DNA of 64,000 nt. Source: Nodosilinea sp. WJT8-NPBG4. GTDB lineage: Bacteria > Cyanobacteriota > Cyanobacteriia > Phormidesmidales > Phormidesmidaceae. The stretch covers positions 1 through 64,000 of the forward strand of contig JAHHHQ010000048.1 in assembly GCA_019359285.1 (NCBI GenBank), written 5' to 3'. How positions within the stretch are numbered: the stretch's first letter is position 1; each line of letters opens with the position of its first letter. Shown here piece by piece: positions 1-64,000 of the stretch. A program made the translations under genes and the position numbers. The notes beneath the pieces are model-generated. The model was not told the origin of the DNA and made no database searches. It saw nothing but the letters and a program-made list of their open reading frames with translations.

Positions 1-194
1 AGAAGCGGTCGTAGCCCAACGGTGTCGAGTCTTGCTCAATCGACCAGCGTTCATTCAAGGTCTAACAGGCTTTCACTGGTGGGTAAAGGCTGTGAGCTGA
101 TTATGCCTGTCTAGGCGGACTTGATATAAGTGACTATCTTGGGACTGGACGAAACTAGGGAGAAAATATCGTCTACTACTTGGGAAGTAACCCC

Positions 195-1787
195 ATGAAA
201 CGTCGCCCCTTTCTGCGCTACACCACGACCACTGCCCTCACAGTTTCAGGTCTAGCCTATGTCTCAGGCGAACTTCTCGCCAGCCCGCCGCCGCTCACTC
301 TGCACGCCTACCTACCGAACGGCGATCCGTTGCCTGAGTTTGAGCTTAACCGTCTCTACTTTCTCGACCTCAACGACGAGCCGATCCCCCATCCCGATCG
401 CACCGTAGAAGACGGCATTCTCACCTCTCAACCGCCATCAGGCCGCTTTGCCATCGCCCTTCAGCTCCCCGTTGAGGGCTTTGGCGATGTCACCCTCTAC
501 GCTGACAACCAGGGGCGCGGTTTTACACCGCAAGATTTTACGATGGTGCTGAATGGGGTGTTTGCGCGCGATCGCCTTTACCGAGTTAGCCAAGCGTGCG
601 ATCGCTGGCAGCGTCAGGGCTACGGCATTCTTCAGAGTGTGCGCGATCGCCTTCACCGCGCCCAGGCCTACTTCACCCAAGCCAGCCAAGCCCCCGACCT
701 GCAAATTCAGATTCCATTGTGGAACAACGCCCTGGCGGAAGGGCTATGGGCTGGAGAAGAAGCCGCCCTCAGCCGCGCCCGCCAGCGCATTGTCCGCACC
801 CCACCGCGCCAGGACTTTAAACTCGGCTGCAATGCTTTCGCCCACCCTGGCTTGGGAGCGGAGTACGATCGCCACTTTGAGGCTCTTTTCACCACCGCCA
901 CGGTGCCCTTCTACTGGAAACCCTTTGAACCCGAGCAGGGCCAACCCACTTACACCGAAGTCGATACCCAGGTAGCCTGGCTACGGCAGGCGGGCATTGC
1001 CCCCAAGGGTCACCCGCTTACCTGGTTTCACGAGGTCAGCGTGCCCGACTGGGTGCGCCCACTGCCCTACGAGCAAGTTAAAGCCGCCTTGCATCAGCGC
1101 ATCGTGGAGATCACGCAGCGGTACGGCAGCCAAATTCCCACCTACGACGTGATTAATGAGGGCCATATTGTCCCTTGGGGCAACGAGTTAGGCTACGACC
1201 AAGACCAATTTCTCGACCTCACCCGCATGGCCTGCAATGCGGCAAAGGAAGGCTACCCCGCCGTGAAGCGGGTAATCAATAGCTGCTGCCTGTGGGCGCG
1301 CAATGTCGCCCTTTACGGCTCGCCCCAGCGCAGCCCCTATCAGTACCTCAAAGCCTGCTTGGCCACCGCCATTGACTTTGAGGTGATTGGTCTACAGCTC
1401 TACTACCCCGACCAGGATATGTTCGAAATCGATCGCCTGCTCGATCGATTCGTTGGCCTGGGCAAGCCCATCCACATCACCGAAATAGGTTGTTCTTCCA
1501 ACACCGGCACCGACGAAACTTCCATCATGGGCGAGGCGCTGGGAATGTGGCACGCCCCTTGGAGCGAGCAAGTTCAGGCCGACTGGGTCGAGCAGATCTA
1601 CACCCTGGGCTACAGCAAACCCGAAATCGAAGTGGTCTCCTGGTGGGATCTGTCAGATCAGGCCGTTTTCTGGCCCTTTGGCGGGCTGCTAAACCGCGAA
1701 AATCAGCCTAAGGCTGCCTACTACCGGCTCCAGGGGCTCAAAAAAGCCTGGGGCTTGCAGCGGGGTCAAGCCTTAAGCCCTGTCTAA
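195..1787 (+). CDS. Endo-1,4-beta-xylanase, glycoside hydrolase family 10, Tat-exported
   Basis: This 530-residue protein is a probable secreted xylanase that would cut beta-1,4-xylan. The GH10 signature is seen in the C-terminal two thirds: a KGHPLTWF segment, then TYDVINEG holding the likely acid/base Glu322, then HITEIG holding the likely nucleophile Glu430, and a final SWWDLSDQAVFWPFGGLL segment that lines the active site. The first ~200 residues are an extra N-terminal region whose function I cannot assign. The ATG at 195 is preferred over the in-frame TTG at 180 because it begins with KRRPFLR, a twin-arginine motif followed by a hydrophobic stretch, so export by Tat is likely. It stands alone, convergent with the photolyase gene. 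GH10 enzymes are not universal in cyanobacteria, so the role could be remodelling of its own sheath or use of plant or algal polysaccharide. Confidence 0.9.
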   Translation: MKRRPFLRYTTTTALTVSGLAYVSGELLASPPPLTLHAYLPNGDPLPEFELNRLYFLDLNDEPIPHPDRTVEDGILTSQPPSGRFAIALQLPVEGFGDVTLYADNQGRGFTPQDFTMVLNGVFARDRLYRVSQACDRWQRQGYGILQSVRDRLHRAQAYFTQASQAPDLQIQIPLWNNALAEGLWAGEEAALSRARQRIVRTPPRQDFKLGCNAFAHPGLGAEYDRHFEALFTTATVPFYWKPFEPEQGQPTYTEVDTQVAWLRQAGIAPKGHPLTWFHEVSVPDWVRPLPYEQVKAALHQRIVEITQRYGSQIPTYDVINEGHIVPWGNELGYDQDQFLDLTRMACNAAKEGYPAVKRVINSCCLWARNVALYGSPQRSPYQYLKACLATAIDFEVIGLQLYYPDQDMFEIDRLLDRFVGLGKPIHITEIGCSSNTGTDETSIMGEALGMWHAPWSEQVQADWVEQIYTLGYSKPEIEVVSWWDLSDQAVFWPFGGLLNRENQPKAAYYRLQGLKKAWGLQRGQALSPV

Positions 1788-1814
1788 CTCACCCTCAACG
1801 CCACCAGAATTTTG

Positions 1815-3476
1815 CTATTCGATATCCCCCAGCAACATGAGCTGGCGAATATTGGGATCTGTGGTCGGGGCTTGGGGCTTGCGTCGCCGCGACTTCGGCG
1901 GCAGCACATTCACACGGGCCACAAACCAGGTGCGCAGAGCCGCCGCCTGCACTGCATCTAAGTCAGCCAACGGCAGCGCGGCGGGGAAGAGATCGGCGAT
2001 CGCATCCTCAGCCCAAGCCACCTCACCCCCATGGACTTCAACCCCAAAGGGCGTCAAATCAGTTGGCATCTGCGCTAGGTGAGGCAGCAGGTTGCTAGCG
2101 TTGAGAAACTTGCCCCGCTGGGCTTCGAGCAGTTTGACCCGGCGCTGGCGGGCCGCTTTGTAGTTCAAAATTGGGGCGGGGTAGCCTGAGAGAGTGGGCG
2201 GACTACCGAGCTGCCCCGGAGGCACATCCGCCAGCTCTGGCACCCAGCGCTTGATGAACTCACCATCGGGATCGCAGCGATCGACCGCTACCTGGCCAGG
2301 GTTGTAGATGCGCGTCCAGGTTTTATCGATGCAGTGGGTCACCCCCGACTGCATGGCCCACTGGTAATGGTCGATGGGGCAATCACCGTCTATTAAATGA
2401 CGCATAAAGTGCAGCGCCCCATAGCGCCAGTCGATGCCGCCCAGGTTGCTGAGAAAGCTGGCATAGATAGCGCGGGTGCGAAAGTTTAGCGCCAGATAGC
2501 CTCCGGTAGCCTGCAAACAGCGGGCGGCGGCATCCACAATCGGGAAGCCGGTGTGGCCGGTCTGCCAGGCCTGGTAGAGATCGGGGTCAAAGGCCCAGCC
2601 ATCGTCATCAAAGGTGCGGTAGAGCGATCGCAGCTCTAGCTGAGGCAGATATCGAAACCGCTGGGTAAATCCGTTGCCCCACCGCAGGCGCGAAATTAAT
2701 TGTTGATGGCTGCGGCGAATCCGGTTGTCGCCAAAATCGGGCGCGCTGCGGATGGTTTGCACACATTCTCGCACCGAGATCACCCCAAATTTGATGTGGG
2801 GGCTGAGGCCCGTGGTAGCCTCGGCGCTGGGGTAAGACAGCTGCCAGTAATAGCGATCGGCCTTGTCGGTCAAAAAGCTTTGCAGCAGGGCGCGGGCAGC
2901 GGCGGTGCTGGCGGGGGGAATAGGCTTTTCGTCGGCCCGGTGGCCCAAGGCATCCAGGGCAGGTAACGGATCACTGGGGATCTCTGGCGGTACGGAAATC
3001 TGTTGGGGCGTGGGCACCAAGGGTTGGCCCATCTCCCGATGCCATAGCTCACGATATTGAGGGTAGGGGACAAGGTCGGCGGCGCTGGCGGCGGGCTCGA
3101 ACCAGCGAATTTTCATCCCCCGCTGAGCGAGAGCCTGGTTGAGGCGAGCATCACGCACCCGACCATAGATGCGCTCGACATCGGTGTGGGCATAGATGCC
3201 GTCGGCGTCGGTTTCTTTGACCAAATCGGGCAAGACCTGAACCGGATCGCCCGATCGCACAATCAGCCGTCCGCCCAAAGCTTTCAAGTCTGCATCTAGA
3301 GCGTGCAGGGCGGCCAGCAAAAACGCCACCCGAGCCGAGCCAGTTTCAGGATGGTGCAGCAGGGCGCGATCGAACACAAACACCGGCACTACCAGCCCCC
3401 GCCCAGCCGCCCGCAGCAGCGGCTCATGGTCAGAAATGCGCAGGTCGCGGCGAAACCAGACAATGGTTTTGTTCAT
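1815..3476 (-). CDS. Photolyase/cryptochrome family flavoprotein
   Basis: This is a 553-residue light-driven DNA repair enzyme or a related blue-light receptor. The N-terminal antenna domain opens with the family hallmark IVWFRRDLRISDHEPL. The FAD-binding helical domain shows TGFPIVDAAARCLQATGG, then GIDWRYG, then the FMRHLIDGD segment and DPDGEFIKRWVPEL. Tryptophans near the flavin that usually carry electrons appear kept (in YQAWQTG, IDWRYG and HYQWAMQ, the last near residue 373). The segment after it, GVTHCIDKTWTRIYNP, departs from the usual class I wording (ASTGTDAAPYFRIFNP), so it may belong to a less studied branch. I therefore do not choose between CPD photolyase and cryptochrome. It is monocistronic and convergent with the xylanase gene, with stops about 27 bp apart. 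Confidence 0.87.
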   Translation of the reverse strand: MNKTIVWFRRDLRISDHEPLLRAAGRGLVVPVFVFDRALLHHPETGSARVAFLLAALHALDADLKALGGRLIVRSGDPVQVLPDLVKETDADGIYAHTDVERIYGRVRDARLNQALAQRGMKIRWFEPAASAADLVPYPQYRELWHREMGQPLVPTPQQISVPPEIPSDPLPALDALGHRADEKPIPPASTAAARALLQSFLTDKADRYYWQLSYPSAEATTGLSPHIKFGVISVRECVQTIRSAPDFGDNRIRRSHQQLISRLRWGNGFTQRFRYLPQLELRSLYRTFDDDGWAFDPDLYQAWQTGHTGFPIVDAAARCLQATGGYLALNFRTRAIYASFLSNLGGIDWRYGALHFMRHLIDGDCPIDHYQWAMQSGVTHCIDKTWTRIYNPGQVAVDRCDPDGEFIKRWVPELADVPPGQLGSPPTLSGYPAPILNYKAARQRRVKLLEAQRGKFLNASNLLPHLAQMPTDLTPFGVEVHGGEVAWAEDAIADLFPAALPLADLDAVQAAALRTWFVARVNVLPPKSRRRKPQAPTTDPNIRQLMLLGDIE

Positions 3477-3843
3477 GGCGTTTCAGACTCAGCCACGGCG
3501 GCCCCCAAGGAAACAGAGAGGAACAAGACGGCACTTCTCAAACCGTAACCAAAAAACAACTGACCTACCTGATTGCCAAATAGTATTCTTGTACTATACT
3601 TGAGTCTATCAATTTCCCACTCTCTTCGCTGCCACCTAGGCCCCCATTTTGGGCCTATACCCCTCGGCAGCCAATTCCCTCTAGCCAGCGGCACTCGCCC
3701 TTAGCGTAGAACATCTGCGCTTAAGGATCCTCGGGCTGATTCTTTGCCTCAAGCAAAGTCGCAAGGCCAGCGGCTCTACTCTGGCTGCCCGGCAGAGTAG
3801 GGCACCCCCTTATCCCAAACGGTAGACAGCAAAGGTCAACGCC
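3477..3843. other. Intergenic region with two stem-loops
   Basis: This 367-base gap separates the divergent photolyase gene and the 3844 gene. Besides the promoter at 3573-3600 it contains two perfect inverted repeats: TAGGCCC at 3637-3643 with GGGCCTA at 3651-3657, and CTACTCTG at 3776-3783 with CAGAGTAG at 3793-3800. Both would lie in the 5' untranslated RNA of the rightward gene. No RNA gene was recognised. Confidence 0.45.
3573..3600 (+). promoter_or_regulatory. Sigma-70 type promoter with a palindrome in the spacer
   Basis: TTGCCA at 3573-3578 and TATACT at 3595-3600 are separated by 16 bp. The spacer and the start of the -10 box hold the perfect palindrome ATAGTA-6 bp-TACTAT at 3580-3597, placed as an operator would be. 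It points toward the gene at 3844, which would give a leader of about 240 nt. A repressor binding here is inference. Confidence 0.5.
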
Positions 3844-4404
3844 ATGGTTCAACATTCTTCTTACCCTGTGTCGGCCCACTATCAAACCCCCCAGCCCCAG
3901 CCGGTGCATCCTCGCCCGGTGAACCATCAGGCGATGCCGCCGCGATCGGTGCGGCCTCAGCCTGGCCCCTATACCTACGCTTCCCAACCTCGGCGAACTG
4001 CCCCTGGAGCTTTCTCAGACCGGCCCCAGCCCCGCCAGGTGCTGATGGCCGGAGGCATGGCGGGAGGTTCAATGCTCGCTTTGGCAGCCCTGCTGATTTC
4101 GCCCAACCCCGATCAGGCCAAGATGCAGGATGCCAAGGCTTTTACCTGCATTCGCCAAGAGCAGCCCAAGGCGCTAGTCTCGCGCGACCAAATTAAAAAG
4201 CTCTTAGAAACCGAGCTGCAAGCCCCCAAGGCCACGGTGCAGGAGTTTCTTCAGGTGCCCTACTGCGTTCTGTCACCGGGCAAAACCGAGGCGGGGCTGC
4301 CCGCTGAGCGCGAGGCCTACCCCCTAGAGTTTGACCCGCAAACCTGGCTAGTGGTGCTCTACGAAGGCGATCGCTACGCCGGATACGACTTTCGCTTTCG
4401 CTAA
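3844..4404 (+). CDS. Conserved cyanobacterial membrane protein of unknown function
   Basis: This 186-residue protein is not recognised as a named family. The first 65 residues are rich in Pro, Gln, His and Arg and probably disordered. One hydrophobic stretch follows (GGMAGGSMLALAALLIS, about residues 69-85), a likely membrane anchor. The C-terminal ~95 residues look like a compact folded domain with two Cys (FTCIRQEQ and VPYCVLSP) and an acidic/aromatic end (LVVLYEGDRYAGYDFRFR). The layout suggests a cytoplasmic disordered tail and a domain on the other side of the membrane. It is followed after 76 bp by the DUF3352 gene on the same strand, so the two may be cotranscribed. Confidence 0.7.
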   Translation: MVQHSSYPVSAHYQTPQPQPVHPRPVNHQAMPPRSVRPQPGPYTYASQPRRTAPGAFSDRPQPRQVLMAGGMAGGSMLALAALLISPNPDQAKMQDAKAFTCIRQEQPKALVSRDQIKKLLETELQAPKATVQEFLQVPYCVLSPGKTEAGLPAEREAYPLEFDPQTWLVVLYEGDRYAGYDFRFR

Positions 4405-4480
4405 GGCGCGCCGCGATCCGTGGTCCGTTGGCGAAGTTCTTTGCTAGAGTGGCAGGGCAAATTGGCCAGGCTCTCCTATA

Positions 4481-6268
4481 GTGTTGCATTCTAAGCTGCT
4501 GCAGAAAAAGCCTCCGCTGCTGTTACCCGTGGGCGCAGCTCTACTCTTTATTGGCGGCGGTGCGCTAACCTTTTGGGCCACCTCCCGGCACGGGCAATTA
4601 GCCAAAACGTTGCCCGCTGGGGCCAGTGCCATTCCGGCCGATGCCCTGGCGGTGGTGGCCCTGAGCAGCGATGAGGATCAGTGGCGACGACTGCGGCAGT
4701 TTGGTACCGAGGCCACCCAGGCCCAGTTTGACCAGCAGCTAGTGCAGTGGCGCGATCGCCTGCTGGCCGAGCAAGACCTCAACTTTGCCCGCGACATTCA
4801 GCCCTGGGTTGGCCCCGAGATTACCCTGGCGGTGCTGCCCGTCGAGACTGGCCCCAGCGACTTGCCCCCATCGCTGCCCGCCCCTGAACTGGCCCTAGCC
4901 TCAAACCTGCTAGTGGTCATCCCCATTGCCGACGCCAACCGCGCCCAAAACGACCTGGGCGAGCGGCTGGGAAAAGCTGAGGCAGTAGAAGACGCTCCCT
5001 ACCGCGGCGTTACGCTACAGCAGCTCGACGGCGAGGCCGATACCCCCCTCTACGCCGCCGTGCTCGATGCCGAGACGGCGGTGCTCAGCCCCCAGTTGCC
5101 CCTGCTGAAGCGGGCGATCGACACCTATCGGGGAGGCGAGTCACTGGTTAGCCGCCCCGGAGTGGGCAAAGCCTTTGAGCAACTTACCGAAACTCGGCCT
5201 CTGGCCCGCTTTTATGTGGATGTGCCGGCCCTGTCTCAAACTATAGCTGCGGCTGCCGACCCACCGATTGCTCCCGAGCGGCTGCGGGCGTTTCAGACCC
5301 CGCGGGGGCTAGTGGGGGCGATCGCACTGCAAAACCGCGGCGTCGGTCTTCAGGGCATTAGCTGGCTAGAGCCCGGCCCCCAAGCCTTAGCCACCGGCAA
5401 CAAGGCCGACCAAATGCCCCAGCGACTGCCCACGGGCACTCTAGTAGCAGTGTCAGGGGGCGATTTTCAGCAATTTTGGGAAGACTTTGAGGCGGGTGAG
5501 CAGCTCTCGGCCCTGCTGCCGGTGCAGGCCAGCGATTTATCCCTGGGGCTGCAAACCGCCACTGGGCTGAACCTGAAAGAAAACCTGCTGCCCTGGATGG
5601 CTGGAGAATTTGCTCTGGGGGTGCTCAACCCGCCCCCACCAGCTGGCGGTGGCAGTGCCCCACCGCTACCGAACCCGGCGCTGGTGCTAATGGTCAAAAC
5701 CAACGATCGCGAGGCCGCCACCGCCACCTTTGAACAGCTCGACGCCGTGATGGAGAGCCGCTACCGCTTTGCGATCGAGACCACCGATCTAGGCGACGTG
5801 CCCGTCACCCGTTGGACCTCGCCCTTCGACTCATTGGTGATGGCCCATGGCTGGCTTGACGGCGACATTGCCTTCTTTACCGTGGGTCAGGGCATTGCCG
5901 AGCAGGTAGCCCCAACTCCCAACCGCAGCTTGGGCGAAAATGACCTCTTCCAGATCACTACCGGCAACGCGCCGCGCCCCAACAACGGCCACTTTTTTAT
6001 TAACCTAGAGACCCTCACTGGGGTGGAAAATAACCTGCTGCTGCCGCCTCTGCCCCAGGATGGGCTGCTGAGTTCTGAAGCGATCGAGGCCATCGGGGTA
6101 ACGGCGACGGTGCTCAGCGATCGCCAGGTGCGCTACGACATTACCGCAGCGCTCAAGCGGGGCGATCGCCCCGGCCCCCTCCCTGGCGGAGCCGAACCCC
6201 AAGCCACTCCTACCCCAGAAGCCACCCCCGAGGCAGCTCCCGATACCGCTCCTTCTACTCCCCAGTAG
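4481..6268 (+). CDS. DUF3352 domain protein, membrane-anchored
   Basis: This 595-residue protein matches the cyanobacterial DUF3352 family, whose function is unknown. It starts with GTG; the alternative is a later in-frame codon, but the GTG start keeps the N-terminal membrane segment ([21 protein letters not shown], about residues 12-32). The rest is a large, probably extracytoplasmic domain beginning with the [21 protein letters not shown] region typical of the family, in which the protein reads its own N-terminal globular module twice with alternating beta strands. The last 35 residues are a Pro/Thr/Ala/Glu tail ([20 protein letters not shown]) that is low complexity. The gene lies 76 bp after a membrane protein gene and 86 bp before ccsA, all rightward. 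Confidence 0.8.
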
Positions 6269-6354
6269 CTCTCACCGCCGCCTCGACCATTCAACCCGCA
6301 AAAGTCGGCCCAAAAAATCGGTACGATAGGAAAGACTCCTCATGGCTACCGAAC

Positions 6355-7338
6355 ATGGATCTGATTGCGCTCCAGGGTTGGCTTGACAATGCATCCTTTG
6401 CGGTGCTGTTTGCGGCAATGCTGCTCTACTGGTGCGGCGTGGCGTTTCCCAAGGCCACCGTTCTGCCATCGTTGGGCACCGCCGCCATGGCCGTAGGCAA
6501 CCTCACCATCGCCGCCCTGCTCGGGGCCCGGTGGATCGAGGGGGGTTACTTCCCGATGAGCAACCTCTACGAATCGCTATTTGCCCTGACCTGGGGCATT
6601 ACCGCTATGCACCTGGTGGCCGAGCGCATGAGTCGCAGCTCCTTGGTGGGGGCCGTCACTGCTCCAATTGCTATGGCGATCGCCGCCTTTGCCACCCTGA
6701 CCCTGCCCGACACCATGCAGGGTTCAGAACCGCTGGTGCCGGCCCTCAAGTCGAACTGGTTAATGATGCACGTCAGCGTCATGCTGCTGAGCTATGCGGC
6801 ACTGCTAGTAGGGGCGTTGCTGGCGATCGCATTCCTCCTCGTCACCCGAGGCCAGGCGGTAGAGCTCAAAGGCAGCTCCGTGGGCACTGGCGGCTTTCGC
6901 AACGTTAAGCTGCGCCGAGCTGAGGATGCCGCCGAAGCATCTACGGTAATGACCATGTCCACAGGGGGCGCAGCGGTGCTTGAAAAGCCCGCTACCGTCA
7001 CCCTCTCACCCCATCGGTTGACTCTAGCCGACACCCTCGACAACATTAGTTACCGCATGATTGGCCTGGGCTTTCCGCTGCTCACCATCGGCATCATCGC
7101 CGGAGCAGTATGGGCCAACGAAGCTTGGGGTTCCTACTGGAGCTGGGACCCCAAGGAAACCTGGGCGCTAATTACCTGGCTGGTGTTTGCCGCTTATTTG
7201 CACGCCCGCATCACCAAGGGTTGGCAGGGTCGCCGTCCAGCTATCCTCGCTGCCACAGGGTTTGTGGTGGTGTGGGTGTGCTACCTGGGGGTAAATATTC
7301 TCGGCAAAGGGCTGCACAGCTACGGCTGGTTTTTCTAG
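6355..7338 (+). CDS. ccsA: Cytochrome c heme-attachment protein CcsA (also named CcsB, Ycf5)
   Basis: This 327-residue multi-spanning membrane protein handles heme in system II cytochrome c maturation and works with Ccs1, which is not in this window. The tryptophan-rich WWD heme-handling motif is clear at about residues 258-270 ([13 protein letters not shown]). Conserved histidines flank it: [11 protein letters not shown] before and [12 protein letters not shown] and LHSYGWFF after. About eight hydrophobic segments are visible, and the protein ends with the usual GWFF. A soluble insert of about 60 residues near residues 165-225 is poorly conserved in the family. The enzyme serves cytochrome f and cytochrome c6/c550, so it is needed for photosynthetic electron transfer. 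It has an ATG start 86 bp after the DUF3352 gene. Confidence 0.93.
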
Positions 7339-7591
7339 GGTTGCCTAGGGAAAAATTTGCCGTCGCGGCTCCTCAGCAGATCGTTAATTTGAGCACATTG
7401 TAATCGGGGAATACCGCTGATTTGGGGCATTTTCAGGGCGTGGATCTCTGCGTTCTGGATCCCAATGCTGCGATGAAACGGGGTTCACGTTTGGCGCGGT
7501 GTGGATTAGGCTGGGCAACTGAGGTTGTCAGAATGCTAAAACAACCCAGGGGTAAACCTGCCCCGCCCTGTCGTTGCGATCGCGTTCTTCT

Positions 7592-9409
7592 ATGCCCAGA
7601 CCCACACCCAAACCGACGACTAGGTCTAGCCGTCCCCAACGGTGGATGCAGCTGCTGCTAGCACTGCTGGGACTGTTACTCACCCTAGGCTGGGGCCTGT
7701 CTCCAGCCGTGGCCCAAATCTCCAACCCCTTCGGTGGTGACAGCACCCTCCCCCCAGCCGGGGTAGAGCGCATTGGCCTGCTTGAGACCACCGTAGTTGC
7801 CCTCGATGGCACTCCCCTTTTCGAGATTGCCTCCCCGGCGGTATTTAACCGCAACGAATCGGGCGCGGAGGTGCCCGTTGAAGTGCGCGCGCGGCAGATT
7901 GAGACCAACCTTAACCAGGTGGTCGACCGCGCCCTGACGCTGACGTATGACGACAACAACGTCGATAGCTCATCCCTTGATATCAGCATTGAAACCATTA
8001 GCGGCCAGCCCGTGCTGTTTGCGACCGGAGCAGGCCTGGCCGAACCGAGAGTCCTGCTCACCATTACCGACACCGATGCTCAGTACAACGGGGCGTCGCA
8101 GCTCGATTTAGCCGACCGCTGGCAGGTCGTGCTGCGCGACGCGCTGCGGCAGGCAGTCGACAGTCGCCTGCCCGAAGCTCGCCAGCGGCAAATTCGTCGC
8201 ACCCTCTGGATTGTGTTGGCCAGCCTGCTGCTAACCCTGGTGCTAACCGGCATTTGGCGAGTGCTGGGCAGACGCAAAAGTGAGCTCGAGCAAAAGCAAA
8301 CTGCCCAAAACAATCTCCCCATTCCCCCCGGAGCTGATGTCCCTGAGCAGCAGCTCTTACAGGTGTTTAGCTACCAGCTCACCCTGGCCCAGCGGCTTCA
8401 GGTCGTAGCCTTCTTGCGCTGGCTAATGTTTTGGGGCATCGCCTTCGTGTGGATTACGGGCATCGCCAGCGGGCTCTACATTTTTCCGCAAACCCGCAGC
8501 TATGCCTTTGGGCTGTTCTCAATTCCGGTGCTGCTGCTGCTGACCTGGTTCTTCACCGGGTTGCTCAACCGCCTGACCAATCTGGCCATTGAGCGGGTAG
8601 CCCAGGCCTGGAGCAAAAACGAGCTGGGCGATTTGGACGACATTCAGCGCAAATCGATGCGCATTTCGACCATTACCGGTGCCCTCAAAGGACTAAAGAC
8701 AGCCGTCATCTACGCCCTAGCCACCCTGCTAGTGCTACAAACCCTAAGAATTGCCCCAGCGTCGCTGCTGGCCTTCGGGGCAATTTCCGCCCTGGCCATT
8801 TCCTTTGCCGCCCAGAATTTGGTTAAAGACCTGGTCAACGGCTTTTTAATCTTGCTGGAAGACCAGTACGCCATTGGCGATCTGGTCACTACCGGCACCA
8901 CCACCGGCATTGTAGAAAATCTCAATCTGCGCATTACTCAAATTCGCGGCGAAGATGGCCGCTTGGTCACCCTGCCCAACAGCCTCATTGCCCAGGTCGA
9001 GAACCTCAGTCGCGGCTGGTCGCGGGCCAATATCCTCATTGATGTGGCCTATGGCACCAACGTCGACGAAGCCCTATGGGTCTTACACGAAACCGCCCAG
9101 ATTATGGCTAGCGACCCCGAGTGGCGCTATGCCATTCTCAACCCGGTCGAAATGCTGGGGGTTGAGAGCATAACCCACGCAGGCCTTACTCTTTTGATTT
9201 GGATTCGCACCCGACCCCTCAAGCAGTTTTTGGTGGCGCGTGAGTTTCGCCGCCGCCTGCGCATCGCCTTCGACAAGGCGGGCATTGCCATCGGGATACC
9301 GCAACAGGCCTTTACGGAGCTGCCTAACGGCAACGGCACCGAACACAACAACCACAACGGCGATGCCGCCCATAGCTCCGCAAAAAGCGGGGCTATTGAA
9401 CCCCACTAA
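7592..9409 (+). CDS. Mechanosensitive ion channel, MscS family
   Basis: This 605-residue inner-membrane channel would open under membrane tension to relieve osmotic downshock. The ATG at 7592 is preferred over the TTG at 7574, because a clear signal peptide follows it (MQLLLALLGLLLTLGWGLSPAVAQ, cleavage likely after AVA). A periplasmic domain of about 140 residues comes next, then four hydrophobic segments. The last of them, FGAISALAISFAAQNLVKDLVNGFLILLED, is broken in the window into the pore helix and the start of the beta domain (QYAIGDLVT, LRITQIRGEDGRLVTLPNS), which is the MscS core signature. The C-terminal ~25 residues are Asn/His rich and probably disordered. It is a single gene with about 250 bp of upstream DNA in which no gene was seen. 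Confidence 0.92.
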   Translation: MPRPTPKPTTRSSRPQRWMQLLLALLGLLLTLGWGLSPAVAQISNPFGGDSTLPPAGVERIGLLETTVVALDGTPLFEIASPAVFNRNESGAEVPVEVRARQIETNLNQVVDRALTLTYDDNNVDSSSLDISIETISGQPVLFATGAGLAEPRVLLTITDTDAQYNGASQLDLADRWQVVLRDALRQAVDSRLPEARQRQIRRTLWIVLASLLLTLVLTGIWRVLGRRKSELEQKQTAQNNLPIPPGADVPEQQLLQVFSYQLTLAQRLQVVAFLRWLMFWGIAFVWITGIASGLYIFPQTRSYAFGLFSIPVLLLLTWFFTGLLNRLTNLAIERVAQAWSKNELGDLDDIQRKSMRISTITGALKGLKTAVIYALATLLVLQTLRIAPASLLAFGAISALAISFAAQNLVKDLVNGFLILLEDQYAIGDLVTTGTTTGIVENLNLRITQIRGEDGRLVTLPNSLIAQVENLSRGWSRANILIDVAYGTNVDEALWVLHETAQIMASDPEWRYAILNPVEMLGVESITHAGLTLLIWIRTRPLKQFLVAREFRRRLRIAFDKAGIAIGIPQQAFTELPNGNGTEHNNHNGDAAHSSAKSGAIEPH

Positions 9410-9512
9410 TGGTTGTATGAGCTTAAAAGTTTGCTGAGCTTAGGGTGCAATACCCGTTTCGGTAAGCAGCGGCAACGCAATGATTGTTGCAATCACCGCT
9501 GCCCTAATTGCT

Positions 9513-10073
9513 CTACTTGAGCTTTTGCTTGATATAGGCCAGCATTTTGCCTAGCTGGCCTTTGAGCTGGGCCACCTCGCCTTGCAGCTGGGTCACCTGG
9601 GCCTGGAGAGCCTGGAATTCGGCGGCACTCACATCGCCACCACCGGACGCCGCATTGCCTGCCGAGGCGGGGGCCGTCATGGGGGTACGACGAGGCTTGC
9701 GGGCCTTAACCATCGACGCTTTGATTGCTTCGATCAGTTCTTTTTGCTCAAAGGGCTTTTGAATAAACTCGAAGTACTCGAAGGGCTCGGTAATCTTTTC
9801 GGTAACTTCTTCTTTGCGGCCCGACATCAGCACCAGGGGAATGTTCTGGAGGTCTGGGTTCGCTTGAATTTCTTGGAAGACTTCCCAGCCGCTCATGCGG
9901 GGCAGCAAGAAGTCGAGCATGATCAGGTTGGGGCGTTGACTACGAATGGCATCCATGCCTTCTACACCATCTTGGGCTTCAATGACTTCAAAATTGCCCT
10001 GGGGAAGCATGTCGCGCACCCGCATGCGAATCACCCGGCTATCATCGATGACCAAAATCCTATGATTTGCCAC
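9513..10073 (-). CDS. Response regulator with C-terminal coiled coil
   Basis: This 186-residue protein has a complete receiver domain: acidic pair Asp10-Asp11, phosphoacceptor Asp54 in IMLDFLLP, Ser84, and Lys106 in FIQKPFEQ. After a Lys/Arg-rich linker and a Gly/Ala/Ser stretch it ends in a heptad-patterned coiled coil (EFQALQAQVTQLQGEVAQLK and on to the C terminus). No DNA-binding or enzyme domain is present, so output is probably by protein contact, perhaps oligomerisation. No histidine kinase is adjacent. It is monocistronic, convergent with the MscS gene. Confidence 0.88.
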   Translation of the reverse strand: MANHRILVIDDSRVIRMRVRDMLPQGNFEVIEAQDGVEGMDAIRSQRPNLIMLDFLLPRMSGWEVFQEIQANPDLQNIPLVLMSGRKEEVTEKITEPFEYFEFIQKPFEQKELIEAIKASMVKARKPRRTPMTAPASAGNAASGGGDVSAAEFQALQAQVTQLQGEVAQLKGQLGKMLAYIKQKLK

Positions 10074-10310
10074 AGTTGATTCCTCTCGCGGTGTCGAAGG
10101 CCATGGTAGGCGGTGCCATTAAGTATAGTTCAGGTTTCCGGAAAGTCTGTGCTGGGGCCGAAGAATATGGCTATAGCTAAATGTGGGTTTCAAATACCCT
10201 GCCACTGCCCCGCCCAATCTAGCCCAGAACTGGCTTTAGTATGCCCCGCTGAGCCTCAAAACTGACAGCGGCAGCCTAGAAATACTGGACTGAATTTAGC
10301 CACCCTCAGC

Positions 10311-12206
10311 CTAGGAAGACTCTGAAGCGAGCAGCAGATGGGCTGCCTGCTTCACCTGGTCAAAGGCGCTAGGGCTGGGCACTAGCGCCGGAAGCCGCAC
10401 CACACACTGATGGGGAAACAGCTCAGCCGGTAAATCGCTGCCAGCCTGGTAGCGGTTGTGGACGATATAGCGCTGGGCAATGCCGCGATCGTCCAGGGTG
10501 TGAGTTAGCCGGCTGGCCTCAGCCAAAATCGCCGACTGGTTTTGCACGACACCAATAAACTCGGTGTGCTGAGGGTCTTTGAGCTTGTCTTGGGCGGCCA
10601 GCACCCGCTGTCGCAGGGTGCGCAGACGGCCCATAAACTCCACCCGGCCCACCACATCCTTGTACTTAATCCAGAGCTTAAAGATCCACCCTAGCCAGTC
10701 GCCCAGGGCGGTGGGCATCTCTAGAAACCGGAGCAGGTGACCGGTGGGGGCGGTGTCGAGCACAATCAGCTGCTGCTCATTGCGCTCCAGCAAATCCATG
10801 ACGGTAATCAGCGAGAGCATTTCGTCAATGCCGGGCAGGGCTTGGGCGACGATCTGCCGCCAGGCGGCGGGGCCGTAGGCCATTTGAATGCCGCTGGCAA
10901 TATCGCCATCGCCCGCCATCATGTCGGCCAGTTCCCACAGATAGTCGGTGCGAAACTGGTCGAGCACCATATCGGCGCTGACCTCCTGGGCCTGGAGGTT
11001 GGGCCGCAGCAGGGTGGGCTCGTGGCTGAGGGGCTGGCCAAAGGCATCGCCCAAGGAGTGGGCCGGGTCAATGGACATGACCCGCAGGTTGGCCTCGGGA
11101 TGGCGCTCGGCCAGCCCCCAGCTCAGCGCCGCCGACACGGTGGTTTTGCCTACGCCACCCTTGCCACCCACCACAATCAGCCGTCGCCCTGCGGTGATTA
11201 AGTCTTCCACGCCCGGGGAAATTGGCTGCGGCCATTGGAGTATGGGGGAGAGTTCTGCGGCAGGACCGGCTAGCGTCTGCGCTGAGGTCAGGGGTTTGAG
11301 TTGGGGCATAAGGGCATCGAGGGCGACGCCGCCCAGGGGCTCCTGGGTTTGGGCTGGCAACCACAGCACTGGCTGCCCCTGGGCGATCGCCTCAAAGTCA
11401 GCCAGCATTTGGCGGTGGGCATCCAGAATATGGCCCGGTTCTTGAAGCACGCGGTTAATCACCAAACCGCCAATGGGGACTCCTAACCGTCCTAGAGCAG
11501 TGATGAAGCGATCGCTCTCGGCCCAGCTCATCGGCTCAGGAATGCCGATCACCCAGCAGGCGGCGCGATCGCGGTCTTGAATCAGCGCCCGGCCCTGCTC
11601 TAAATCGTGGCGCATGTCAGCAATGAACTGGTCGGCGCGATCGGGGGTGTAGCGACCCGCCAGGGTTTCGGTCAGGGTGCGGTGCTTTTGCTGAAACTGC
11701 CCCAGCGCCTCTAGCAAGGTGTCGAGAAAATCCATCAGGGCAAACAGGCTGAGGGTGTGGCCGCTGGGGGCCATGTCGACGACAACGCGATCGGCTTCGC
11801 GATCGCGCAAAATTCGTTGAATTTCTAGCAGGGCCATCAGCTCGTCGAGGCCGGGCCAGCCCATATCCCACACGGGGCTGAGGTCGTCGCCCTCCACAAA
11901 ACTGCCGCGCTCAACCAGTAGCTCCAGCACGGTGCCGTAGTCAGCCCGAAACTGCTCCAGCAGCAGCAGCGCATCCAGGGCGCGCACCTGCACATTCGCC
12001 AAATCGGGCAGGGGGGTGGGTGTGTTGTCGACGGCTAGCTGCAACACATCCCCAAGGGAATGAGCCGGATCGGTGGAGAGCAGCAGCACCGTTTCGTCAG
12101 GGTGCTGTTGAGCCAGCTGCCGCGCAAACCCGCAAGAAAGAGTGGTTTTGCCCACGCCGCCCTTGCCGCTAACCATAAACAATTGATGGGGCGATGATGT
12201 CAGCAT
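10311..12206 (-). CDS. Two-domain ArsA/Get3 (TRC40) family ATPase
   Basis: This 631-residue protein is a tandem fusion of two ArsA-type ATPase halves. Each half has a deviant Walker A loop: SGKGGVGKTT at residues 13-22 and GGKGGVGKTT near residue 348. Each also has the family's Switch II (SIDPAHSLGDAF in the second, STDPAHSLGDVL in the first) and a D-x-APTGH/APSGH motif (VVDMAPSGHTLSLF and VLDTAPTGHLLRFL). The family includes arsenite pump ATPases and tail-anchored protein targeting factors. No arsenic gene (arsB, arsC, arsR) is nearby and I see no Cys-rich arsenite site, so detoxification is doubtful. A role in membrane-protein targeting or another energised process is more likely, by inference. 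It is a single gene, about 240 bp downstream of no obvious partner. Confidence 0.9.
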   Translation of the reverse strand: MLTSSPHQLFMVSGKGGVGKTTLSCGFARQLAQQHPDETVLLLSTDPAHSLGDVLQLAVDNTPTPLPDLANVQVRALDALLLLEQFRADYGTVLELLVERGSFVEGDDLSPVWDMGWPGLDELMALLEIQRILRDREADRVVVDMAPSGHTLSLFALMDFLDTLLEALGQFQQKHRTLTETLAGRYTPDRADQFIADMRHDLEQGRALIQDRDRAACWVIGIPEPMSWAESDRFITALGRLGVPIGGLVINRVLQEPGHILDAHRQMLADFEAIAQGQPVLWLPAQTQEPLGGVALDALMPQLKPLTSAQTLAGPAAELSPILQWPQPISPGVEDLITAGRRLIVVGGKGGVGKTTVSAALSWGLAERHPEANLRVMSIDPAHSLGDAFGQPLSHEPTLLRPNLQAQEVSADMVLDQFRTDYLWELADMMAGDGDIASGIQMAYGPAAWRQIVAQALPGIDEMLSLITVMDLLERNEQQLIVLDTAPTGHLLRFLEMPTALGDWLGWIFKLWIKYKDVVGRVEFMGRLRTLRQRVLAAQDKLKDPQHTEFIGVVQNQSAILAEASRLTHTLDDRGIAQRYIVHNRYQAGSDLPAELFPHQCVVRLPALVPSPSAFDQVKQAAHLLLASESS

Positions 12207-12400
12207 TAGCCAACCTTACAGAGTGCTGAGCCTAGGGTGCCCAGCGCGATCCGCTAACGCTGGCCGCAGCACGAAACTTAAGGCCATAGCTTGGGACGAA
12301 CACACCTGTCAGGTGCAGACAATCATTTGCCCCTGCTGTGATGACCGCGCAAAGTGAGGTTTTCTCGGCTCGAAGTTCCCCCCTTTACCCATTCCCCTAT

Positions 12401-12991
12401 CTATCGCACTGGGTTCTCAGGGCCGCGTCCGCGATAGGTATCGATAAAGGTGGCGGCGGCTTCTGGCTCAAATTTGGGCAAAATCAGCTTCTTTGTCCAG
12501 GCGGTGAGCACGATTTCCTCACCTAGGCCTGCCTTGGGCACTACCACCAGCCCATCCCAAAGCCCTGGAAATTCGCTGGCCCAGGCCGTGAGCGTGTCCA
12601 TCGCGGCCTGGCCAGGCTGGTCAACATAGATCACGATGTTGCCGTGCTCGATGGAATGCACCAGCTGCTCTAGCCGTTGTTCCTGGGTATACACTCCGGG
12701 CAGCACGGGATTGGGGTCGTGGGGGCCAGAGGTAGGAAAGTCGCTATCGTAGTTGACTGCCTGACCAGGGCTAACGTGGGCCTGCCCTTGATCGGGGAAG
12801 GTTTCAATCGCCGCCATCGCCGCTTCACCAACGCTGGTGTTGGGTTCAAAAGCTACTGTCTGTGGGCGGTTGCGGTACCACAGTCCGCCCAGCAGGGCGA
12901 CCATGAGCGCTGCTATCCCCAAAGGTCCGAGAATCAACGACAGCGTTTTAGAAGAGGTACGGCGGCGCTTAGATCGTGCAGTCCGAGTCAT
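12401..12991 (-). CDS. DUF3105 membrane protein
   Basis: This 196-residue protein has a basic N terminus (RSKRRRTSSK), one membrane segment (LILGPLGIAALMVALLGGLWY) and an extracytoplasmic DUF3105 domain. The domain signature is seen in order: YDSDFPTSGPHDPNPVLPGVY, then LVHSIEHGNIVIYV, with conserved His in both. The start at 12991 is chosen over the upstream codon at 13045 because AAAGGA stands 5 bp before it. The family is widespread in bacteria and uncharacterised; the conserved His hint at metal or ligand binding, which is inference. The gene is divergent from the MerR gene with about 210 bp between them. Confidence 0.82.
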   Translation of the reverse strand: MTRTARSKRRRTSSKTLSLILGPLGIAALMVALLGGLWYRNRPQTVAFEPNTSVGEAAMAAIETFPDQGQAHVSPGQAVNYDSDFPTSGPHDPNPVLPGVYTQEQRLEQLVHSIEHGNIVIYVDQPGQAAMDTLTAWASEFPGLWDGLVVVPKAGLGEEIVLTAWTKKLILPKFEPEAAATFIDTYRGRGPENPVR

Positions 12992-13142
12992 ATTCCTTTG
13001 CAAAACTATCAACATAGGTCTTGTTGACCAGTGTAGCGGCGGCAAGCTGTGGGTGGGCTAGAGACGATGGCTAGGCTGCCCGTGCCATCGATAGCCGTTC
13101 TCGCCGGAGGAAAGTGGATTGGCAAGGGAATGAGGGGAAGAC

Positions 13143-13174
13143 TTGACCCTCTAGGGAGCTATAGAGTTTAGGAT
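13143..13174 (+). promoter_or_regulatory. MerR-type promoter and operator
   Basis: TTGACC at 13143-13148 is followed by an overlong 19-20 bp spacer and a TAGGAT box at 13169-13174. The spacer is the dyad CTCTA (13149-13153) to TAGAG (13162-13166). A long spacer filled by a dyad is the hallmark of promoters that MerR family activators untwist. It lies 27 bp before the MerR gene, so autoregulation is likely. Confidence 0.7.
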
Positions 13175-13200
13175 AGGGATGTCGATATCGAAGGCTCACT

Positions 13201-13623
13201 ATGACTGTGGCAACCCGGCTAAAAATTGGCGATGTTGCTAAACAAACTGGTATTGCGGTGGGGGCACTACGCTATTACGAGAGTCTAGGCCTGCTGCACT
13301 CGGAGCGCGGCGACAACGGCTATCGCTACTATTCGCCCACAGCGGTACATCAAGTGCAGTTCATTAAAAAGGCTCAAGCGTTGGGCTTTTCTTTAGAAGA
13401 TGTGGGAGATGTGCTCAACGTGCACCAGCGGGGGGATGTGCCCTGTGGGTTTGTGCGATCGCTGCTGCAAGACAAGATTCAGCAGCTAGAAGACCAAATT
13501 CAGCAGATGACGGCGTTTAAGGCAGATTTAGAGGACTATCGCGATCGCTGGGCCGAGTCACAGCCCCACCCGCAACCAGGAGATATTTGCCCGCTGATTG
13601 AAACCGTGCCGCTAACGGTTTAA
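13201..13623 (+). CDS. MerR family transcriptional regulator, probably metal-responsive
   Basis: This 140-residue protein has the winged helix-turn-helix of MerR proteins at residues 7-75 (IGDVAKQTGIAVGALRYYESLGLL, then NGYRYYSP). A long dimerisation helix follows (about residues 84-118). Cys82, at the start of the helix, and Cys130, in the C-terminal loop (DICPLIE), sit where MerR, ZntR and CueR place metal-binding cysteines, so a soft metal ion is the likely signal. It is driven by a MerR-type promoter just upstream. No metal efflux ATPase or chaperone is adjacent, so its target may be itself or a distant gene. The next gene, mnmA, begins about 135 bp later and probably has its own signals. 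Confidence 0.9.
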   Translation: MTVATRLKIGDVAKQTGIAVGALRYYESLGLLHSERGDNGYRYYSPTAVHQVQFIKKAQALGFSLEDVGDVLNVHQRGDVPCGFVRSLLQDKIQQLEDQIQQMTAFKADLEDYRDRWAESQPHPQPGDICPLIETVPLTV

Positions 13624-13689
13624 CCCCAGCTACGCCAACCTCTCCGTAGGGCTAAAGGCCGTAAGCTAGAATGGGAAGCTAGTTTGATT

Positions 13690-13709
13690 TTTCACCCTAT
13701 AAGGTGAAA
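13690..13709 (+). promoter_or_regulatory. Inverted repeat before mnmA
   Basis: TTTCACC at 13690-13696 pairs with GGTGAAA at 13703-13709 across CTATAA. The CTATAA loop could serve as a -10 box for mnmA (start 13758), or the hairpin may end the MerR transcript. No T-run follows, so neither reading is firm. Confidence 0.35.
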
Positions 13710-13757
13710 TTTCCACACGTAAACTCTCATCAGCGGTTTAGGCGCAGCATTTTAGCC

Positions 13758-14873
13758 ATGGAAAGGATTGTAGTCGGGCTCTCCGGCGGCGTAGATAGCT
13801 CTGTAGCGGCGGCAACCTTGCACCAGCAGGGGTACGACGTGGTGGGCCTCACCCTGTGGCTGATGAAGGGCAAAGGCCAGTGCTGCTCTGAGGGCATGGT
13901 CGATGCGGCCAAACTCTGTGAAGACCTCGGCATTGAGTACCACGTGGTGGACAGCCGCGAGGTGTTTGAGCGCGAAATTATTAACTACTTAGTCGAAGGC
14001 TACGGCAGCGGCATTACGCCCCTGCCCTGCTCGCAGTGCAACCGGGCGGTCAAGTTTGGGCCGATGTTGCAGTATGCCAAAGATGAGCTGGGGTGCGATC
14101 GCATCGCCACTGGCCACTACGCTCGCATTACTCAAAATGCTGAGACGGGCCGCTACGAGTTGCGCCGCGCCGTTGACCCGGCCAAGGATCAGTCCTATTT
14201 TCTCTACGACCTCACCCAAGATTTGCTGGCCGCCTGCGATTTTCCCCTTGGCCACCAGACCAAGACCGAAACCCGCCGCATGGCCACTGAGCTGGGCCTG
14301 CACACCGCCGCTAAGCCCGACAGTCAAGACCTCTGCTTGATCGAGCACCACGGCTCGATGCAGACCTTTTTGGACAAATACCTGGCCCCCAAGCCCGGCG
14401 ATATTGTTGATACCGAAGGCCGCATTCTCGGCCAGCACACGGGCATTCACCACTACACCATTGGCCAGCGCAAGGGCCTGGGCATTGCAGCTGCCAACCC
14501 ACTCTATGTGGTGGGTTTTGACATGGGCAAAAACCACGTCATTGTGGCCGATCGCAGCGATGCCCACCTGCCCGACTGCACCGTGCAGCGGGTGAACTGG
14601 GTGTCGATCGCCGCCCCCCAAGAACCGATGAAGGTGTCGGTACAGATTCGCTACCGCAGTGAGGCGGTGGGGGCGACACTAGTTCCCCTACCGGCTGGGG
14701 ATGGCACGGGCGATCGGGTGCGCATTGTGTTTGACGAGCCTCAGTTTGGCGTTACCCCCGGCCAGGCGGCGGTGTGGTATGACGGCGATCGGGTCCTCGG
14801 CGGCGGCTTAATTGAGGCCGCTGTCCCTGAGCTATCTGCTCCCGTGGCCGAAGCTGGAGCCCTTAGCCATTAA
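13758..14873 (+). CDS. mnmA: tRNA-specific 2-thiouridylase MnmA
   Basis: MnmA thiolates the wobble uridine of tRNA-Lys, -Glu and -Gln, taking sulfur from a persulfide relay. This 371-residue protein has the ATP-pyrophosphatase loop SGGVDSS at residues 9-15. The two catalytic cysteines are in [12 protein letters not shown] and [13 protein letters not shown], and the tRNA-binding [11 protein letters not shown] follows. The ATG at 13758 is used because homologues begin a few residues before the loop; the open frame extends 54 bp further to a GTG. The length is normal for the family. It lies 8 bp before the DUF433 gene, so the toxin-antitoxin-like pair could share its transcript. Confidence 0.96.
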
Positions 14874-14881
14874 GCGCGCTT

Positions 14882-15229
14882 ATGACTTCTCAATCGTTGA
14901 AGACTCAGCTTCAAACCCTCACCGCCGCAGAAAAGGGTGACGCCTTGCAGATTCTGACTGAAACCCTGAGTCGGCCTTCTTTGGGCATTACCAAAATTCC
15001 TGAGGTAATGGGTGGTGATGCTTGCGTTGCCAAGACTCGCTTACCCGTTTGGCTATTCATTAGCCTGCGACAGCAGGGCGCTACGGACGCAGAACTGCTG
15101 GAGTCTTACTCTCACCTAACAGCCGCAGATTTAGTCAATGTTTGGGCCTACGCCGATGCCCACCCTCAGGAAATCGCGATCGCCCTGCAAGAACAGGAAA
15201 ACGCTGCGGACGGTGCCTCTGAACGTTAG
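14882..15229 (+). CDS. DUF433 domain protein, putative antitoxin
   Basis: This 115-residue protein matches the DUF433 family, a small helix-turn-helix-like fold often encoded just before a DUF5615 PIN-like gene. The family pattern is seen in VMGGDACVAKTRLPVWLFISLRQQGATDAELLESYSHLTAADLVNVWAYADAHPQEI. It probably binds DNA and neutralises the protein encoded 2 bp downstream; this is inferred from the gene pairing. It starts 8 bp after mnmA. Confidence 0.82.
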   Translation: MTSQSLKTQLQTLTAAEKGDALQILTETLSRPSLGITKIPEVMGGDACVAKTRLPVWLFISLRQQGATDAELLESYSHLTAADLVNVWAYADAHPQEIAIALQEQENAADGASER

Positions 15230-15231
15230 TC

Positions 15232-15564
15232 ATGGCGAAGCTATACGCTGATGAGCAGTTTCCTCGTCCTGTTGTAGAAGCGCAGCGCAGATTTGGCCAT
15301 AATGTCACGACCGTTCAAGAAGCCGGGCAAGCAGGAGCGGCTGATCCTGATGTTCTGACCTTTGCGATCGCCAATCAGCTCACTGTCTTAACGCAAAATC
15401 GCCGTGATTTCATCAAGCTACACCAGGTGAATCCTAACCATGATGGAATCATTGTTTGCTCTGAAAATCGAGACTTCCTCGAACTAGCCCAGCAGATTAA
15501 TGAGGCTGTCTGCCACGAGGTGACTCTTCAAGGTAAGCTGCTGCGAGTTAGTCGTCCTGGATAG
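15232..15564 (+). CDS. DUF5615 PIN-like protein, putative toxin
   Basis: This 110-residue protein belongs to the DUF5615/Mut7-C class of PIN-like folds, which are predicted nucleases. The first acidic motif is YADEQFP (Asp6, Glu7), the GHNVTTVQEAGQAGAADPDVL region is typical, and the last motif is LTQNRRDF. In many relatives the last motif reads LTxDxDF, so one acidic residue appears replaced by Asn; this variant may be common in cyanobacteria, so loss of activity should not be assumed. It is 2 bp after the DUF433 gene and surely cotranscribed with it. Confidence 0.82.
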   Translation: MAKLYADEQFPRPVVEAQRRFGHNVTTVQEAGQAGAADPDVLTFAIANQLTVLTQNRRDFIKLHQVNPNHDGIIVCSENRDFLELAQQINEAVCHEVTLQGKLLRVSRPG

Positions 15565-15617
15565 CTGTTTCAGGTGCATAGCGTTGTTACAAAGCCGCTC
15601 AAATCAGGTACTGCCCC

Positions 15618-15905
15618 ATGACTGATATCACCAAAGACCAGCAACATCCCCAGTACAAAACCGATCGCCAGGTAGTGAACCAGCTTTTGGCCGGAGAAGC
15701 CAACGACTACAACCTAGTCGAACTGGCCCGGCTGATGACTCGCTACGAGGGGTTCCCTGGGGCCCGCGACATTCAGACCGACCTTAAGAAAGCTCTTACC
15801 CGTTGGCAGCTCACCGAGGCCGATCTATTTGAGAAAACCCGCGCCATCCATCAGCAGGGCGAGGTTTACAAAGGGCTAGGCCGCGGCCGCGAAGACTGGA
15901 GCTAG
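15618..15905 (+). CDS. DUF3288 family protein
   Basis: This 95-residue soluble protein has the pattern of the cyanobacterial DUF3288 family: KDQQHPQYKTDRQVVNQLL at the N terminus, then NLVELARLMTRYEGFPGARDI and a C-terminal helical stretch ending GRGREDWS. Its function is unknown. It has no signal peptide or membrane segment and starts 53 bp after the DUF5615 gene. Confidence 0.83.
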   Translation: MTDITKDQQHPQYKTDRQVVNQLLAGEANDYNLVELARLMTRYEGFPGARDIQTDLKKALTRWQLTEADLFEKTRAIHQQGEVYKGLGRGREDWS

Positions 15906-15973
15906 CAGTCAGTTATGAGGCATCTTTGCCCTTCTCAGAGCCGTGGCACAATTAGGGAAAGCGGAGCAAACCT

Positions 15974-16549
15974 ATGACCCCCTCCACCGTAACAGCCCTA
16001 CTCAGTTTTGAAGACTATGTTGCCTACGATGACGGCACCGAAAATCGCTACGAACTAGTGGATGGAGGACTGGTCGAAATGTCGCCGCCAATAATGGAGC
16101 ATTTTTTAATTGCTAAGTTTTTAGAACAAGCACTAGATATTGAAATTAAACGGCTTCAGCGTCCCTGGCTATGTTTTCGTGAGTCAGGCGTTAGAACTGG
16201 CTTGCGAAAGTCGAGGATCACGGACGTGTCGGTGGTCACACTCGATCAGGCACAAGAGCTTAAAGGCAGATCGGTCGTTTTTGCGACATCTCCATTGCTA
16301 GCGGTAGAAGTTGTCAGCCCCGATTCCATTACCCGTGACTATCGCTATAAGCGAACAGAATACGCTGCCCTAGAAATTCCCGAATACTGGATTGTCGATC
16401 CGTTAGAGTCTAAGGTGACGGTGCTGACCTTCAACGAAGGTCTCTACGACGAAACCGTATTTCTAGGCGATCAGCCCCTGGTGTCGCTGACATTCCCTGA
16501 ACTGTCGCTTACCGTGGAGCAGATTTTGGCGGCGGGCAATCTGGCTTAG
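15974..16549 (+). CDS. Uma2 family (DUF820) restriction-endonuclease-like protein
   Basis: This 191-residue protein has the Uma2/DUF820 fold, a PD-(D/E)xK type nuclease core found in many copies in cyanobacterial genomes. The active-site pattern can be followed: YELVDGGLVEMSPP, then SRITDVSVVT (Asp), LLAVEVVSPDS (Glu) and YRYKRTEYAALEIPEYWIVD (Lys). Function of the family is not established. It lies just before ggt on the same strand, with a 26 bp gap, but no functional tie is evident. Confidence 0.88.
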   Translation: MTPSTVTALLSFEDYVAYDDGTENRYELVDGGLVEMSPPIMEHFLIAKFLEQALDIEIKRLQRPWLCFRESGVRTGLRKSRITDVSVVTLDQAQELKGRSVVFATSPLLAVEVVSPDSITRDYRYKRTEYAALEIPEYWIVDPLESKVTVLTFNEGLYDETVFLGDQPLVSLTFPELSLTVEQILAAGNLA

Positions 16550-16575
16550 GGGTGCGAGGGATATACTACTCAGCT

Positions 16576-18156
16576 ATGAGTATTCCTAAAGCCAATCGGG
16601 GCGCAGTGGCAGCGGGCCACGCCCTTACCGCCGAAGCTGGAGCCGAGATGCTACGCCAGGGCGGCAATGCCTTTGACGCAGCGATCGCCGCTGCCTTCAC
16701 CTCTTGTGTAGTGGAATCAGCGTTGACCACCCTGGCGGGAGGGGGCTTTTTGCTGGCTCATACGGCAGCGGGCAAAAACCGGCTGTTCGACTTTTTTTGC
16801 CAGACACCCCGGTCGAAGGATATTGAGCGATCGCCCGATTTCTATCCCATCCACGCCAACTTTGGCGACACCATCCAGGAGTTTCACATTGGACTAGGGT
16901 CAATGGCGGTGCCGGGGTCGATCGCCGGGCTGCTCCACGTCCACCAAAAGCTGGGACGACTGCCGCTTAAGCAGATCGTAGCCCCTGCCCAACATTGGGC
17001 TACCCAGGGTACTCAGGTAGAGCCGTTTCGCGCGGGCTGCTTTCAAATTTTGGCTCCTATTCTTACGGCAACCGCCGAGGCCAGGGCGATCTATGCGCCG
17101 GGTGGCACGTTGCTGACGACGGGCGATCGCTTTTACCTGCCCGACTTTGCCTCATTTTTAGACGAACTGGTGCAGCAGGGAGCCGGTTTGTTTTACGAGG
17201 GAGATCTGGCTCGGGCGATCGTCCAAGACTGCCAGGCCCACGGCGGCTACCTCAGCCTAGAGGATCTGCAAACCTATCAGGTCATCGAGCGCGAACCGCT
17301 GGCAGTGCCCTACGACAGCGCTACCTTGCTCACCAACCCGCCCCCCAGTTCTGGCGGCACGCTGATTGGGTTTGCCCTACACCTATTAGCCAAGGCTTCC
17401 CCTGCCCTCACCGCCCACGGCAGCCCGCGCCACGTAGCCATTCTGCGGGAGGTGATGGGCCTCACCAACCTGGCTCGCCAGAAGGGCTACGACGATCACC
17501 TCTACCGTAGCGAGATCGCCCAGGAATTCCTAGGTGTGCCCCACCTAACCCCCTACCTGGAGCAGTTTCAGGCAGTTCTCAGCCGGGGGGGCAGTAAGTG
17601 GGGCAGCACCACCCACATCAGCGCGGTCGATGGCGAGGGCAACGCTGCCAGCCTCACTACCTCAAACGGTGAGGGGGCTGCCTACGTGATCCCCGGCACC
17701 GGCATCATGATGAACAACATGCTGGGCGAAGAAGACCTCAACCCCCAGGGCTTTCACCAATGGCCGACGAACCAGCGGATGTCGTCGATGATGGCCCCCA
17801 CGGTAGTACTGAAAGACGGCAAGCCCTGCCTGGTGTTGGGGTCGGGTGGGTCTAACCGCATTCGCACCGCGATTTTGCAGGTGGTGTCGAACGTACTCGA
17901 CTTTGGCATGGATATCGAAGCCGCCGTCAGTGCGCCCCGCCTTCACTGGGAACGGGGGGCGCTGCATCTGGAACCCGGTTATGAGCAAGCGGCGATCGCT
18001 GCCCAGGGCATTACCGGTGATGACGTTTGCACCTGGTGGCAGGCTCCCAGCATGTTTTTTGGCGGCGTCCACGCAGTAGCGGTTGACCCCGACGGCACTC
18101 TTTCAGGGATAGGCGACGGTCGTCGGGGGGGAGCCTGGGTCGTGGTCGATGGTTAG
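16576..18156 (+). CDS. ggt: Gamma-glutamyltransferase
   Basis: This 526-residue N-terminal nucleophile hydrolase cleaves the gamma-glutamyl bond of glutathione and related compounds. The large subunit begins with GAVAAGHALTAEAGAEMLRQGGNAFDAAIAAAF. The autocatalytic cleavage site is at Thr345 (WGSTTHIS), which becomes the nucleophile of the small subunit. The glycine-rich oxyanion segment LVLGSGGSNRIRTAI follows. I see no signal peptide at the N terminus, so it may act inside the cell, unlike the periplasmic Escherichia coli enzyme. The ATG at 16576 is preferred to the GTG at 16552 by analogy with homologues. Confidence 0.93.
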   Translation: MSIPKANRGAVAAGHALTAEAGAEMLRQGGNAFDAAIAAAFTSCVVESALTTLAGGGFLLAHTAAGKNRLFDFFCQTPRSKDIERSPDFYPIHANFGDTIQEFHIGLGSMAVPGSIAGLLHVHQKLGRLPLKQIVAPAQHWATQGTQVEPFRAGCFQILAPILTATAEARAIYAPGGTLLTTGDRFYLPDFASFLDELVQQGAGLFYEGDLARAIVQDCQAHGGYLSLEDLQTYQVIEREPLAVPYDSATLLTNPPPSSGGTLIGFALHLLAKASPALTAHGSPRHVAILREVMGLTNLARQKGYDDHLYRSEIAQEFLGVPHLTPYLEQFQAVLSRGGSKWGSTTHISAVDGEGNAASLTTSNGEGAAYVIPGTGIMMNNMLGEEDLNPQGFHQWPTNQRMSSMMAPTVVLKDGKPCLVLGSGGSNRIRTAILQVVSNVLDFGMDIEAAVSAPRLHWERGALHLEPGYEQAAIAAQGITGDDVCTWWQAPSMFFGGVHAVAVDPDGTLSGIGDGRRGGAWVVVDG

Positions 18157-18227
18157 GAATTCACCCGCCTTAATCCAGATGCGCCATCTGATCGTTGTAG
18201 CCCCATTCCAGCAAAGAGTGAGGTTGT

Positions 18228-18256
18228 TTGACACAATACCAATAACCCCATAACAA
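18228..18256 (+). promoter_or_regulatory. Possible promoter of the FTR1 gene
   Basis: TTGACA at 18228-18233 matches the -35 consensus exactly. The best -10 partners are weak: TAACAA after 17 bp, or CATAAC after 15 bp. The start codon is at 18265, which would leave an almost leaderless message. Confidence 0.35.
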
Positions 18257-18264
18257 ACCCCCGC

Positions 18265-19194
18265 ATGGCCCTAAGCATGGATTTCACCGCTGCCCTGCCC
18301 ACCTTTTTTATCACTCTGCGCGAGGGGGTAGAAGCGGCCCTGGTCGTCGGCATTGTGCTGGCCTGTCTGGCCAAGGCCAACCGCCAAAGCCTCAACCCCT
18401 GGGCCTATGCGGGCATCGCCGCTGGGCTGGCCGGTAGCGTCATGCTCGGCATTGCGCTGGGGCTGGGGCTTCAGCAGATTCAGCAGGTGCTGCCCAGTCT
18501 GCAAACGGTGATCAAGCCGCTGCTGAATGTGCTGTTCGGTGCGATCGCCATCATCATGCTGAGCTGGATGCTGCTGTGGATGACCCGCCAGGCCCGCAGT
18601 CTCAAGGGCGAAATTGAGGGTACGGTGCGATCGGCCCTCGACGAAGCCCAAACCGCCGGCTGGAGTGTCTTTAGCCTGGTCTGCATCGCCGTGCTGCGCG
18701 AGGGGTTTGAAACAGTGCTGTTTATCTTCACCAACGTCGAAACCAGTGTATCTGCTGTCGCTGGGGCTGTGGGTGGACTGCTTGGTGCCGTGCTCATCGG
18801 CCTGGCGCTCTTTCGCTGGGGTCTGCGCATCAACCTCAAGCGCTTCTTCCAGGTGATGGGGGTATTGCTACTCCTGATCGTCGGCGGCCTGGTGGTTTCA
18901 GTCTTTAAGAATCTAGATGCGGCCCTAGCCGCCATCAGCCAAATCAATCCCGCCGCCGACCTCTGCTTCGCCCAAAGCTCCTGCATCCTTGGCCCGCTAG
19001 TGTGGGATGGCAGCAGCATTCTGAGCGATCGCCAGTTCCCCGGCATCGTCTTCAAAACCCTGCTCGGCTACCGCGATCACCTGTATTTTCTTCAGATCAT
19101 CGCCTACCTGGGCTTTTTAGCCCTCGTCGGCAGCCGCTACTTCCGCAGACTCAACCCCTCTCTACCCACAACCACCCCAGCCCCCACCCCCTAA
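18265..19194 (+). CDS. FTR1 family iron permease
   Basis: This 309-residue membrane protein imports ferric or ferrous iron across the cytoplasmic membrane. It has the two REGxE iron-binding motifs of the family, REGVE at residues 19-23 and REGFE at residues 145-149, each inside a hydrophobic helix. About seven membrane segments are visible. A loop with two Cys ([15 protein letters not shown]) lies before the last segment. No EfeO, EfeB or multicopper oxidase gene is nearby, so it may act with partners encoded elsewhere. The 3' end runs into a C-rich tract that precedes glmU. Confidence 0.9.
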
Positions 19195-19209
19195 TCCAAA
19201 ACACCAGGC

Positions 19210-19300
19210 TCCCCCTCACCTCCCCCACCTCTCCCATCCCCTCACCCCCACTCACCCACCCATCCACTCGCCCACCCATCTACCCTTCACCCCTTCCCCA
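19210..19300. repeat. C-rich low-complexity tract, quadruplex-prone on the minus strand
   Basis: The tract is almost only C, A and T on the plus strand. It holds a near-perfect 16-bp tandem (19255-19270 and 19271-19286, sharing CCCACCCATC). The minus strand has many G runs of three to five bases separated by one to five bases, which fits a G-quadruplex. It lies between the FTR1 gene and glmU. Confidence 0.7.
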
Positions 19301-19346
19301 AACCGCGATATACTCCTTCGAGCCATCCCCACTAAGGACACCACCC

Positions 19347-20720
19347 ATGGTCGCTGTCGCCATTCTTGCCGCCGGGCGCGGCACCCGCATGAAATCGAGC
19401 CTGCCCAAGGTGCTGCACTCGGTGGGCGGCAAATCAATGGTCGAGCGCGTGCTGGATGGGCTAGCCGACCTCAACCCTAGCCACACCATCATCGTCGTCG
19501 GCTTTGGCCAGGACCAGGTGAAAGAGGCCCTGGCCCACATTCCCGGCCTCACCTTTGTGGAACAGACCGAACAGCTTGGCACCGGCCACGCCGTGCAGCA
19601 GGTGATCCCCCACCTAGAAGGGTTTGACGGCGATCTGCTAGTGCTCAATGGCGATGTGCCGCTGCTACGGCCCGAGACCATTCAAACCCTGGTCAAAACC
19701 CACCGAGACAAGGGCAACGCCGCCACCCTGCTCACAGCCCAGTTCACCGACCCGACGGGTTACGGCCGGGTGTTTTGCAGCGAGCAAAACCTGATCACCG
19801 AAATTGTTGAGCACCGCGACTGTAGCCCCGCCCAGCGCCAAAATCCGCGCATTAACGCCGGGGTGTACTGCTTTAACTGGGCTCAGCTGATGACCGTGCT
19901 GCCCCACCTCAGTGCCGACAATGACCAGCAGGAGTATTACCTCACCGACGTTGTCAAAGACCTGACCCCGGCCATGGCGGTGGATGTGGAAGACTGCCAG
20001 GAGATTTTTGGCATCAACAGCCGCAAGCAGTTAGCCGAGGCCTACGCCATTCTGCAAGACCGCATTAAAGACCACTGGATGGCGGCGGGAGTCACCCTGA
20101 TCGACCCCGACAGCACCACTATTGACACCACAGTTCAGCTCGAACCCGACGTGATCATCGAGCCCCAAACCCATCTGCGGGGCAAAACCACAGTGGGCAC
20201 CGGCAGCCGCATCGGCCCCGGTAGCCTGATTGAAAACAGCCAAATTGGAGCCAACGCCACGGTGGCCTTTTCGGTTGTCAGCGACAGCAGGGTGGGCAGC
20301 GGTGTGCGAGTTGGCCCCTATGCCCACCTGCGAGGCGAGGTGGTAGTGGGCGACGGCTGCCGCATCGGCAACTTTGTGGAAATTAAGAAATCGACCATAG
20401 GAGCGGGTACTAACGTAGCTCACCTGTCGTACCTGGGTGACGCTACCTTGGGCAACAAAGTGAATGTGGGGGCGGGGACGATTACGGCAAACTACGACGG
20501 CTATAAAAAGCATCCGACCGTGATCGGCGATCGCACCAAAACCGGCAGCAACAGCGTGCTCGTTGCCCCCGTCACCATTGGCAGCGACGTCACCATCGCC
20601 GCCGGTTCAGTGGTGCGCAAGGATGCCCCCGACAATTGCCTGGTTGTCTCCCGCGCTCCCCAAAAAAATCACGAAGGGTGGCAGCCCAAGCATCTGCGGG
20701 AAGGGAAGACAGAGGAGTAG
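19347..20720 (+). CDS. glmU: Bifunctional GlmU: glucosamine-1-phosphate acetyltransferase and UDP-GlcNAc pyrophosphorylase
   Basis: GlmU makes UDP-N-acetylglucosamine, the precursor of peptidoglycan and lipopolysaccharide. This 457-residue protein has the pyrophosphorylase domain first, with [26 protein letters not shown] and [11 protein letters not shown], and the acetyltransferase left-handed beta helix from about residue 255, with repeated hexapeptides, [11 protein letters not shown] and the AHLSYLGDA catalytic His region. The open frame runs 345 bp further upstream, but that part is encoded by the C-rich tract and overlaps FTR1, so the ATG at 19347, at the usual [12 protein letters not shown] start, is used. 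Confidence 0.96.
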
Positions 20721-20784
20721 AGGGTGCAAGGTGCAGGGTATAAGGTATAAGCCAGACTCTGCGCCTTATACCCTGTATCCTTGT
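20721..20784. repeat. Dispersed intergenic repeat, copy 1, hairpin
   Basis: CAGGGTATAAGG at 20734-20745 pairs perfectly with CCTTATACCCTG at 20764-20775. The copy starts directly after the glmU stop with GGTGCAAGG and lies between two convergent genes, so it could end transcription from both sides. Related sequences occur at five other places in this window. Confidence 0.6.
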
Positions 20785-20801
20785 CTTTCCCTCAAGTAAC
20801 C

Positions 20802-21095
20802 CTAAACCCCGGCCGCTTCTAACAACGGCAGCATATCTGCCCAAGTTAATCCTTGATGCAGGTATTGAGGGGCAGCAGGATTGTAGGGGCCAGCCATAAT
20901 GTCAATGGCCTTGATATCGGCATTTTCGGGCAGTACGGGCACATCGGGATCGGCCGCCGTAGGGTGCATCAGCGAGCTAGAGAAGCCGCGAAAAATTAGC
21001 ACTTCGTCAGCTTCGCCGTCAACAACGGCCTGCACCAGCAGCACCAGTTGGGGGCGCCTGAGGGTATATTGCTCTAACCGAAAACCAGGGATCAT
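20802..21095 (-). CDS. Small conserved cyanobacterial protein (possibly DUF7734)
   Basis: This 97-residue soluble protein has a pattern I recall from a family shared by cyanobacteria and plastids: FRLEQYTLRRPQLVLLVQAVVDGEADEVLIFRGFSSSLMHPTAADPDVPVLPE, then GPYNPAAPQYLHQGLTW. The DUF7734 label is from memory and unverified. Function is unknown. It lies 6 bp downstream of the DUF3177 gene, so both form an operon. Confidence 0.72.
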   Translation of the reverse strand: MIPGFRLEQYTLRRPQLVLLVQAVVDGEADEVLIFRGFSSSLMHPTAADPDVPVLPENADIKAIDIMAGPYNPAAPQYLHQGLTWADMLPLLEAAGV

Positions 21096-21101
21096 GGCGG
21101 G

Positions 21102-21695
21102 TTAGTTGATCGCTTGACGACCCTGCTTGCCCAGGCGCACAAACACAAACCAGGCCAAAGACGCCATGTAGATGACTAGCCCCAAAATGCCAAAGAACCC
21201 TAGGAAGCCGTTGGTATAGCCCGCGTGGAAATATTCTTTGTAGAGCAGGGGTGGCTCTAGCCAGGTTTGGCAGTCGGCCGCGCCAAAGCGGGCGTTGGAG
21301 AAGGCACAGGGCAAAAAGCCAAGCACAATCGCCCCGCCAATGATGTTGTAGAGGGTGATGGCCCAGCGCCAGGCGCTAAAGAGAAGCTTGAGCAGCGAGT
21401 CGGGCTGCTCGCGGATTTCTTCGTTGAGGTCTACCCAAAACCACAGCCCCACCGGAATCAGGATGCGCGCCATCAACGCCGCTAAAAAGCTGATGTTGAA
21501 GCCGCCAATCATTAGATAGACTGTGATCATTAGCAGGCTTGCCACCTTCCAGTAGATGGTGAGCAGGTGCTGAATGGATTCGTTTTTTTGCACAAAGGCC
21601 CAAATCAGCAGCACCAGGGGCAAAAATACGGTGAATAAAACCGCCAGTCGATAGTCCGTCCAGACTAGGGCGCGCAGCAGCGAGGATTCTAACAT
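21102..21695 (-). CDS. DUF3177 family membrane protein
   Basis: This 197-residue protein matches the cyanobacterial DUF3177 family. It has about five hydrophobic segments: an N-terminal pair (LAVLFTVFLPLVLLIWAFV, VASLLMITVYLMIGGFNISF), two in the middle and a last one near the C terminus (GILGLVIYMASLAWFVFV). Two Cys lie in the loop PCAFSNARFGAADCQTW, which may face outside. Function is unknown. It is the first gene of a two-gene unit with the small gene 6 bp downstream. Confidence 0.8.
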   Translation of the reverse strand: MLESSLLRALVWTDYRLAVLFTVFLPLVLLIWAFVQKNESIQHLLTIYWKVASLLMITVYLMIGGFNISFLAALMARILIPVGLWFWVDLNEEIREQPDSLLKLLFSAWRWAITLYNIIGGAIVLGFLPCAFSNARFGAADCQTWLEPPLLYKEYFHAGYTNGFLGFFGILGLVIYMASLAWFVFVRLGKQGRQAIN

Positions 21696-21904
21696 AGGGG
21701 CGCAGTAGCAATACAGTCCATCAATTTAGCCACCGTTCTGAAAGTAGGCATAGACCACGCCTCGATCGCTGATCGCTTAGACGGGCCGTTCTGCCTAGAG
21801 CCTGCCAATGGCAAGCACAACAGCTGGCTGATTCAGCAATATGCCAAACCAGCCTATAGAGTAACATTTGCCCTACCCCTTTCTGGCTAGGGCAAAACTC
21901 AGGC

Positions 21905-22153
21905 CTAAAGCGCAGGGCGTTTCATCCACATCCACAGGTGAATGAGCCCTGCGGTTAGACCTAGGAGGGCTATAGCGATCGCCCAGGAGATCTCTCCTTG
22001 CAGCTGCCGGTCGGCAAGGTTGCCCAGAAGGTAGCCCCCTAGTGGCAACGCCAGAAGCGCCAGTGAAACCCGAGTCAGAAAAGCAGGCATGCTGCTCTCT
22101 TGAGCCCTCTCCGACAAATTGGAGGAGTCGGGCGGACGGGCATTGTATTCCAT
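21905..22153 (-). CDS. Small two-span membrane protein
   Basis: This 82-residue protein has two hydrophobic helices (LALLALPLGGYLLGNL and AIAIALLGLTAGLIHLWMW) joined by a short loop. The pattern recalls AtpZ/AtpI-like proteins that accompany ATP synthase, but no ATP synthase genes are near and the match is weak. The start is uncertain; an internal ATG at 22090 would remove 21 polar residues. Function is unknown. Confidence 0.5.
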   Translation of the reverse strand: MEYNARPPDSSNLSERAQESSMPAFLTRVSLALLALPLGGYLLGNLADRQLQGEISWAIAIALLGLTAGLIHLWMWMKRPAL

Positions 22154-22210
22154 GGTTGCAGAGCCAATGTGGGCGTTAGTAATCTGCCAGGGCGAAGGTC
22201 ATAGGGCAGA

Positions 22211-22309
22211 AGGGTCCAAGGTGTAAGGTTCACTGCAGGCCCTAAACCGTATACCTTAAACCCTGGAGCCTGGGTCGCTGGAGCTGGTCATAACTAGCTT
22301 GGTCAATGA
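22211..22309. repeat. Dispersed intergenic repeat, copy 2
   Basis: It contains GGTCCAAGGTGTAAGG and, further on, a 70-base part that closely resembles copy 3 at 24240-24309. Shared blocks include TAAACCGTA, GGTCG, AGCTG and CTTGGTCAA. It ends at the stop codon of the leftward gene at 22310. Confidence 0.6.
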
Positions 22310-22660
22310 CTAGTTCCAGGTGCGGTTGCCGTCTTCGTCAATGCGGGCTTGGCGAATAACGTCAGAAATTTCCTCTGCATCTTTAATGTGGTGCAGCGCT
22401 TTTTGGCCTTCCTCGGGGTCATCGACGACGAAGTAAGTGGGTACCACAATGCGATCGCCGGTAATATCGGCCGTGTCAACCGCTACTTGCTTAGATTTTT
22501 CTTCGAGGGTTTTTTCGCCATCAACGTAGTCGCCGGGGTTAAGCACCAGGTCGTCTTCTCTCATGGCCCGCTTCATCTCCGCCCGCTGCTCTGGGGAAAC
22601 TTCCTCGGGAGTGAGGGGCTGGCTGATTGGCTTACGCTCTTCAGAATTTTGATTTTCCAT
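22310..22660 (-). CDS. Hypothetical acidic soluble protein
   Basis: This 116-residue protein is not recognised. It is rich in Glu, Asp and Lys and has no membrane segment. The N-terminal third is probably disordered (NQNSEERKPISQPLTPEEVS); the rest includes YVDGEKTLEEKSKQVAVDTADITGDRIVVPTYFVVDD and a C-terminal helix (EEISDVIRQAR). The ATG at 22660 is chosen over the ATG at 22690 because AGAGG stands 8 bp before it. The DNA between it and the preceding MFS gene is about 100 bp, so cotranscription is possible. Confidence 0.6.
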   Translation of the reverse strand: MENQNSEERKPISQPLTPEEVSPEQRAEMKRAMREDDLVLNPGDYVDGEKTLEEKSKQVAVDTADITGDRIVVPTYFVVDDPEEGQKALHHIKDAEEISDVIRQARIDEDGNRTWN

Positions 22661-22762
22661 GGACTCTACCTCTTTGAGTAGCGTTTGCATGAGTCTAAAC
22701 TAAGACTTTTGGGGTACTTGCCACATCGCTCAAAGGAGGCAGGTCCAAGTCTCCCGTTGTAG

Positions 22763-24088
22763 CTATTTTGTTGCAGGGGCCAGGGCGCTGACCGCTTCGT
22801 TTTCACTCGTTCTAGCGGGTTCTGGCACTCGCAGCATCAGCAGAGCCGCCAGACCTAGCAAGATTCCTCCCAGAGCCAACGCCCAAAGGCGATTGTCTTG
22901 CAGCAGAGTCTTCATCACCCAGCCAAACCCCAGGGACATGGCGATCTGAGGCAGCGTAATGAAGCCGTTGAAAATCCCCATATAGACCCCGCTCTGGCCC
23001 GCTGCCAGGTCATCCATTAGCAGCGAGTAGGGAATGGCCAAGATGCTGGCCCAGGCGATGCCGAGCCCGACCATCGAAAGCAACACCGGGTAGCGGCTGT
23101 GCACCAGCAGGAGCGACAGCAGCCCTATGGAGCCAGCCATCAGGCAGCAGGCATGCACCGTCACCCGGCCCCAGCGCTGGCTCAGGGAGGGGATCACCCA
23201 CGACACCCCCAAGCAGACCAGGTTGTAGAAGGCCGTGCAAAGGCCAGCCCATTCTACGTTGTGGGAGTAGCTGGTCAGGGAGCGATCAGGGGTGGCCAAA
23301 ACGTTGAGGGCGATCGCATTGGGCAAGTACAAAAAAATGCAGTAGATACCGGACCAGCTCAGGGCTTGCACCACCGCTAACTGCCGCATCATGAGGGGCA
23401 GCTCTGCCATCGCCTGGGCGATCGCCTTTAGCATCGGCAGGCGCTCTTCCTCAACCAATTCGATTACCTGAGGGGCTGGTTCATCCACGGCCCAAAAGGT
23501 GGCTAGACTACCCACCAAACAGACGGCCGCCCCCACCCAATAGGCCCCCCGAATTACGTCAGGAATGCCCATGTGGGAGACTGGTTCGAGCCGAAACACA
23601 TGCTCCAAGATCCAGGGCAGCCCCGCCGCGCAGATGGTGCCAAGACCAATGCAAAACCCCTGAAGCGAGTAGCCCAGGGTGCGATGGGCCGGAGACAGCA
23701 AGTCGCCCACAAAGGGGCGACTGGGGGCAACACTGACGTTGAGGGCTAGCTGCAGCACCCAGTAGAGCGCCACCGCCTGCACCAAACTGGTGGCCAGAGG
23801 CATCGCCAGCAGCATTGCCGCCCCAATCACAGCACCGCCCAGGAAGTAGGGTTGCCGCCTGCCCCAGCGACTAACGGTGCGATCGCTGAGTTCTCCGACA
23901 ATTGGTTGGGCCAATAGCCCCATCAGCGGTGCCCCCAGCCACAGCAAGGGGAGCTGACTAGCCTCGGCCCCCAGGCTCTCAAAAACAGCGCTGGCGTGAG
24001 CAGTTTGCAAACCGTTGCCAATCTGCACCCCCCAAAATCCTAAATTCATCGTGATCAGCAGACGTAGACTGGGGGGCTCAAGATCCAT
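22763..24088 (-). CDS. MFS transporter, SLC45 (sucrose/glycoside transporter) type
   Basis: This 441-residue protein has twelve hydrophobic segments of the major facilitator fold. The start, LRLLITMNLGFWGVQIGNGLQTA, and the cytoplasmic loop GELSDRTVSRWGRRQPYFL, an extended motif A, resemble SLC45 family proton-coupled disaccharide transporters. The C-terminal half shows the GVYMGIFNGFITLPQI segment seen in this group. Substrate is therefore probably a sugar or glycoside, but direction and identity cannot be told from sequence. It is leftward, between two genes that end in the dispersed repeat. Confidence 0.83.
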   Translation of the reverse strand: MDLEPPSLRLLITMNLGFWGVQIGNGLQTAHASAVFESLGAEASQLPLLWLGAPLMGLLAQPIVGELSDRTVSRWGRRQPYFLGGAVIGAAMLLAMPLATSLVQAVALYWVLQLALNVSVAPSRPFVGDLLSPAHRTLGYSLQGFCIGLGTICAAGLPWILEHVFRLEPVSHMGIPDVIRGAYWVGAAVCLVGSLATFWAVDEPAPQVIELVEEERLPMLKAIAQAMAELPLMMRQLAVVQALSWSGIYCIFLYLPNAIALNVLATPDRSLTSYSHNVEWAGLCTAFYNLVCLGVSWVIPSLSQRWGRVTVHACCLMAGSIGLLSLLLVHSRYPVLLSMVGLGIAWASILAIPYSLLMDDLAAGQSGVYMGIFNGFITLPQIAMSLGFGWVMKTLLQDNRLWALALGGILLGLAALLMLRVPEPARTSENEAVSALAPATK

Positions 24089-24210
24089 AGCGATCGCGCG
24101 GGAGTAAGGGGTAAACCTCGTCTATCCTGCTGGGAGCACAGCATCGACCACATCTTTCACAGGACGCATTTCAACTAATAGTCTGCCCACCCAAAGGTGA
24201 CGGACTAATT

Positions 24211-24309
24211 GGAGTTGAGGTTTAAAGTGCACGGCAGACCTTAAACCGTACACCCTCAACCCTTGAACCCAGGTCGTTAAAGCTGATCACAATTATCTTG
24301 GTCAAGTCT
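24211..24309. repeat. Dispersed intergenic repeat, copy 3
   Basis: It contains GAGGTTTAAAGTGCACGG and the 70-base part shared with copy 2 (22240-22309). It ends just before the stop codon of the SDR gene at 24313. Both copies thus sit immediately downstream of leftward genes that are not related to each other. Confidence 0.6.
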
Positions 24310-24312
24310 CAG

Positions 24313-25116
24313 CTACAGCCCTACGCCAGCCACCGAGCCACCGTCGACTCGGTAGTTGGCTCCCACTACAAAGCTCGACTGTTGAGAGCAGAGGAACGCG
24401 ATTACAGCCGCCACCTCTTCAGCTTTGCCCCGGCGCTTAAGCTCTAGGTGAGGCCGCTCTTCATCGAGAAAGGTGGCGATCGCTTGGTCAACAGTAGTGC
24501 CCATTTTGTCGGCCCGCTGCTCCATCATGGCGTCGGTCATTGGGGTGGCAATAAAGGCCGGAGCCACCGAGTTCACCAGCACGCCGTCTTGGGCGTAGGC
24601 CTTAGACAGGTTTTTGGCAAAGTTTAATACCCCCGCTTTAGAGGCGCAGTAGGGCATTTCGTCCACGTAGGGCTGCACCGCATCTTCAGAGGCCACCAAC
24701 ACCACTCGCCCCCAACCTGCCTCTCGCATCGCTGGAATAAACGTGCGGCACACGCGCACAGCTCCCATCAGGTTGATGTCGAGCGCCTGCTGCCAATCGT
24801 CATCGCCAATGTCTAGAAAGTTGCCCGTCGCCCCGGTGATGCCTGCGCAATTAACCAAGATATCGACCTGACCAAACCGGCTCAAAATTTCTTTCTGAGC
24901 CGCTTCGACATCAGCCAGGCTGCGTAGATCGGCCTGCACCGCTAGGGCTTCGCCAATGGCGCTCACCTCATCTACCGTGTTTTGGAGCTCTGTTGTTGTC
25001 TTATCAACCAGGGCAACCTTTACCCCTTCATCGGCCAGCAACTTAGCGGTAGCACGGCCAATACCAGAATCGCCACCGGTAATAACAGCCACCTTGTCTT
25101 TGATCCCAAGCTCCAT
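24313..25116 (-). CDS. SDR family NAD(P)-dependent oxidoreductase
   Basis: This 267-residue classical short-chain dehydrogenase has the cofactor loop TGGDSGIG at residues 13-20, the NCAG motif near residue 89, and the catalytic Tyr156 and Lys160 in YCASK, with Ser near residue 143 in VASED. Asp38 in LVDKTT at the end of the second strand suggests NAD+ rather than NADP+. An internal DGGS segment near the C terminus is usual for the family. The substrate is not predictable. It is leftward and monocistronic, with about 430 bp of gene-free DNA upstream. Confidence 0.9.
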   Translation of the reverse strand: MELGIKDKVAVITGGDSGIGRATAKLLADEGVKVALVDKTTTELQNTVDEVSAIGEALAVQADLRSLADVEAAQKEILSRFGQVDILVNCAGITGATGNFLDIGDDDWQQALDINLMGAVRVCRTFIPAMREAGWGRVVLVASEDAVQPYVDEMPYCASKAGVLNFAKNLSKAYAQDGVLVNSVAPAFIATPMTDAMMEQRADKMGTTVDQAIATFLDEERPHLELKRRGKAEEVAAVIAFLCSQQSSFVVGANYRVDGGSVAGVGL

Positions 25117-25480
25117 TGAATATCTCCTTAGCGGATAAGTAAATTTTCATAAACTTTACAATTTTTAACTCTTAGAGCAAATCTATCTATCAATAGAGTT
25201 CAGATTAGAAAGCAGCACCAAATGAGCAGATGTCATAAAGCCTTAACCCTGCTTTAAAGGATTATGGTCTCTTAATTTTCCCTTTTTAAGGAAAGTGTTT
25301 GAGTCTAAGTACTGAGGGCAGAAGAATCGGCAGGTGATTAAAGTTGCGACCGATGCATTTCTAAGCAGCCTCTAGATATAAAAGCCCAATATTGTAGCTT
25401 CGCAGTTTGCTTGTGCACTCCATGTTAAATGAGCCAACAAACTGCTCGACTCAAAACGCTCAATCTCAAAAAACTCGATC
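25117..25480. other. Gene-free region upstream of the SDR gene
   Basis: This region is more A+T rich than the flanking genes and would contain the SDR promoter on the minus strand. I see no RNA gene or strong repeat in it. Confidence 0.4.
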
Positions 25481-25511
25481 AAAAAAGGGAGAGCAGTTTT
25501 AGTGCTCTCCC
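25481..25511 (-). terminator. Rho-independent terminator of the CsbD gene
   Basis: Read on the minus strand, GGGAGAGCA and TGCTCTCCC form a 9-bp perfect stem (25503-25511 and 25487-25495) around a 7-nt loop, followed by six T. It lies 33 bp after the CsbD stop. Confidence 0.88.
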
Positions 25512-25543
25512 TCTCATGGTTTACAGCAAGTTGTCAGTCAATG

Positions 25544-25726
25544 CTAATCAATAGCTTTCTTAACTTGATCTTTGACATCTTCTTTAGCGTGCTGAACGCT
25601 GGATTCGCCTTGCTTAGCCTTGCCTTTGGCTTCATCAGAGGTGTTTCCGGTCACTTTGCCAGCCGCTTCTTGCGCTTTGCCTTGAATGTTCTTGCCGGTA
25701 GCTTCGGCTCTATCTTGAATACTCAT
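25544..25726 (-). CDS. CsbD-like stress protein
   Basis: This 60-residue hydrophilic, Lys/Glu/Ala-rich protein has the CsbD pattern (RAEATGKNIQGKAQEAAGKVTG, then a DEAKGKAKQ repeat and amphipathic end). CsbD proteins are small general-stress proteins of unknown biochemistry. A good ribosome site (GAGG, 8 bp before the ATG) is present. The 9-bp terminator just downstream shows that it is a single-gene transcript. It is encoded upstream of, and divergently from, the 1025-residue repeat protein. Confidence 0.87.
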   Translation of the reverse strand: MSIQDRAEATGKNIQGKAQEAAGKVTGNTSDEAKGKAKQGESSVQHAKEDVKDQVKKAID

Positions 25727-25786
25727 TGGTTATTCCTCTACTTTTCAATTTTCATTTTGTCCAGTCTAAGAACAGGGTTTGTAGGC

Positions 25787-25924
25787 ACCATCCGTCAAGA
25801 GGAACACTTTACTCCGACGGCACTTGATTACGGTGCTATTGAAGAGATTCTGAAATCTAGTCCAACAGATCGAGATAGCTGGGCAGAGGCTAAAGCCTTT
25901 GCTGATCGGGTGCGAGAACTTTAA
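25787..25924 (+). pseudogene. Possible gene remnant (45 codons)
   Basis: The last 45 codons of an open frame ending at 25924 read like a real protein end: EEHFTPTALDYGAIEEIL, then SPTDRDSWAEAKAFADRVREL. Codons before it are antisense to CsbD and do not look like protein. No start codon fits, so it may be the tail of a decayed gene. I do not recognise the family. Confidence 0.25.
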
Positions 25925-26371
25925 TTTTTTAGGAATGCTGTACTGGGTTGGGGGCGATCGCTCCCTCCGAGGGCTGATCCGCCATCGGCCATACCCTAGA
26001 CCCAGAGAGGGTTAGGCTGGCATATTATCCCCCCAAAGAATTAGGCAGTGGGATAGATGCTTTATTGGGACTAATAGAGTTTGATGTAAGCCTAGAGGCT
26101 GTATTGGTCGTCCTGAGGTATCTAGAGTTGCGACTCAGACCACTCAGATTTTTTCATTTTTTAAGTCTATTTTTTGTGTGTTTGAGCCTGGCACTGCTCC
26201 ATCGGTTTTATATCCCGAAGAGCGAAGAGCGATCGCCCGAGCTGACTCTCACACATAGCCTTCTAGTCTTTGGCAGACCAAACTGCATTCTCAGTATCTC
26301 CACTAACAGTTACTAGAAACGGGTAGACCAAGCGGCATCGAGACAGTTGCAATTCTCAAAGGAACAGTACC
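25925..26371. other. Gene-free region before the repeat protein
   Basis: About 450 bases without a supportable gene. An 83-codon open frame at 26065-26316 has no recognisable features. The region should hold the promoter of the 26372 gene; AAGGA at 26359-26363 is its ribosome site. Confidence 0.4.
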
Positions 26372-29300
26372 GTGATTGAGCACATTGGACTAAACCTATT
26401 AAGCGGCCCTCTGGCCCAGGTCGGCGCTCCAGGAGTTACCACTCCTGAAGAGGCTTCCCTAATTTTTTCTGGCCCCCAGTTTTTTATCGCCCTACTTTCG
26501 GGCGTAATTTTGGCCTTTGGCTTCCATCTTTTGCTAACCAACCTGTCGGTCGCCGCTGGCCTCACCTACATCGGTCAGTCTTCATCGAGTAGTAGCAGTA
26601 GCAGCAGCAGCTCTGGTAGCGGTGACAAAAAAATTGCCACCAAATTTGGCCTTTGGACCTTGATCACTGTCAGTTTGGCCCTTTTTTGTGCCTGCTTTTT
26701 AGCCGTTAAACTCAGCCTCTACAGCAGTGCGCTGTTAGGGGCTATTACCGGTTTGGTGGTGTGGGGCACCTACTTTTGCCTGCTGTTTTGGTTCAGCTCA
26801 ACCACCGTTGGGTCGCTGATTGGGTCAGTGGTGAAAACCGCAACCTCTAGCTTTCAGTCCCTCTTAGGGGCGGCTAGCGGGGCTGTGGGGGCCAAGATGG
26901 CCAGCAACCAGGTGATTGAGACCGCCGAGGCCACCGCCGCCGCCGTGCGCCGTGAGCTCACTGCTGGCTGGAGCGGCAACGATATCAAAGATACGCTGCG
27001 CGACTACGTTACTTCCCTCACGTCCCCAGCCTTAGATATCGCTGGGCTAGAGGCTGAGTTTGAGCGCCTGATTCACGAGTCGGACCTGACATCGCTGGCC
27101 GATCGCGATACTCTCTCCCAGCTCAATCGCGACAGCTTCGAGAAGCTGGTCAGCAGCCGCACCGACCTATCGCGCAAAGAGGCTAGCCGCATCGCCGATC
27201 GCCTCTATGGCACTTGGAACAAGGCGCTGGGCAAGGCCTCTGGCGGCGACAGCCTGGGTGAACTGGTTAACTATCTCAAGTCAGCCCACCCAGAGGAACT
27301 GTTGGCCGAGTCACTGGGCAGCCGCTTAGACGAGTTTCTTGGCGAAATGCGCCAGCAGCGCAAGGGCAAAGAGGCTAAGACTAACCCACTCAACCAGGGG
27401 CTGACCACCTTGATGGGTGTGGTGATGGGCCGAGCCGACCTCTCTGACATGGATGTGGAAAAGATCACCGAGCGCTTCAAGCAGCTCAGACACGATTTCA
27501 CCGGCCAGGTTGACACGCTCACCAGCCAGGCGAGCGGCAGCGATCGCTACAGTGTGGTCAGAGCTGACGTTGAGACCTACCTGCTCAACGCCTACCCGTG
27601 GCAGCTCAACACCCAGCGCATGCAGAAAGAGTTTTGGGATGTCATCTATGACCCCTTTGCCGATGCTGGTCTGATGCGCCAAGAGCTAATGAACCTAGAC
27701 CAGTCATTCTTCGCCGAGCTTTTGGCTTCGCGGGGGCTGCTGACCAAGAGCGAAATCGCCGAAGTTTCTCGCCAGCTCGAAGCCGTACGGCTTCAAGCCC
27801 TGGGCGAAGTTTCTGAGCGCTACCGGATCGAAGCGGCTAAGGATGCGCAGACCAAGGTCTACACTTTCCTGCGTCAAACCCCGCGCGATCAGCTGCTGTC
27901 TGAAACGGGTACCAGCGCCTTCAGCAGCCTGCTAGACGATCCCTACGCCGATGCTGACGATCTGCAAGAGCGGTTCACCCCCTTTACTTATGAGGCTCTT
28001 ACCCAGACCCTAAGCACCCGTGGCGATCTGAGCGAAGCCGAAATACAGGCTGTTGCCAGCCGTTTAGAAGGGGTGATGAACAACGTGCGGGCCGATGCCG
28101 CCGGGCTGCAATCTTCGGCCAAAGCTCGGGTTGAGAACCAGTGGATGGGGTTACAGCACTATCTGCAAAACACCAATAAAGCTGAGCTTAACCCTGAGGG
28201 CATCAAGGCCGACCTTGCTACTCTGCTCCACGAGCCCGATGCGGGTGTGCACCGCCTGCGCCAGCGCCTGGCCCAGTTCGATCGCGACACCCTGGTGCAA
28301 TTGCTCAACCAGCGTCAAGATCTCTCCGAAGCTGAGATTAACCGCACCCTCGACCAGGTTGAGTCGACCTGGTACAAGACGGTTAATGCGCCCGGCGCGC
28401 TGACGGCTCAGGCCAAGGCTAAGTACGACGAAGCTACCAGTGCGATCGAGCGCTATCTGCTCGAAACCGGCAAGCCCGAGCTCAACCCCGAGGGCATCAA
28501 GCGCGACCTAGGGCTGTTGGTGAACAACCCTCAGGCGGGCATCGGAGCCATGCGCGATCGCCTATCGGCCATGGACCGCGACACCCTAGTGCAGCTGCTC
28601 AGCCAGCGCAAGGACCTCAACGAGGAAGAAGCCAATCGCATCATTGACGATGTGCTGGGTAACATTCGCGATATTTTGCACATGCCTCAGCGGCTGGCTC
28701 GTCGGGCTCAGGCCCAGGTCGTCTCCTTTGAGACCGCTCTGGAAGACTACCTGCGCAACACCAACAAAGCTGCGCTGAATCCCGACGACATTAAGCGTGA
28801 CCTTAAGCTGCTGCTTAACGATCCTCGCCTAGGGGCCGAGCGTCTGCAAACTCGCCTGTCGAGAATCGACCGCGACACCGTTGTGGCTCTGCTGGCCCAG
28901 CGCCCCGATATGACCCAGGCCGAAGCTGAGGCTGCTGTCGATCAAGTGCTATCGGTGCGGAACCAGGTTGTGGCCCAAATTCGCAATGTGCAGGCGCGGG
29001 TTACGTCGGTTGTGAGCGGCATTATGAACCGAGTTCGCAACTACCTCGACTCCCTAGGTCGCCCCGAGCTCGACTACTACGGCATCCGCCGCGACTTGCA
29101 GCAGCTTTTGGATGATCCTCAAGCAGGCTTTGAGTCTCTTAAGGTGCGCCTCGGGCAGGTCGATCGCGGCACCCTAGTGGCGCTCATGAGTTCCCACGAT
29201 GCGATCTCAGAGACCGATGCTAACCGCATCATTGACCAGATCGAAGACGTTCGTACCAGCGCTCTAAGCAAAGCCGAACAGCTCGAACATGCGGTTGAGA

Positions 29301-29449
29301 GCCGCTTGAGCGAAATCAAGCACCAGGCCTACCAGCAGGTGGAAGACACCCGTAAAACCGCCGCTGCTGCCTCCTGGTGGATCTTTGCTACCGCTACGAT
29401 TTCAGCCATCTTTGCTGCTATCGGCGGCGGTTGGGCAGCCGGGACCTAG
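26372..29449 (+). CDS. Large membrane-anchored protein with eight ~98-residue helical repeats
   Basis: This 1025-residue protein is not recognised as a named family. It starts with GTG behind AAGGA. An N-terminal domain (about residues 28-165) has three to four hydrophobic segments, interrupted by a run of about twelve Ser near residue 72. Eight repeats follow, marked by a Tyr or Phe at residues 212, 301, 403, 499, 597, 695, 793 and 891; the last five intervals are exactly 98 codons. A full repeat reads roughly YLxNTNKAELNPEGIKxDL, LLxxPxAG, LRxRLxxxDRDTLVQLLxQR and DLxEAEANRIIDxV. The last 26 residues are one hydrophobic helix ending at the stop. The repeats are predicted all-helical and polar. 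The N-terminal domain resembles the 222-residue protein at 31723. A structural or stress role is possible but unproven. Confidence 0.8.
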   Translation: MIEHIGLNLLSGPLAQVGAPGVTTPEEASLIFSGPQFFIALLSGVILAFGFHLLLTNLSVAAGLTYIGQSSSSSSSSSSSSGSGDKKIATKFGLWTLITVSLALFCACFLAVKLSLYSSALLGAITGLVVWGTYFCLLFWFSSTTVGSLIGSVVKTATSSFQSLLGAASGAVGAKMASNQVIETAEATAAAVRRELTAGWSGNDIKDTLRDYVTSLTSPALDIAGLEAEFERLIHESDLTSLADRDTLSQLNRDSFEKLVSSRTDLSRKEASRIADRLYGTWNKALGKASGGDSLGELVNYLKSAHPEELLAESLGSRLDEFLGEMRQQRKGKEAKTNPLNQGLTTLMGVVMGRADLSDMDVEKITERFKQLRHDFTGQVDTLTSQASGSDRYSVVRADVETYLLNAYPWQLNTQRMQKEFWDVIYDPFADAGLMRQELMNLDQSFFAELLASRGLLTKSEIAEVSRQLEAVRLQALGEVSERYRIEAAKDAQTKVYTFLRQTPRDQLLSETGTSAFSSLLDDPYADADDLQERFTPFTYEALTQTLSTRGDLSEAEIQAVASRLEGVMNNVRADAAGLQSSAKARVENQWMGLQHYLQNTNKAELNPEGIKADLATLLHEPDAGVHRLRQRLAQFDRDTLVQLLNQRQDLSEAEINRTLDQVESTWYKTVNAPGALTAQAKAKYDEATSAIERYLLETGKPELNPEGIKRDLGLLVNNPQAGIGAMRDRLSAMDRDTLVQLLSQRKDLNEEEANRIIDDVLGNIRDILHMPQRLARRAQAQVVSFETALEDYLRNTNKAALNPDDIKRDLKLLLNDPRLGAERLQTRLSRIDRDTVVALLAQRPDMTQAEAEAAVDQVLSVRNQVVAQIRNVQARVTSVVSGIMNRVRNYLDSLGRPELDYYGIRRDLQQLLDDPQAGFESLKVRLGQVDRGTLVALMSSHDAISETDANRIIDQIEDVRTSALSKAEQLEHAVESRLSEIKHQAYQQVEDTRKTAAAASWWIFATATISAIFAAIGGGWAAGT

Positions 29450-29470
29450 ATTCAGAGCACCGACAGATAG

Positions 29471-29504
29471 GGGCGATCGCGTTAGTAGCGCGATCGCCCT
29501 TTTT
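29471..29504 (+). terminator. Rho-independent terminator of the repeat protein gene
   Basis: GGGCGATCGCG (29471-29481) pairs perfectly with CGCGATCGCCC (29489-29499), an 11-bp stem with a 7-nt loop, followed by five T. It incorporates two HIP1 palindromes. It starts 22 bp after the stop codon. Confidence 0.9.
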
Positions 29505-29971
29505 ATTGCCTACCTCAACCCAAACTAGCTAACGACGAATTGCAGAAGTCGAAGCGGACGTTTGAAAGGTTCTGTTTCTCACAGCAAAAGCGAACATCCT
29601 CTTGAAAAGCGAGACTTTTAACTCCTTCTCAAAAAGCTAGCTAGGTGAATGAATTGTCTTAAAACCCTTGATCTCTAGGTATTAGACTTAACCTCACGCA
29701 GCAAGGCAAGGCTGTAGACAGACTTGAGATAGATTGAGGTTCACCGGAGCGATCGCAGCACCAGTACTGCTAAGGCAATCCAAAACGCCAAACTTCAAAC
29801 CCATAGCCTTGTCTGCCATACCCGATTACAGCTATCGCCAGATTGGTTGGGACATTCTGCGTAACCTCTTGAAGCGATGACGGTACACAAGTGAATCGTC
29901 CCAGGTTTTGCCAGGGGTGGTGACTCTAGTCTTAAAACGGTACATATCCAATGCATTCCTAGCAATATGCA
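29505..29971. other. Gene-free region between two terminators
   Basis: This stretch of about 470 bases lies between convergent transcripts and their terminators. I see no open frame, RNA gene or repeat with convincing support. Confidence 0.4.
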
Positions 29972-30009
29972 AAAGAAGAGGCCCTGGTCGCGACCAGGGC
30001 CTCTTCTTT
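29972..30009 (-). terminator. glgC: Terminator of glgC, 38-bp perfect palindrome
   Basis: AAAGAAGAGGCCCTGGTCG at 29972-29990 is followed without gap by its complement to 30009. On the minus strand the stem ends in a T-rich run, so it serves glgC; the A-run on the other side makes it potentially bidirectional. Confidence 0.85.
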
Positions 30010-30028
30010 ACTGTCTAGTTAGCTCAGC

Positions 30029-31318
30029 TTAAATAACGGTGTCGTCGGGGATAACCGCCCCTCTCAGAACAACAACAATGCCGCTGCGAATGTAAAATCC
30101 CTCGTCTTCGCGCTCGGCCTCCTCAACGCGATCCTTATTGAGAATTTTCACGTTGCAACCGATGCGGACATTCTTATCAACAATGGCATGATTGATGGTA
30201 GTGTTGGCGCCAATGCCGAGGGGAACTCTGGCCGTGTCACAACTACCACGCCGCTCAAAGTTATCTTGGTAATAATCGGCTCCCATAATCAGGCTGTCTT
30301 GAATGGTGCAGCCCGACTCAATGCGAGAGCGAATGCCAATAATCGAATTAGTAATGCTGCACTCCTTGAGAATGCAACCCTCGCTAATCATCGACTCGGT
30401 AATATCACACTTAAGGTGTTTAGTAGGTGGCAGATAGCGAGCGCGAGTATAGATAGGGGCCGCCTCATCGTAAAAGCTAAACAGCGGGTTAGGCTGCTTA
30501 ACCAGAGCTAAATTAGCGTTAAAGAACGACTCAATTGTACCAATGTCTTCCCAATAATCGTTGAAGAGATAGGCCTGCACATTGTGATCCTTAGCAGAGT
30601 TTGGAATAATCTCCTTGCCAAAATCAGGTGATTGAGGCTGCTGTTTAAGTAGATCGATCAATACATCTCGCTTAAACAGATAGATGCCCATGGAGGCGAT
30701 GTAGGGCTTTTCTTTAGCCTCTTCTGGGGAAAGGCCTAGGGTAGTAGTATCGACCTGCATCTGCTTGAGAGCATCGCCCTTGGGCTTTTCGCTAAAGTTG
30801 ATGATGCGACCCGAATCGTCAATTTTCATCAGACCGAAGCTGGAGGCGTGAGCGTCATCGACCGGCAGCACCGACAGGGTAATGTCAGCATTGGTGCGCC
30901 GATGATGTTCTACGAAATCGCTGTAGTCCATGCGATACAGATGGTCACCCGACAGGATCAAGTATTCATCTACATCCATGTCTTCAAAGCGTGGCAGGTA
31001 CTGTCGCACGGCGTCGGCGGTACCCTGAAACCAGTCTAAATTTTCGGGGGTTTGCTGGGCTGCTAATACTTCCACAAAGCCTTGCTGAAAGCCTGAAAAA
31101 CTGTAGGCTCGGGAAATATGGGCATTTAGTGAAGCTGAGTTAAACTGCGTAAGAACGTAGATTTTTGAGATACCTGAGTTGATGCAGTTGCTAATGGGAA
31201 TATCAATTAACCTATGTTTGCCACCTAAGGGCACCGCCGGCTTGGCCCGGGTCTTGGTCAGGGGATAGAGACGGGTTCCAGCACCGCCACCCAGCACAAT
31301 ACCTAATACTTTATTCAC
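30029..31318 (-). CDS. glgC: Glucose-1-phosphate adenylyltransferase (ADP-glucose pyrophosphorylase)
   Basis: GlgC makes ADP-glucose, the committed step of glycogen synthesis, and in cyanobacteria it is activated by 3-phosphoglycerate. The 429 residues show the nucleotide loop [21 protein letters not shown] at residues 10-30, [14 protein letters not shown], the catalytic [10 protein letters not shown] and [10 protein letters not shown], and the C-terminal beta-helix ([24 protein letters not shown]). Length and start match the cyanobacterial enzyme. It is monocistronic, ends in a strong terminator, and shares no operon with other glycogen genes here. Confidence 0.97.
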
Positions 31319-31722
31319 AACATCTCCTTAAATCACGCTCGATCGCCACGACAACTAACCGCCCAACTCACCCACCAAAGGGCGATCGCCGCTTGGCAGC
31401 TTTTCCTAGGGTGGAGTATTACCCCATTTGAGGCATACACCTAAGGGCAGAATTGCTGAGGGAAGCGCTTGCTTTTTGTAAATGAAAAAGCTTAATAGTT
31501 CTTTTATTACTTCTATATATGTCTATAAACGTTTTCTTAACACTACCAGTAGGGTTGCTGAGGTTGTTTTTTTAGCTATCTCAATACGGCCGCACCGCAT
31601 CTACCTCTTTAGGTGTTTTAGTTTGCGTCTCTGTGTAGATGGCCACATCCAAACAACGTCATAAATTGGGGACAAGATTTATCAACCCCTAGAGTTGTCC
31701 CACAGAGAGGTAAAGAGTTTCC
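31319..31722. other. Divergent promoter region of glgC and the 31723 gene
   Basis: About 400 bases with clearly A+T rich DNA at 31480-31570. It must hold the promoters of both flanking genes. AGAGG at 31705-31709 is the ribosome site for the gene at 31723. I identify no operator with confidence. Confidence 0.45.
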
Positions 31723-32391
31723 ATGTCCTACACCAATGAACCCGGCGCTTATAGAGAAGAGCCTGTTGCTTACAGCACCACTCCAGGCCAGCGCATAGCA
31801 GACGTAGCGCCCGTTGCCGTTACTGGCTACCACGACCTGGTACGCTGGGGTCCAATTATTGCCGGTCTAGTTGTGGCGATCGCCACCCAACTCGTGCTTA
31901 CTGCCTTGGGTGCGGCCGTGGGCCTCACCAATATAGCTGGCTCAGATGCTGCCCAAAGTAACGCTGGCGGCGTTGGTACTGCCGTAGGCATCTGGTCGAT
32001 TATCAGCTTGCTGATTGCCTTGTTCTTAGGCGGCTACGTTACCTCCCGCGCCTGCGGCCCCATGAACCGCAAAACCGCTTTGCTCAACGGCGCTATTTTG
32101 TGGGCAACCACCTTGGCTGTTAGCGCCTGGTTGCTTTCGAGTGGCGTGGCCGGTGCCTTTGGTCTAGTAGCCCAAGGAGCCGACGCCGTCGTTAACCAGG
32201 TACCCGCCGATGCTCTGCCCAATGCCGCTGACCCCAACGTGAGTCAAGAGCAAGCCCAAAACATTGCTGGCAATGCTGCCAAGGTTGGTTGGTCATTTGC
32301 TCTAGGGTCTCTGCTGGGCCTAGTGGCTTCTCTCGCTGGTGCCGCTACCGGTGCTCGCAGCCCCCGCGCGGTTGGCGCTCCTCCTCGTTAA
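31723..32391 (+). CDS. Multi-span membrane protein, PhnA-like/YrzE-like type
   Basis: This 222-residue protein has a polar N terminus and four hydrophobic segments: IIAGLVVAIATQLVLTALGAAVGL, then SIISLLIALFLGGYV, then AILWATTLAVSAWLL, and FALGSLLGLVASLAGAATG near the end. The first segment follows RWGP, a start seen in a broad group of bacterial membrane proteins of unknown role. The order LVLTALGAAVGLTNI, GIWSIISLLIALF, LLNGAILWATTL parallels the N-terminal domain of the repeat protein at 26372, so the two are probably paralogous there. It is monocistronic with its own terminator. Confidence 0.68.
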   Translation: MSYTNEPGAYREEPVAYSTTPGQRIADVAPVAVTGYHDLVRWGPIIAGLVVAIATQLVLTALGAAVGLTNIAGSDAAQSNAGGVGTAVGIWSIISLLIALFLGGYVTSRACGPMNRKTALLNGAILWATTLAVSAWLLSSGVAGAFGLVAQGADAVVNQVPADALPNAADPNVSQEQAQNIAGNAAKVGWSFALGSLLGLVASLAGAATGARSPRAVGAPPR

Positions 32392-32427
32392 CACCAACGG
32401 CTTTTTTGTCAACACAGCAGACAGTAT

Positions 32428-32456
32428 AAAAAGGTAGGCATAAGCCTACCTTTTTT
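32428..32456 (+). terminator. Rho-independent terminator
   Basis: AAAAAGGTAGGC (32428-32439) pairs with GCCTACCTTTTT (32444-32455) across a 4-nt loop, ending in six T. It starts 36 bp after the 222-residue gene and separates it from the response regulator at 32548. Confidence 0.9.
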
Positions 32457-32547
32457 ATGACTTTGATCTGTGTCTCGAGTGCGAGGTAGGTAGAATGACT
32501 TATCCATTAGACTAGCTATATTCACATACCCTATTTAAACCTTTGCT

Positions 32548-32940
32548 GTGTGCACCCCCTCTGATTTTCGTATTCTTGTCGTCGACGACATAGAAGACAA
32601 TTTGTTTTTGCTGAAAACTGTTTTAGAAACAGAAGGCTATGAAGTTGAGACCGCCGGCAATGGTGGTTCGGCCCTAGCCAAGGTTGAAAACGCTCCTCCA
32701 GATCTGATTTTGATGGATGTGATGATGCCAGACATGAATGGCTATGAAGTCACTAAAAAGATTCGGCAAAATCCCGCCCTGCCGCTGATGCCGATTTTAA
32801 TTGTTACAGCCTACGACACCCTCCAGACCACTCAGGGACTGGCCTTGGAGCCCAATAATTTTATCCGCAAGCCGATTGAGTTTGACCAGTTGCTCACTAA
32901 GGTCGCGGCCTTGCTTGAGGCCAATCATCATCACAATTAA
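32548..32940 (+). CDS. Single-domain response regulator
   Basis: This 130-residue CheY-like receiver has Asp13-Asp14, phosphoacceptor Asp57 (LILMDVMMPD), Thr87 and Lys108 (FIRKPIEF). It starts with GTG; no better ATG exists in frame before the first strand. It carries no output domain, so it probably acts by phosphorelay or protein contact. The 1369-residue hybrid kinase is encoded about 430 bp downstream but on the other strand, so a functional link is possible but not shown. Confidence 0.9.
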   Translation: MCTPSDFRILVVDDIEDNLFLLKTVLETEGYEVETAGNGGSALAKVENAPPDLILMDVMMPDMNGYEVTKKIRQNPALPLMPILIVTAYDTLQTTQGLALEPNNFIRKPIEFDQLLTKVAALLEANHHHN

Positions 32941-33372
32941 AGGCCTATCTAGGTAATAGCGGAATTTGGTGAGTCTTTAGACTCAGGACAGTACCAAAGC
33001 GTTAAGCCCGAAAGTGAACGGGAGTTTAACATCGGCAGGCCACATTTCCGTTCTGATTGACTAGAGAAGCCCAAAGTGCAAGATTTAGAGTTCTAAAAAC
33101 ACAGCGTACTTTAAGCCTTGCACCTTGGCCTTTTGCCTAACACAAAATTGAAGCTTTTCTGGATATAGGTATAAATCAAAACTTCAACGTCTCTCGCAGG
33201 GCAAACCGCTGTTTGCCTCTACCCACATTCATGCTTCAATTCAGCAACACCAAAATTGGATATTAACGCTTCGAGTTAACCATAGAGTTATGGTTAGAGT
33301 GCAGGGCCAAACTGCGATACAGAAGCTCATTCGGTAACTATGAGTCAGCCCTATCTTTGATGGGGGCTGCAT
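32941..33372. other. Intergenic region with dispersed repeat copy 4
   Basis: Between convergent genes. Positions 33072-33130 carry AAAGTGCAAGATTTAGAG and, 30 bases later, TTTAAGCCTTGCACCTTGG, the arms of the dispersed repeat family. A second imperfect stem is near 33000-33031 (GTTAA with CCCG facing CGGG and TTAAC). No gene is supported. Confidence 0.5.
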
Positions 33373-36300
33373 CTATTCAGCAGCTAGGGTAGCGATCGCC
33401 TCAATCAACTCCGCTGGCTCAAAGGGTTTGCTGAGATAGCGCTGGAACCCCGCCGCGAGAGCCTGCCGCTGGTCTACGTCGCTGGCGTAGGCGGTTAGAG
33501 CGATCGCTTTGCAGCGCTGCCCTCGACGGTTTAGCTCAGCCTGAATCTGTTGCATCAGCATGTAGTCATCCATCTGCGGCATGGCGATGTCGCTGACCAA
33601 GATATCTATCTCCAAATCAGGCAGCCGTTTCAGCGCCTCTTCAGCGGAAGCCACAGCAGTAACGGCAGCCCCAGCCTGCTTCAGCACAACCCCCAACAGC
33701 TCTCGGGCATCGGCTTCGTCTTCAATCACCAAAATGCGGATCCCGGCCAGTGTATTTGTCTGACCCAAAAAACTTTGCGGGTAGGATGCAGGGCCTGTGC
33801 CGTCCGACCCATTGCTGGGGCGGCGCTGAAGGGGCAAACGTACGGTAAATGTAGCGCCCTGGTTATCACCGGAGCTAGCCACGGTAATAGTGCCCCCGTG
33901 CAGCTCAACCACCTGCCGAGCGATCGCCAACCCCAGCCCTAGCCCGCCAAACTGGCGCGTGGTCTTGCCGTCGGCCTGGCGAAAGCGCTCAAAAATGTAG
34001 GGCAACACCTCTGGGGCAATGCCCTTGCCAGTATCGATCACCGTTAGCTCGGCCTGAGCTAGGTGACTGGCAGCAGGCAACCCAGCCTGCTGGTTAGGTG
34101 GGGTAATGGCTCTCAGCTGAATCTGGATGCGGCCACCCTCAGGGGTAAATTTTACCGCGTTGGCCAGCAGGTTCCAAACCACCTGCTGGAGCCGCCCGGC
34201 ATCGCCCATCACAGGAGCAACAGCAGGGTCAAACTGGGCGCGCATCTCAATGGCCTTGGCCTCAGCCGCCAGCCGCACAGTTTCCATAGCCGCTTCGACG
34301 GTGGCCTGAAGCTGCACTGGTGCTACCTCCAGGCTGAGCTTGCCCTGCAAAATACGGGACATATCGAGCAAATCGGCAATTAGCTGGGTTTGCAGCTTAG
34401 CGTTGCGCTCGATGGTCTGTAGCCCTCGCATCAGCGTGGTGGAATCAGGCGATCGCTTTTGCAGCAGCTGCGACCAGCCCAAAATAGGGTTGAGGGGCGA
34501 CCTCAGCTCGTGGGAGAGCACCGCCAAAAACTCGTCTTTGGTGCGGTTAGCCGCCTCGGCCTCACTGCGGGCGGTTTGCTCCGCCTGGTAGAGGCGGGCG
34601 TTATCCACTGCGATCGCCACTTGATGGGCAATATTCTCGGCTAGAGCTAGGTCGTTAGTGGCATAGCGGCGGCCAGTTTCAGCCATCACAAAGGAAATCG
34701 CTCCCAGGGTTTGCCCCCGAGCAATTAGCGGGGCAATAATACAAGACTTCAGACCTAGCCCTTGCAGCAAACGTAGGTGCTCAGCATCGTGGGCCACCGC
34801 CTCTAGCATGGCTGGCGGAATCTCGGCTACCAGCTGGGTTTGGCCCGTGCGCAAAATTTTGGGCACGCCTTCTAGAGCATCCAGCGACGGCGGGTATTGT
34901 CGATGCAGCTGCCAGCCCAGCTCGACCTTGGTGCGATCACAGTGCGCCATTGCTACCCGTTCAATGCGCTGACCTCGGCCCTGGGTCGGGTGTAGCAGAT
35001 CGATCGCACACCAGTCGGCAAAAAACGGTACTACCCGATCGGCAACCCGTTCCAGGGTATCTGTATGGTTGAGCAGCGAGGCCAGCGTCGTACTAATATC
35101 CACTAGCAGCGCTGAGCGAAACTGGCCAGTTTCGGCATCGAGACGGGCTGCCTGCTCTCGAATCAGCTGGGCCCGCTCAGCCTCGACCAACTTGCGGGCG
35201 GTAATGTTCGAAAATGAAGCTACTACAGCAAAGGGCGTGGGGTCATTGGGGTGAAACAGCGGCCGGGTGTTGATCGAAATCCAGGTGAGGGTGCCATCGG
35301 GTTTATGCACCCCCATGATCACATTGGACTGCGGCTCACCAGTGCGCAGCGTGACCATGGCGGGGTGCTGATCGCCAGCAAAGGGAGAGCCATCCTCATA
35401 GATGGATGACCAGCGGGGATCGAGGGAGCTGCGCCCCATCATTTGCTCAGCGGTCAGGCCCAAAATCTCTTCGGCGCTAGCATTGCAGGTAAAAATGCTG
35501 CCATCGGCATGCTGTAGCACAATGCCCTCGGCAACGGTTTCAATCACCGAGCGATAGCGTTCTTCAGAGGCCTGGAGAGTAGCCGCAGATTGGTGCCGCT
35601 CGGTAATGTCGGTAATCGACGTAATCACATTGGTAATGTGGCCATTGGCGTCGAACAACGGTGAAGCGTTAATACAGAGAATTGCGCGGCTGCCATCGGC
35701 ATGGGTAATCGCATATTCAATGCCGTGAATCGGTTTTTGAACGCGCATGACCTGGGCAAACGGCAGGTCTTCGGGGGCAAAGGGTTGCCCGTCCACAGTT
35801 GTAATAGCCCACGACAGGTCGTTATAGGCGCGATCGGCCAATTCGCTGCGAGTCAGCTTAAAGATCTCTTCTGCGGTTGAATTTGCGGTAACTAGCTGGC
35901 CCTGATCGTCAAAAATAATAATGCCGTTGGGCACCGTCTCTAAAATGCTAGATAGCCGAGCTTCACTATCGCGCAGGGCATTTTCGGCCTGTTTGCGTTC
36001 AGTGATGTCGTGCATAACGACCACGGCACCTCTGTTATTGCCGTCTAGGGTGGCGATCGCCTGCCCGCTCGTCAGCACCGTGCGAGCCTTGTCCCCCTTG
36101 GGCGCAATCACCATCTCGGCACCGACCACCCGTTCGCCCTGCAGCGCCCGAAACAGCGGAATCGCCTCCTTAGTCAAGGGCGTTTTGCCATCGGAATGGT
36201 AGAGGTCGTAGTGGTCGGCCCACTGGTCGGGGGGCAACGGTGCTTCCGGCAGGCCGTGGAAATCTCGCGCTGTCTGGTTAAACAGGCTCAACATGCCCGC

Positions 36301-37482
36301 TTCATCGCAGGCCACAATGCCCGCCTGCACGTTTTCGAGCAGCACTCGCAGCAGCTCCTGCTCTTTGTCCAAAGCGATCTCAGCCTGTCGCCGTTCCTCA
36401 ATCTCTAGCTGTAGTCGGTGATTGGTTTGCGAGAGCTCGGCAGTGCGTTGAGCTACCAGGTGCTCTAGGTCTTGCTGCACCTGGAGCCGAGCGGCATCGG
36501 TGCGCTGGCGGTCAAGTTCGGTGGCAATGCGCAGAGCAAAAATGGGCAGCAGCGCTTTGATCAGCTGAACGTTGCCCCAGGGCTTGCTATCCATCACGCC
36601 CAGCAAACCTAAAGGATTGCCCTGAGGGTCAAAAAAGGGAATCGCCGCGTAACTGTCAATGCCCAAGGTGTGCAGCAGCGCCGCCTGGGGAAACTGAGCC
36701 CTAACGCCCCCGGCGTAGCAGCACAGTTCGCGTTTAAGCAGCACCTGATGGCAGGGGGTATGGTGTAGGAGATACTCAAAGTTTTCAGCTATTTGCCTCT
36801 GGGCGCAGACAGCAATGGTTTGAATGGCGTCTTGCCCGTCGCCCCTGACCAGACCAACATAGGCATAGTCAACCCCTAGGGTCTGGGTGAGGTGCAGCAC
36901 CAGAGCCGAGAAAAAGGCATCCCCAGTTTGAGTAGCCACCCTCTGAATGACCGCCAGCAGGGCCTGGTCGATGGCAGCCACTCGGTGAGCAGCCAAACGC
37001 AGATCGAGTTCATCGATCACCATGGCGGCTAGGTCCGACAGCATCGCCTGCTGGTCACTGCCAAAATCGTCTCGCGGCTGAGTGTCTAGCACGCACAGAG
37101 TGCCTAAGATAAAGCCGTCTTGATTGCGCAGAGGAGCCCCAGCATAAAAGCGCAGCCCTGGCTCAGCCTGCACTAGGGGGTTATCAATAAAGCGGCGATC
37201 GCGGCGCGCCTCAGGGACGACCAATACGTCTTCAGACAGCAGCGCATGGCTACAAAACGTACTGTGCCGCTGAATTTCTTGCCCCTCAAACCCATAGCAA
37301 GACTTAAACCAAGCCCGAGATTCATCTACCCAAGAAACCAGGGCCATGGGCACATTAAACAGCCGTGCCGCCAAAGCAGTGATGCGATCGAATCCAGCTT
37401 CGGGAGGGGTATCTAAAATTTCGTAACGCCGCAGGGCTTCTAACCGTCCCGCTTCGTCATTGGGTAAAAGAGCTGAGGACAT
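33373..37482 (-). CDS. Hybrid sensor histidine kinase with GAF and PAS domains
   Basis: This 1369-residue soluble kinase senses unknown signals. In order: a GAF domain (residues ~20-165, with FCSHALLSEDVLVVPEARRD), a second GAF (~175-330), a coiled coil (~340-375), three PAS domains (~380-500, ~505-630, ~640-765, each closing with a DITERKQ-like PAC end), a third GAF (~790-955), the dimerisation domain with phospho-His991 in FLAVLSHELRSPLNP, an ATPase domain with NLLANAVKFTPEGG, DTGKGIAPE and GLGLGLAI, and a C-terminal receiver with Asp1298. No membrane segment or bilin-binding Cys pattern is obvious, although cyanobacterial GAF domains often bind bilins. The internal receiver suggests a phosphorelay. 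Targets are not predictable. Confidence 0.93.
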   Translation of the reverse strand: MSSALLPNDEAGRLEALRRYEILDTPPEAGFDRITALAARLFNVPMALVSWVDESRAWFKSCYGFEGQEIQRHSTFCSHALLSEDVLVVPEARRDRRFIDNPLVQAEPGLRFYAGAPLRNQDGFILGTLCVLDTQPRDDFGSDQQAMLSDLAAMVIDELDLRLAAHRVAAIDQALLAVIQRVATQTGDAFFSALVLHLTQTLGVDYAYVGLVRGDGQDAIQTIAVCAQRQIAENFEYLLHHTPCHQVLLKRELCCYAGGVRAQFPQAALLHTLGIDSYAAIPFFDPQGNPLGLLGVMDSKPWGNVQLIKALLPIFALRIATELDRQRTDAARLQVQQDLEHLVAQRTAELSQTNHRLQLEIEERRQAEIALDKEQELLRVLLENVQAGIVACDEAGMLSLFNQTARDFHGLPEAPLPPDQWADHYDLYHSDGKTPLTKEAIPLFRALQGERVVGAEMVIAPKGDKARTVLTSGQAIATLDGNNRGAVVVMHDITERKQAENALRDSEARLSSILETVPNGIIIFDDQGQLVTANSTAEEIFKLTRSELADRAYNDLSWAITTVDGQPFAPEDLPFAQVMRVQKPIHGIEYAITHADGSRAILCINASPLFDANGHITNVITSITDITERHQSAATLQASEERYRSVIETVAEGIVLQHADGSIFTCNASAEEILGLTAEQMMGRSSLDPRWSSIYEDGSPFAGDQHPAMVTLRTGEPQSNVIMGVHKPDGTLTWISINTRPLFHPNDPTPFAVVASFSNITARKLVEAERAQLIREQAARLDAETGQFRSALLVDISTTLASLLNHTDTLERVADRVVPFFADWCAIDLLHPTQGRGQRIERVAMAHCDRTKVELGWQLHRQYPPSLDALEGVPKILRTGQTQLVAEIPPAMLEAVAHDAEHLRLLQGLGLKSCIIAPLIARGQTLGAISFVMAETGRRYATNDLALAENIAHQVAIAVDNARLYQAEQTARSEAEAANRTKDEFLAVLSHELRSPLNPILGWSQLLQKRSPDSTTLMRGLQTIERNAKLQTQLIADLLDMSRILQGKLSLEVAPVQLQATVEAAMETVRLAAEAKAIEMRAQFDPAVAPVMGDAGRLQQVVWNLLANAVKFTPEGGRIQIQLRAITPPNQQAGLPAASHLAQAELTVIDTGKGIAPEVLPYIFERFRQADGKTTRQFGGLGLGLAIARQVVELHGGTITVASSGDNQGATFTVRLPLQRRPSNGSDGTGPASYPQSFLGQTNTLAGIRILVIEDEADARELLGVVLKQAGAAVTAVASAEEALKRLPDLEIDILVSDIAMPQMDDYMLMQQIQAELNRRGQRCKAIALTAYASDVDQRQALAAGFQRYLSKPFEPAELIEAIATLAAE

Positions 37483-37552
37483 TGGGGATTAAGGGCATGT
37501 ACCAAGAAGAATGAGCTATGCCTTTGATGGGCGTTTTTAAAAGTTTGGTTAG

Positions 37553-37750
37553 AAGTTACGTCTCTGGTACAGTCCCCCAAGCCTAGAAGAAGTTGAACAG
37601 GACGACATCTCCCTTGGGGCAGACGTTAATCTCAACAATCTCAACGCGGTACACATTTGGTTAAACCTACTTTTAGCTGTTGTTGGACTAGCCATTGCGG
37701 TGCCCACGCCCAATGCTGCCATAGCTTTAACGATTGATCCCAAACTTTAA
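37553..37750 (+). pseudogene. Possible remnant of a small membrane protein gene
   Basis: After an in-frame TAG at 37550-37552 the plus strand is open to a TAA at 37748-37750 and reads like protein: YSPPSLEEVEQDDISLGADV, then VHIWLNLLLAVVGLAIAVPT. There is no start codon at the right place; a short ATG frame at 37518 is in another phase. This may be a decayed gene. I do not recognise the family. Confidence 0.25.
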
Positions 37751-38098
37751 ACAGGCTTAAAGCTATGCTTTTGAACTTAGCCATGCCTGCAACTTCTTTT
37801 GCTGGCTCACTCAAGCAGCAGACGCAAAAATTCTGCCTCACTTCTCCATAGAAACGGGTTGATTTAGCCGATCGCTGCAACTTTTCAAAGCTTACACTAA
37901 GGGCCAATCGCTTAATCAGCGACAGTCAATACCGCGGAATTCAGTGCTAATTCAGCGTTTAGAACCTCTCAGTGGAAGCGCTTTTTGCCCCAACAACAGT
38001 AACCACGCCTCAACAGAGAGGCGCTGTCAGAATATTGACTCGGGTGGCAGCCAGAGTGGTTAGTGAGCGAAGGGGCGATCGCCCCCTCGCTCGCCTAC
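37751..38098. other. Gene-free region downstream of cysH with a HIP1 hairpin
   Basis: About 350 bases with no supportable gene. The end nearest cysH holds a hairpin: GAGCGA (38065-38070) and TCGCTC (38087-38092) around the palindrome GGGGCGATCGCCCC (38072-38085). It starts close to the cysH stop but has no T-run, so it may stabilise the message end. Confidence 0.5.
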
Positions 38099-38872
38099 CT
38101 ATAGCGAACTAGAGTCTAAGCTAGCCGCCTCCTCAGGCGACTGAGGCAGGTGCAGACCACATTCTTGCTTGAGCCCCTTAAACCGGGTGTCGCGCTCGTT
38201 GTCGTCAGCCGCCGTAATGGGCCGACTAGAGTGCCAATCGCCCACGGTCACATAACCCTGGTCAAACAGCGGGTGGTAGGGCAAGTCGTGGGCCACTAGG
38301 TAGTCGTACACATCCTTAGAGGTCCACTTAAGAATGGGCAGCAGCTTATAGCGCCCCCCCTGCTGACCCACCCGCCCTAGCGACTTGCGGTGGTCAGTCT
38401 GGTCCGATCGCAGCCCAGTGAGCCAAGCTGTGGCGTTGAGGTCGACCAAGGCCCGCTGCATGGGCTCTACCTTACGGATTTTGTCGTAGCGGTTTAGCGC
38501 CTCTATATCGTGCTGCTCCCAAAGGCGGCCGTGCAGTGCTTCCATGCGGGCCGGGCTGAGCGGCGACTGGTAGACCTTGAGATTGAGGTTGAGACGGGTC
38601 GCGAGGTCTTCAGCAAAACGGTAGGTTTCGACCGGTAGGTAGCCGGTGTCAACCCAAACAATTGGAATCTGAGGCACTACCTGGGTCACCAGATGCAGCA
38701 TCACCGCCGACTGAATGCCAAAGCTAGTACTGAGAACTAGACCATCACCAAAGGTATTGTGGCCCCACTGCACCAAACTGGTGGCGTCAGCCTCTCCCCA
38801 CTCTCGATTGATCGCGTCGAGGTCAAGGGGGGCAGCCTGCCTCTTGCTGGGCAAGAGTGCGACATCTGACAT
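38099..38872 (-). CDS. cysH: Phosphoadenylyl-sulfate reductase
   Basis: CysH reduces PAPS to sulfite with thioredoxin in sulfate assimilation. This 257-residue protein has the pyrophosphate-binding region [47 protein letters not shown], the [16 protein letters not shown] segment, and the C-terminal catalytic Cys in QECGLHLP. It lacks the extra cysteine pairs that bind 4Fe-4S in APS reductases, so PAPS is the likely substrate. The ATG at 38872 is chosen over the upstream codon at 38896 because GGAAGGAG stands 8 bp before it. No other sulfur gene is adjacent. Confidence 0.95.
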
Positions 38873-39246
38873 GGGTTTACTCCTTCCGTTCAACAAAGTC
38901 GTAGCTCCAGTGCCACAATTCTGTGGTGGTTGTGCTGTCAGTCAGGCCGCCAGCAGAGTTAATTGATGTTTAAGAACACAAAGTTCATGCTACACCGTAG
39001 CTCAGTCCACTGTATTCTTCTCTGCCCTTAGCCGTATTTCGACATTAGCCGATCTGTAGATCATAAACGAGCGTAGAAGGGACAATTCGTGACCTTAAAC
39101 CGCTTTTTTACGGGAAACCGAACTCGAGGGATCCCTTTTGTGATGAATGAGTTGTGAGTTTGCGCAGTGATTTAGCTAGACCAAAACGTGATGTAACCCC
39201 TAAAATCCAGCCTAAATCTCGCTGCAAACCCCATCTCACATTTCCC
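38873..39246. other. Divergent promoter region of cysH and the allantoinase-like gene
   Basis: About 370 bases between divergent genes. I see no certain -35/-10 pair. Open frames reaching into it from 39154 are an N-terminal extension of the rightward gene without homology-like features. Confidence 0.4.
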
Positions 39247-40161
39247 ATGGCAATTTCTCCTTCCTATCCCCGCGACCTGGTTGGCTACGGCCGCACTCCG
39301 CCCCACGCTCAGTGGCCCGACAACGCCAAAATTGCAGTGCAGTTTGTGATCAATTACGAAGAAGGGAGTGAAAACTGCATTCTCCACGGCGACGCGGCCT
39401 CGGAGGCATTTCTCTCAGAAAGCGTGGGTGCCGCACCGCTGCGCGGAGTGCGCAATATGAACATGGAGTCGATGTATGAGTACGGTAGTCGAGCGGGGTT
39501 TTGGCGGCTGCACCGGCTGTTTACGGGTCGCGGCCTGCCGCTGACGGTGTATGCCGTGGCCATGGCCATGGCTCGCCACCCCGAAGCTGTCGCGGCCATG
39601 ACCGAGGCCGATTGGGAAATCGCCAGCCACGGCTACCGCTGGATTGACTACCAGTACTCCGGCATTGAGGCCGAGCGCGAGCACATTCGGAAGGCGGTAG
39701 AGATTCACACGCAGGTGGCGGGCAGCCGCCCTCTCGGCTTTTACCAAGGCCGCAACAGCCCCAATACCCGCGCCCTGGTGGTCGAAGAGGGTGGCTTTCT
39801 CTACGACGCCGACAGCTATGCTGACGACCTACCTTACTGGAATGTTGAGTACGGTAGGCCGCACCTGGTGATTCCCTATACCCTTGACAACAACGACATG
39901 CGCTTTGCCACCTACGCCGGGTTTAACTCGGGGGAGCAGTTTTTTGCCTATCTGCGCGATGCCTTCGACACCCTCTACGCCGAGGGCGAGGAGTGCCCCA
40001 AAATGATGAGCATCGGTCTGCACTGCCGCCTGGCGGGCAAGCCGGGGCGCACGGCGGCGCTGGCGAGGTTTTTGGACTATGTGCAGGGGCGCGATCGCGT
40101 CTGGATCTGCCGCCGGGTCGACATCGCTCGCCACTGGCACGAGCACCACAAGCCCGCCTAA
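39247..40161 (+). CDS. puuE: Polysaccharide-deacetylase-fold hydrolase, PuuE (allantoinase) type
   Basis: This 304-residue protein has the NodB/deacetylase barrel in its PuuE form, a cofactor-independent allantoinase of purine breakdown. Family landmarks are PRDLVGYGRTPPHAQWP at the start, then VQFVINYEEGSENCILHGD, the ASHGYRWIDYQ active-site segment, GFYQGRNSPNTRALVVEEGGFLYDADSYADDLPYW, and SIGLHCRLAGKPGR near the end. The ATG at 39247 fits the usual start; the longer frame from 39154 adds a basic stretch without such features. No other ureide gene is beside it, so the role could also be another amide hydrolysis. The HEPN gene follows 31 bp later. Confidence 0.9.
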   Translation: MAISPSYPRDLVGYGRTPPHAQWPDNAKIAVQFVINYEEGSENCILHGDAASEAFLSESVGAAPLRGVRNMNMESMYEYGSRAGFWRLHRLFTGRGLPLTVYAVAMAMARHPEAVAAMTEADWEIASHGYRWIDYQYSGIEAEREHIRKAVEIHTQVAGSRPLGFYQGRNSPNTRALVVEEGGFLYDADSYADDLPYWNVEYGRPHLVIPYTLDNNDMRFATYAGFNSGEQFFAYLRDAFDTLYAEGEECPKMMSIGLHCRLAGKPGRTAALARFLDYVQGRDRVWICRRVDIARHWHEHHKPA

Positions 40162-40192
40162 CCTAGAAGAGTTCACCTTGCTCAGCGCGCCC

Positions 40193-40597
40193 ATGCATCC
40201 CCTCGATACCCGCTGGGTTCAGCGATTCGCTAACTTCGAGCGCACGTTTTTGCTGCTGAGCGATGCCCTGGCGATTGAGTCGCCCTCTCTAGTGGAGCGC
40301 GCGGGGATCATTCAGTTCTTTGAGCTGGCCTTTGAGCTAGCGTGGAAGGTGATGAAAGACTATGAGGAAGCCGAGGGCATCGTGGTCAAAACGCCCAGGG
40401 AAGCGATCAAGCAGGGATTCCAAATCGGCTTAATCAGTCAGGGGCATGCCTGGATGAGCGCTCTGCAAGACCGCAACCTGACCACGCATACCTACAATGA
40501 AGCCACAGCGATCGCTGTCGAAACCAGCATTCGCAGCGACTACTTTCCCTTGCTGACCGAACTTTACCAAGTCCTAAAGGTGAAGGCTGATGGCTAA
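40193..40597 (+). CDS. HEPN-domain protein, nucleotidyltransferase substrate-binding (HI0074 type), putative toxin
   Basis: This 134-residue all-helical protein is of the HI0074/HepT type encoded with minimal nucleotidyltransferases. The HEPN catalytic motif Rx4HxY is intact: Arg94, His99 and Tyr101 in RNLTTHTY. In characterised HepT/MntA pairs the HEPN protein is an RNase toxin and the nucleotidyltransferase adds AMP to that Tyr to silence it. The presence of the intact motif suggests that this is a type VII toxin-antitoxin module, by inference. The next gene overlaps it by 8 bp, showing tight coupling. The ATG at 40193 is used; the open frame before it is the end of the upstream gene's DNA. 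Confidence 0.86.
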   Translation: MHPLDTRWVQRFANFERTFLLLSDALAIESPSLVERAGIIQFFELAFELAWKVMKDYEEAEGIVVKTPREAIKQGFQIGLISQGHAWMSALQDRNLTTHTYNEATAIAVETSIRSDYFPLLTELYQVLKVKADG

Positions 40598-40922
40598 CAC
40601 CTACGGTCTCACAGAGAGCGATATGGCTCAAATCATTGCGGCCTGCCACCAGTTTGAAGAGATTGCGGTGGTGGTGCTGTTTGGCTCTCGGGCCAAGGGC
40701 AACTACAAGCCAGGGTCAGACGTAGATCTGGCGGTGAAGGGCGATCGCATCACCCACCGCACCATTGCCCAGTTCGCCGACCTTCTCAACGAAGAGCTGC
40801 CGCTGCCCTATTTCTTCGACGTTGTTCACTACAACAGTTTAGAGAACCAGCCATTGGCTGACCACATCGATCGCGCTGGGGTGGTCATTTACGATCGGGC
40901 TAGCGAGTTGACTCCCATCTAG
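40590..40922 (+). CDS. Minimal nucleotidyltransferase (MNT), putative antitoxin
   Basis: This 110-residue protein has the polymerase-beta-type nucleotidyltransferase core. The motif GSx10DxD is exact: Gly32-Ser33 then Asp44 and Asp46 (FGSRAKGNYKPGSDVDL), with a third acidic residue Asp77 in YFFDVVHY. In known pairs this protein transfers AMP to the HEPN partner. The start codon lies 8 bp inside the upstream HEPN gene, so the two are translated together. A transferase with another target cannot be excluded. Confidence 0.88.
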   Translation: MANTYGLTESDMAQIIAACHQFEEIAVVVLFGSRAKGNYKPGSDVDLAVKGDRITHRTIAQFADLLNEELPLPYFFDVVHYNSLENQPLADHIDRAGVVIYDRASELTPI

Positions 40923-40978
40923 GCCATTCCATTAGGCGGTATTATCAACTCCAACGCTAGTCGGCGGGGGAGCTAAGA

Positions 40979-41590
40979 GTGCTGAGTCCTAGGATCATCG
41001 GACGGCTGTTGCGCGTGGCTCAGGCCATTGACGCCCTGAGCGAGTGGATTGGCAAAAGTCTGAGCTGGCTGGTGCTGCTCACCGTTGCCGTGGGTTTTTA
41101 CAACGTCATAGCTCGCTACATTGGCCGTTTTTTGGGCTTGCAGCTGGCCTCTAACGGGCTGCTTGAGTTGCAGTGGTATCTGTTTTCGCTCACCTTTTTG
41201 CTCAGCTTTCCCTACATTCTTCAGCAGGGGGGGAATGTGCGAGTCGATTTTTTGGAGGCGGGCTGGAGCGATCGCCGCAAGGCCATGATCAGCTTTTGGG
41301 GCACAGTGCTGTTCCTGATTCCCTTTTGCGTACTGGGGCTGTGGGTGACCGTGAACCCGGTGATGCGGTCGTGGGGGCTGCTGCCCGATGGCACCTGGGG
41401 CCGCTGGGAGATTTCTCCCGATGCCAGCGGGCTGCCCAGAGCACCTATCAAATCGATGGTGCTGGTGGGCTTTGGGCTGCTGCTGCTCCAGGCCGTAGCT
41501 CAGGCGATCAAGTATTGGGCGGTTTGGTGCGGCTATATCGAGGGTAGGCTGCTGCCGGAGGCCGAGGCTGATCTCCCTCCCTTGGAGTGA
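40979..41590 (+). CDS. TRAP transporter small permease, DctQ type
   Basis: This 203-residue protein has four membrane segments of the TRAP small subunit ([38 protein letters not shown] with a typical Glu before it, [19 protein letters not shown], and [18 protein letters not shown]). The loop [19 protein letters not shown] is the family's conserved cytoplasmic segment. It starts with GTG. TRAP systems take up organic acids or amino acids with sodium. The large permease gene follows after 62 bp. Confidence 0.93.
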
Positions 41591-41652
41591 GCGGTCGTGG
41601 GCAATTTCATAGGTTTCAGCATGCATCTTGAGTCCCCCTTGTAAGGAGCGCC

Positions 41653-42987
41653 ATGGGCTACGAGTGGTTGGCGATCGCGATGTTCGTTGGCTTCTTTTTA
41701 ATTTTGATGAGCGGCTACCCTGTGGCGTTTTCCTTTGCCGGTACGGGGCTGGTGTTTGGCCTGGTGGGCTGGCTGTTGGGGGCCTTTGAACCCGCCCGCC
41801 TCTTGCTGCTGCCCAACATCTGGTTTGGCACCATGGCCAACTTCACGTTGCTGGCGATTCCGTTTTTTGTGTTTTTGGGCGCGGTGCTCGAAAAGTCGGG
41901 CATAGCGGAGGAGGTGCTAGAGACCATCGGCCTAGTGCTCGGCCCCCTGCGCGGCGGCATGGCCCTGGCGGTGGTGCTGGTCGGTACCCTGCTGGCGGCG
42001 ACGACTGGGGTGGTGGCCGCCACGGTCATTCTCATGGGCATGATTTCGCTGCCCATTATGCTGCGCCACGGCTACGACAAAGAGCTGGCTGCTGGCACCA
42101 TCATTGCCTCAGGCACCCTGGCGCAGCTAATTCCGCCCAGCTTGGTGCTGGTGGTGCTGAGCGACCAGCTCGGGGTGTCGGTGGGCGATCTATTTTTAGG
42201 GGCGCTGATCCCAGGGCTAATGTTGGCCGGAGCCTACGCTGTCTATGTGCTAGTGGTGGCCTACTTCAAACCTGGTACAGCCCCGTCGCTGCCCCTGGCC
42301 ATGCGCCAGATTAGCCGCTGGGAGCTACTAAAGCGGGTGATGAAGGCGATCGTGCCGCCGGTACTGCTGATTTTTGTGGTGCTGGGCAGCATTTTCTTTG
42401 GCATTGCCACCCCCACCGAAGCGGGCGCGGTCGGGGCCGTGGGAGCCTGTGGGCTGGCCGCCCTGAACCGGCGCCTGACGCTCAAGCTGCTGCAAGAGGC
42501 CGCCCACGCCACAGCGATCGTGACTGGAGTCGTGCTGATTATTCTGTTTTGCTCGTCGTTCTTTGGCCTGGTGTTTGACGCGCTGGGGGGCAAGACCCTG
42601 ATTACCAATCTGCTGGTGAATATGCCCGGGGGCTACGTGACCTTTTTGCTGGTGGCCAACCTGGTCATTTTTGCCATGGGGGTATTTTTAGAATTTATTG
42701 AAATCTGCTTTATCGCCATGCCGCTGCTGGTGCCCGCTGCTCAAGCTCTGGGCATCGACATGGTGTGGTTTGGGGTGGTGATGGCGCTAAATTTGCAGAC
42801 GGCATTTATTTCGCCGCCGGTGGGGTTCTCGCTGTTTTATTTGCAGAGCGTGGCCCCAAAAACCATTAGCACCCGCGAAATTCACCGCAGCGCGCTGCCG
42901 TTTATGGCTATTCAGCTAGTGGTGCTGGTGGTCGTGATGGTGTTTCCCCAGACGGTGAGCTGGCTGGTAGAGCGATCGCTCCAATAG
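41653..42987 (+). CDS. TRAP transporter large permease, DctM type
   Basis: This 444-residue protein forms the transport channel of a TRAP system and has about twelve hydrophobic segments. Typical stretches are [78 protein letters not shown], and [17 protein letters not shown]. The C-terminal [19 protein letters not shown] is also characteristic. It is 62 bp after the small permease gene; its receptor is encoded convergently, 13 bp beyond the stop. Confidence 0.95.
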
Positions 42988-43000
42988 CCACCATATCCTC

Positions 43001-44143
43001 CTAAGCAGGCGGCTCGCCCCCAGCCTTCAGATTGCTGTAGACAAAGCGTTCAAAGGCCCCCTGGTTGAGCTGGCTCCAGGCATAGATGCGATCGCGAAAC
43101 CCACGCCAGTCGTCATAGATGGCCTTAAAGTCAGCGTTGTTGGCGGCAAACTCGTCGTAGAGGTCAAAGGTGGCCTCCTGGGCAGCGGTCATAATCTCGG
43201 CACTGTATTCGCGCAGCTGCACGCCGCCGTCAACTAATCGCTGAAGGGCTTCGTTGTTGCGGGTTTCGTAGCGCGACAGCATTTCTAAGTTGGCCTCAAA
43301 GGCCGCCGTGCGCACGATTCGCTGATAGATCTCGGGCAGTTGATTCCACTGGTCGAGGTTGATCTGCACTTCCAGGGTGCTGCCCGGCTCCCACCAGCCA
43401 GGGTAATAGTAGTACTGAGCCACCTTGTTTAGCCCCAGCTTTTCATCGTCGTAGGGGCCGACCCACTCGGCGGCATCGATCGCCCCAGTTTGCAGCGCCT
43501 GAAAAATTTCGCCCCCGGGCAGCGTCTGTACCGTCACCCCCAGCTTGCTCATCACCTGGCCCCCTAGACCGGGTATGCGCATCTTGAGCCCCACCAGGTC
43601 GCTGACGCTGGCGATCTCGCGGCGGAACCACCCCCCCATCTGTGCCCCGGTATTCCCAGCGGGGAACTGAATGACGTTGAACTGACGGGCATAAAACTCC
43701 TGGAGCTTGTCCAGCCCACCCCCCTCGTAGAGCCAGGCGTTTTGCTGCTGGGGGGTCAGGCCAAAGGGCAGACTGGACCCAAAGCCCATCACCGGGCTGC
43801 GACCCACGTAGTAGTACGAGGCCGTGTGGCCACAGGGCACCGCCCCCTGGGAGACCACATTGAGCACTTCTAGCGGTGGGGCAATTTCGCCAGCGGAGCG
43901 GGGTGAAATGGTAAACCGTCCGCCGCTCATGGTGCTGACGCGATCGGCAAAGGTCTGAGCACCGCCCAAAATTGTGTCGAGGGCCGCAGGCCAACTGGTG
44001 GCCATTTGCCAATCGATCCGAGGCAAAGCCTCAGAGGTGCCCTCCGCCACTGGGGAAGAGGCCCCGGTACAAGCTGCCACGCTCGCGGTCGTAGCCGCCG
44101 CCACACCCAAGGTTGTCGTTTTAACCAACTGCCGACGCTTCAT
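43001..44143 (-). CDS. TRAP transporter substrate-binding protein, DctP type
   Basis: This 380-residue periplasmic receptor belongs to the group that includes 2-oxoacid-binding TakP. The N terminus has twin arginines ([19 protein letters not shown]) followed by a lipobox-like VAAC with Cys25, so it is probably exported by Tat and lipid-anchored. The ligand-binding region includes [14 protein letters not shown]-like wording ([17 protein letters not shown]), [20 protein letters not shown], and the [23 protein letters not shown] segment that holds an anion-binding Arg and Trp in relatives. Substrate is therefore likely an organic acid or amino acid; a sodium-dependent TRAP system of Synechocystis takes up glutamate. 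It is convergent with its permease genes, an unusual layout. Confidence 0.93.
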
Positions 44144-44349
44144 GACACCTCAACGTAGGGAAACCCCAGGACAATACAAAGCAGCAGCCATCACTTAGCG
44201 ACTGCCGCCTATTCAAACTGAGGTCGATTGTCCTATAGGTTGAGATCTGCCAGCGCTATCAGTAGGAAATCGTAAGGAAACAGGCCCCGACTTACAGACA
44301 GCAAGCTAGGCAGCCATTAATGCTGAATTAGTTGGGTTTTAACTCGGTA

Positions 44350-44637
44350 CTACTCGCTCAAAATCTTAGGCACCTTGAAGAAGCCATCTTCGCAGTCGGG
44401 AGCGCAGTCGAGAATAGCATCTCGTTCGGCGAAAGTTTGGAGACTATCGGTGCGGGTAATGTTGCTGAGCTCAATAGCACGGGTAGTAGGCTCTACATCG
44501 TCGGTGTTGAGCTCCTTGAGCTGCTCCACGTAGTCGAGAATGCCGCTGAGCTGCCCGGTGAACTGCTCTTCTTCTCCGGCAGTCAGTTCTAGGCGGGCCA
44601 GTAGGGCAACTTTGCGAACCTGTTCAAGATCGATCAT
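44350..44637 (-). CDS. gatC: Aspartyl/glutamyl-tRNA amidotransferase subunit C
   Basis: GatC is the small subunit that helps fold the GatA-GatB complex, which makes Gln-tRNA(Gln) from misacylated Glu-tRNA. The 95-residue protein has the family's two-helix pattern (VRKVALLARLELTAGEEEQFTGQLSGILDYVEQLKELNTDDVEPTT), then RTDSLQTF and a C-terminal DGFFKVPKIL. The ATG at 44637 is used; 35 extra codons upstream are not typical. It lies about 165 bp downstream of ycf3 on the same strand. Confidence 0.94.
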   Translation of the reverse strand: MIDLEQVRKVALLARLELTAGEEEQFTGQLSGILDYVEQLKELNTDDVEPTTRAIELSNITRTDSLQTFAERDAILDCAPDCEDGFFKVPKILSE

Positions 44638-44763
44638 GGAAACGTTATCCAGAAAAGAGGACTGAGTCTCGTCGGCTGTAGGCTGGGTGAAATGCAAGGT
44701 AACCCAACCCACCGAGCTGGGGAAAACCAGGGCAAAATTCAACCGCTACAAGCGACAAGCGAT

Positions 44764-44780
44764 GGTGGGCGGTGCCCACC
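44764..44780. repeat. GGTGGGC/GCCCACC palindrome between ycf3 and gatC
   Basis: GGTGGGC at 44764-44770 pairs with GCCCACC at 44774-44780, flanked by CTAC at 44781-44784. Read leftward it is GTAG, GGTGGGC, a 3-nt loop and GCCCACC, a form of short dispersed palindrome that is common in cyanobacterial intergenic DNA. It sits just after the ycf3 stop. Confidence 0.55.
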
Positions 44781-44801
44781 CTACGGGCTACAGAGCTTGC
44801 C

Positions 44802-45323
44802 TTAGAAGAAAATGTCGTTCTTCATGCGGCCGGTGTTCTTCATCCAGTTTTGGGCTTCGATGTAGTTGTTGGGGGCGATGGTGATGGCCTCTAACCAGTA
44901 GCGGGCCGCTTCGTCAAAGAGATTTTCGGCGGTGTCGGTGTCGCCGCTAGCCTCGGCCTGCTCGCCCTTGTAGTGGTAGATCACCGCAATGTTGTTGAGG
45001 GCCTGGCACAGGCGAGGGTTCAGGTCGAGCGCCTCCTGATACTTCTCTAGGGCGATTTCATGTTCGCCGTTGCTGGCGTGAATCAGGCCCATGTTGTAAA
45101 GGATGAAGCTCTTATCGTAGGGTTCTTCTTCTAGAGTCAGGGCTTCGCGGTAGTTTTCCATGGCCTCAGCGTATTCCCCGTCGGCCTGGGCAGACATGCC
45201 GTCGCGGTAGTAGGCGAAGGCCTCCTTCTGGCTCTTTTTAGTAGGCATCATCTTCAAAATCATGTCGGCCATGACGGTGAAGGATTTATCGATGAAGTTG
45301 TCGTTGCGTTGGGTTCTTGGCAT
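44802..45323 (-). CDS. ycf3: Photosystem I assembly protein Ycf3
   Basis: Ycf3 is a tetratricopeptide-repeat chaperone needed to assemble photosystem I at the thylakoid. The 173-residue protein has the expected start ([28 protein letters not shown]) and three TPR units ([59 protein letters not shown]; the last ending in [20 protein letters not shown]). The protein is highly conserved between cyanobacteria and chloroplasts, so the identification is firm. gatC lies downstream on the same strand. Confidence 0.97.
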
Positions 45324-45600
45324 GGGTAGCGACGCGCAAATGAGGGACTTAACGCTTACCTAAGCCCGACGGCGGTGGTGTTGCCGCAGCAGCTGCTCGG
45401 GGGCCTAGGCTAGACAAATATATAAATTACACTAGCAAACCCTGGCGGTTTAATGGCAGCGGCATTGCAACCACCTGCCGATAGACGGCGTTTTTGGGTA
45501 GAACTAGAGTTAGCTCAAGCCGACCCTAAACGTGGGTCACTGGCCTTGGTTTACGTCTAGCCAAGGGATCCGAGGGTCATAGCCACGTTATGCCGCTGGA

Positions 45601-45891
45601 ATGGATTTATCTTTTTTGTTGGCGATCGCGCTCATCATTGCTCTCATCTTCTGGCTCAATCGTCGCCAGGGCCGACGACGGCCCGCCGTCTACCGCTCGC
45701 CAACCGCCACCGCCCCGAGCCGGTCGGTGCGGGGCCACACCCAGCGGCAGCTCCTGCGCCTGGTAGGAGGTAATCAGGCTGTGGCCAAACGCTTGGTCGA
45801 GCAGGTGCAGCTGCGCAACCCCGGCCAGAGTGAGCAGTGGTGCTGGGAAAAAGCGATTTACGATGTCCAACGCGATCGCCACATCTCCTGA
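45601..45891 (+). CDS. Small membrane-anchored cyanobacterial protein
   Basis: This 96-residue protein has one N-terminal hydrophobic helix (SFLLAIALIIALIFWL), a strongly basic linker (NRRQGRRRP, RSPTATAPSRSVRGHTQ) and a C-terminal domain of about 45 residues (LLRLVGGNQAVAKRLVEQV, NPGQSEQWCWEKAIYDVQRD). The pattern occurs in cyanobacterial proteins of unknown function. It is a single gene of ordinary composition. Confidence 0.68.
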   Translation: MDLSFLLAIALIIALIFWLNRRQGRRRPAVYRSPTATAPSRSVRGHTQRQLLRLVGGNQAVAKRLVEQVQLRNPGQSEQWCWEKAIYDVQRDRHIS

Positions 45892-46000
45892 GCAATCGTT
45901 CAATCTAGGCAGCGACGATAGAAAGACAGTTTCAGGCAGTATCGGATTAAGCTGCTCTCAAGTCATCTCACGGTAAAAACCAGCGATAGGGAGTTAGGGG

Positions 46001-46630
46001 ATGGTACAAAGCATTGCGATCGGCAATCTAACCCTGCCTGAGTTAGAAGAAACAAAGCACCTAAAGTTGACCGACAACCCCGACTTTTTTCCGGAATGGC
46101 ACCAAAATTTGCCCGACCTGAACGACGAAGAAACGCGTTACTTGGATCAGGTGCAACGGGAGTATTTTGATCAAACCCGCAGCGGCCAAATTTCTGAAGG
46201 GCTGATCAAGCTGATTGTTTTATCGCCGCTGCTGCACTTAGCAGGATTTTACCGCCGCCCCTTTGAGGTCAGGCTAGAGGAATCTGTCCAGGTTGAAGTC
46301 ACTGAGGCCAACCAGGTGTGGCGGGGCCGCATTGATGCCCTCGTAATCAAAGACTCTTTTTGGATTTTAGTGATTGAGGCTAAGAACTCAGCTCTGGGTA
46401 TTGATACGGCCATTCCTCAAGCGCTGGGTTACATGCTAGCCAACCCTCAGATCGATCGCTTCACCTATGGGTTGGTGACTAACGGCAGTAGTTTTGCCTT
46501 TATCAAGCTAGCTCAAACCCCAGAACCTCGTTATGAGGTATCCGATGTGATGCTGCTCCTGCCGGGGCGGAATGTGCTGGGTCGGGTCTTGCAGGTAATG
46601 AAGCGCCTAGGGCAGGAGATTGTGGCCTAG
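46001..46630 (+). CDS. PD-(D/E)xK nuclease-like protein, HsdR N-terminal type
   Basis: This 209-residue protein has the nuclease core found at the N terminus of type I restriction HsdR subunits, but without any helicase part. The active site is in order: Asp112 in GRIDALVI, then Glu126 and Lys128 in VIEAKNSALG, with YMLANPQIDRFTYGLVTNG after it. No hsdM or hsdS is nearby, so it is a free-standing protein, as is common in cyanobacteria. Its stop codon overlaps that of nadK in a CTAG, tail to tail. Confidence 0.85.
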   Translation: MVQSIAIGNLTLPELEETKHLKLTDNPDFFPEWHQNLPDLNDEETRYLDQVQREYFDQTRSGQISEGLIKLIVLSPLLHLAGFYRRPFEVRLEESVQVEVTEANQVWRGRIDALVIKDSFWILVIEAKNSALGIDTAIPQALGYMLANPQIDRFTYGLVTNGSSFAFIKLAQTPEPRYEVSDVMLLLPGRNVLGRVLQVMKRLGQEIVA

Positions 46631-47547
46631 TTTCTATGGTTGTTCACATAGTTGACGCGGGTGCCGGCCCAGTTGAGCTTGTTGCGCAGGGTGCCGTAGT
46701 AGGAATGGTCCTGGCGCAGAATAATGAACTGGGCCATGGCCTCAGCGCTGCGCACATCCACCCGATGCCCGGGCCAGATGGCGGTGCCCAGCACGCCGTC
46801 GGTCCACAGCTTGGTGGTGAGGTCGGGGTCGGCTAGGGGCCACACGCTGACCACTGAGCCGGGCGGCAGCACAATCGGGCGGCTCGACAGGCTGAGGGGG
46901 CAAATGGGTGTCACCACGATCGCATCCATGCCGGGGTGAATGATTGGACCGCCCGCCGCTACGGTGTAGCCGGTCGAGCCAGTAGGGGTGCTGATCAGCA
47001 GACCATCGCCCTGGTACTGGTCGACCACTTCGCCGTCGATTTCCATTTCGAGCATGGAGGTGATCATGCGATCGGGGGAAGCGGGCTTGATGGCCATTTC
47101 GTTGAGGGCCAAGTACACCTCGCTGAGGGGGTCGAGGTTGGTGCGGTGGCCTTCATAGATGCGGGCTTGGAGCATCATGCGCCGCTGAACAGCAAAGCGA
47201 TCGTTCAGCAGTCGCTCCCACACCGCCTCGGTGTCATCCATCTCCTCAGAGCTTTCAGTCAAAAAACCTAAGTGACCGCCAATGTTGACCGCCAGAATAG
47301 GAATATTCTCAGCGGCCAGGTTGCGAGCCGCCGTTAGTGCTGTGCCGTCACCGCCAAACACAATGGCCAGATTAATCGGCTGACTCACCGAGGCCAAGAA
47401 CACCGGATAGGGATTGTCCTTAGGCCCGCTGGGGCCGCGCAAGACCTTACTGCCCAAGGCCTCTAGCTGGTGGGCGCACTTCTCGGCCCACTTTTGGCTC
47501 AGCCGATTACCAGCCTTGTGGACAATGATGACTTGCTCAAGTTGCAC
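46627..47547 (-). CDS. nadK: NAD kinase
   Basis: NAD kinase makes NADP+ from NAD+ and ATP, which feeds photosynthetic NADPH production. The 306-residue protein has GGDGT at residues 65-69, the NEMAIK motif, STPTGSTGYTVAAGGPIIHP and the C-terminal DG-containing segment (LWTDGVLGTAI). The start region (QLEQVIIVHKAGNRLSQKWAEKC) matches the second cyanobacterial NAD kinase type, so the GTG at 47547 is used rather than the upstream codon at 47601. It lies downstream of ndhE on the same strand, after a hairpin. Confidence 0.95.
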   Translation of the reverse strand: MQLEQVIIVHKAGNRLSQKWAEKCAHQLEALGSKVLRGPSGPKDNPYPVFLASVSQPINLAIVFGGDGTALTAARNLAAENIPILAVNIGGHLGFLTESSEEMDDTEAVWERLLNDRFAVQRRMMLQARIYEGHRTNLDPLSEVYLALNEMAIKPASPDRMITSMLEMEIDGEVVDQYQGDGLLISTPTGSTGYTVAAGGPIIHPGMDAIVVTPICPLSLSSRPIVLPPGSVVSVWPLADPDLTTKLWTDGVLGTAIWPGHRVDVRSAEAMAQFIILRQDHSYYGTLRNKLNWAGTRVNYVNNHRN

Positions 47548-47635
47548 AAAAAATGCCGTGGGTTGATAGTACAGAGCGAGAGGGTACACCGTCTCCAGCA
47601 TCCTTAGACAGCGACACCCCAGTGCTTTAAATACA

Positions 47636-47669
47636 ATTGTAGAGGGAGCAATGCCACCCCCTCTACAAT
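47636..47669 (-). terminator. Hairpin after ndhE, likely end of the ndh operon
   Basis: ATTGTAGAGGG at 47636-47646 pairs perfectly with CCCTCTACAAT at 47659-47669 (11-bp stem, 12-nt loop). It is 31 bp after ndhE on the minus strand and before nadK. The following DNA is only moderately T-rich, so it may be a weak terminator or an RNA-stabilising hairpin. Confidence 0.6.
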
Positions 47670-47699
47670 CCAGACATTCTTACGCTTCGGCAGGCAGGC

Positions 47700-48005
47700 C
47701 TACCACTTGAGCAGGTTGAACTGCTCCATATCTACGGTGTCACGGTTGCGGTAGATCGACAACACAATGGCCAAGCCCACCGCCGCCTCTGCGGCCGCAA
47801 TGCTAATCACAAACACCGCAAACACCTGACCGTTGATGCCGACTGGGTCGAGGTAGTTCGAAAACGCCAACAGGTTCAGATTGACGGCATTTAGCATCAG
47901 CTCAATGGACATCAGCACGCGAATGACGTTGCGGCTGTTAACCAAGCCATAGATGCCAATACAGAACAGGGCAGCGGCGGTAAGCAGAAAATACTCAAGT
48001 TGCAT
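47700..48005 (-). CDS. ndhE: NAD(P)H-quinone oxidoreductase subunit 4L (NdhE)
   Basis: NdhE is a small membrane subunit of NDH-1, the complex that runs respiratory and cyclic photosynthetic electron flow in cyanobacteria. The 101-residue protein has three membrane segments and the conserved Glu in [19 protein letters not shown] and [17 protein letters not shown], as in NuoK. The ATG at 48005 is used because homologues start with MQLEYFLL. It is the last gene of the ndhA-ndhI-ndhG-ndhE operon. Confidence 0.97.
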
Positions 48006-48094
48006 GGCTGAAGAAGAATCCGTTCCAATACCTAACAACAGTTTTGAGCCTCAAGCAGCAGTTCCTTAACCTGCCAAGGCTGCCAAACAGAGGT

Positions 48095-48706
48095 CTAATC
48101 AGAGTCTGGGCTGGCCACCGACGACACCAGCTCGCGCGGTCGCTCTGGCAGCTGCAATGCTTCAGAGGGAGCATCACCAGGAGCCACGTCAGGAATCAAT
48201 TCGCGGCGAGCCAGCACGATCGCCCCAATTAGCGCAATCAGCAGCAGCACCGAAGCCAGCTCAAAGGGCAGCAGGTAGTCGGTAAAAAAGTGAATGCCAA
48301 TGGCGACAGTGGCATTCTCACCCTGGGGCACTTCGGTAGAAATAGCCCAAGGCGTGTTTAGGGTTGAGGCTGTCAGCAGCGCAAACAGACCAACGCAAAC
48401 TCCGCCTGTGGCGAGCTTGCCCACCCAGGCCTGCTTCATGGGGGTGAACTCCTGTTCCTTATTCACCAGCATGATCCCAAACAAGATCAGCACGCTGACA
48501 GCACCCACATACACCAGCACCTGGGCGGCGGCTACAAACCCCGCATTGAGCAAGATGTAAAGGCCCGACATGCTAGTGAACACGCCCCCCAGCAAAAACG
48601 CCGAGTAGACAATGTTGTCTAACAGCACGACTCCCAGGGCACCCCCCAGCGTCATCGCAACCAGTATGCCAAAGGCAACGAGTTGTACCCCTTCCGCTAG
48701 CGTCAC
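48095..48706 (-). CDS. ndhG: NAD(P)H-quinone oxidoreductase subunit 6 (NdhG)
   Basis: NdhG is a membrane subunit of NDH-1, equivalent to NuoJ. The 203-residue protein has five membrane segments, with LGVVLLDNIVYSAFLLGGVFTSMSGLYILLNAGFVAAAQVLVYVGAVSVLILFGIMLVN as the conserved core. The C-terminal ~35 residues after the last span are soluble and variable. It lies 83 bp downstream of ndhI and 89 bp upstream of ndhE. Confidence 0.97.
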   Translation of the reverse strand: MTLAEGVQLVAFGILVAMTLGGALGVVLLDNIVYSAFLLGGVFTSMSGLYILLNAGFVAAAQVLVYVGAVSVLILFGIMLVNKEQEFTPMKQAWVGKLATGGVCVGLFALLTASTLNTPWAISTEVPQGENATVAIGIHFFTDYLLPFELASVLLLIALIGAIVLARRELIPDVAPGDAPSEALQLPERPRELVSSVASPDSD

Positions 48707-48789
48707 AGTCTTGACTCCTGATAAACATTGAGCGATCGCAGCCGTGGTCTTAGCTTAGGCGAATGTACCACGGAACCCTAACGGGTGCA

Positions 48790-49428
48790 TTACTCCTTAG
48801 CCTTGGCTTCGCTGGCCTTGGCTTCGCCTTCAGCCGCTTTAGCTTCTTTTTGGGCTGCCTCCAAAATTTCTTGGGGCATCTGGCCCGCCCGCCGAGCATT
48901 GACCGGCAGATCATGAGGGCCCATGACGCCCTTGGGCAGGTAGGCTAGCTCTCGCAGGGGAGTAACCATTGGGTCTTGGGTGACCTTGTAGGGCAAACGA
49001 CCTAGGGCCACGCTGTCGTAGTTCAGCTCGTGGCGCTCATAGACAGCCAGCTCATACTCTTCGGTCATTGACAGGCAGTTGGTGGGGCAATACTCCACGC
49101 AGTTGCCGCAGAAAATGCAGACCCCAAAGTCAATGCTGTAGTGCTTCAGATCTTTTTTCTTAGTTGCTTTGTCAAATTCCCAATCAACTACAGGCAGGTT
49201 GATAGGGCACACCCGCACACACACCTCGCAGGCAATGCACTTATCAAACTCAAAGTGAATGCGCCCCCGAAACCGCTCTGAGGGGATTAGTTTCTCGTAG
49301 GGGTACTGCACCGTCACCGGGCGGCGACTCATGTGGTCAAAGGTTACAGAGAGCCCCTGGCCAATATATTTGGCCGCCTGTAAGCTCTCTTTGGCATAAT
49401 CGCCGACTTGTTTAAGAAAACCCAGCAT
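48790..49428 (-). CDS. ndhI: NAD(P)H-quinone oxidoreductase subunit I (NdhI), two 4Fe-4S clusters
   Basis: NdhI carries two 4Fe-4S clusters of NDH-1. Both ferredoxin-type sites are intact in this 212-residue protein: Cys64, 67, 70 and 74 ([12 protein letters not shown]), and Cys104, 107, 110 and 114 ([12 protein letters not shown]). The ATG at 49428 is used because homologues start with the [14 protein letters not shown] segment. The C-terminal tail is an Ala/Lys/Glu repeat ([15 protein letters not shown]) beyond the usual family end. It follows ndhA after about 107 bp. Confidence 0.97.
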
Positions 49429-49535
49429 GGGGAAACTCTCCGCAGTGGTACAGGTTGTCAATGGGGTAGTTGAGCGTTCAGCAGGGGTTAGCTACCAGCA
49501 GTCACCTATCTACAGGGTAGGGCAAGCGCTTTAAG

Positions 49536-50654
49536 CTAGCCACCAAAGGCAACCGGAAACGCCAGCTTAAGGGCAGCAGTCAGCAACAGATTGACCAACG
49601 CCACCGGCAGCAGAAACTTCCAGCCAAAGTCAAGCAGTTGGTCAATGCGAACGCGAGGCACGGTCCACCGCAGCAGCACTGCAATAAACACCAGGGCGTA
49701 GGCCTTGAACAGGGTCATCACGATGCCGAGGGAAGCGGTGATGACCTGGAGCCAGGGGGTAGTTTCGCTGACCCCAATCAGACTGGCTAACCAGCTCACC
49801 GAGATGGGAGATTCCCAGCCGCCCAGATACAAAATCGAGACGATCAGCGCCGACAGCACCAGGTTGACGTAGGAGCCTACGTAGAACAGACCAAACTTCA
49901 TGCCGGTGTATTCGGTCTGGTAGCCGGCCACCAGCTCTTCCTCCGCCTCTGGTAGGTCAAAGGGCAGACGTTCGCACTCCGCCAGGGCGGCGATCCAAAA
50001 GATTAGGAAGCCAGCGGGCTGCCGCCAGATATTCCAGCCCAAAATGCCGTAGCCCGACTGCTGATTGACAATGTCGATGGTGCTTAGGCTATTCGACATC
50101 AGCACCACCGCCAGCACCGCCAGCGCCATGGGAATTTCGTAGCTAATCGACTGTGCCGCCGCCCGCAAACCTCCCAGCAGCGAATACTTGTTGTTGGAGG
50201 AGTAACCCGACATCAGCAAGCCAATGGGGGCAATGCTGGAGAGGGCTATCCACAAAAAGATGCCAACGCCAAGGTCGGTAATCACCAGATTTTGGCCAAA
50301 GGGCACAATCAGGTACGACAAAAACACCGGGATCACCACGATCGCTGGCCCCAGCGTAAACAGAATCGGGTCAGCCTTAGCGGGGGTAATGTCTTCTTTG
50401 AAAATCAGCTTAATACCGTCGGCAGCAGCCTGAAGGGTGCCGAGAGGCCCAGCAAACTCAGGACCAATCCGCTGCTGAGCGGCCGCAGAAATTTTGCGCT
50501 CTAGCCATACCGTCACAAAAATGCTGACCGTGGCCCCAATCAGAATCACCACCATGGGCAGGGGCAACCACAGAGCCTTTGCCGCTCCAGTGGGCAGTCC
50601 CAGGTCGACGAGGGCGCTGACGAAACTACCCTGTAGGTCAATTCCTTGATTCAT
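49536..50654 (-). CDS. ndhA: NAD(P)H-quinone oxidoreductase subunit 1 (NdhA)
   Basis: NdhA is the membrane subunit that sits next to the quinone site of NDH-1 (equivalent to NuoH). The 372-residue protein has eight membrane segments and the signatures [48 protein letters not shown] and [21 protein letters not shown]. It is the first gene of the operon, with about 410 bp of gene-free DNA between it and gltA. Confidence 0.97.
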
Positions 50655-50809
50655 CGGCCAGTCCTTAGCAACGGTACAGTTAACTCTGGCAGAGAGAAAA
50701 CACTTTAGATTCTACCGCCATCTTCCCCCATCCACCGAGCCAGACAGGTGGGATTCATAGGAAGTTTTGGCGGGAAAGGATTGAGGAGCTGGTTGGAGCA
50801 GTAGGTAAA

Positions 50810-50950
50810 AGGTTCAAGATTTACGGTGCGAGGGGTCCAAGGTATATGGCATGAGACCTAGGAGAGCTTCCTATAGCTCTGCACTCAAAATCTCTAAACT
50901 CTCTCTCATAGTCTCCTGCAATCCTGGACCTTGCACCTTAAACCTCTTCA
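50810..50950. repeat. Dispersed intergenic repeat, copy 5
   Basis: The left arm reads AGGTTCAAGATTTACGGTGC and then GGGGTCCAAGG; the right arm, inverted, reads CTGGACCTTGCACCTTAAACC. The pairing is imperfect but the wording is that of the other copies. It lies between ndhA and gltA. Confidence 0.6.
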
Positions 50951-50961
50951 AGACCCCAAAA

Positions 50962-50993
50962 CAAAAGCCCCCCAGCGCAAGCGCCAGAGGGGC
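50962..50993 (-). terminator. gltA: Terminator of gltA
   Basis: On the minus strand GCCCCTCTGGCGC and GCGCTGGGGGGC form a GC-rich stem across TT, followed by TTTTGTTTT. It lies about 75 bp after the gltA stop. Confidence 0.8.
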
Positions 50994-51066
50994 AGGAGTT
51001 CCTGAAAATCGTCACTAGATCAATAATCTGCGCTGGGGAGAAGAGTGCCCAGGGGGGTCTGACCCA

Positions 51067-52248
51067 TCAGGTGGGTGCAGACATCGAAAAACCCTGTTTA
51101 TCCCAGATGTGGGGACGATTGGCTAGGTCGACATAGGCCTGGCTGTGGGGGCCGGTGTAGATCTGGGTAGGCCGGAAGATGCGGTTTTCGCCGAGCTGCT
51201 CTTTCCAGTGAGCCAGCCAGCCGGCCACCCGAGCGATCGCAAAAATCGGTGTAAACAAATCGGTCGGAATGCCCAGCTTGCGATAGACCAGCCCCGAGTA
51301 GAAGTCAACGTTGGGGTAAATGCCCTTAGCGCCGAGCTTTTCGGAGACGGCCAGCTCCATCTCTAGGGCGATCGCGTAGTACTCGTCTTGACCAAACTTA
51401 GCAAACAGCTGCTCGGCCAGCCCCTGCAAAATGGTGGCGCGGGGGTCTTTGACCTTATAGACCCGGTGGCCAAAGCCCATGATCTTTGACTTTTCGGCAA
51501 TGCAGCGCTCCACATAGGGGCGCACATTTTCGACCGAGCCGATCTCCTCCAGCATGTCAATCACCTCTTCGTTGGCTCCGCCGTGGAGCGGTCCCGCCAG
51601 GGTGCCCACCGCCGAGGCCACCACGGCGTAGGGATCAGTGAGCGTTGAGGCCGTCACCATGGCCGAAAAGGTCGAGGCGTTGATGGTGTGCTCGGCATGG
51701 AGAGTGAGGCAGATATCAAAGATCCGCGCCGCCAGGGGGTCAGGCTCGCGCTCGTTGAGCATATAGAGAAAGTTGGCGGAGTAGTTGAGGTCGTCCCTAG
51801 GCTGCACTGGGTCGTTACCCTTGCGCATCAGCTGAAACGCCGCCACCATGGTGGGAATTTTGGCCAGTAGCCGCACCACCGCCTGCTGAATATAGACCGG
51901 ATTATCCAACGCCCGGCGCGAGTAAAACAGTCCCAGGGCAGCCGCACAGGCTTGCAGAGCATCCATCGGGTGGCCGCTCTCGGGGAAGCACTTCATCATG
52001 TCGCGGATGCGGTACTTGAGGCGGCGGTGATAGCGAATTTCGTACTCAAAAGCCTCTAGCTCTGGCTTGGAGGGCAATCCGCCCCAAATCAGCAGGTAGG
52101 CCGTTTCGAGAAAGGTACCGCGCTGGGCCAACTCTTCAATGGGAATGCCGCGATACTCCAAGATTCCCGCTTGGCCATCCACATAGCTAATGCTCGACTG
52201 GGTGGCCGGTACACCCTCTAAACCGGGCCTGTACTCACATGCGGTCAT
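51067..52248 (-). CDS. gltA: Citrate synthase
   Basis: Citrate synthase makes citrate from oxaloacetate and acetyl-CoA and feeds 2-oxoglutarate synthesis in cyanobacteria. The 393-residue protein has GHPMDALQA near residue 91, the catalytic His in LAGPLHGGANEEV, the second His in MGFGHRVYKVKDPRA, and the catalytic Asp in NVDFYSGLVYRKLGIP. The short length fits the bacterial type II/III-like cyanobacterial enzymes. GGGAGC stands 7 bp before the ATG. It has its own terminator. Confidence 0.96.
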   Translation of the reverse strand: MTACEYRPGLEGVPATQSSISYVDGQAGILEYRGIPIEELAQRGTFLETAYLLIWGGLPSKPELEAFEYEIRYHRRLKYRIRDMMKCFPESGHPMDALQACAAALGLFYSRRALDNPVYIQQAVVRLLAKIPTMVAAFQLMRKGNDPVQPRDDLNYSANFLYMLNEREPDPLAARIFDICLTLHAEHTINASTFSAMVTASTLTDPYAVVASAVGTLAGPLHGGANEEVIDMLEEIGSVENVRPYVERCIAEKSKIMGFGHRVYKVKDPRATILQGLAEQLFAKFGQDEYYAIALEMELAVSEKLGAKGIYPNVDFYSGLVYRKLGIPTDLFTPIFAIARVAGWLAHWKEQLGENRIFRPTQIYTGPHSQAYVDLANRPHIWDKQGFSMSAPT

Positions 52249-52580
52249 AAATTGTCGCTCCCGTTTGCTGACCTATGATTCCGAAGGGGTTAATGCCCCG
52301 CCGTCATCACGCTACCAAATCATTTGATCAACCTTAGCGCTGCTGTCAATTAAGTGGGGAGAATGGCTGCGCGACAGCCTTTCCTGCTAGGTCCAATTCA
52401 GTCGAGGCTGAAAGCCAGCAGAGGCTCTATTGCTATGGGCGGCAGGGGGATAGGCAGCTCAGGCCATGGCGATCGCATGGAAACGGCGATCGCTCTAGCA
52501 GACCAAAAGCCGATAGTCGCCCCGTGCCGATCGCCATGGCCTACAGTGGTTGAGTCCTTCAATTTTCCAGATTAATCCCT
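52249..52580. other. Divergent intergenic region with a 15-bp inverted repeat
   Basis: About 330 bases between gltA and atx1. AGGCCATGGCGATCG at 52461-52475 pairs perfectly with its complement at 52528-52542 across 52 bases. The loop includes another HIP1 site. No gene is supported here. Confidence 0.5.
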
Positions 52581-52781
52581 ATGACCACCCTTTCTGTGAC
52601 CGTGCCCAATATGGCCTGCGGAGCCTGCGTTAGCACCATTACCCAGGCCGTGCAGGCCGTTGACCCCAGCGCCGAGGTCAAAACCGACCTCGTGTCCAAG
52701 GCGGTAGACATTTCCGCCAGCGTTGCCGCCGAGGCACTTACCGAGGCGATTCAGAAGGCGGGCTATACAGTGCAGGCTTAG
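52581..52781 (+). CDS. atx1: Atx1-like copper metallochaperone (HMA domain)
   Basis: This 66-residue single-HMA protein would carry Cu(I) to thylakoid and plasma-membrane copper ATPases for plastocyanin. The metal site is Cys13 and Cys16 in MACGAC; the sequence LSVTVPNMACGACVSTITQAV and the ALTEAIQKAGYTVQA end resemble cyanobacterial Atx1. No copper ATPase is adjacent. Its stop overlaps that of the convergent bvdR gene by four bases (TTAG). Confidence 0.9.
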   Translation: MTTLSVTVPNMACGACVSTITQAVQAVDPSAEVKTDLVSKAVDISASVAAEALTEAIQKAGYTVQA

Positions 52782-53794
52782 GGCACCGCAACATCGACCA
52801 CGCGCCCCGTCGCCGCCGATCGCTGTGCAGCCGTTGCCACTTGCAAGGTATACAGGCTGGCCTCGGGCGTGCAGTACAGCGCCTGCCCCGTAAGCAGGTG
52901 CTCGATCACCTGAGCAGTATCGGCCGCAAACAGCCCCCGGCGGGAGCCCACCTCTAGAGCGCGAGTGCCTTGAGCGTCGCTCAAAGTACCCTGGTCGCCA
53001 TCCAGACAAAGCGAACCGTCGCTGCCGAGCACCTCTAGCCGCCGCGTCGCCTGCCACAGGGTCTCGCCCTTGCCGTAGGTCACCTCAGCGATCAGCCCTG
53101 AGTCGAAGGTGAGCTGAGCGGTGCAGAGGCAGGTGGTGTAGCAGGTCAGGCCCTCGGGGCCAGGGGTGAGGCCGTCGTAGTGGTTTTGGCAATAGACCCG
53201 CGCCACCGGGCCAAAGCAGTCGATCAGTCGGTGCAGGCGCGACAGTGCCCCCACTAACGGAAAGCCAAACAGCTCAGGGCAATAGGTCCAGGTGGAAGGA
53301 GCTGGGCGACGAGGAGACAGGGTGCAGTAGCGGGCATAGAAAGGCTGACCGATCGCCCCCAGATTAGCTTTAGCCGCCAGATGGGTGCCGCCCAGCAGCT
53401 CAATGTGCTCAACATGCAGCAGGCGCTGCTTGACCTTGGCCAGGGTGAGCAGGGGCTGAGCTTCGTCGGCACTCAGCGCCAGGGGATATTCCACCACCAC
53501 ATGGTGATTGGCCTCTAGAGCAGCGGCGACGACAGTGCTGTGGTCACGGTTGATGTGGCAGACCACGATCAGATCTAGGTCAGAGCCCTCAATGAGGGCT
53601 TTCCAGTCATCCACGGCGACGGCGTTGTACTGCGCGGCAAAGGCCTGGGTATCGGCAGTGTTGTGGCCAGCCACGGCAACTAGAGAGGCGCGATCGCTAG
53701 CCTGGAGCGCATCGGCCCGCAGTCGCGCCACAAAGCCCGTGCCGACCATACCGACCCGCACTACATCGCCCTTGACCTTAGGGGTTGCCATCAC
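52778..53794 (-). CDS. bvdR: Biliverdin reductase
   Basis: BvdR reduces biliverdin to bilirubin and affects phycobilisome pigment balance in cyanobacteria. The 338-residue protein has a Gfo/Idh/MocA fold: a Rossmann start (VRVGMVGTGFVARLRADAL) and the EYPLAL cofactor-side segment. The specific landmarks of cyanobacterial BvdR follow: LLHVEHIELLGGTH, FYARYCTLSP, FGFPLVGALSRLHRLIDCFG, EVTYGKGETLWQ and GSRRGLFAADTAQVI. These distinguish it from sugar dehydrogenases of the same fold. It is convergent with atx1 and divergent from the hydrolase gene. Confidence 0.93.
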   Translation of the reverse strand: MMATPKVKGDVVRVGMVGTGFVARLRADALQASDRASLVAVAGHNTADTQAFAAQYNAVAVDDWKALIEGSDLDLIVVCHINRDHSTVVAAALEANHHVVVEYPLALSADEAQPLLTLAKVKQRLLHVEHIELLGGTHLAAKANLGAIGQPFYARYCTLSPRRPAPSTWTYCPELFGFPLVGALSRLHRLIDCFGPVARVYCQNHYDGLTPGPEGLTCYTTCLCTAQLTFDSGLIAEVTYGKGETLWQATRRLEVLGSDGSLCLDGDQGTLSDAQGTRALEVGSRRGLFAADTAQVIEHLLTGQALYCTPEASLYTLQVATAAQRSAATGRVVDVAVP

Positions 53795-53900
53795 CCGTTC
53801 CTCACCTATGTCGCCATCGCCATAGTACGTTTTTCTCCAGCGGGGGGATGGTGCTGCAACGGGTTCTCTGGAATGCTGAAGGCAGTATTAGCACGACCCT

Positions 53901-54941
53901 ATGCCTCCCTTTGTGCCCCCCTGGTTTTTGCAAAATGGTTTGGCTATGACCCTCTACACCGCCCTGGTGTCGAGCCAAACCTGGCCCCAAACCGTTGACC
54001 TACCGCCCGTCTCCTACCAAGACCATATTTTCACAGGCCAGGGAGATATACCAATTTTTGGCCGCTGGTCAGTGCCCAACCGCTCGAAGGGCACCATTGT
54101 CGCCACCTACGGCATTACCGGCAGCCTCGATGACCAGTGGCAGCTCGAAATTTTGGGCCGCAAGGCCCACCGCCGGGGCTACGGCATGGTGGTGTTTGAC
54201 TGGCGCGCTCACGGAAAAACCGCAGACCTCTCGCCCACCCTCACCTCCGATGGCATCTACGAAGGGGATGATTACGTGGCCCTGGCCGCCCAAGCCAAGG
54301 CGCTTGGCTGCGTGCCGCCCTTCTGGTTTATGGGCTATTCCCTCAGTGGGCAGCTGGCGCTGTGGGGGGCTAAAGCAGCCATGCATTTGCCAGCCGACAG
54401 CGGTCTAGCGCCCGGGGACATTGCCGGAGTAGTGGTGGTCTGCCCCAGCCTCGACTCCAACCGATCGCTGCGCTACCTGAGCGCTGATCCGCTAGGCAAG
54501 TTTTTAGAGCGATCGATCGCTCAAGAACTCAAGCGCCTGGCCCAGCGCCTCTACCAGGCCCACCCCGACCACTTTGACCCCGCCGCCATCGATCGCGCCA
54601 ACAGCATCTGGGGCTTTGACCACGAGTTGGTGATTCCTCGCCTGGGGTTTGCCTCAGTCGAAGACTACTACAACGCCAGCAGCCCGCTGCCCTTTATGGC
54701 CGAGCTAACGATTCCCACCCTGATTCTCTACGCCGCCGACGACCCCCTCTTCAGCCCCGAGATCATCCCCGACCTAAAGAATGTTTGTGCGGCCAACCCC
54801 AAGATCGACTTGGTACTGACCGAGTTCGGTGGCCACGTAGGCTACTGCAACAGCAGCGCCGGTCAACGCCAGGCCGGGGACAGCGACCCCTGGTGGGCAT
54901 GGAACCGAGCGCTGAACTGGGTAGAGCAGGTAGGTGGATAA
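53901..54941 (+). CDS. Alpha/beta hydrolase, YheT-like
   Basis: This 346-residue protein has the alpha/beta hydrolase triad: Ser147 in the GYSLSG elbow, an Asp in YAADDPLF, and a His in FGGHVGYC. The long form with LVSSQTWPQTVDLPPVSYQDHIF-like N-terminal wording and the VFDWRAHGKTA and FDHELVIPRLGF segments resemble the YheT family of uncharacterised hydrolases. The start is either 53901 or an internal ATG at 53946; neither has a strong ribosome site. No genes of a pathway flank it. Confidence 0.86.
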   Translation: MPPFVPPWFLQNGLAMTLYTALVSSQTWPQTVDLPPVSYQDHIFTGQGDIPIFGRWSVPNRSKGTIVATYGITGSLDDQWQLEILGRKAHRRGYGMVVFDWRAHGKTADLSPTLTSDGIYEGDDYVALAAQAKALGCVPPFWFMGYSLSGQLALWGAKAAMHLPADSGLAPGDIAGVVVVCPSLDSNRSLRYLSADPLGKFLERSIAQELKRLAQRLYQAHPDHFDPAAIDRANSIWGFDHELVIPRLGFASVEDYYNASSPLPFMAELTIPTLILYAADDPLFSPEIIPDLKNVCAANPKIDLVLTEFGGHVGYCNSSAGQRQAGDSDPWWAWNRALNWVEQVGG

Positions 54942-54988
54942 ACGCAATGTCGGGGCATTGCCTCCAATGCCCCTAACCAAGGATCTCA

Positions 54989-55333
54989 CTAGAACAGGCG
55001 CAGAATGAGGGGATAGCGGAATGGTGTGTTGGGGTTAGTGATGCTGTGGAAGATGCCAAAGATAGGCATAATCAAGTCCACAAGAAACACAACCACCAAC
55101 AGCGGAATGCCGATCAGCACCCAGGCCAAAATTCCTGCGACTATCTTCCAAAACCATATATTTAGGTGGAAGTTTATCGCTTCCTTAGCATTTTCTTTGA
55201 CGACTGAGTCGTTAGAAATTAGCAGAATGGCGATAGGAATGCCAACGGACACGACTAGAGTGTTAAAGAAAACTGAGCCGTGGCTAACGGCAGAAAGAAT
55301 TTTGCGGGTGCCGATATCTTCACTGGATTGCAT
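54989..55333 (-). CDS. DUF4870 membrane protein
   Basis: This 114-residue protein has the DUF4870 pattern: HGSVFFNTLVVSVGIPIAILL, then VKENAKEAINFHLNIWFWKIVAGILAWVLIGIPLLVVVFLVDLI and a FGIFHSITNP end. It has three membrane segments. The family is widespread and uncharacterised. It lies 45 bp downstream of the HtrA-type gene on the same strand. Confidence 0.86.
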   Translation of the reverse strand: MQSSEDIGTRKILSAVSHGSVFFNTLVVSVGIPIAILLISNDSVVKENAKEAINFHLNIWFWKIVAGILAWVLIGIPLLVVVFLVDLIMPIFGIFHSITNPNTPFRYPLILRLF

Positions 55334-55378
55334 GGAAATCTCCTAATTTATAAAGATAGTTGAAAGGGTGAATGGGGG

Positions 55379-56548
55379 TTAATTGGCCTGCTCGTGAAGC
55401 TCGGCGGTTTTGACCTGCACCGTCAGGGGGCGATCGCCCCGCTGAATTTTGAGTTCTAAAGGATCGCCGATCTTGGTATTTTCAACCTTGATTTGCAGCC
55501 CATCGGCGCTGCGAATGGGGGAGCCGTTGACCTGCAAAATAACGTCGCCACGGCGCAGGCCAGCATCGGCGGCGGGGGTACCTTCTAACACCCGAATGAT
55601 GAGGACGCCATCAACTTCGGGCAGATACATACCCGAGTTGATGTCTGCGTTGCTGCGCTTAGCCTGCTCAGGGGTGAGGTTGGCAATTTGTACACCGATG
55701 TAAGGGTGGGCCACCGTTTCGCCCCGGGCCAGCATGTCTTTAACTTCTTTGGCCTTGTTGATGGGAATCGCAAAGCCAATGCCCATAGCGTCGGCGCGAA
55801 TGGCGGTGTTGATGCCAATTACTTCGCCCCGCTGGTTGACCAACGGTCCACCCGAGTTGCCGGGGTTGATGGCGGCATCGGTCTGAATAAACTCTAGCCG
55901 CTTGCCGGGAATGCCCACGGAGCTGCTGGTGCGTTTGAGGGTGCTGACAATACCCAGAGTCACGGTGTTGTCGAGACCGAGGGGGTTGCCGACGGCGATC
56001 GCCCAGTCACCTACTTCAATCTGGTCAGAGTCGCCCAAGGTGGCGATAGGCAGCACGTCGTCTTCGCCATCGTCAATTTTGACCACGGCTAGGTCGGTGA
56101 CTTCGTCCACCCCTTCCACGACGGCGTCAAAGCTGCGGCCATCCTTGAGGGTGACCACCACCCGGTCAGCGCCGTTAATCACGTGGGCGTTGGTCAAGAT
56201 ATTGCCAGTGTCGTCGATGATGAACCCTGAACCCTGGCCCCGCAACAGTTCTTCCTGGGGCTGACGCGGCATACCGCCGAAGAAATCGCGCAGGAGAGGA
56301 TCGTCGTAAAACGGATCCCGTGTCTGGCGAGTGATAGTTTTTTCGGTGTCAATACGAACTACCGCCGGCCCAACCTGGCGCACAGCCGCTGCCACAAAAC
56401 TTTCATTGCCGATCGCCGCTGTCGCCGCCGACTGGGCCTCGGCCGGAGATGCGATCGCGCCACTCAGCATCATCACCGCCGCAGTGATCATGACCAGCAG
56501 CCGTCTTAGGGGTATCCAGAGTCCTTGTTTCAAGGGAGCAGACCTCAT
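55379..56548 (-). CDS. HtrA/Deg-type serine protease (HhoA-like) with PDZ domain
   Basis: This 389-residue protease degrades or refolds damaged proteins outside the cytoplasm. A signal peptide opens the protein (LLVMITAAVMMLSGAIASPAEAQ). The trypsin-fold triad is His in TNAHVI, Asp in DLAVVKIDD and Ser in NPGNSGGPL, and one PDZ domain follows (residues ~290-385; LEGTPAADAGLRRGDVILQVNG). One PDZ domain and no N-terminal anchor fit cyanobacterial HhoA, HhoB or HtrA; I cannot choose between them. The ATG at 56548 is preferred over the TTG at 56614, but no strong ribosome site decides it. Confidence 0.92.
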   Translation of the reverse strand: MRSAPLKQGLWIPLRRLLVMITAAVMMLSGAIASPAEAQSAATAAIGNESFVAAAVRQVGPAVVRIDTEKTITRQTRDPFYDDPLLRDFFGGMPRQPQEELLRGQGSGFIIDDTGNILTNAHVINGADRVVVTLKDGRSFDAVVEGVDEVTDLAVVKIDDGEDDVLPIATLGDSDQIEVGDWAIAVGNPLGLDNTVTLGIVSTLKRTSSSVGIPGKRLEFIQTDAAINPGNSGGPLVNQRGEVIGINTAIRADAMGIGFAIPINKAKEVKDMLARGETVAHPYIGVQIANLTPEQAKRSNADINSGMYLPEVDGVLIIRVLEGTPAADAGLRRGDVILQVNGSPIRSADGLQIKVENTKIGDPLELKIQRGDRPLTVQVKTAELHEQAN

Positions 56549-56714
56549 AAAGCGAATTCGACGCACAACAGCAAGGGGGTAGTATCCCGTCGATTGATCA
56601 AAATTGTTCCACAACTGCCCACTCAGCGGGGGAGGGGGATACCGTACTTTCGAGTGGTTAAGGCCGAAGACCTAAGTTGAATAGCATGATGGAAGCCAGC
56701 AACAAGAGTTCTAG

Positions 56715-58229
56715 ATGACTGCCAACTACATCATGGCCCTAGATTTGGGCACCACCGGCAACCGGGCGATCATCTTTGACCAAGAGGGGGCGATCGCCGG
56801 TCAAGCCTACCGCGAGCTCACCCAGTATTATCCGCAGCCCGGCTGGGTTGAGCACGACGCCCGCGAAATTTGGGATGCGATCGCCTGGGCCATGGGGTCG
56901 GCCATCGCCAAAGCCGGCCTTAAGCCGACCGATATTGCCGCCATCGGCCTCACAGTGCAGCGTGAAACCTGTCTGCTGTGGGATCGCCGCACGGGTCGCC
57001 CCCTCGCCAATGCGATCGTCTGGCAAGATCGCCGCACGGCACCGCTGTGCAACCAGTTGCGAGATGAGGGGAAGGCCGAGGACATCTACGATCGCACCGG
57101 CCTAGTCCTTGACGCCTACTTCTCGGCCACCAAGCTAGCCTGGCTGCTAGAGCAGGCTAAGAAAGAGGAGGATCCGCCGGTTGACTTTGATCAGGTGCTC
57201 GCAGGCACGATCGATAGCTGGGTGCTGTGGCACCTCACCGGGCGGCAGGTGCACGCCACCGACCACAGCAACGCTAGCCGCACCATGCTGCTCAACCTTG
57301 CCAGCGGCCAGTGGGACGCCACTCTGCTGGATCTATTTGGCATTCCGTCCCACATCATGCCCGCGATTCAGCCCAGCGTGGGGGTGTTTGGCCATACCGA
57401 TGCGTCTGTTTTAGGGGCCGAAATTCCCATTGCGGCGATTTTTGGCGACCAGCAGGCGGCGCTCTACGGCCACGGCTGCGATCGCCCCGGCCTACTCAAA
57501 TGCACCTACGGTACCGGGGCGTTTCTGGTCTCCCATACGGGAGATGAAGTGGCGCGATCGCAACACCACCTGCTCTCCACCGTGGCCTGGTCTGAAGCAA
57601 CGCTCGATCCGCTGCAGCCCCATCTCGGCTATGCGATCGAAGGCAGCATGTTTACCGCTGGGGCCTGCATTCAGTGGCTGCGCGACGGTTTGCAAATTAT
57701 CTCTAGCGCGGCGGAAACCGAAATTCTCGCCCGCAACGCCCACGACAACGGCGGCGTCTACTTTGTGCCTGCCCTCAGCGGCCTCGGTGCCCCCCACTGG
57801 GATATGAGCGCCAAGGGTGCCTTCCTGGGTCTGACCCGCGGTACCCAGCGAGAGCACATGGTGCGGGCAGTGCTAGAGGCGATCGCCTACGAAGTTAAAG
57901 AAGTCGTCGACGCCGTCAACCAGGATGCAGGCACCCCCATTCGTCAGCTTAAGGTCGACGGCGGTGCCTGCAACAACGACTTTCTCATGCAGTTCCAGGC
58001 CGACGTGTTGGGCATTCCTGTCGAGCGGCCCCAGATGCTCGATGTCACCGCCCAGGGAGCCGCCTTTGCAGCGGGCCTAGCGGTCGGCTTCTGGGATGAC
58101 TACCGCACTCTGGTGGAGAGCCGCACGATCGATCGCGTGTTTGAACCCGGTGCAGGCCAGACCGCCGCGCAGGAAAACTTTGCCCTGTGGATGAGAGCGG
58201 TCGAGCGAGCCAAAGGCTGGGCTAGCTAG
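56715..58229 (+). CDS. glpK: Glycerol kinase
   Basis: GlpK phosphorylates glycerol to glycerol-3-phosphate for lipid synthesis and use of glycerol. The 504-residue protein has the phosphate-1 motif LDLGTTGNRAIIFDQEG, WVEHDAREIW, TVQRETCLLWDRRTGRPL with IVWQDRRT, GDQQAALYGHGC, and LSGLGAPHWDMSAKGAFLGLTRGTQREHMVRAVLEAIAYE, then LKVDGGACNN. Length is normal. The decarboxylase-like gene follows after 46 bp on the same strand, but a shared pathway is not evident. Confidence 0.96.
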   Translation: MTANYIMALDLGTTGNRAIIFDQEGAIAGQAYRELTQYYPQPGWVEHDAREIWDAIAWAMGSAIAKAGLKPTDIAAIGLTVQRETCLLWDRRTGRPLANAIVWQDRRTAPLCNQLRDEGKAEDIYDRTGLVLDAYFSATKLAWLLEQAKKEEDPPVDFDQVLAGTIDSWVLWHLTGRQVHATDHSNASRTMLLNLASGQWDATLLDLFGIPSHIMPAIQPSVGVFGHTDASVLGAEIPIAAIFGDQQAALYGHGCDRPGLLKCTYGTGAFLVSHTGDEVARSQHHLLSTVAWSEATLDPLQPHLGYAIEGSMFTAGACIQWLRDGLQIISSAAETEILARNAHDNGGVYFVPALSGLGAPHWDMSAKGAFLGLTRGTQREHMVRAVLEAIAYEVKEVVDAVNQDAGTPIRQLKVDGGACNNDFLMQFQADVLGIPVERPQMLDVTAQGAAFAAGLAVGFWDDYRTLVESRTIDRVFEPGAGQTAAQENFALWMRAVERAKGWAS

Positions 58230-58275
58230 CGGTGCGGTTTTAAGCAAAATAAAATTCCCGCTAACCTAGGGAGAC

Positions 58276-59660
<1,385 letters not shown>

Positions 59661-59739
59661 CGGCTTGCTCATCGCTGGCGTGGCGTAAACTGATGGGTAA
59701 TTCTTTCAGGCCTTGGTGCTATGTTCAAGACGCCTACTT

Positions 59740-59874
59740 TTAGGACGTGTTGAAAAGGTGTGTCAGGATGCTTCAGCGGATGCGATCGCCGCAAATCCTC
59801 CTAACGAATTTCCCCGTGAATATCCCTCTAACCAAGAGCTACCAACCCTGCTGACAGAGGATTTTTGGAATTAA
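59740..59874 (+). pseudogene. Possible remnant of a DUF29-family gene
   Basis: After the decarboxylase stop, a frame is open from 59701 to a TAA at 59872-59874. Its last ~45 codons read GRVEKVCQDASADAIAANPP, then EFPREYPSNQELPTLLTEDFWN. The end resembles the C terminus of DUF29 proteins, which read roughly FPxxCPYxxEQxLxxDFWP. No complete gene is present, so this would be a fragment. The family call is from memory. Confidence 0.35.
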
Positions 59875-59880
59875 CGACGC

Positions 59881-59918
59881 TTCACCCCCTACCCTCCACC
59901 CCTCACCCTCTACCGTCT
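59881..59918. repeat. C-rich tract before the response regulator gene
   Basis: The plus strand is runs of CCC separated by TA, TC or AC up to the start codon at 59921. The minus strand would be quadruplex-prone, as at 19210-19300. It covers the ribosome-binding region, and no normal Shine-Dalgarno is seen. Confidence 0.6.
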
Positions 59919-59920
59919 CC

Positions 59921-60595
59921 ATGAAGATCCTGCTCGTTGACGACGAAGTAGAACTCGCCGACCCGCTGAGTCGCTTACTCAATCGGGAAGGTTATGAGGT
60001 GGATGTGGCTACTAGCGGCGAAACGGGCTGTGACCTAGCTGGTCAAGGCGGCTACGACCTGCTCATTCTCGACTGGATGCTGCCGGGGCTGAGCGGGCTA
60101 GAGATCTGTCGGCAGGTGCGATCGCGTCAGGACAATACCCCCGTGCTCTTTCTCACGGCCAAAGACACCCTCAACGATCGTGTCGATGGCCTCGATGCCG
60201 GAGCCGATGACTATCTGGTCAAACCCTTTGAGCTGCGGGAACTACTGGCGCGGGTGCGGGCGCTGCTGCGGCGATCGCCCAACCTAGAGCCCCCCCAGCC
60301 CCGACTCACTTTCAACGATCTCACCCTAGATGAATCTAACCAGCTGGCCCATCGCCAGGGCCAGCCAGTCGAACTATCTGAGAAAGAAACCCGCCTGCTG
60401 GCCTACCTGCTGCGCCACGCCAATCAGGTGCTTACCCACGAACAGATTTACCAGAGCGTCTGGGATGACCAAGATGCCCCTAGCAGCAACGTGGTCGCCG
60501 CCCAAATGCGCCTGCTGCGCCGCAAAATAGAGCCCAAAGGCACTGCGCCAATTATTCACACGGTCTACGGCAAGGGGTATCGATTGGGGGGCTAG
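59921..60595 (+). CDS. OmpR/PhoB-type response regulator
   Basis: This 224-residue transcription factor has a receiver (Asp7-Asp8, phosphoacceptor Asp51 in LILDWMLPG, Thr79, Lys101 in DYLVKPFE) and a winged-helix DNA-binding domain (about residues 128-224) with LSEKETRLLAYLLRHANQVLTHEQI and VYGKGYRLGG. No histidine kinase gene adjoins it, so the partner is encoded elsewhere. The start lies directly after a C-rich tract. A hairpin repeat at 60602-60658 follows the stop. Confidence 0.93.
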   Translation: MKILLVDDEVELADPLSRLLNREGYEVDVATSGETGCDLAGQGGYDLLILDWMLPGLSGLEICRQVRSRQDNTPVLFLTAKDTLNDRVDGLDAGADDYLVKPFELRELLARVRALLRRSPNLEPPQPRLTFNDLTLDESNQLAHRQGQPVELSEKETRLLAYLLRHANQVLTHEQIYQSVWDDQDAPSSNVVAAQMRLLRRKIEPKGTAPIIHTVYGKGYRLGG

Positions 60596-60601
60596 GGGAA
60601 C

Positions 60602-60658
60602 GGTGCAAGGTTTAGGGTTTAGGGCCGAGTTATCATCTTATACTTGCAACCTTGCACC
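60602..60658. repeat. Dispersed intergenic repeat, copy 6, hairpin
   Basis: GGTGCAAGGTT at 60602-60612 pairs perfectly with AACCTTGCACC at 60648-60658. The left arm continues with TTTAGGGTTTAGGG, a heptad-like repeat. It lies between convergent genes, as copy 1 does. Confidence 0.65.
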
Positions 60659-60660
60659 CC

Positions 60661-61245
60661 TCAGAATCTCGACCCTGGCTGCTTTAAGAATTTCGCCTCT
60701 GCCGGTGTTGTCTCTCGGTCCAGGATCTCGTTGCGGTGGGGAAAACGACCAAACCGCTGAATCACGTCTTGATGGCGCAGGGCGTAGTCAAGGCTTGACT
60801 CAAACTCGGGGTGGGTAGCGCGGAGCGATCGCACTAGTGCCACACTGCGCTCCTGATCGGCCAGATTCTCGCTGTGCTCCAGCGGTAGGTAAAAGAAGAT
60901 GCGCTCTACCGGCAAAACCTGCTGGTCATAGCCCTGAGCTAAAGCATAGTTGGCGGTGTCTTGGGCAGCGCGATCGCTGGCAAAATTGCGTGCCTCGCCC
61001 CGAAACAGATTGCGCGGAAACTGGTCTAGCAGGACCACCAGGACAAGGCACGATCGCGGTTCCTGCCGCCACGTCACTAGAGCACCGGCTGAGGCCTGCT
61101 CATAGTCAGTCAAAAACCGCTGCCGAATTGTGTCATCAAAGGCCGGGTCTTTCTTGAACCAGACCCGGCGCTGTTGGCCATACTCGCTGTTAGAATCCTC
61201 TGGGTCGCCAAACCAAAACCGCAGAATCTCTTGCCAACGCTCCAT
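60661..61245 (-). CDS. DUF924 family protein
   Basis: This 194-residue soluble protein has the DUF924 pattern: ILRFWFGDPEDS, VWFKKDPAFDDTIRQRF, LVLLDQFPRNLFRGEARNFASD and FFYLPLEHSENLADQERSV, ending with RFGRFPHRNEILDR. Function is unknown; it looks like an all-helical enzyme-like fold. The ATG immediately follows the stop codon of the metallophosphoesterase gene (TAG then ATG), so translation is probably coupled. Confidence 0.92.
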   Translation of the reverse strand: MERWQEILRFWFGDPEDSNSEYGQQRRVWFKKDPAFDDTIRQRFLTDYEQASAGALVTWRQEPRSCLVLVVLLDQFPRNLFRGEARNFASDRAAQDTANYALAQGYDQQVLPVERIFFYLPLEHSENLADQERSVALVRSLRATHPEFESSLDYALRHQDVIQRFGRFPHRNEILDRETTPAEAKFLKQPGSRF

Positions 61246-62826
61246 CTACTCCAGCACTAGCGGATCCAGCGCGTAGTCCTCCCAGTTCTGGTGCGATCGC
61301 TCCGAAATGTGGGGCGTCACAATAAATTGGGGCACTTCATCCTTAGTGACATCAATGCGCACAAAGGAGTAAGGCCGCCGTCGCTCGGCTTTGTGGCCGG
61401 TTAGGCCCTTATACAACTGCGATTTTGCCACCAGCTTAAACTCCATTCGCCCATCGGGGTCTGCTCCCAGGGGCTCATAGAGCATGGTGCCCTCTGGCCG
61501 TTGCCGGCGCAGGCTTAGACCGCTGCCGCCGCAGACCAAATAGTTCATGTGGCTGTCGGCGTAGCCCGTGGCCTCGGTTTTGAGATATTCAAAACAGTGG
61601 GCGTGGCCGTTGAGCACCAGGTTGACCGGGGGGCGATTTGTGCCAATTTCAGGCACCGCCGCCGCCACCTGGTCGAGCACCCAGCGCAGGTTTTGGCGAA
61701 TGGCCATCGTCTGCCCCTGGCCCCACTTGGTGGTTTCAGTCACGTAGGGGGGGTGGTGAAAGAAAAGAATGCGGCCCCGCACCGTCTTATCCTGCCAAGA
61801 GGCAATCAGCCCATCCCGCAGCCACAGCAGCTGCTCGGTATCGACCAGAGTGGTGGGTCGAGGGTGCACCTGCTTTTCAATATCGAGCAGCATTTCCTCC
61901 ATCTGCTCTATCTTGGCTTGCAGGTCGTCTAAGCGCTCCTGGGCGTGGGGATCAGTGCGTTGCAGGTGCATGGCTTCGTCACGCACTTCCTGCTGCTGGC
62001 GCTGAATCGCCTCTCGCTGAGCCAGCAACCGACCTCGATAGGCCGCATTTGAAGCCCGCTGGGGCGACAGGGCCGGGTCGTTAAAGGTGCTGCTGTCGAG
62101 GGCAAAAAAGTCGATGCCGCCGTAGCGAAAGGTGTAGTAGCGATTGGGCAGCCGGGTAAACTGCCCCGGCTGGTAGCGCAGCCCTAGGGTTTTCTCGCCC
62201 CAAGGACCATAGTGGCGCTCGAGGTGAGCGTCTAGATCTTCATCCGACAGCGTTTTTAAGTAGTCTAAAAAAGCGCGGGCATAGGCATCGCCAATCCCAG
62301 AACCGTGCCAGCCCACGTTTGGGTTGAGGTTAAGCCCCAGCAGCTTGCGCACCGGTCGGGTCAGCTGCACCAAAATGCTGTAGAGCGTGGGCAAGTTGTA
62401 ATAGTCGTGGTTGCCCGGCACCGCCAAAAATGGAAACTGAAACACCATATCGTCAAAGGCGATGCGTTCGGGGCGATCGCCCCCCACCAGCCATTCCCGA
62501 TAGGGCTTGATGAAATTTTCTGGATATTGCTCGCTAGAGCCCACCTGATACACCACATCGCCCGTGTGCAGCAAAAAGCGGCAGTCTTGCAGATGGGGCA
62601 GCATTTGTTTGGCAATGCGCCGTTGGGGATGATGGTCGGGGTGAGGGCCAGAGCCACTATCGCCAATCACCAAAAACGAAAACTCTCTGTCGTCGTTGTG
62701 ACCATCCTCCACAATCAGTCGGGTCTGGTCGATGCGGCGCTGCATTAACATCGGGTGCTGCCAGCAAACCCGCTCCTTCATTTTGGCGACTTTGGTCAAA
62801 ATGGGCGGGTCAAGAATGGAAGCCAT
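61246..62826 (-). CDS. Calcineurin-like metallophosphoesterase
   Basis: This 526-residue phosphoesterase has the family's metal-binding motifs in order: GDSGSG near residue 55, HTGDVVYQ, GNHDYY, FFHHPPYV and NGHAHCFE. A helical insert of about 70 residues lies between the GNHD and HH motifs (LLAQREAIQRQQQEVRDEAM, then RLDDLQAKIEQMEEMLLDIE), which may be a coiled coil. No signal peptide is seen, so it acts in the cytoplasm. Substrate is unknown. DUF924 is encoded directly downstream with abutting stop and start codons. Confidence 0.9.
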   Translation of the reverse strand: MASILDPPILTKVAKMKERVCWQHPMLMQRRIDQTRLIVEDGHNDDREFSFLVIGDSGSGPHPDHHPQRRIAKQMLPHLQDCRFLLHTGDVVYQVGSSEQYPENFIKPYREWLVGGDRPERIAFDDMVFQFPFLAVPGNHDYYNLPTLYSILVQLTRPVRKLLGLNLNPNVGWHGSGIGDAYARAFLDYLKTLSDEDLDAHLERHYGPWGEKTLGLRYQPGQFTRLPNRYYTFRYGGIDFFALDSSTFNDPALSPQRASNAAYRGRLLAQREAIQRQQQEVRDEAMHLQRTDPHAQERLDDLQAKIEQMEEMLLDIEKQVHPRPTTLVDTEQLLWLRDGLIASWQDKTVRGRILFFHHPPYVTETTKWGQGQTMAIRQNLRWVLDQVAAAVPEIGTNRPPVNLVLNGHAHCFEYLKTEATGYADSHMNYLVCGGSGLSLRRQRPEGTMLYEPLGADPDGRMEFKLVAKSQLYKGLTGHKAERRRPYSFVRIDVTKDEVPQFIVTPHISERSHQNWEDYALDPLVLE

Positions 62827-63071
62827 GGGCGGGGAGTGAATTTATGCGGCGATTGAGAGCTGGCCCCAAAGCGAAAGGCCCTCATTCAGGGTAATCTGTG
62901 TTTCCCAAAATTGCCGAGCCTCCTATGCACCAGCGGCCCTGATCCGGCGCGGGCAGGCTAAGCTAAATCCATTCCGGGTAGAGCGAGCAGACGACGCGAT
63001 CGGCAGCGCTCTCCTCCAGAGAGATTGGGTGGTCATTCCCCCTAAAACAACAGCGCAACCTGCGATCGCCC

Positions 63072-63662
63072 ATGCCCCTCGACTCCATCCACAACGTCAT
63101 TCACCAGTTTGAACAGCAGCCTCGCTGGCGCGGTCGAGGCCAGTTTCGCCAGGTGCTCAACAGTTGGGCGGCCGTTGTAGGCGACGGGGTAGCCCGTCAG
63201 GCCGCCCCAGTGCGGCTCGATCAAGACGTGCTGCACGTGGCGGTAGTCAACCCGATGTGGGCCCAAACCCTCATGCTGGAGCGGCGGCGGATTCTGGCCA
63301 AGCTCAACGATCGCCTCAACCTCAACCTCAGCGACATTCGCTTTTCGAGCGGCGACTGGTATCGGCAAAATAAGTCGGCTCAGCCCAGCCAAGGGGTGGC
63401 GGCTGCCTTAGAACTACCTGAGTGGCTGCGGCAGCACCCCAGCTATGAGCCTCGAGCGATCCCGCGATCGCCCCAGCGGCCCGAAACAGCCGAAGAGAGC
63501 TTTGAGCGATGGGCGGGCATGACCCAACAGCTGGCAGCCCAGCAGCCCCTCTGCCCCCAGTGCCGCTGCCACTGCCCCACGGGGGAACTCAAGCGCTGGG
63601 GACGGTGCAGCATTTGCGCCGTCAAAGGGCTTAAAGGCCCAGTTGGGCGGCATTCTGTATGA
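63072..63662 (+). CDS. DUF721 (DciA-like) protein with C-terminal Cys motif
   Basis: This 196-residue protein has a DUF721 domain in the N-terminal half ([51 protein letters not shown]). In other bacteria DUF721 proteins of the DciA type load the replicative helicase; cyanobacteria may use them the same way, but this is inference. A Cys-rich C-terminal motif ([19 protein letters not shown], then SIC) is a likely zinc site and is typical of cyanobacterial members. It is convergent with and overlaps the lipB gene by 32 bp. Confidence 0.86.
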
Positions 63663-64000
63663 CGGGCTGAACCCCAAACACTTGAGCAAAGCTGCTCACA
63701 ACCACTGGACTCACCGACTCCACTGTAATGCCTGGGCAAAACTGGGCCAAGCTGCCCACCGATTTATCGGCAATGCCGCAGGGCACGATCGCCTGGAACC
63801 CGCTCATATCAGGGCATACATTGAGCGCAAAGCCGTGCATCGTTACCCAACGACTGACTTTAATACCGATCGCCGCCAGCTTGGTGTTGCCCACCCACAC
63901 GCCGGTTAGTCCAGCCTGTCGCTCGGCGCTCACCCCAAACTGGGCCAGAGTTTGAATCAGCACTTCCTCCAGCTGACGCAGATACCAGTGCAAATCGGGC
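63631..64000 (-). CDS. lipB: Octanoyltransferase LipB, C-terminal part, cut by the window end
   Basis: LipB transfers octanoyl from acyl carrier protein to lipoyl domains. The window holds the last ~120 residues; the N-terminal part lies beyond 64000. The signature [35 protein letters not shown] holds the catalytic Lys, and IVPCGI the catalytic Cys. Reading in frame to the edge gives [15 protein letters not shown], typical of the enzyme, so the gene continues and the TTG at 63993 is not its start. It overlaps the DUF721 gene end. Confidence 0.93.

Follow-up and report, generated by a model that had tools for sequence, protein, structure and literature searches.

What is the protein encoded at 26372-29449 in this Nodosilinea contig, and what might it do? 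In a first-pass annotation of the window (the whole stretch of 64,000 nucleotides that was analysed) the 1025-residue product, here called P0001, was described as a membrane protein built of eight 98-residue repeats, tethered at both ends as a long helical rod, without a named family and with a suggested role in stress or in the envelope. The reading that we favour, and hold with roughly even confidence, is that P0001 would be a doubly anchored extracytoplasmic helical rod of the general or high-light stress response, located in the cell envelope (plasma or thylakoid membrane). New with respect to the first-pass annotation are the single-repeat relatives, the HU-like hairpin in each repeat and the recurrent stress-gene neighbours (csbD, hli, usp, yflT and YsnF/AvaK). 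The gene and its flanks comprise the following features:

25544 to 25726, reverse strand: csbD, divergent neighbour, general stress protein family (Pfam CsbD, 53.9 bits)
26358 to 26363, forward strand: AAAGGA, Shine-Dalgarno-like, 8 bases 5' of the GTG (from the sequence, kept in relatives)
26372 to 29449, forward strand: gene for the 1025-aa eight-repeat membrane protein P0001 (reading frame, repeat HMM, orthologues)
29469 to 29501, forward strand: terminator-like hairpin 3' of the P0001 gene, with 15 pairs and a T-rich tail
31723 to 32391, forward strand: 222-aa protein with a related N-terminal membrane domain, without the repeats (E 3.6e-6 to P0001)

The reading frame starts with GTG, and both this codon and the AAAGGA are kept in six close relatives (with a nearby difference in one of them). 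The intergenic region between csbD and the P0001 gene (25727-26371) shows conserved blocks when aligned within the genus; a scan of it for sigma-70-like promoters yielded no site. The 222-aa product matches the N-terminus of P0001 weakly but reproducibly (25% over 145 residues), and its gene is kept nearby in close relatives. By this alignment it appears to retain the membrane domain alone of the P0001 layout.

The repeat array itself is far beyond chance. All eight Tyr or Phe codons that had been taken as markers fall in the reading frame. They specify Y, Y, Y, F, Y, Y, Y and Y at residues 212, 301, 403, 499, 597, 695, 793 and 891, each standing at the start of a module, with spacings of 89, 102, 96, 98, 98, 98 and 98 codons. 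The 98-residue period is borne out by a BLOSUM62 self-comparison of residues 200-1025, for which the three top lags are 98, 196 and 294. The sequence motifs quoted earlier for every repeat are clear in repeats 5-8, but not in repeats 1-4: pairwise identity is 32-46% among the former and 14-28% between repeats 1-4 and the remaining repeats. Nonetheless, an HMM started from repeats 5-8 and refined by iteration over orthologues (the repeat HMM) recovers all eight, at E-values from 1e-13 to 1e-30, with the following cores:

26999 to 27205, forward strand: repeat 1 core, residues 210-278
27269 to 27475, forward strand: repeat 2 core, residues 300-368, the most degenerate
27569 to 27781, forward strand: repeat 3 core, residues 400-470
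27857 to 28069, forward strand: repeat 4 core, residues 496-566
28154 to 28363, forward strand: repeat 5 core, residues 595-664
28445 to 28654, forward strand: repeat 6 core, residues 692-761
28742 to 28948, forward strand: repeat 7 core, residues 791-859
29033 to 29245, forward strand: repeat 8 core, residues 888-958

A membrane-anchored protein with tandem repeats might also be a surface adhesin of variable length, or a low-complexity array without fixed structure, and two relatives do depart from the number eight: L041 has ten repeats and the same-genome paralogue L002 has seven. These are the only exceptions: by the repeat HMM, 35 of the 37 relatives have eight copies, no more and no fewer. 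Moreover, the best match of each repeat in distant species is the repeat with the same number (35 of 35 proteins, at all eight positions), from which it follows that the array is ancient and fixed, that the duplications predate the spread of the sampled families and that each of the eight copies has diverged towards a role specific to its position. Such a fixed number contradicts a slipping array and is in fact its opposite, hence we give almost no credence to the adhesin interpretation.

The full-length family is widely distributed: at E <= 1e-100 it occurs in 144 of 389 genomes and 80 of 159 genera of the class sample, and at E <= 1e-3 the family is found in 36 of 194 genomes of the phylum sample. 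Full-length orthologues of similar size (about 1020-1060 aa) exist in many families, and the close relatives include Nodosilinea, Leptolyngbya, Phormidium, Shackletoniella and Tildeniella. The protein, about 1000 residues long and conserved in more than a third of the class genomes that were sampled, is without a family model, yet the number of its position-specific modules stays at eight in more than 20 genera.

Some variants were observed besides. In the ten-repeat protein (G172:C50:26479-30117) the added mid-protein stretch resembles residues 783-872, pointing to a local duplication. The paralogue (L002/L102, C48:145516-148479) lies on the window's contig and is divergent (39%), with seven detectable repeats. 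The same genome encodes a 481-aa relative (L003, G000:C2:111-1553, minus strand) in which a short, degenerate stalk joins the membrane domain to the C-terminal membrane helix, possibly an intermediate form; proteins of about 500 aa similar to it are present in other genomes of the genus.

Hydropathy agrees with the earlier claim of membrane segments at both ends, with three in the N-terminal part of the protein and a single one at its C-terminal end, each also seen as a helix in the structure model:

26474 to 26557, forward strand: membrane segment 1, about residues 35-62
26642 to 26713, forward strand: membrane segment 2, about residues 91-114
26726 to 26794, forward strand: membrane segment 3, about residues 119-141
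29363 to 29437, forward strand: C-terminal membrane segment, about residues 998-1022

The eight-repeat relatives have the same three N-terminal segments and single C-terminal segment by hydropathy. A serine run (QSSSSSSSSSSSSGSG) occupies 26576-26626, in the first loop of the membrane domain, and differs in length among close relatives. The four segments contain many small residues, as could be expected if P0001 were a transporter or channel with the repeats as a regulatory appendage of the membrane domain. We consider this quite unlikely: searches of Pfam and NCBIfam matched no transporter family, the membrane domain is small and the strictly conserved feature is the eight-repeat stalk.

On which side of the membrane the stalk lies is not fixed by the loop charges of the eight-repeat proteins themselves. 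Short, single-module homologues (see below) are more informative. Hydropathy gives the same 3+1 segments in 17 of 18 of them (the Enterococcus piece ends with its record), and their charges (mostly an acidic loop 1, a basic loop 2 and basic tails) place the module outside the cytoplasm according to the positive-inside rule. By homology the stalk of P0001 is probably extracytoplasmic as well. It is rich in L, R, D, E and Q, and only 5 of 27,940 stalk residues in 37 proteins are Cys, a near-absence that is at least compatible with an exported domain. It might be argued instead that the repeats are cytoplasmic and form a doubly anchored scaffold on the thylakoid or plasma membrane, whose amphipathic helices would bind lipid or photosynthetic complexes in an apolipoprotein- or LEA-like manner. 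The ambiguous charges of the eight-repeat loops leave room for this, the helices are long and amphipathic, and there are weak apolipoprotein-like matches (PF01442 at E 0.0017 in L018, apoE chains at E 0.25-0.8), even though these fall under the Pfam cut-off or are not significant. The hli products act in thylakoids, and hli genes are neighbours in one large clade. Given that the three N-terminal segments together with the charges of the short homologues put the stalk outside, and that the scarcity of Cys is compatible with export, the cytoplasmic scaffold seems to us possible but doubtful, and we continue with the extracytoplasmic rod.

The stalk was modelled with AlphaFold2. The full-length model, made from an alignment with seven close orthologues, has a mean pLDDT of 45; repeat 4 is its best-predicted part (mostly 70-82). 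A two-repeat model, in which repeats 1-2, 3-4 and 7-8 were added as extra rows, shows the regular helices that had been anticipated for adjacent repeats, but their packing is uncertain (mean pLDDT 60). In both separate predictions the secondary structure repeats regularly and the stalk is all-helical. Each module is predicted to have a long helix of about 45 residues that bridges adjacent modules, followed by two short helices and then by a helix-turn-helix hairpin; the second arm of this hairpin starts the next long helix. Consequently, the proposal of a doubly tethered helical rod stands as far as a regular all-helical repeat between membrane anchors is concerned; with models of such low confidence (mean pLDDT 45 and 60), we infer the rod shape and the pairing of the hairpins rather than reading them from the coordinates. 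A Foldseek search against the PDB gave no match with an E-value below 0.35, and a PDB sequence search with P0001 returned nothing significant. The best VIA-align Z, 6.7, is a value commonly seen between unrelated helical bundles, and we draw no conclusion from it.

The predicted hairpin has a counterpart in a known family. PF00216 (HU/IHF) matches P0001 with 37.2 bits (gathering cut-off 22.4, E 3.5e-9), although over profile positions 1-37 of 90 only, at the following site:

28571 to 28681, forward strand: HU-like helical hairpin of repeat 6, residues 734-770 (PF00216 positions 1-37)

In relatives the same profile matches at other repeats (e.g. repeat 1 of L014 and L018), and the HU-like PHROG_379 (DNA-binding) matches repeat 7 of P0001 (residues 830-873, E 4.4e-7). 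An HMM built from 31 cyanobacterial HU proteins scores the repeats with up to 10.2 bits, always in the register of HU residues 1-42, against at most 2.5 bits for reversed and shuffled controls. The single-repeat relatives align to HU in the same register, with an hhalign probability of 71% against 0.1% for reversed HU. No match extends into the beta-ribbon arm and saddle of HU (positions ~40-90): the similarity ends at 37-42 and predicted helices follow. As judged from these profiles the resemblance is genuine but short, and either common descent or convergence could account for it.

HU is a DNA-bending and DNA-packing protein. Hence the HU-like hairpins found in several repeats might suggest a tether between membrane and nucleoid, in which they would anchor the chromosome at the membrane by binding to HU or DNA. 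The match is confined to HU positions 1-42, with helices in place of the beta-ribbon arms, the topology argues for repeats outside the cytoplasm and the genome of the window encodes its own complete HU, which together make such a tether highly improbable.

The extracytoplasmic rod is linked to stress by its gene neighbourhood. In the window, where the first-pass annotation had noted the divergent csbD, and in close relatives this gene lies about 590-650 bp upstream in divergent orientation, and it is divergent from the orthologue in two further families too (L037, L143). One to four tandem hli (high-light-inducible) genes take this divergent position in 12 genomes of one family and in one genome of another (G005), the nearest being 386-777 bp from the orthologue. 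Their products are light-harvesting-like one-helix proteins (E 9e-13 to an LHCI chain), which score 18.3 bits with Pfam Chloroa_b-bind, below the cut-off of 22.3. Genomes with hli neighbours hold 3-11 hli-type matches in total and those with csbD neighbours 2-3 csbD genes; with so few copies, repeated adjacency by chance is unlikely. Overall, csbD or hli is divergent upstream in 22 of 78 loci, distributed clade-wise, and neither is found in the other 56. In the close relatives no conserved operon partner was seen beyond the divergent stress genes.

At L088, L093 and L095 the orthologue has three to four hli genes in tandem divergent from it, and the copies within these arrays are closer to each other than to the hli-type matches elsewhere in the same genome.

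Other neighbours are of a similar kind. A universal stress protein (usp) gene lies upstream of the L083 orthologue, and the paralogue L002 is preceded on the same strand by PsaA/PsaB-family, YflT-like stress, DUF2243 and DUF4383 genes (the latter two encoding membrane proteins). The short relatives adjoin genes for YsnF/AvaK, CsbD, DUF892, DUF2382, katE and a cation:proton antiporter. CsbD and AvaK-like proteins were up-regulated together in an alkane-overproducing strain of Nostoc punctiforme (PMC7660261). The stress association proposed earlier from csbD is thereby broadened, and we regard it as moderately supported by gene neighbourhood. A literature search with the P0001 locus tags and family names found nothing on function, expression or localisation.

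The short relatives themselves were reached by tblastn of plasmid records, where they are annotated as PhnA-like, YrzE family, TIGR04086 family or hypothetical proteins. Single-module proteins of 270-350 aa are present in Bacteroidota, Pseudomonadota and Bacillota (Spirosoma, Dyadobacter, Pseudomonas, Ewingella, Serratia, Variovorax, a Comamonadaceae bacterium, a Geminicoccaceae bacterium and Enterococcus); nine of them match the repeat HMM with 11.9-28.1 bits, against 3.9 for the highest decoy. Kinship extends over both halves: the N-terminal half aligns with the membrane domain of the P0001 family (hhalign probability 98.5, 176 columns) and the C-terminal half with repeat 8 plus the final membrane helix (98.7, 129 columns). 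An HMM of the N-terminal domain gives 4-53 bits on the short relatives, with decoys up to 3.9. The earlier statement that no named family has this layout thus holds in that no Pfam or NCBIfam family covers P0001 end to end, but not in that single-repeat relatives are widespread and the hairpin matches PF00216. TIGR04086 (NCBIfam) does not match P0001, and the Pseudomonas short form is also below its cut-off (20.8 of 30 bits). The simplest history suggested by these comparisons would be the amplification of one module to eight in cyanobacteria; the single-module form, which is frequent in the stress islands of other phyla, is likely ancestral.

The Enterococcus relative (L117, Enterococcus faecalis plasmid, 2926-3749) is cut by the end of its record and adjoins a gene for a GlsB/YeaQ/YmgE stress membrane protein; 53 Enterococcus plasmid records contain a match of this kind.

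Taken as a mechanism, the extracytoplasmic rod would work as follows. The three-helix membrane domain and the C-terminal membrane helix would hold both ends of a stalk of about 800 residues, all-helical, almost cysteine-free and composed of eight modules of about 98 residues, each with a hairpin like the HU dimerisation hairpin. On the periplasmic or lumenal face the stalk may stand as a rod or an arch, where the hairpins could pair mutually, within a single chain or from chain to chain, or could pair with clients of the protein. Such pairing might stiffen or space the membrane, or hold partners, under high light, salt or similar stress. A more specific proposal, which we think rather unlikely, is that the HU dimerisation hairpin was reused extracytoplasmically as a protein-protein zipper, with eight per doubly anchored chain lacing molecules or membranes under stress and the ancestral state kept in the single-hairpin proteins of other phyla. 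Through the link to Bacteroidota, Pseudomonadota and Bacillota, P0001 is no longer an orphan but becomes part of a cross-phylum envelope-stress family, in which the 300-350-aa single-module relatives offer a small and tractable model for the job of the module. Because of the hli/csbD neighbourhood, a role related to light or stress can be tested directly in Nostoc-type laboratory strains.

How does P0001 compare with known systems? With CsbD and the general stress regulon (sigma B-type) it shares a recurrent neighbourhood; the sequences are unrelated and the association is one of neighbourhood alone. To HU/IHF (PF00216) it is alike over about 37-42 residues in the register of HU residues 1-42, but its hairpins are without beta-ribbon arms, membrane-anchored, repeated and probably not cytoplasmic. 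As the DNA-binding arms are missing, we do not file P0001 as an HU protein. The 'PhnA-like protein' of Rhizobiales, Paracoccus and Bradyrhizobium is related in its N-terminal membrane domain (HMM up to 53 bits) and shares the 3+1 layout as well as YsnF/AvaK and DUF892 neighbours, whereas its stalk is below significance with the repeat HMM and without tandem repeats; its name is an annotation only. Proteins of the YrzE/TIGR04086 type have their parts in the order of P0001: three helices in the membrane, then a helical stalk, then a membrane helix at the C-terminus (which the truncated Enterococcus piece does not show). They too have stress-gene neighbours. Their module reads LRQTGKPxLxPxxL ... 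DRDxLVxxIxxRTGxSxxEAxxIVD and contains about 20 extra residues, and there is one per protein of 300-350 aa, against eight in the roughly 1025 aa of P0001. With eight modules against one, P0001 is a variant of this superfamily rather than an ordinary member, and as the single-repeat relatives share the whole layout it can be seen as their eightfold-expanded version.
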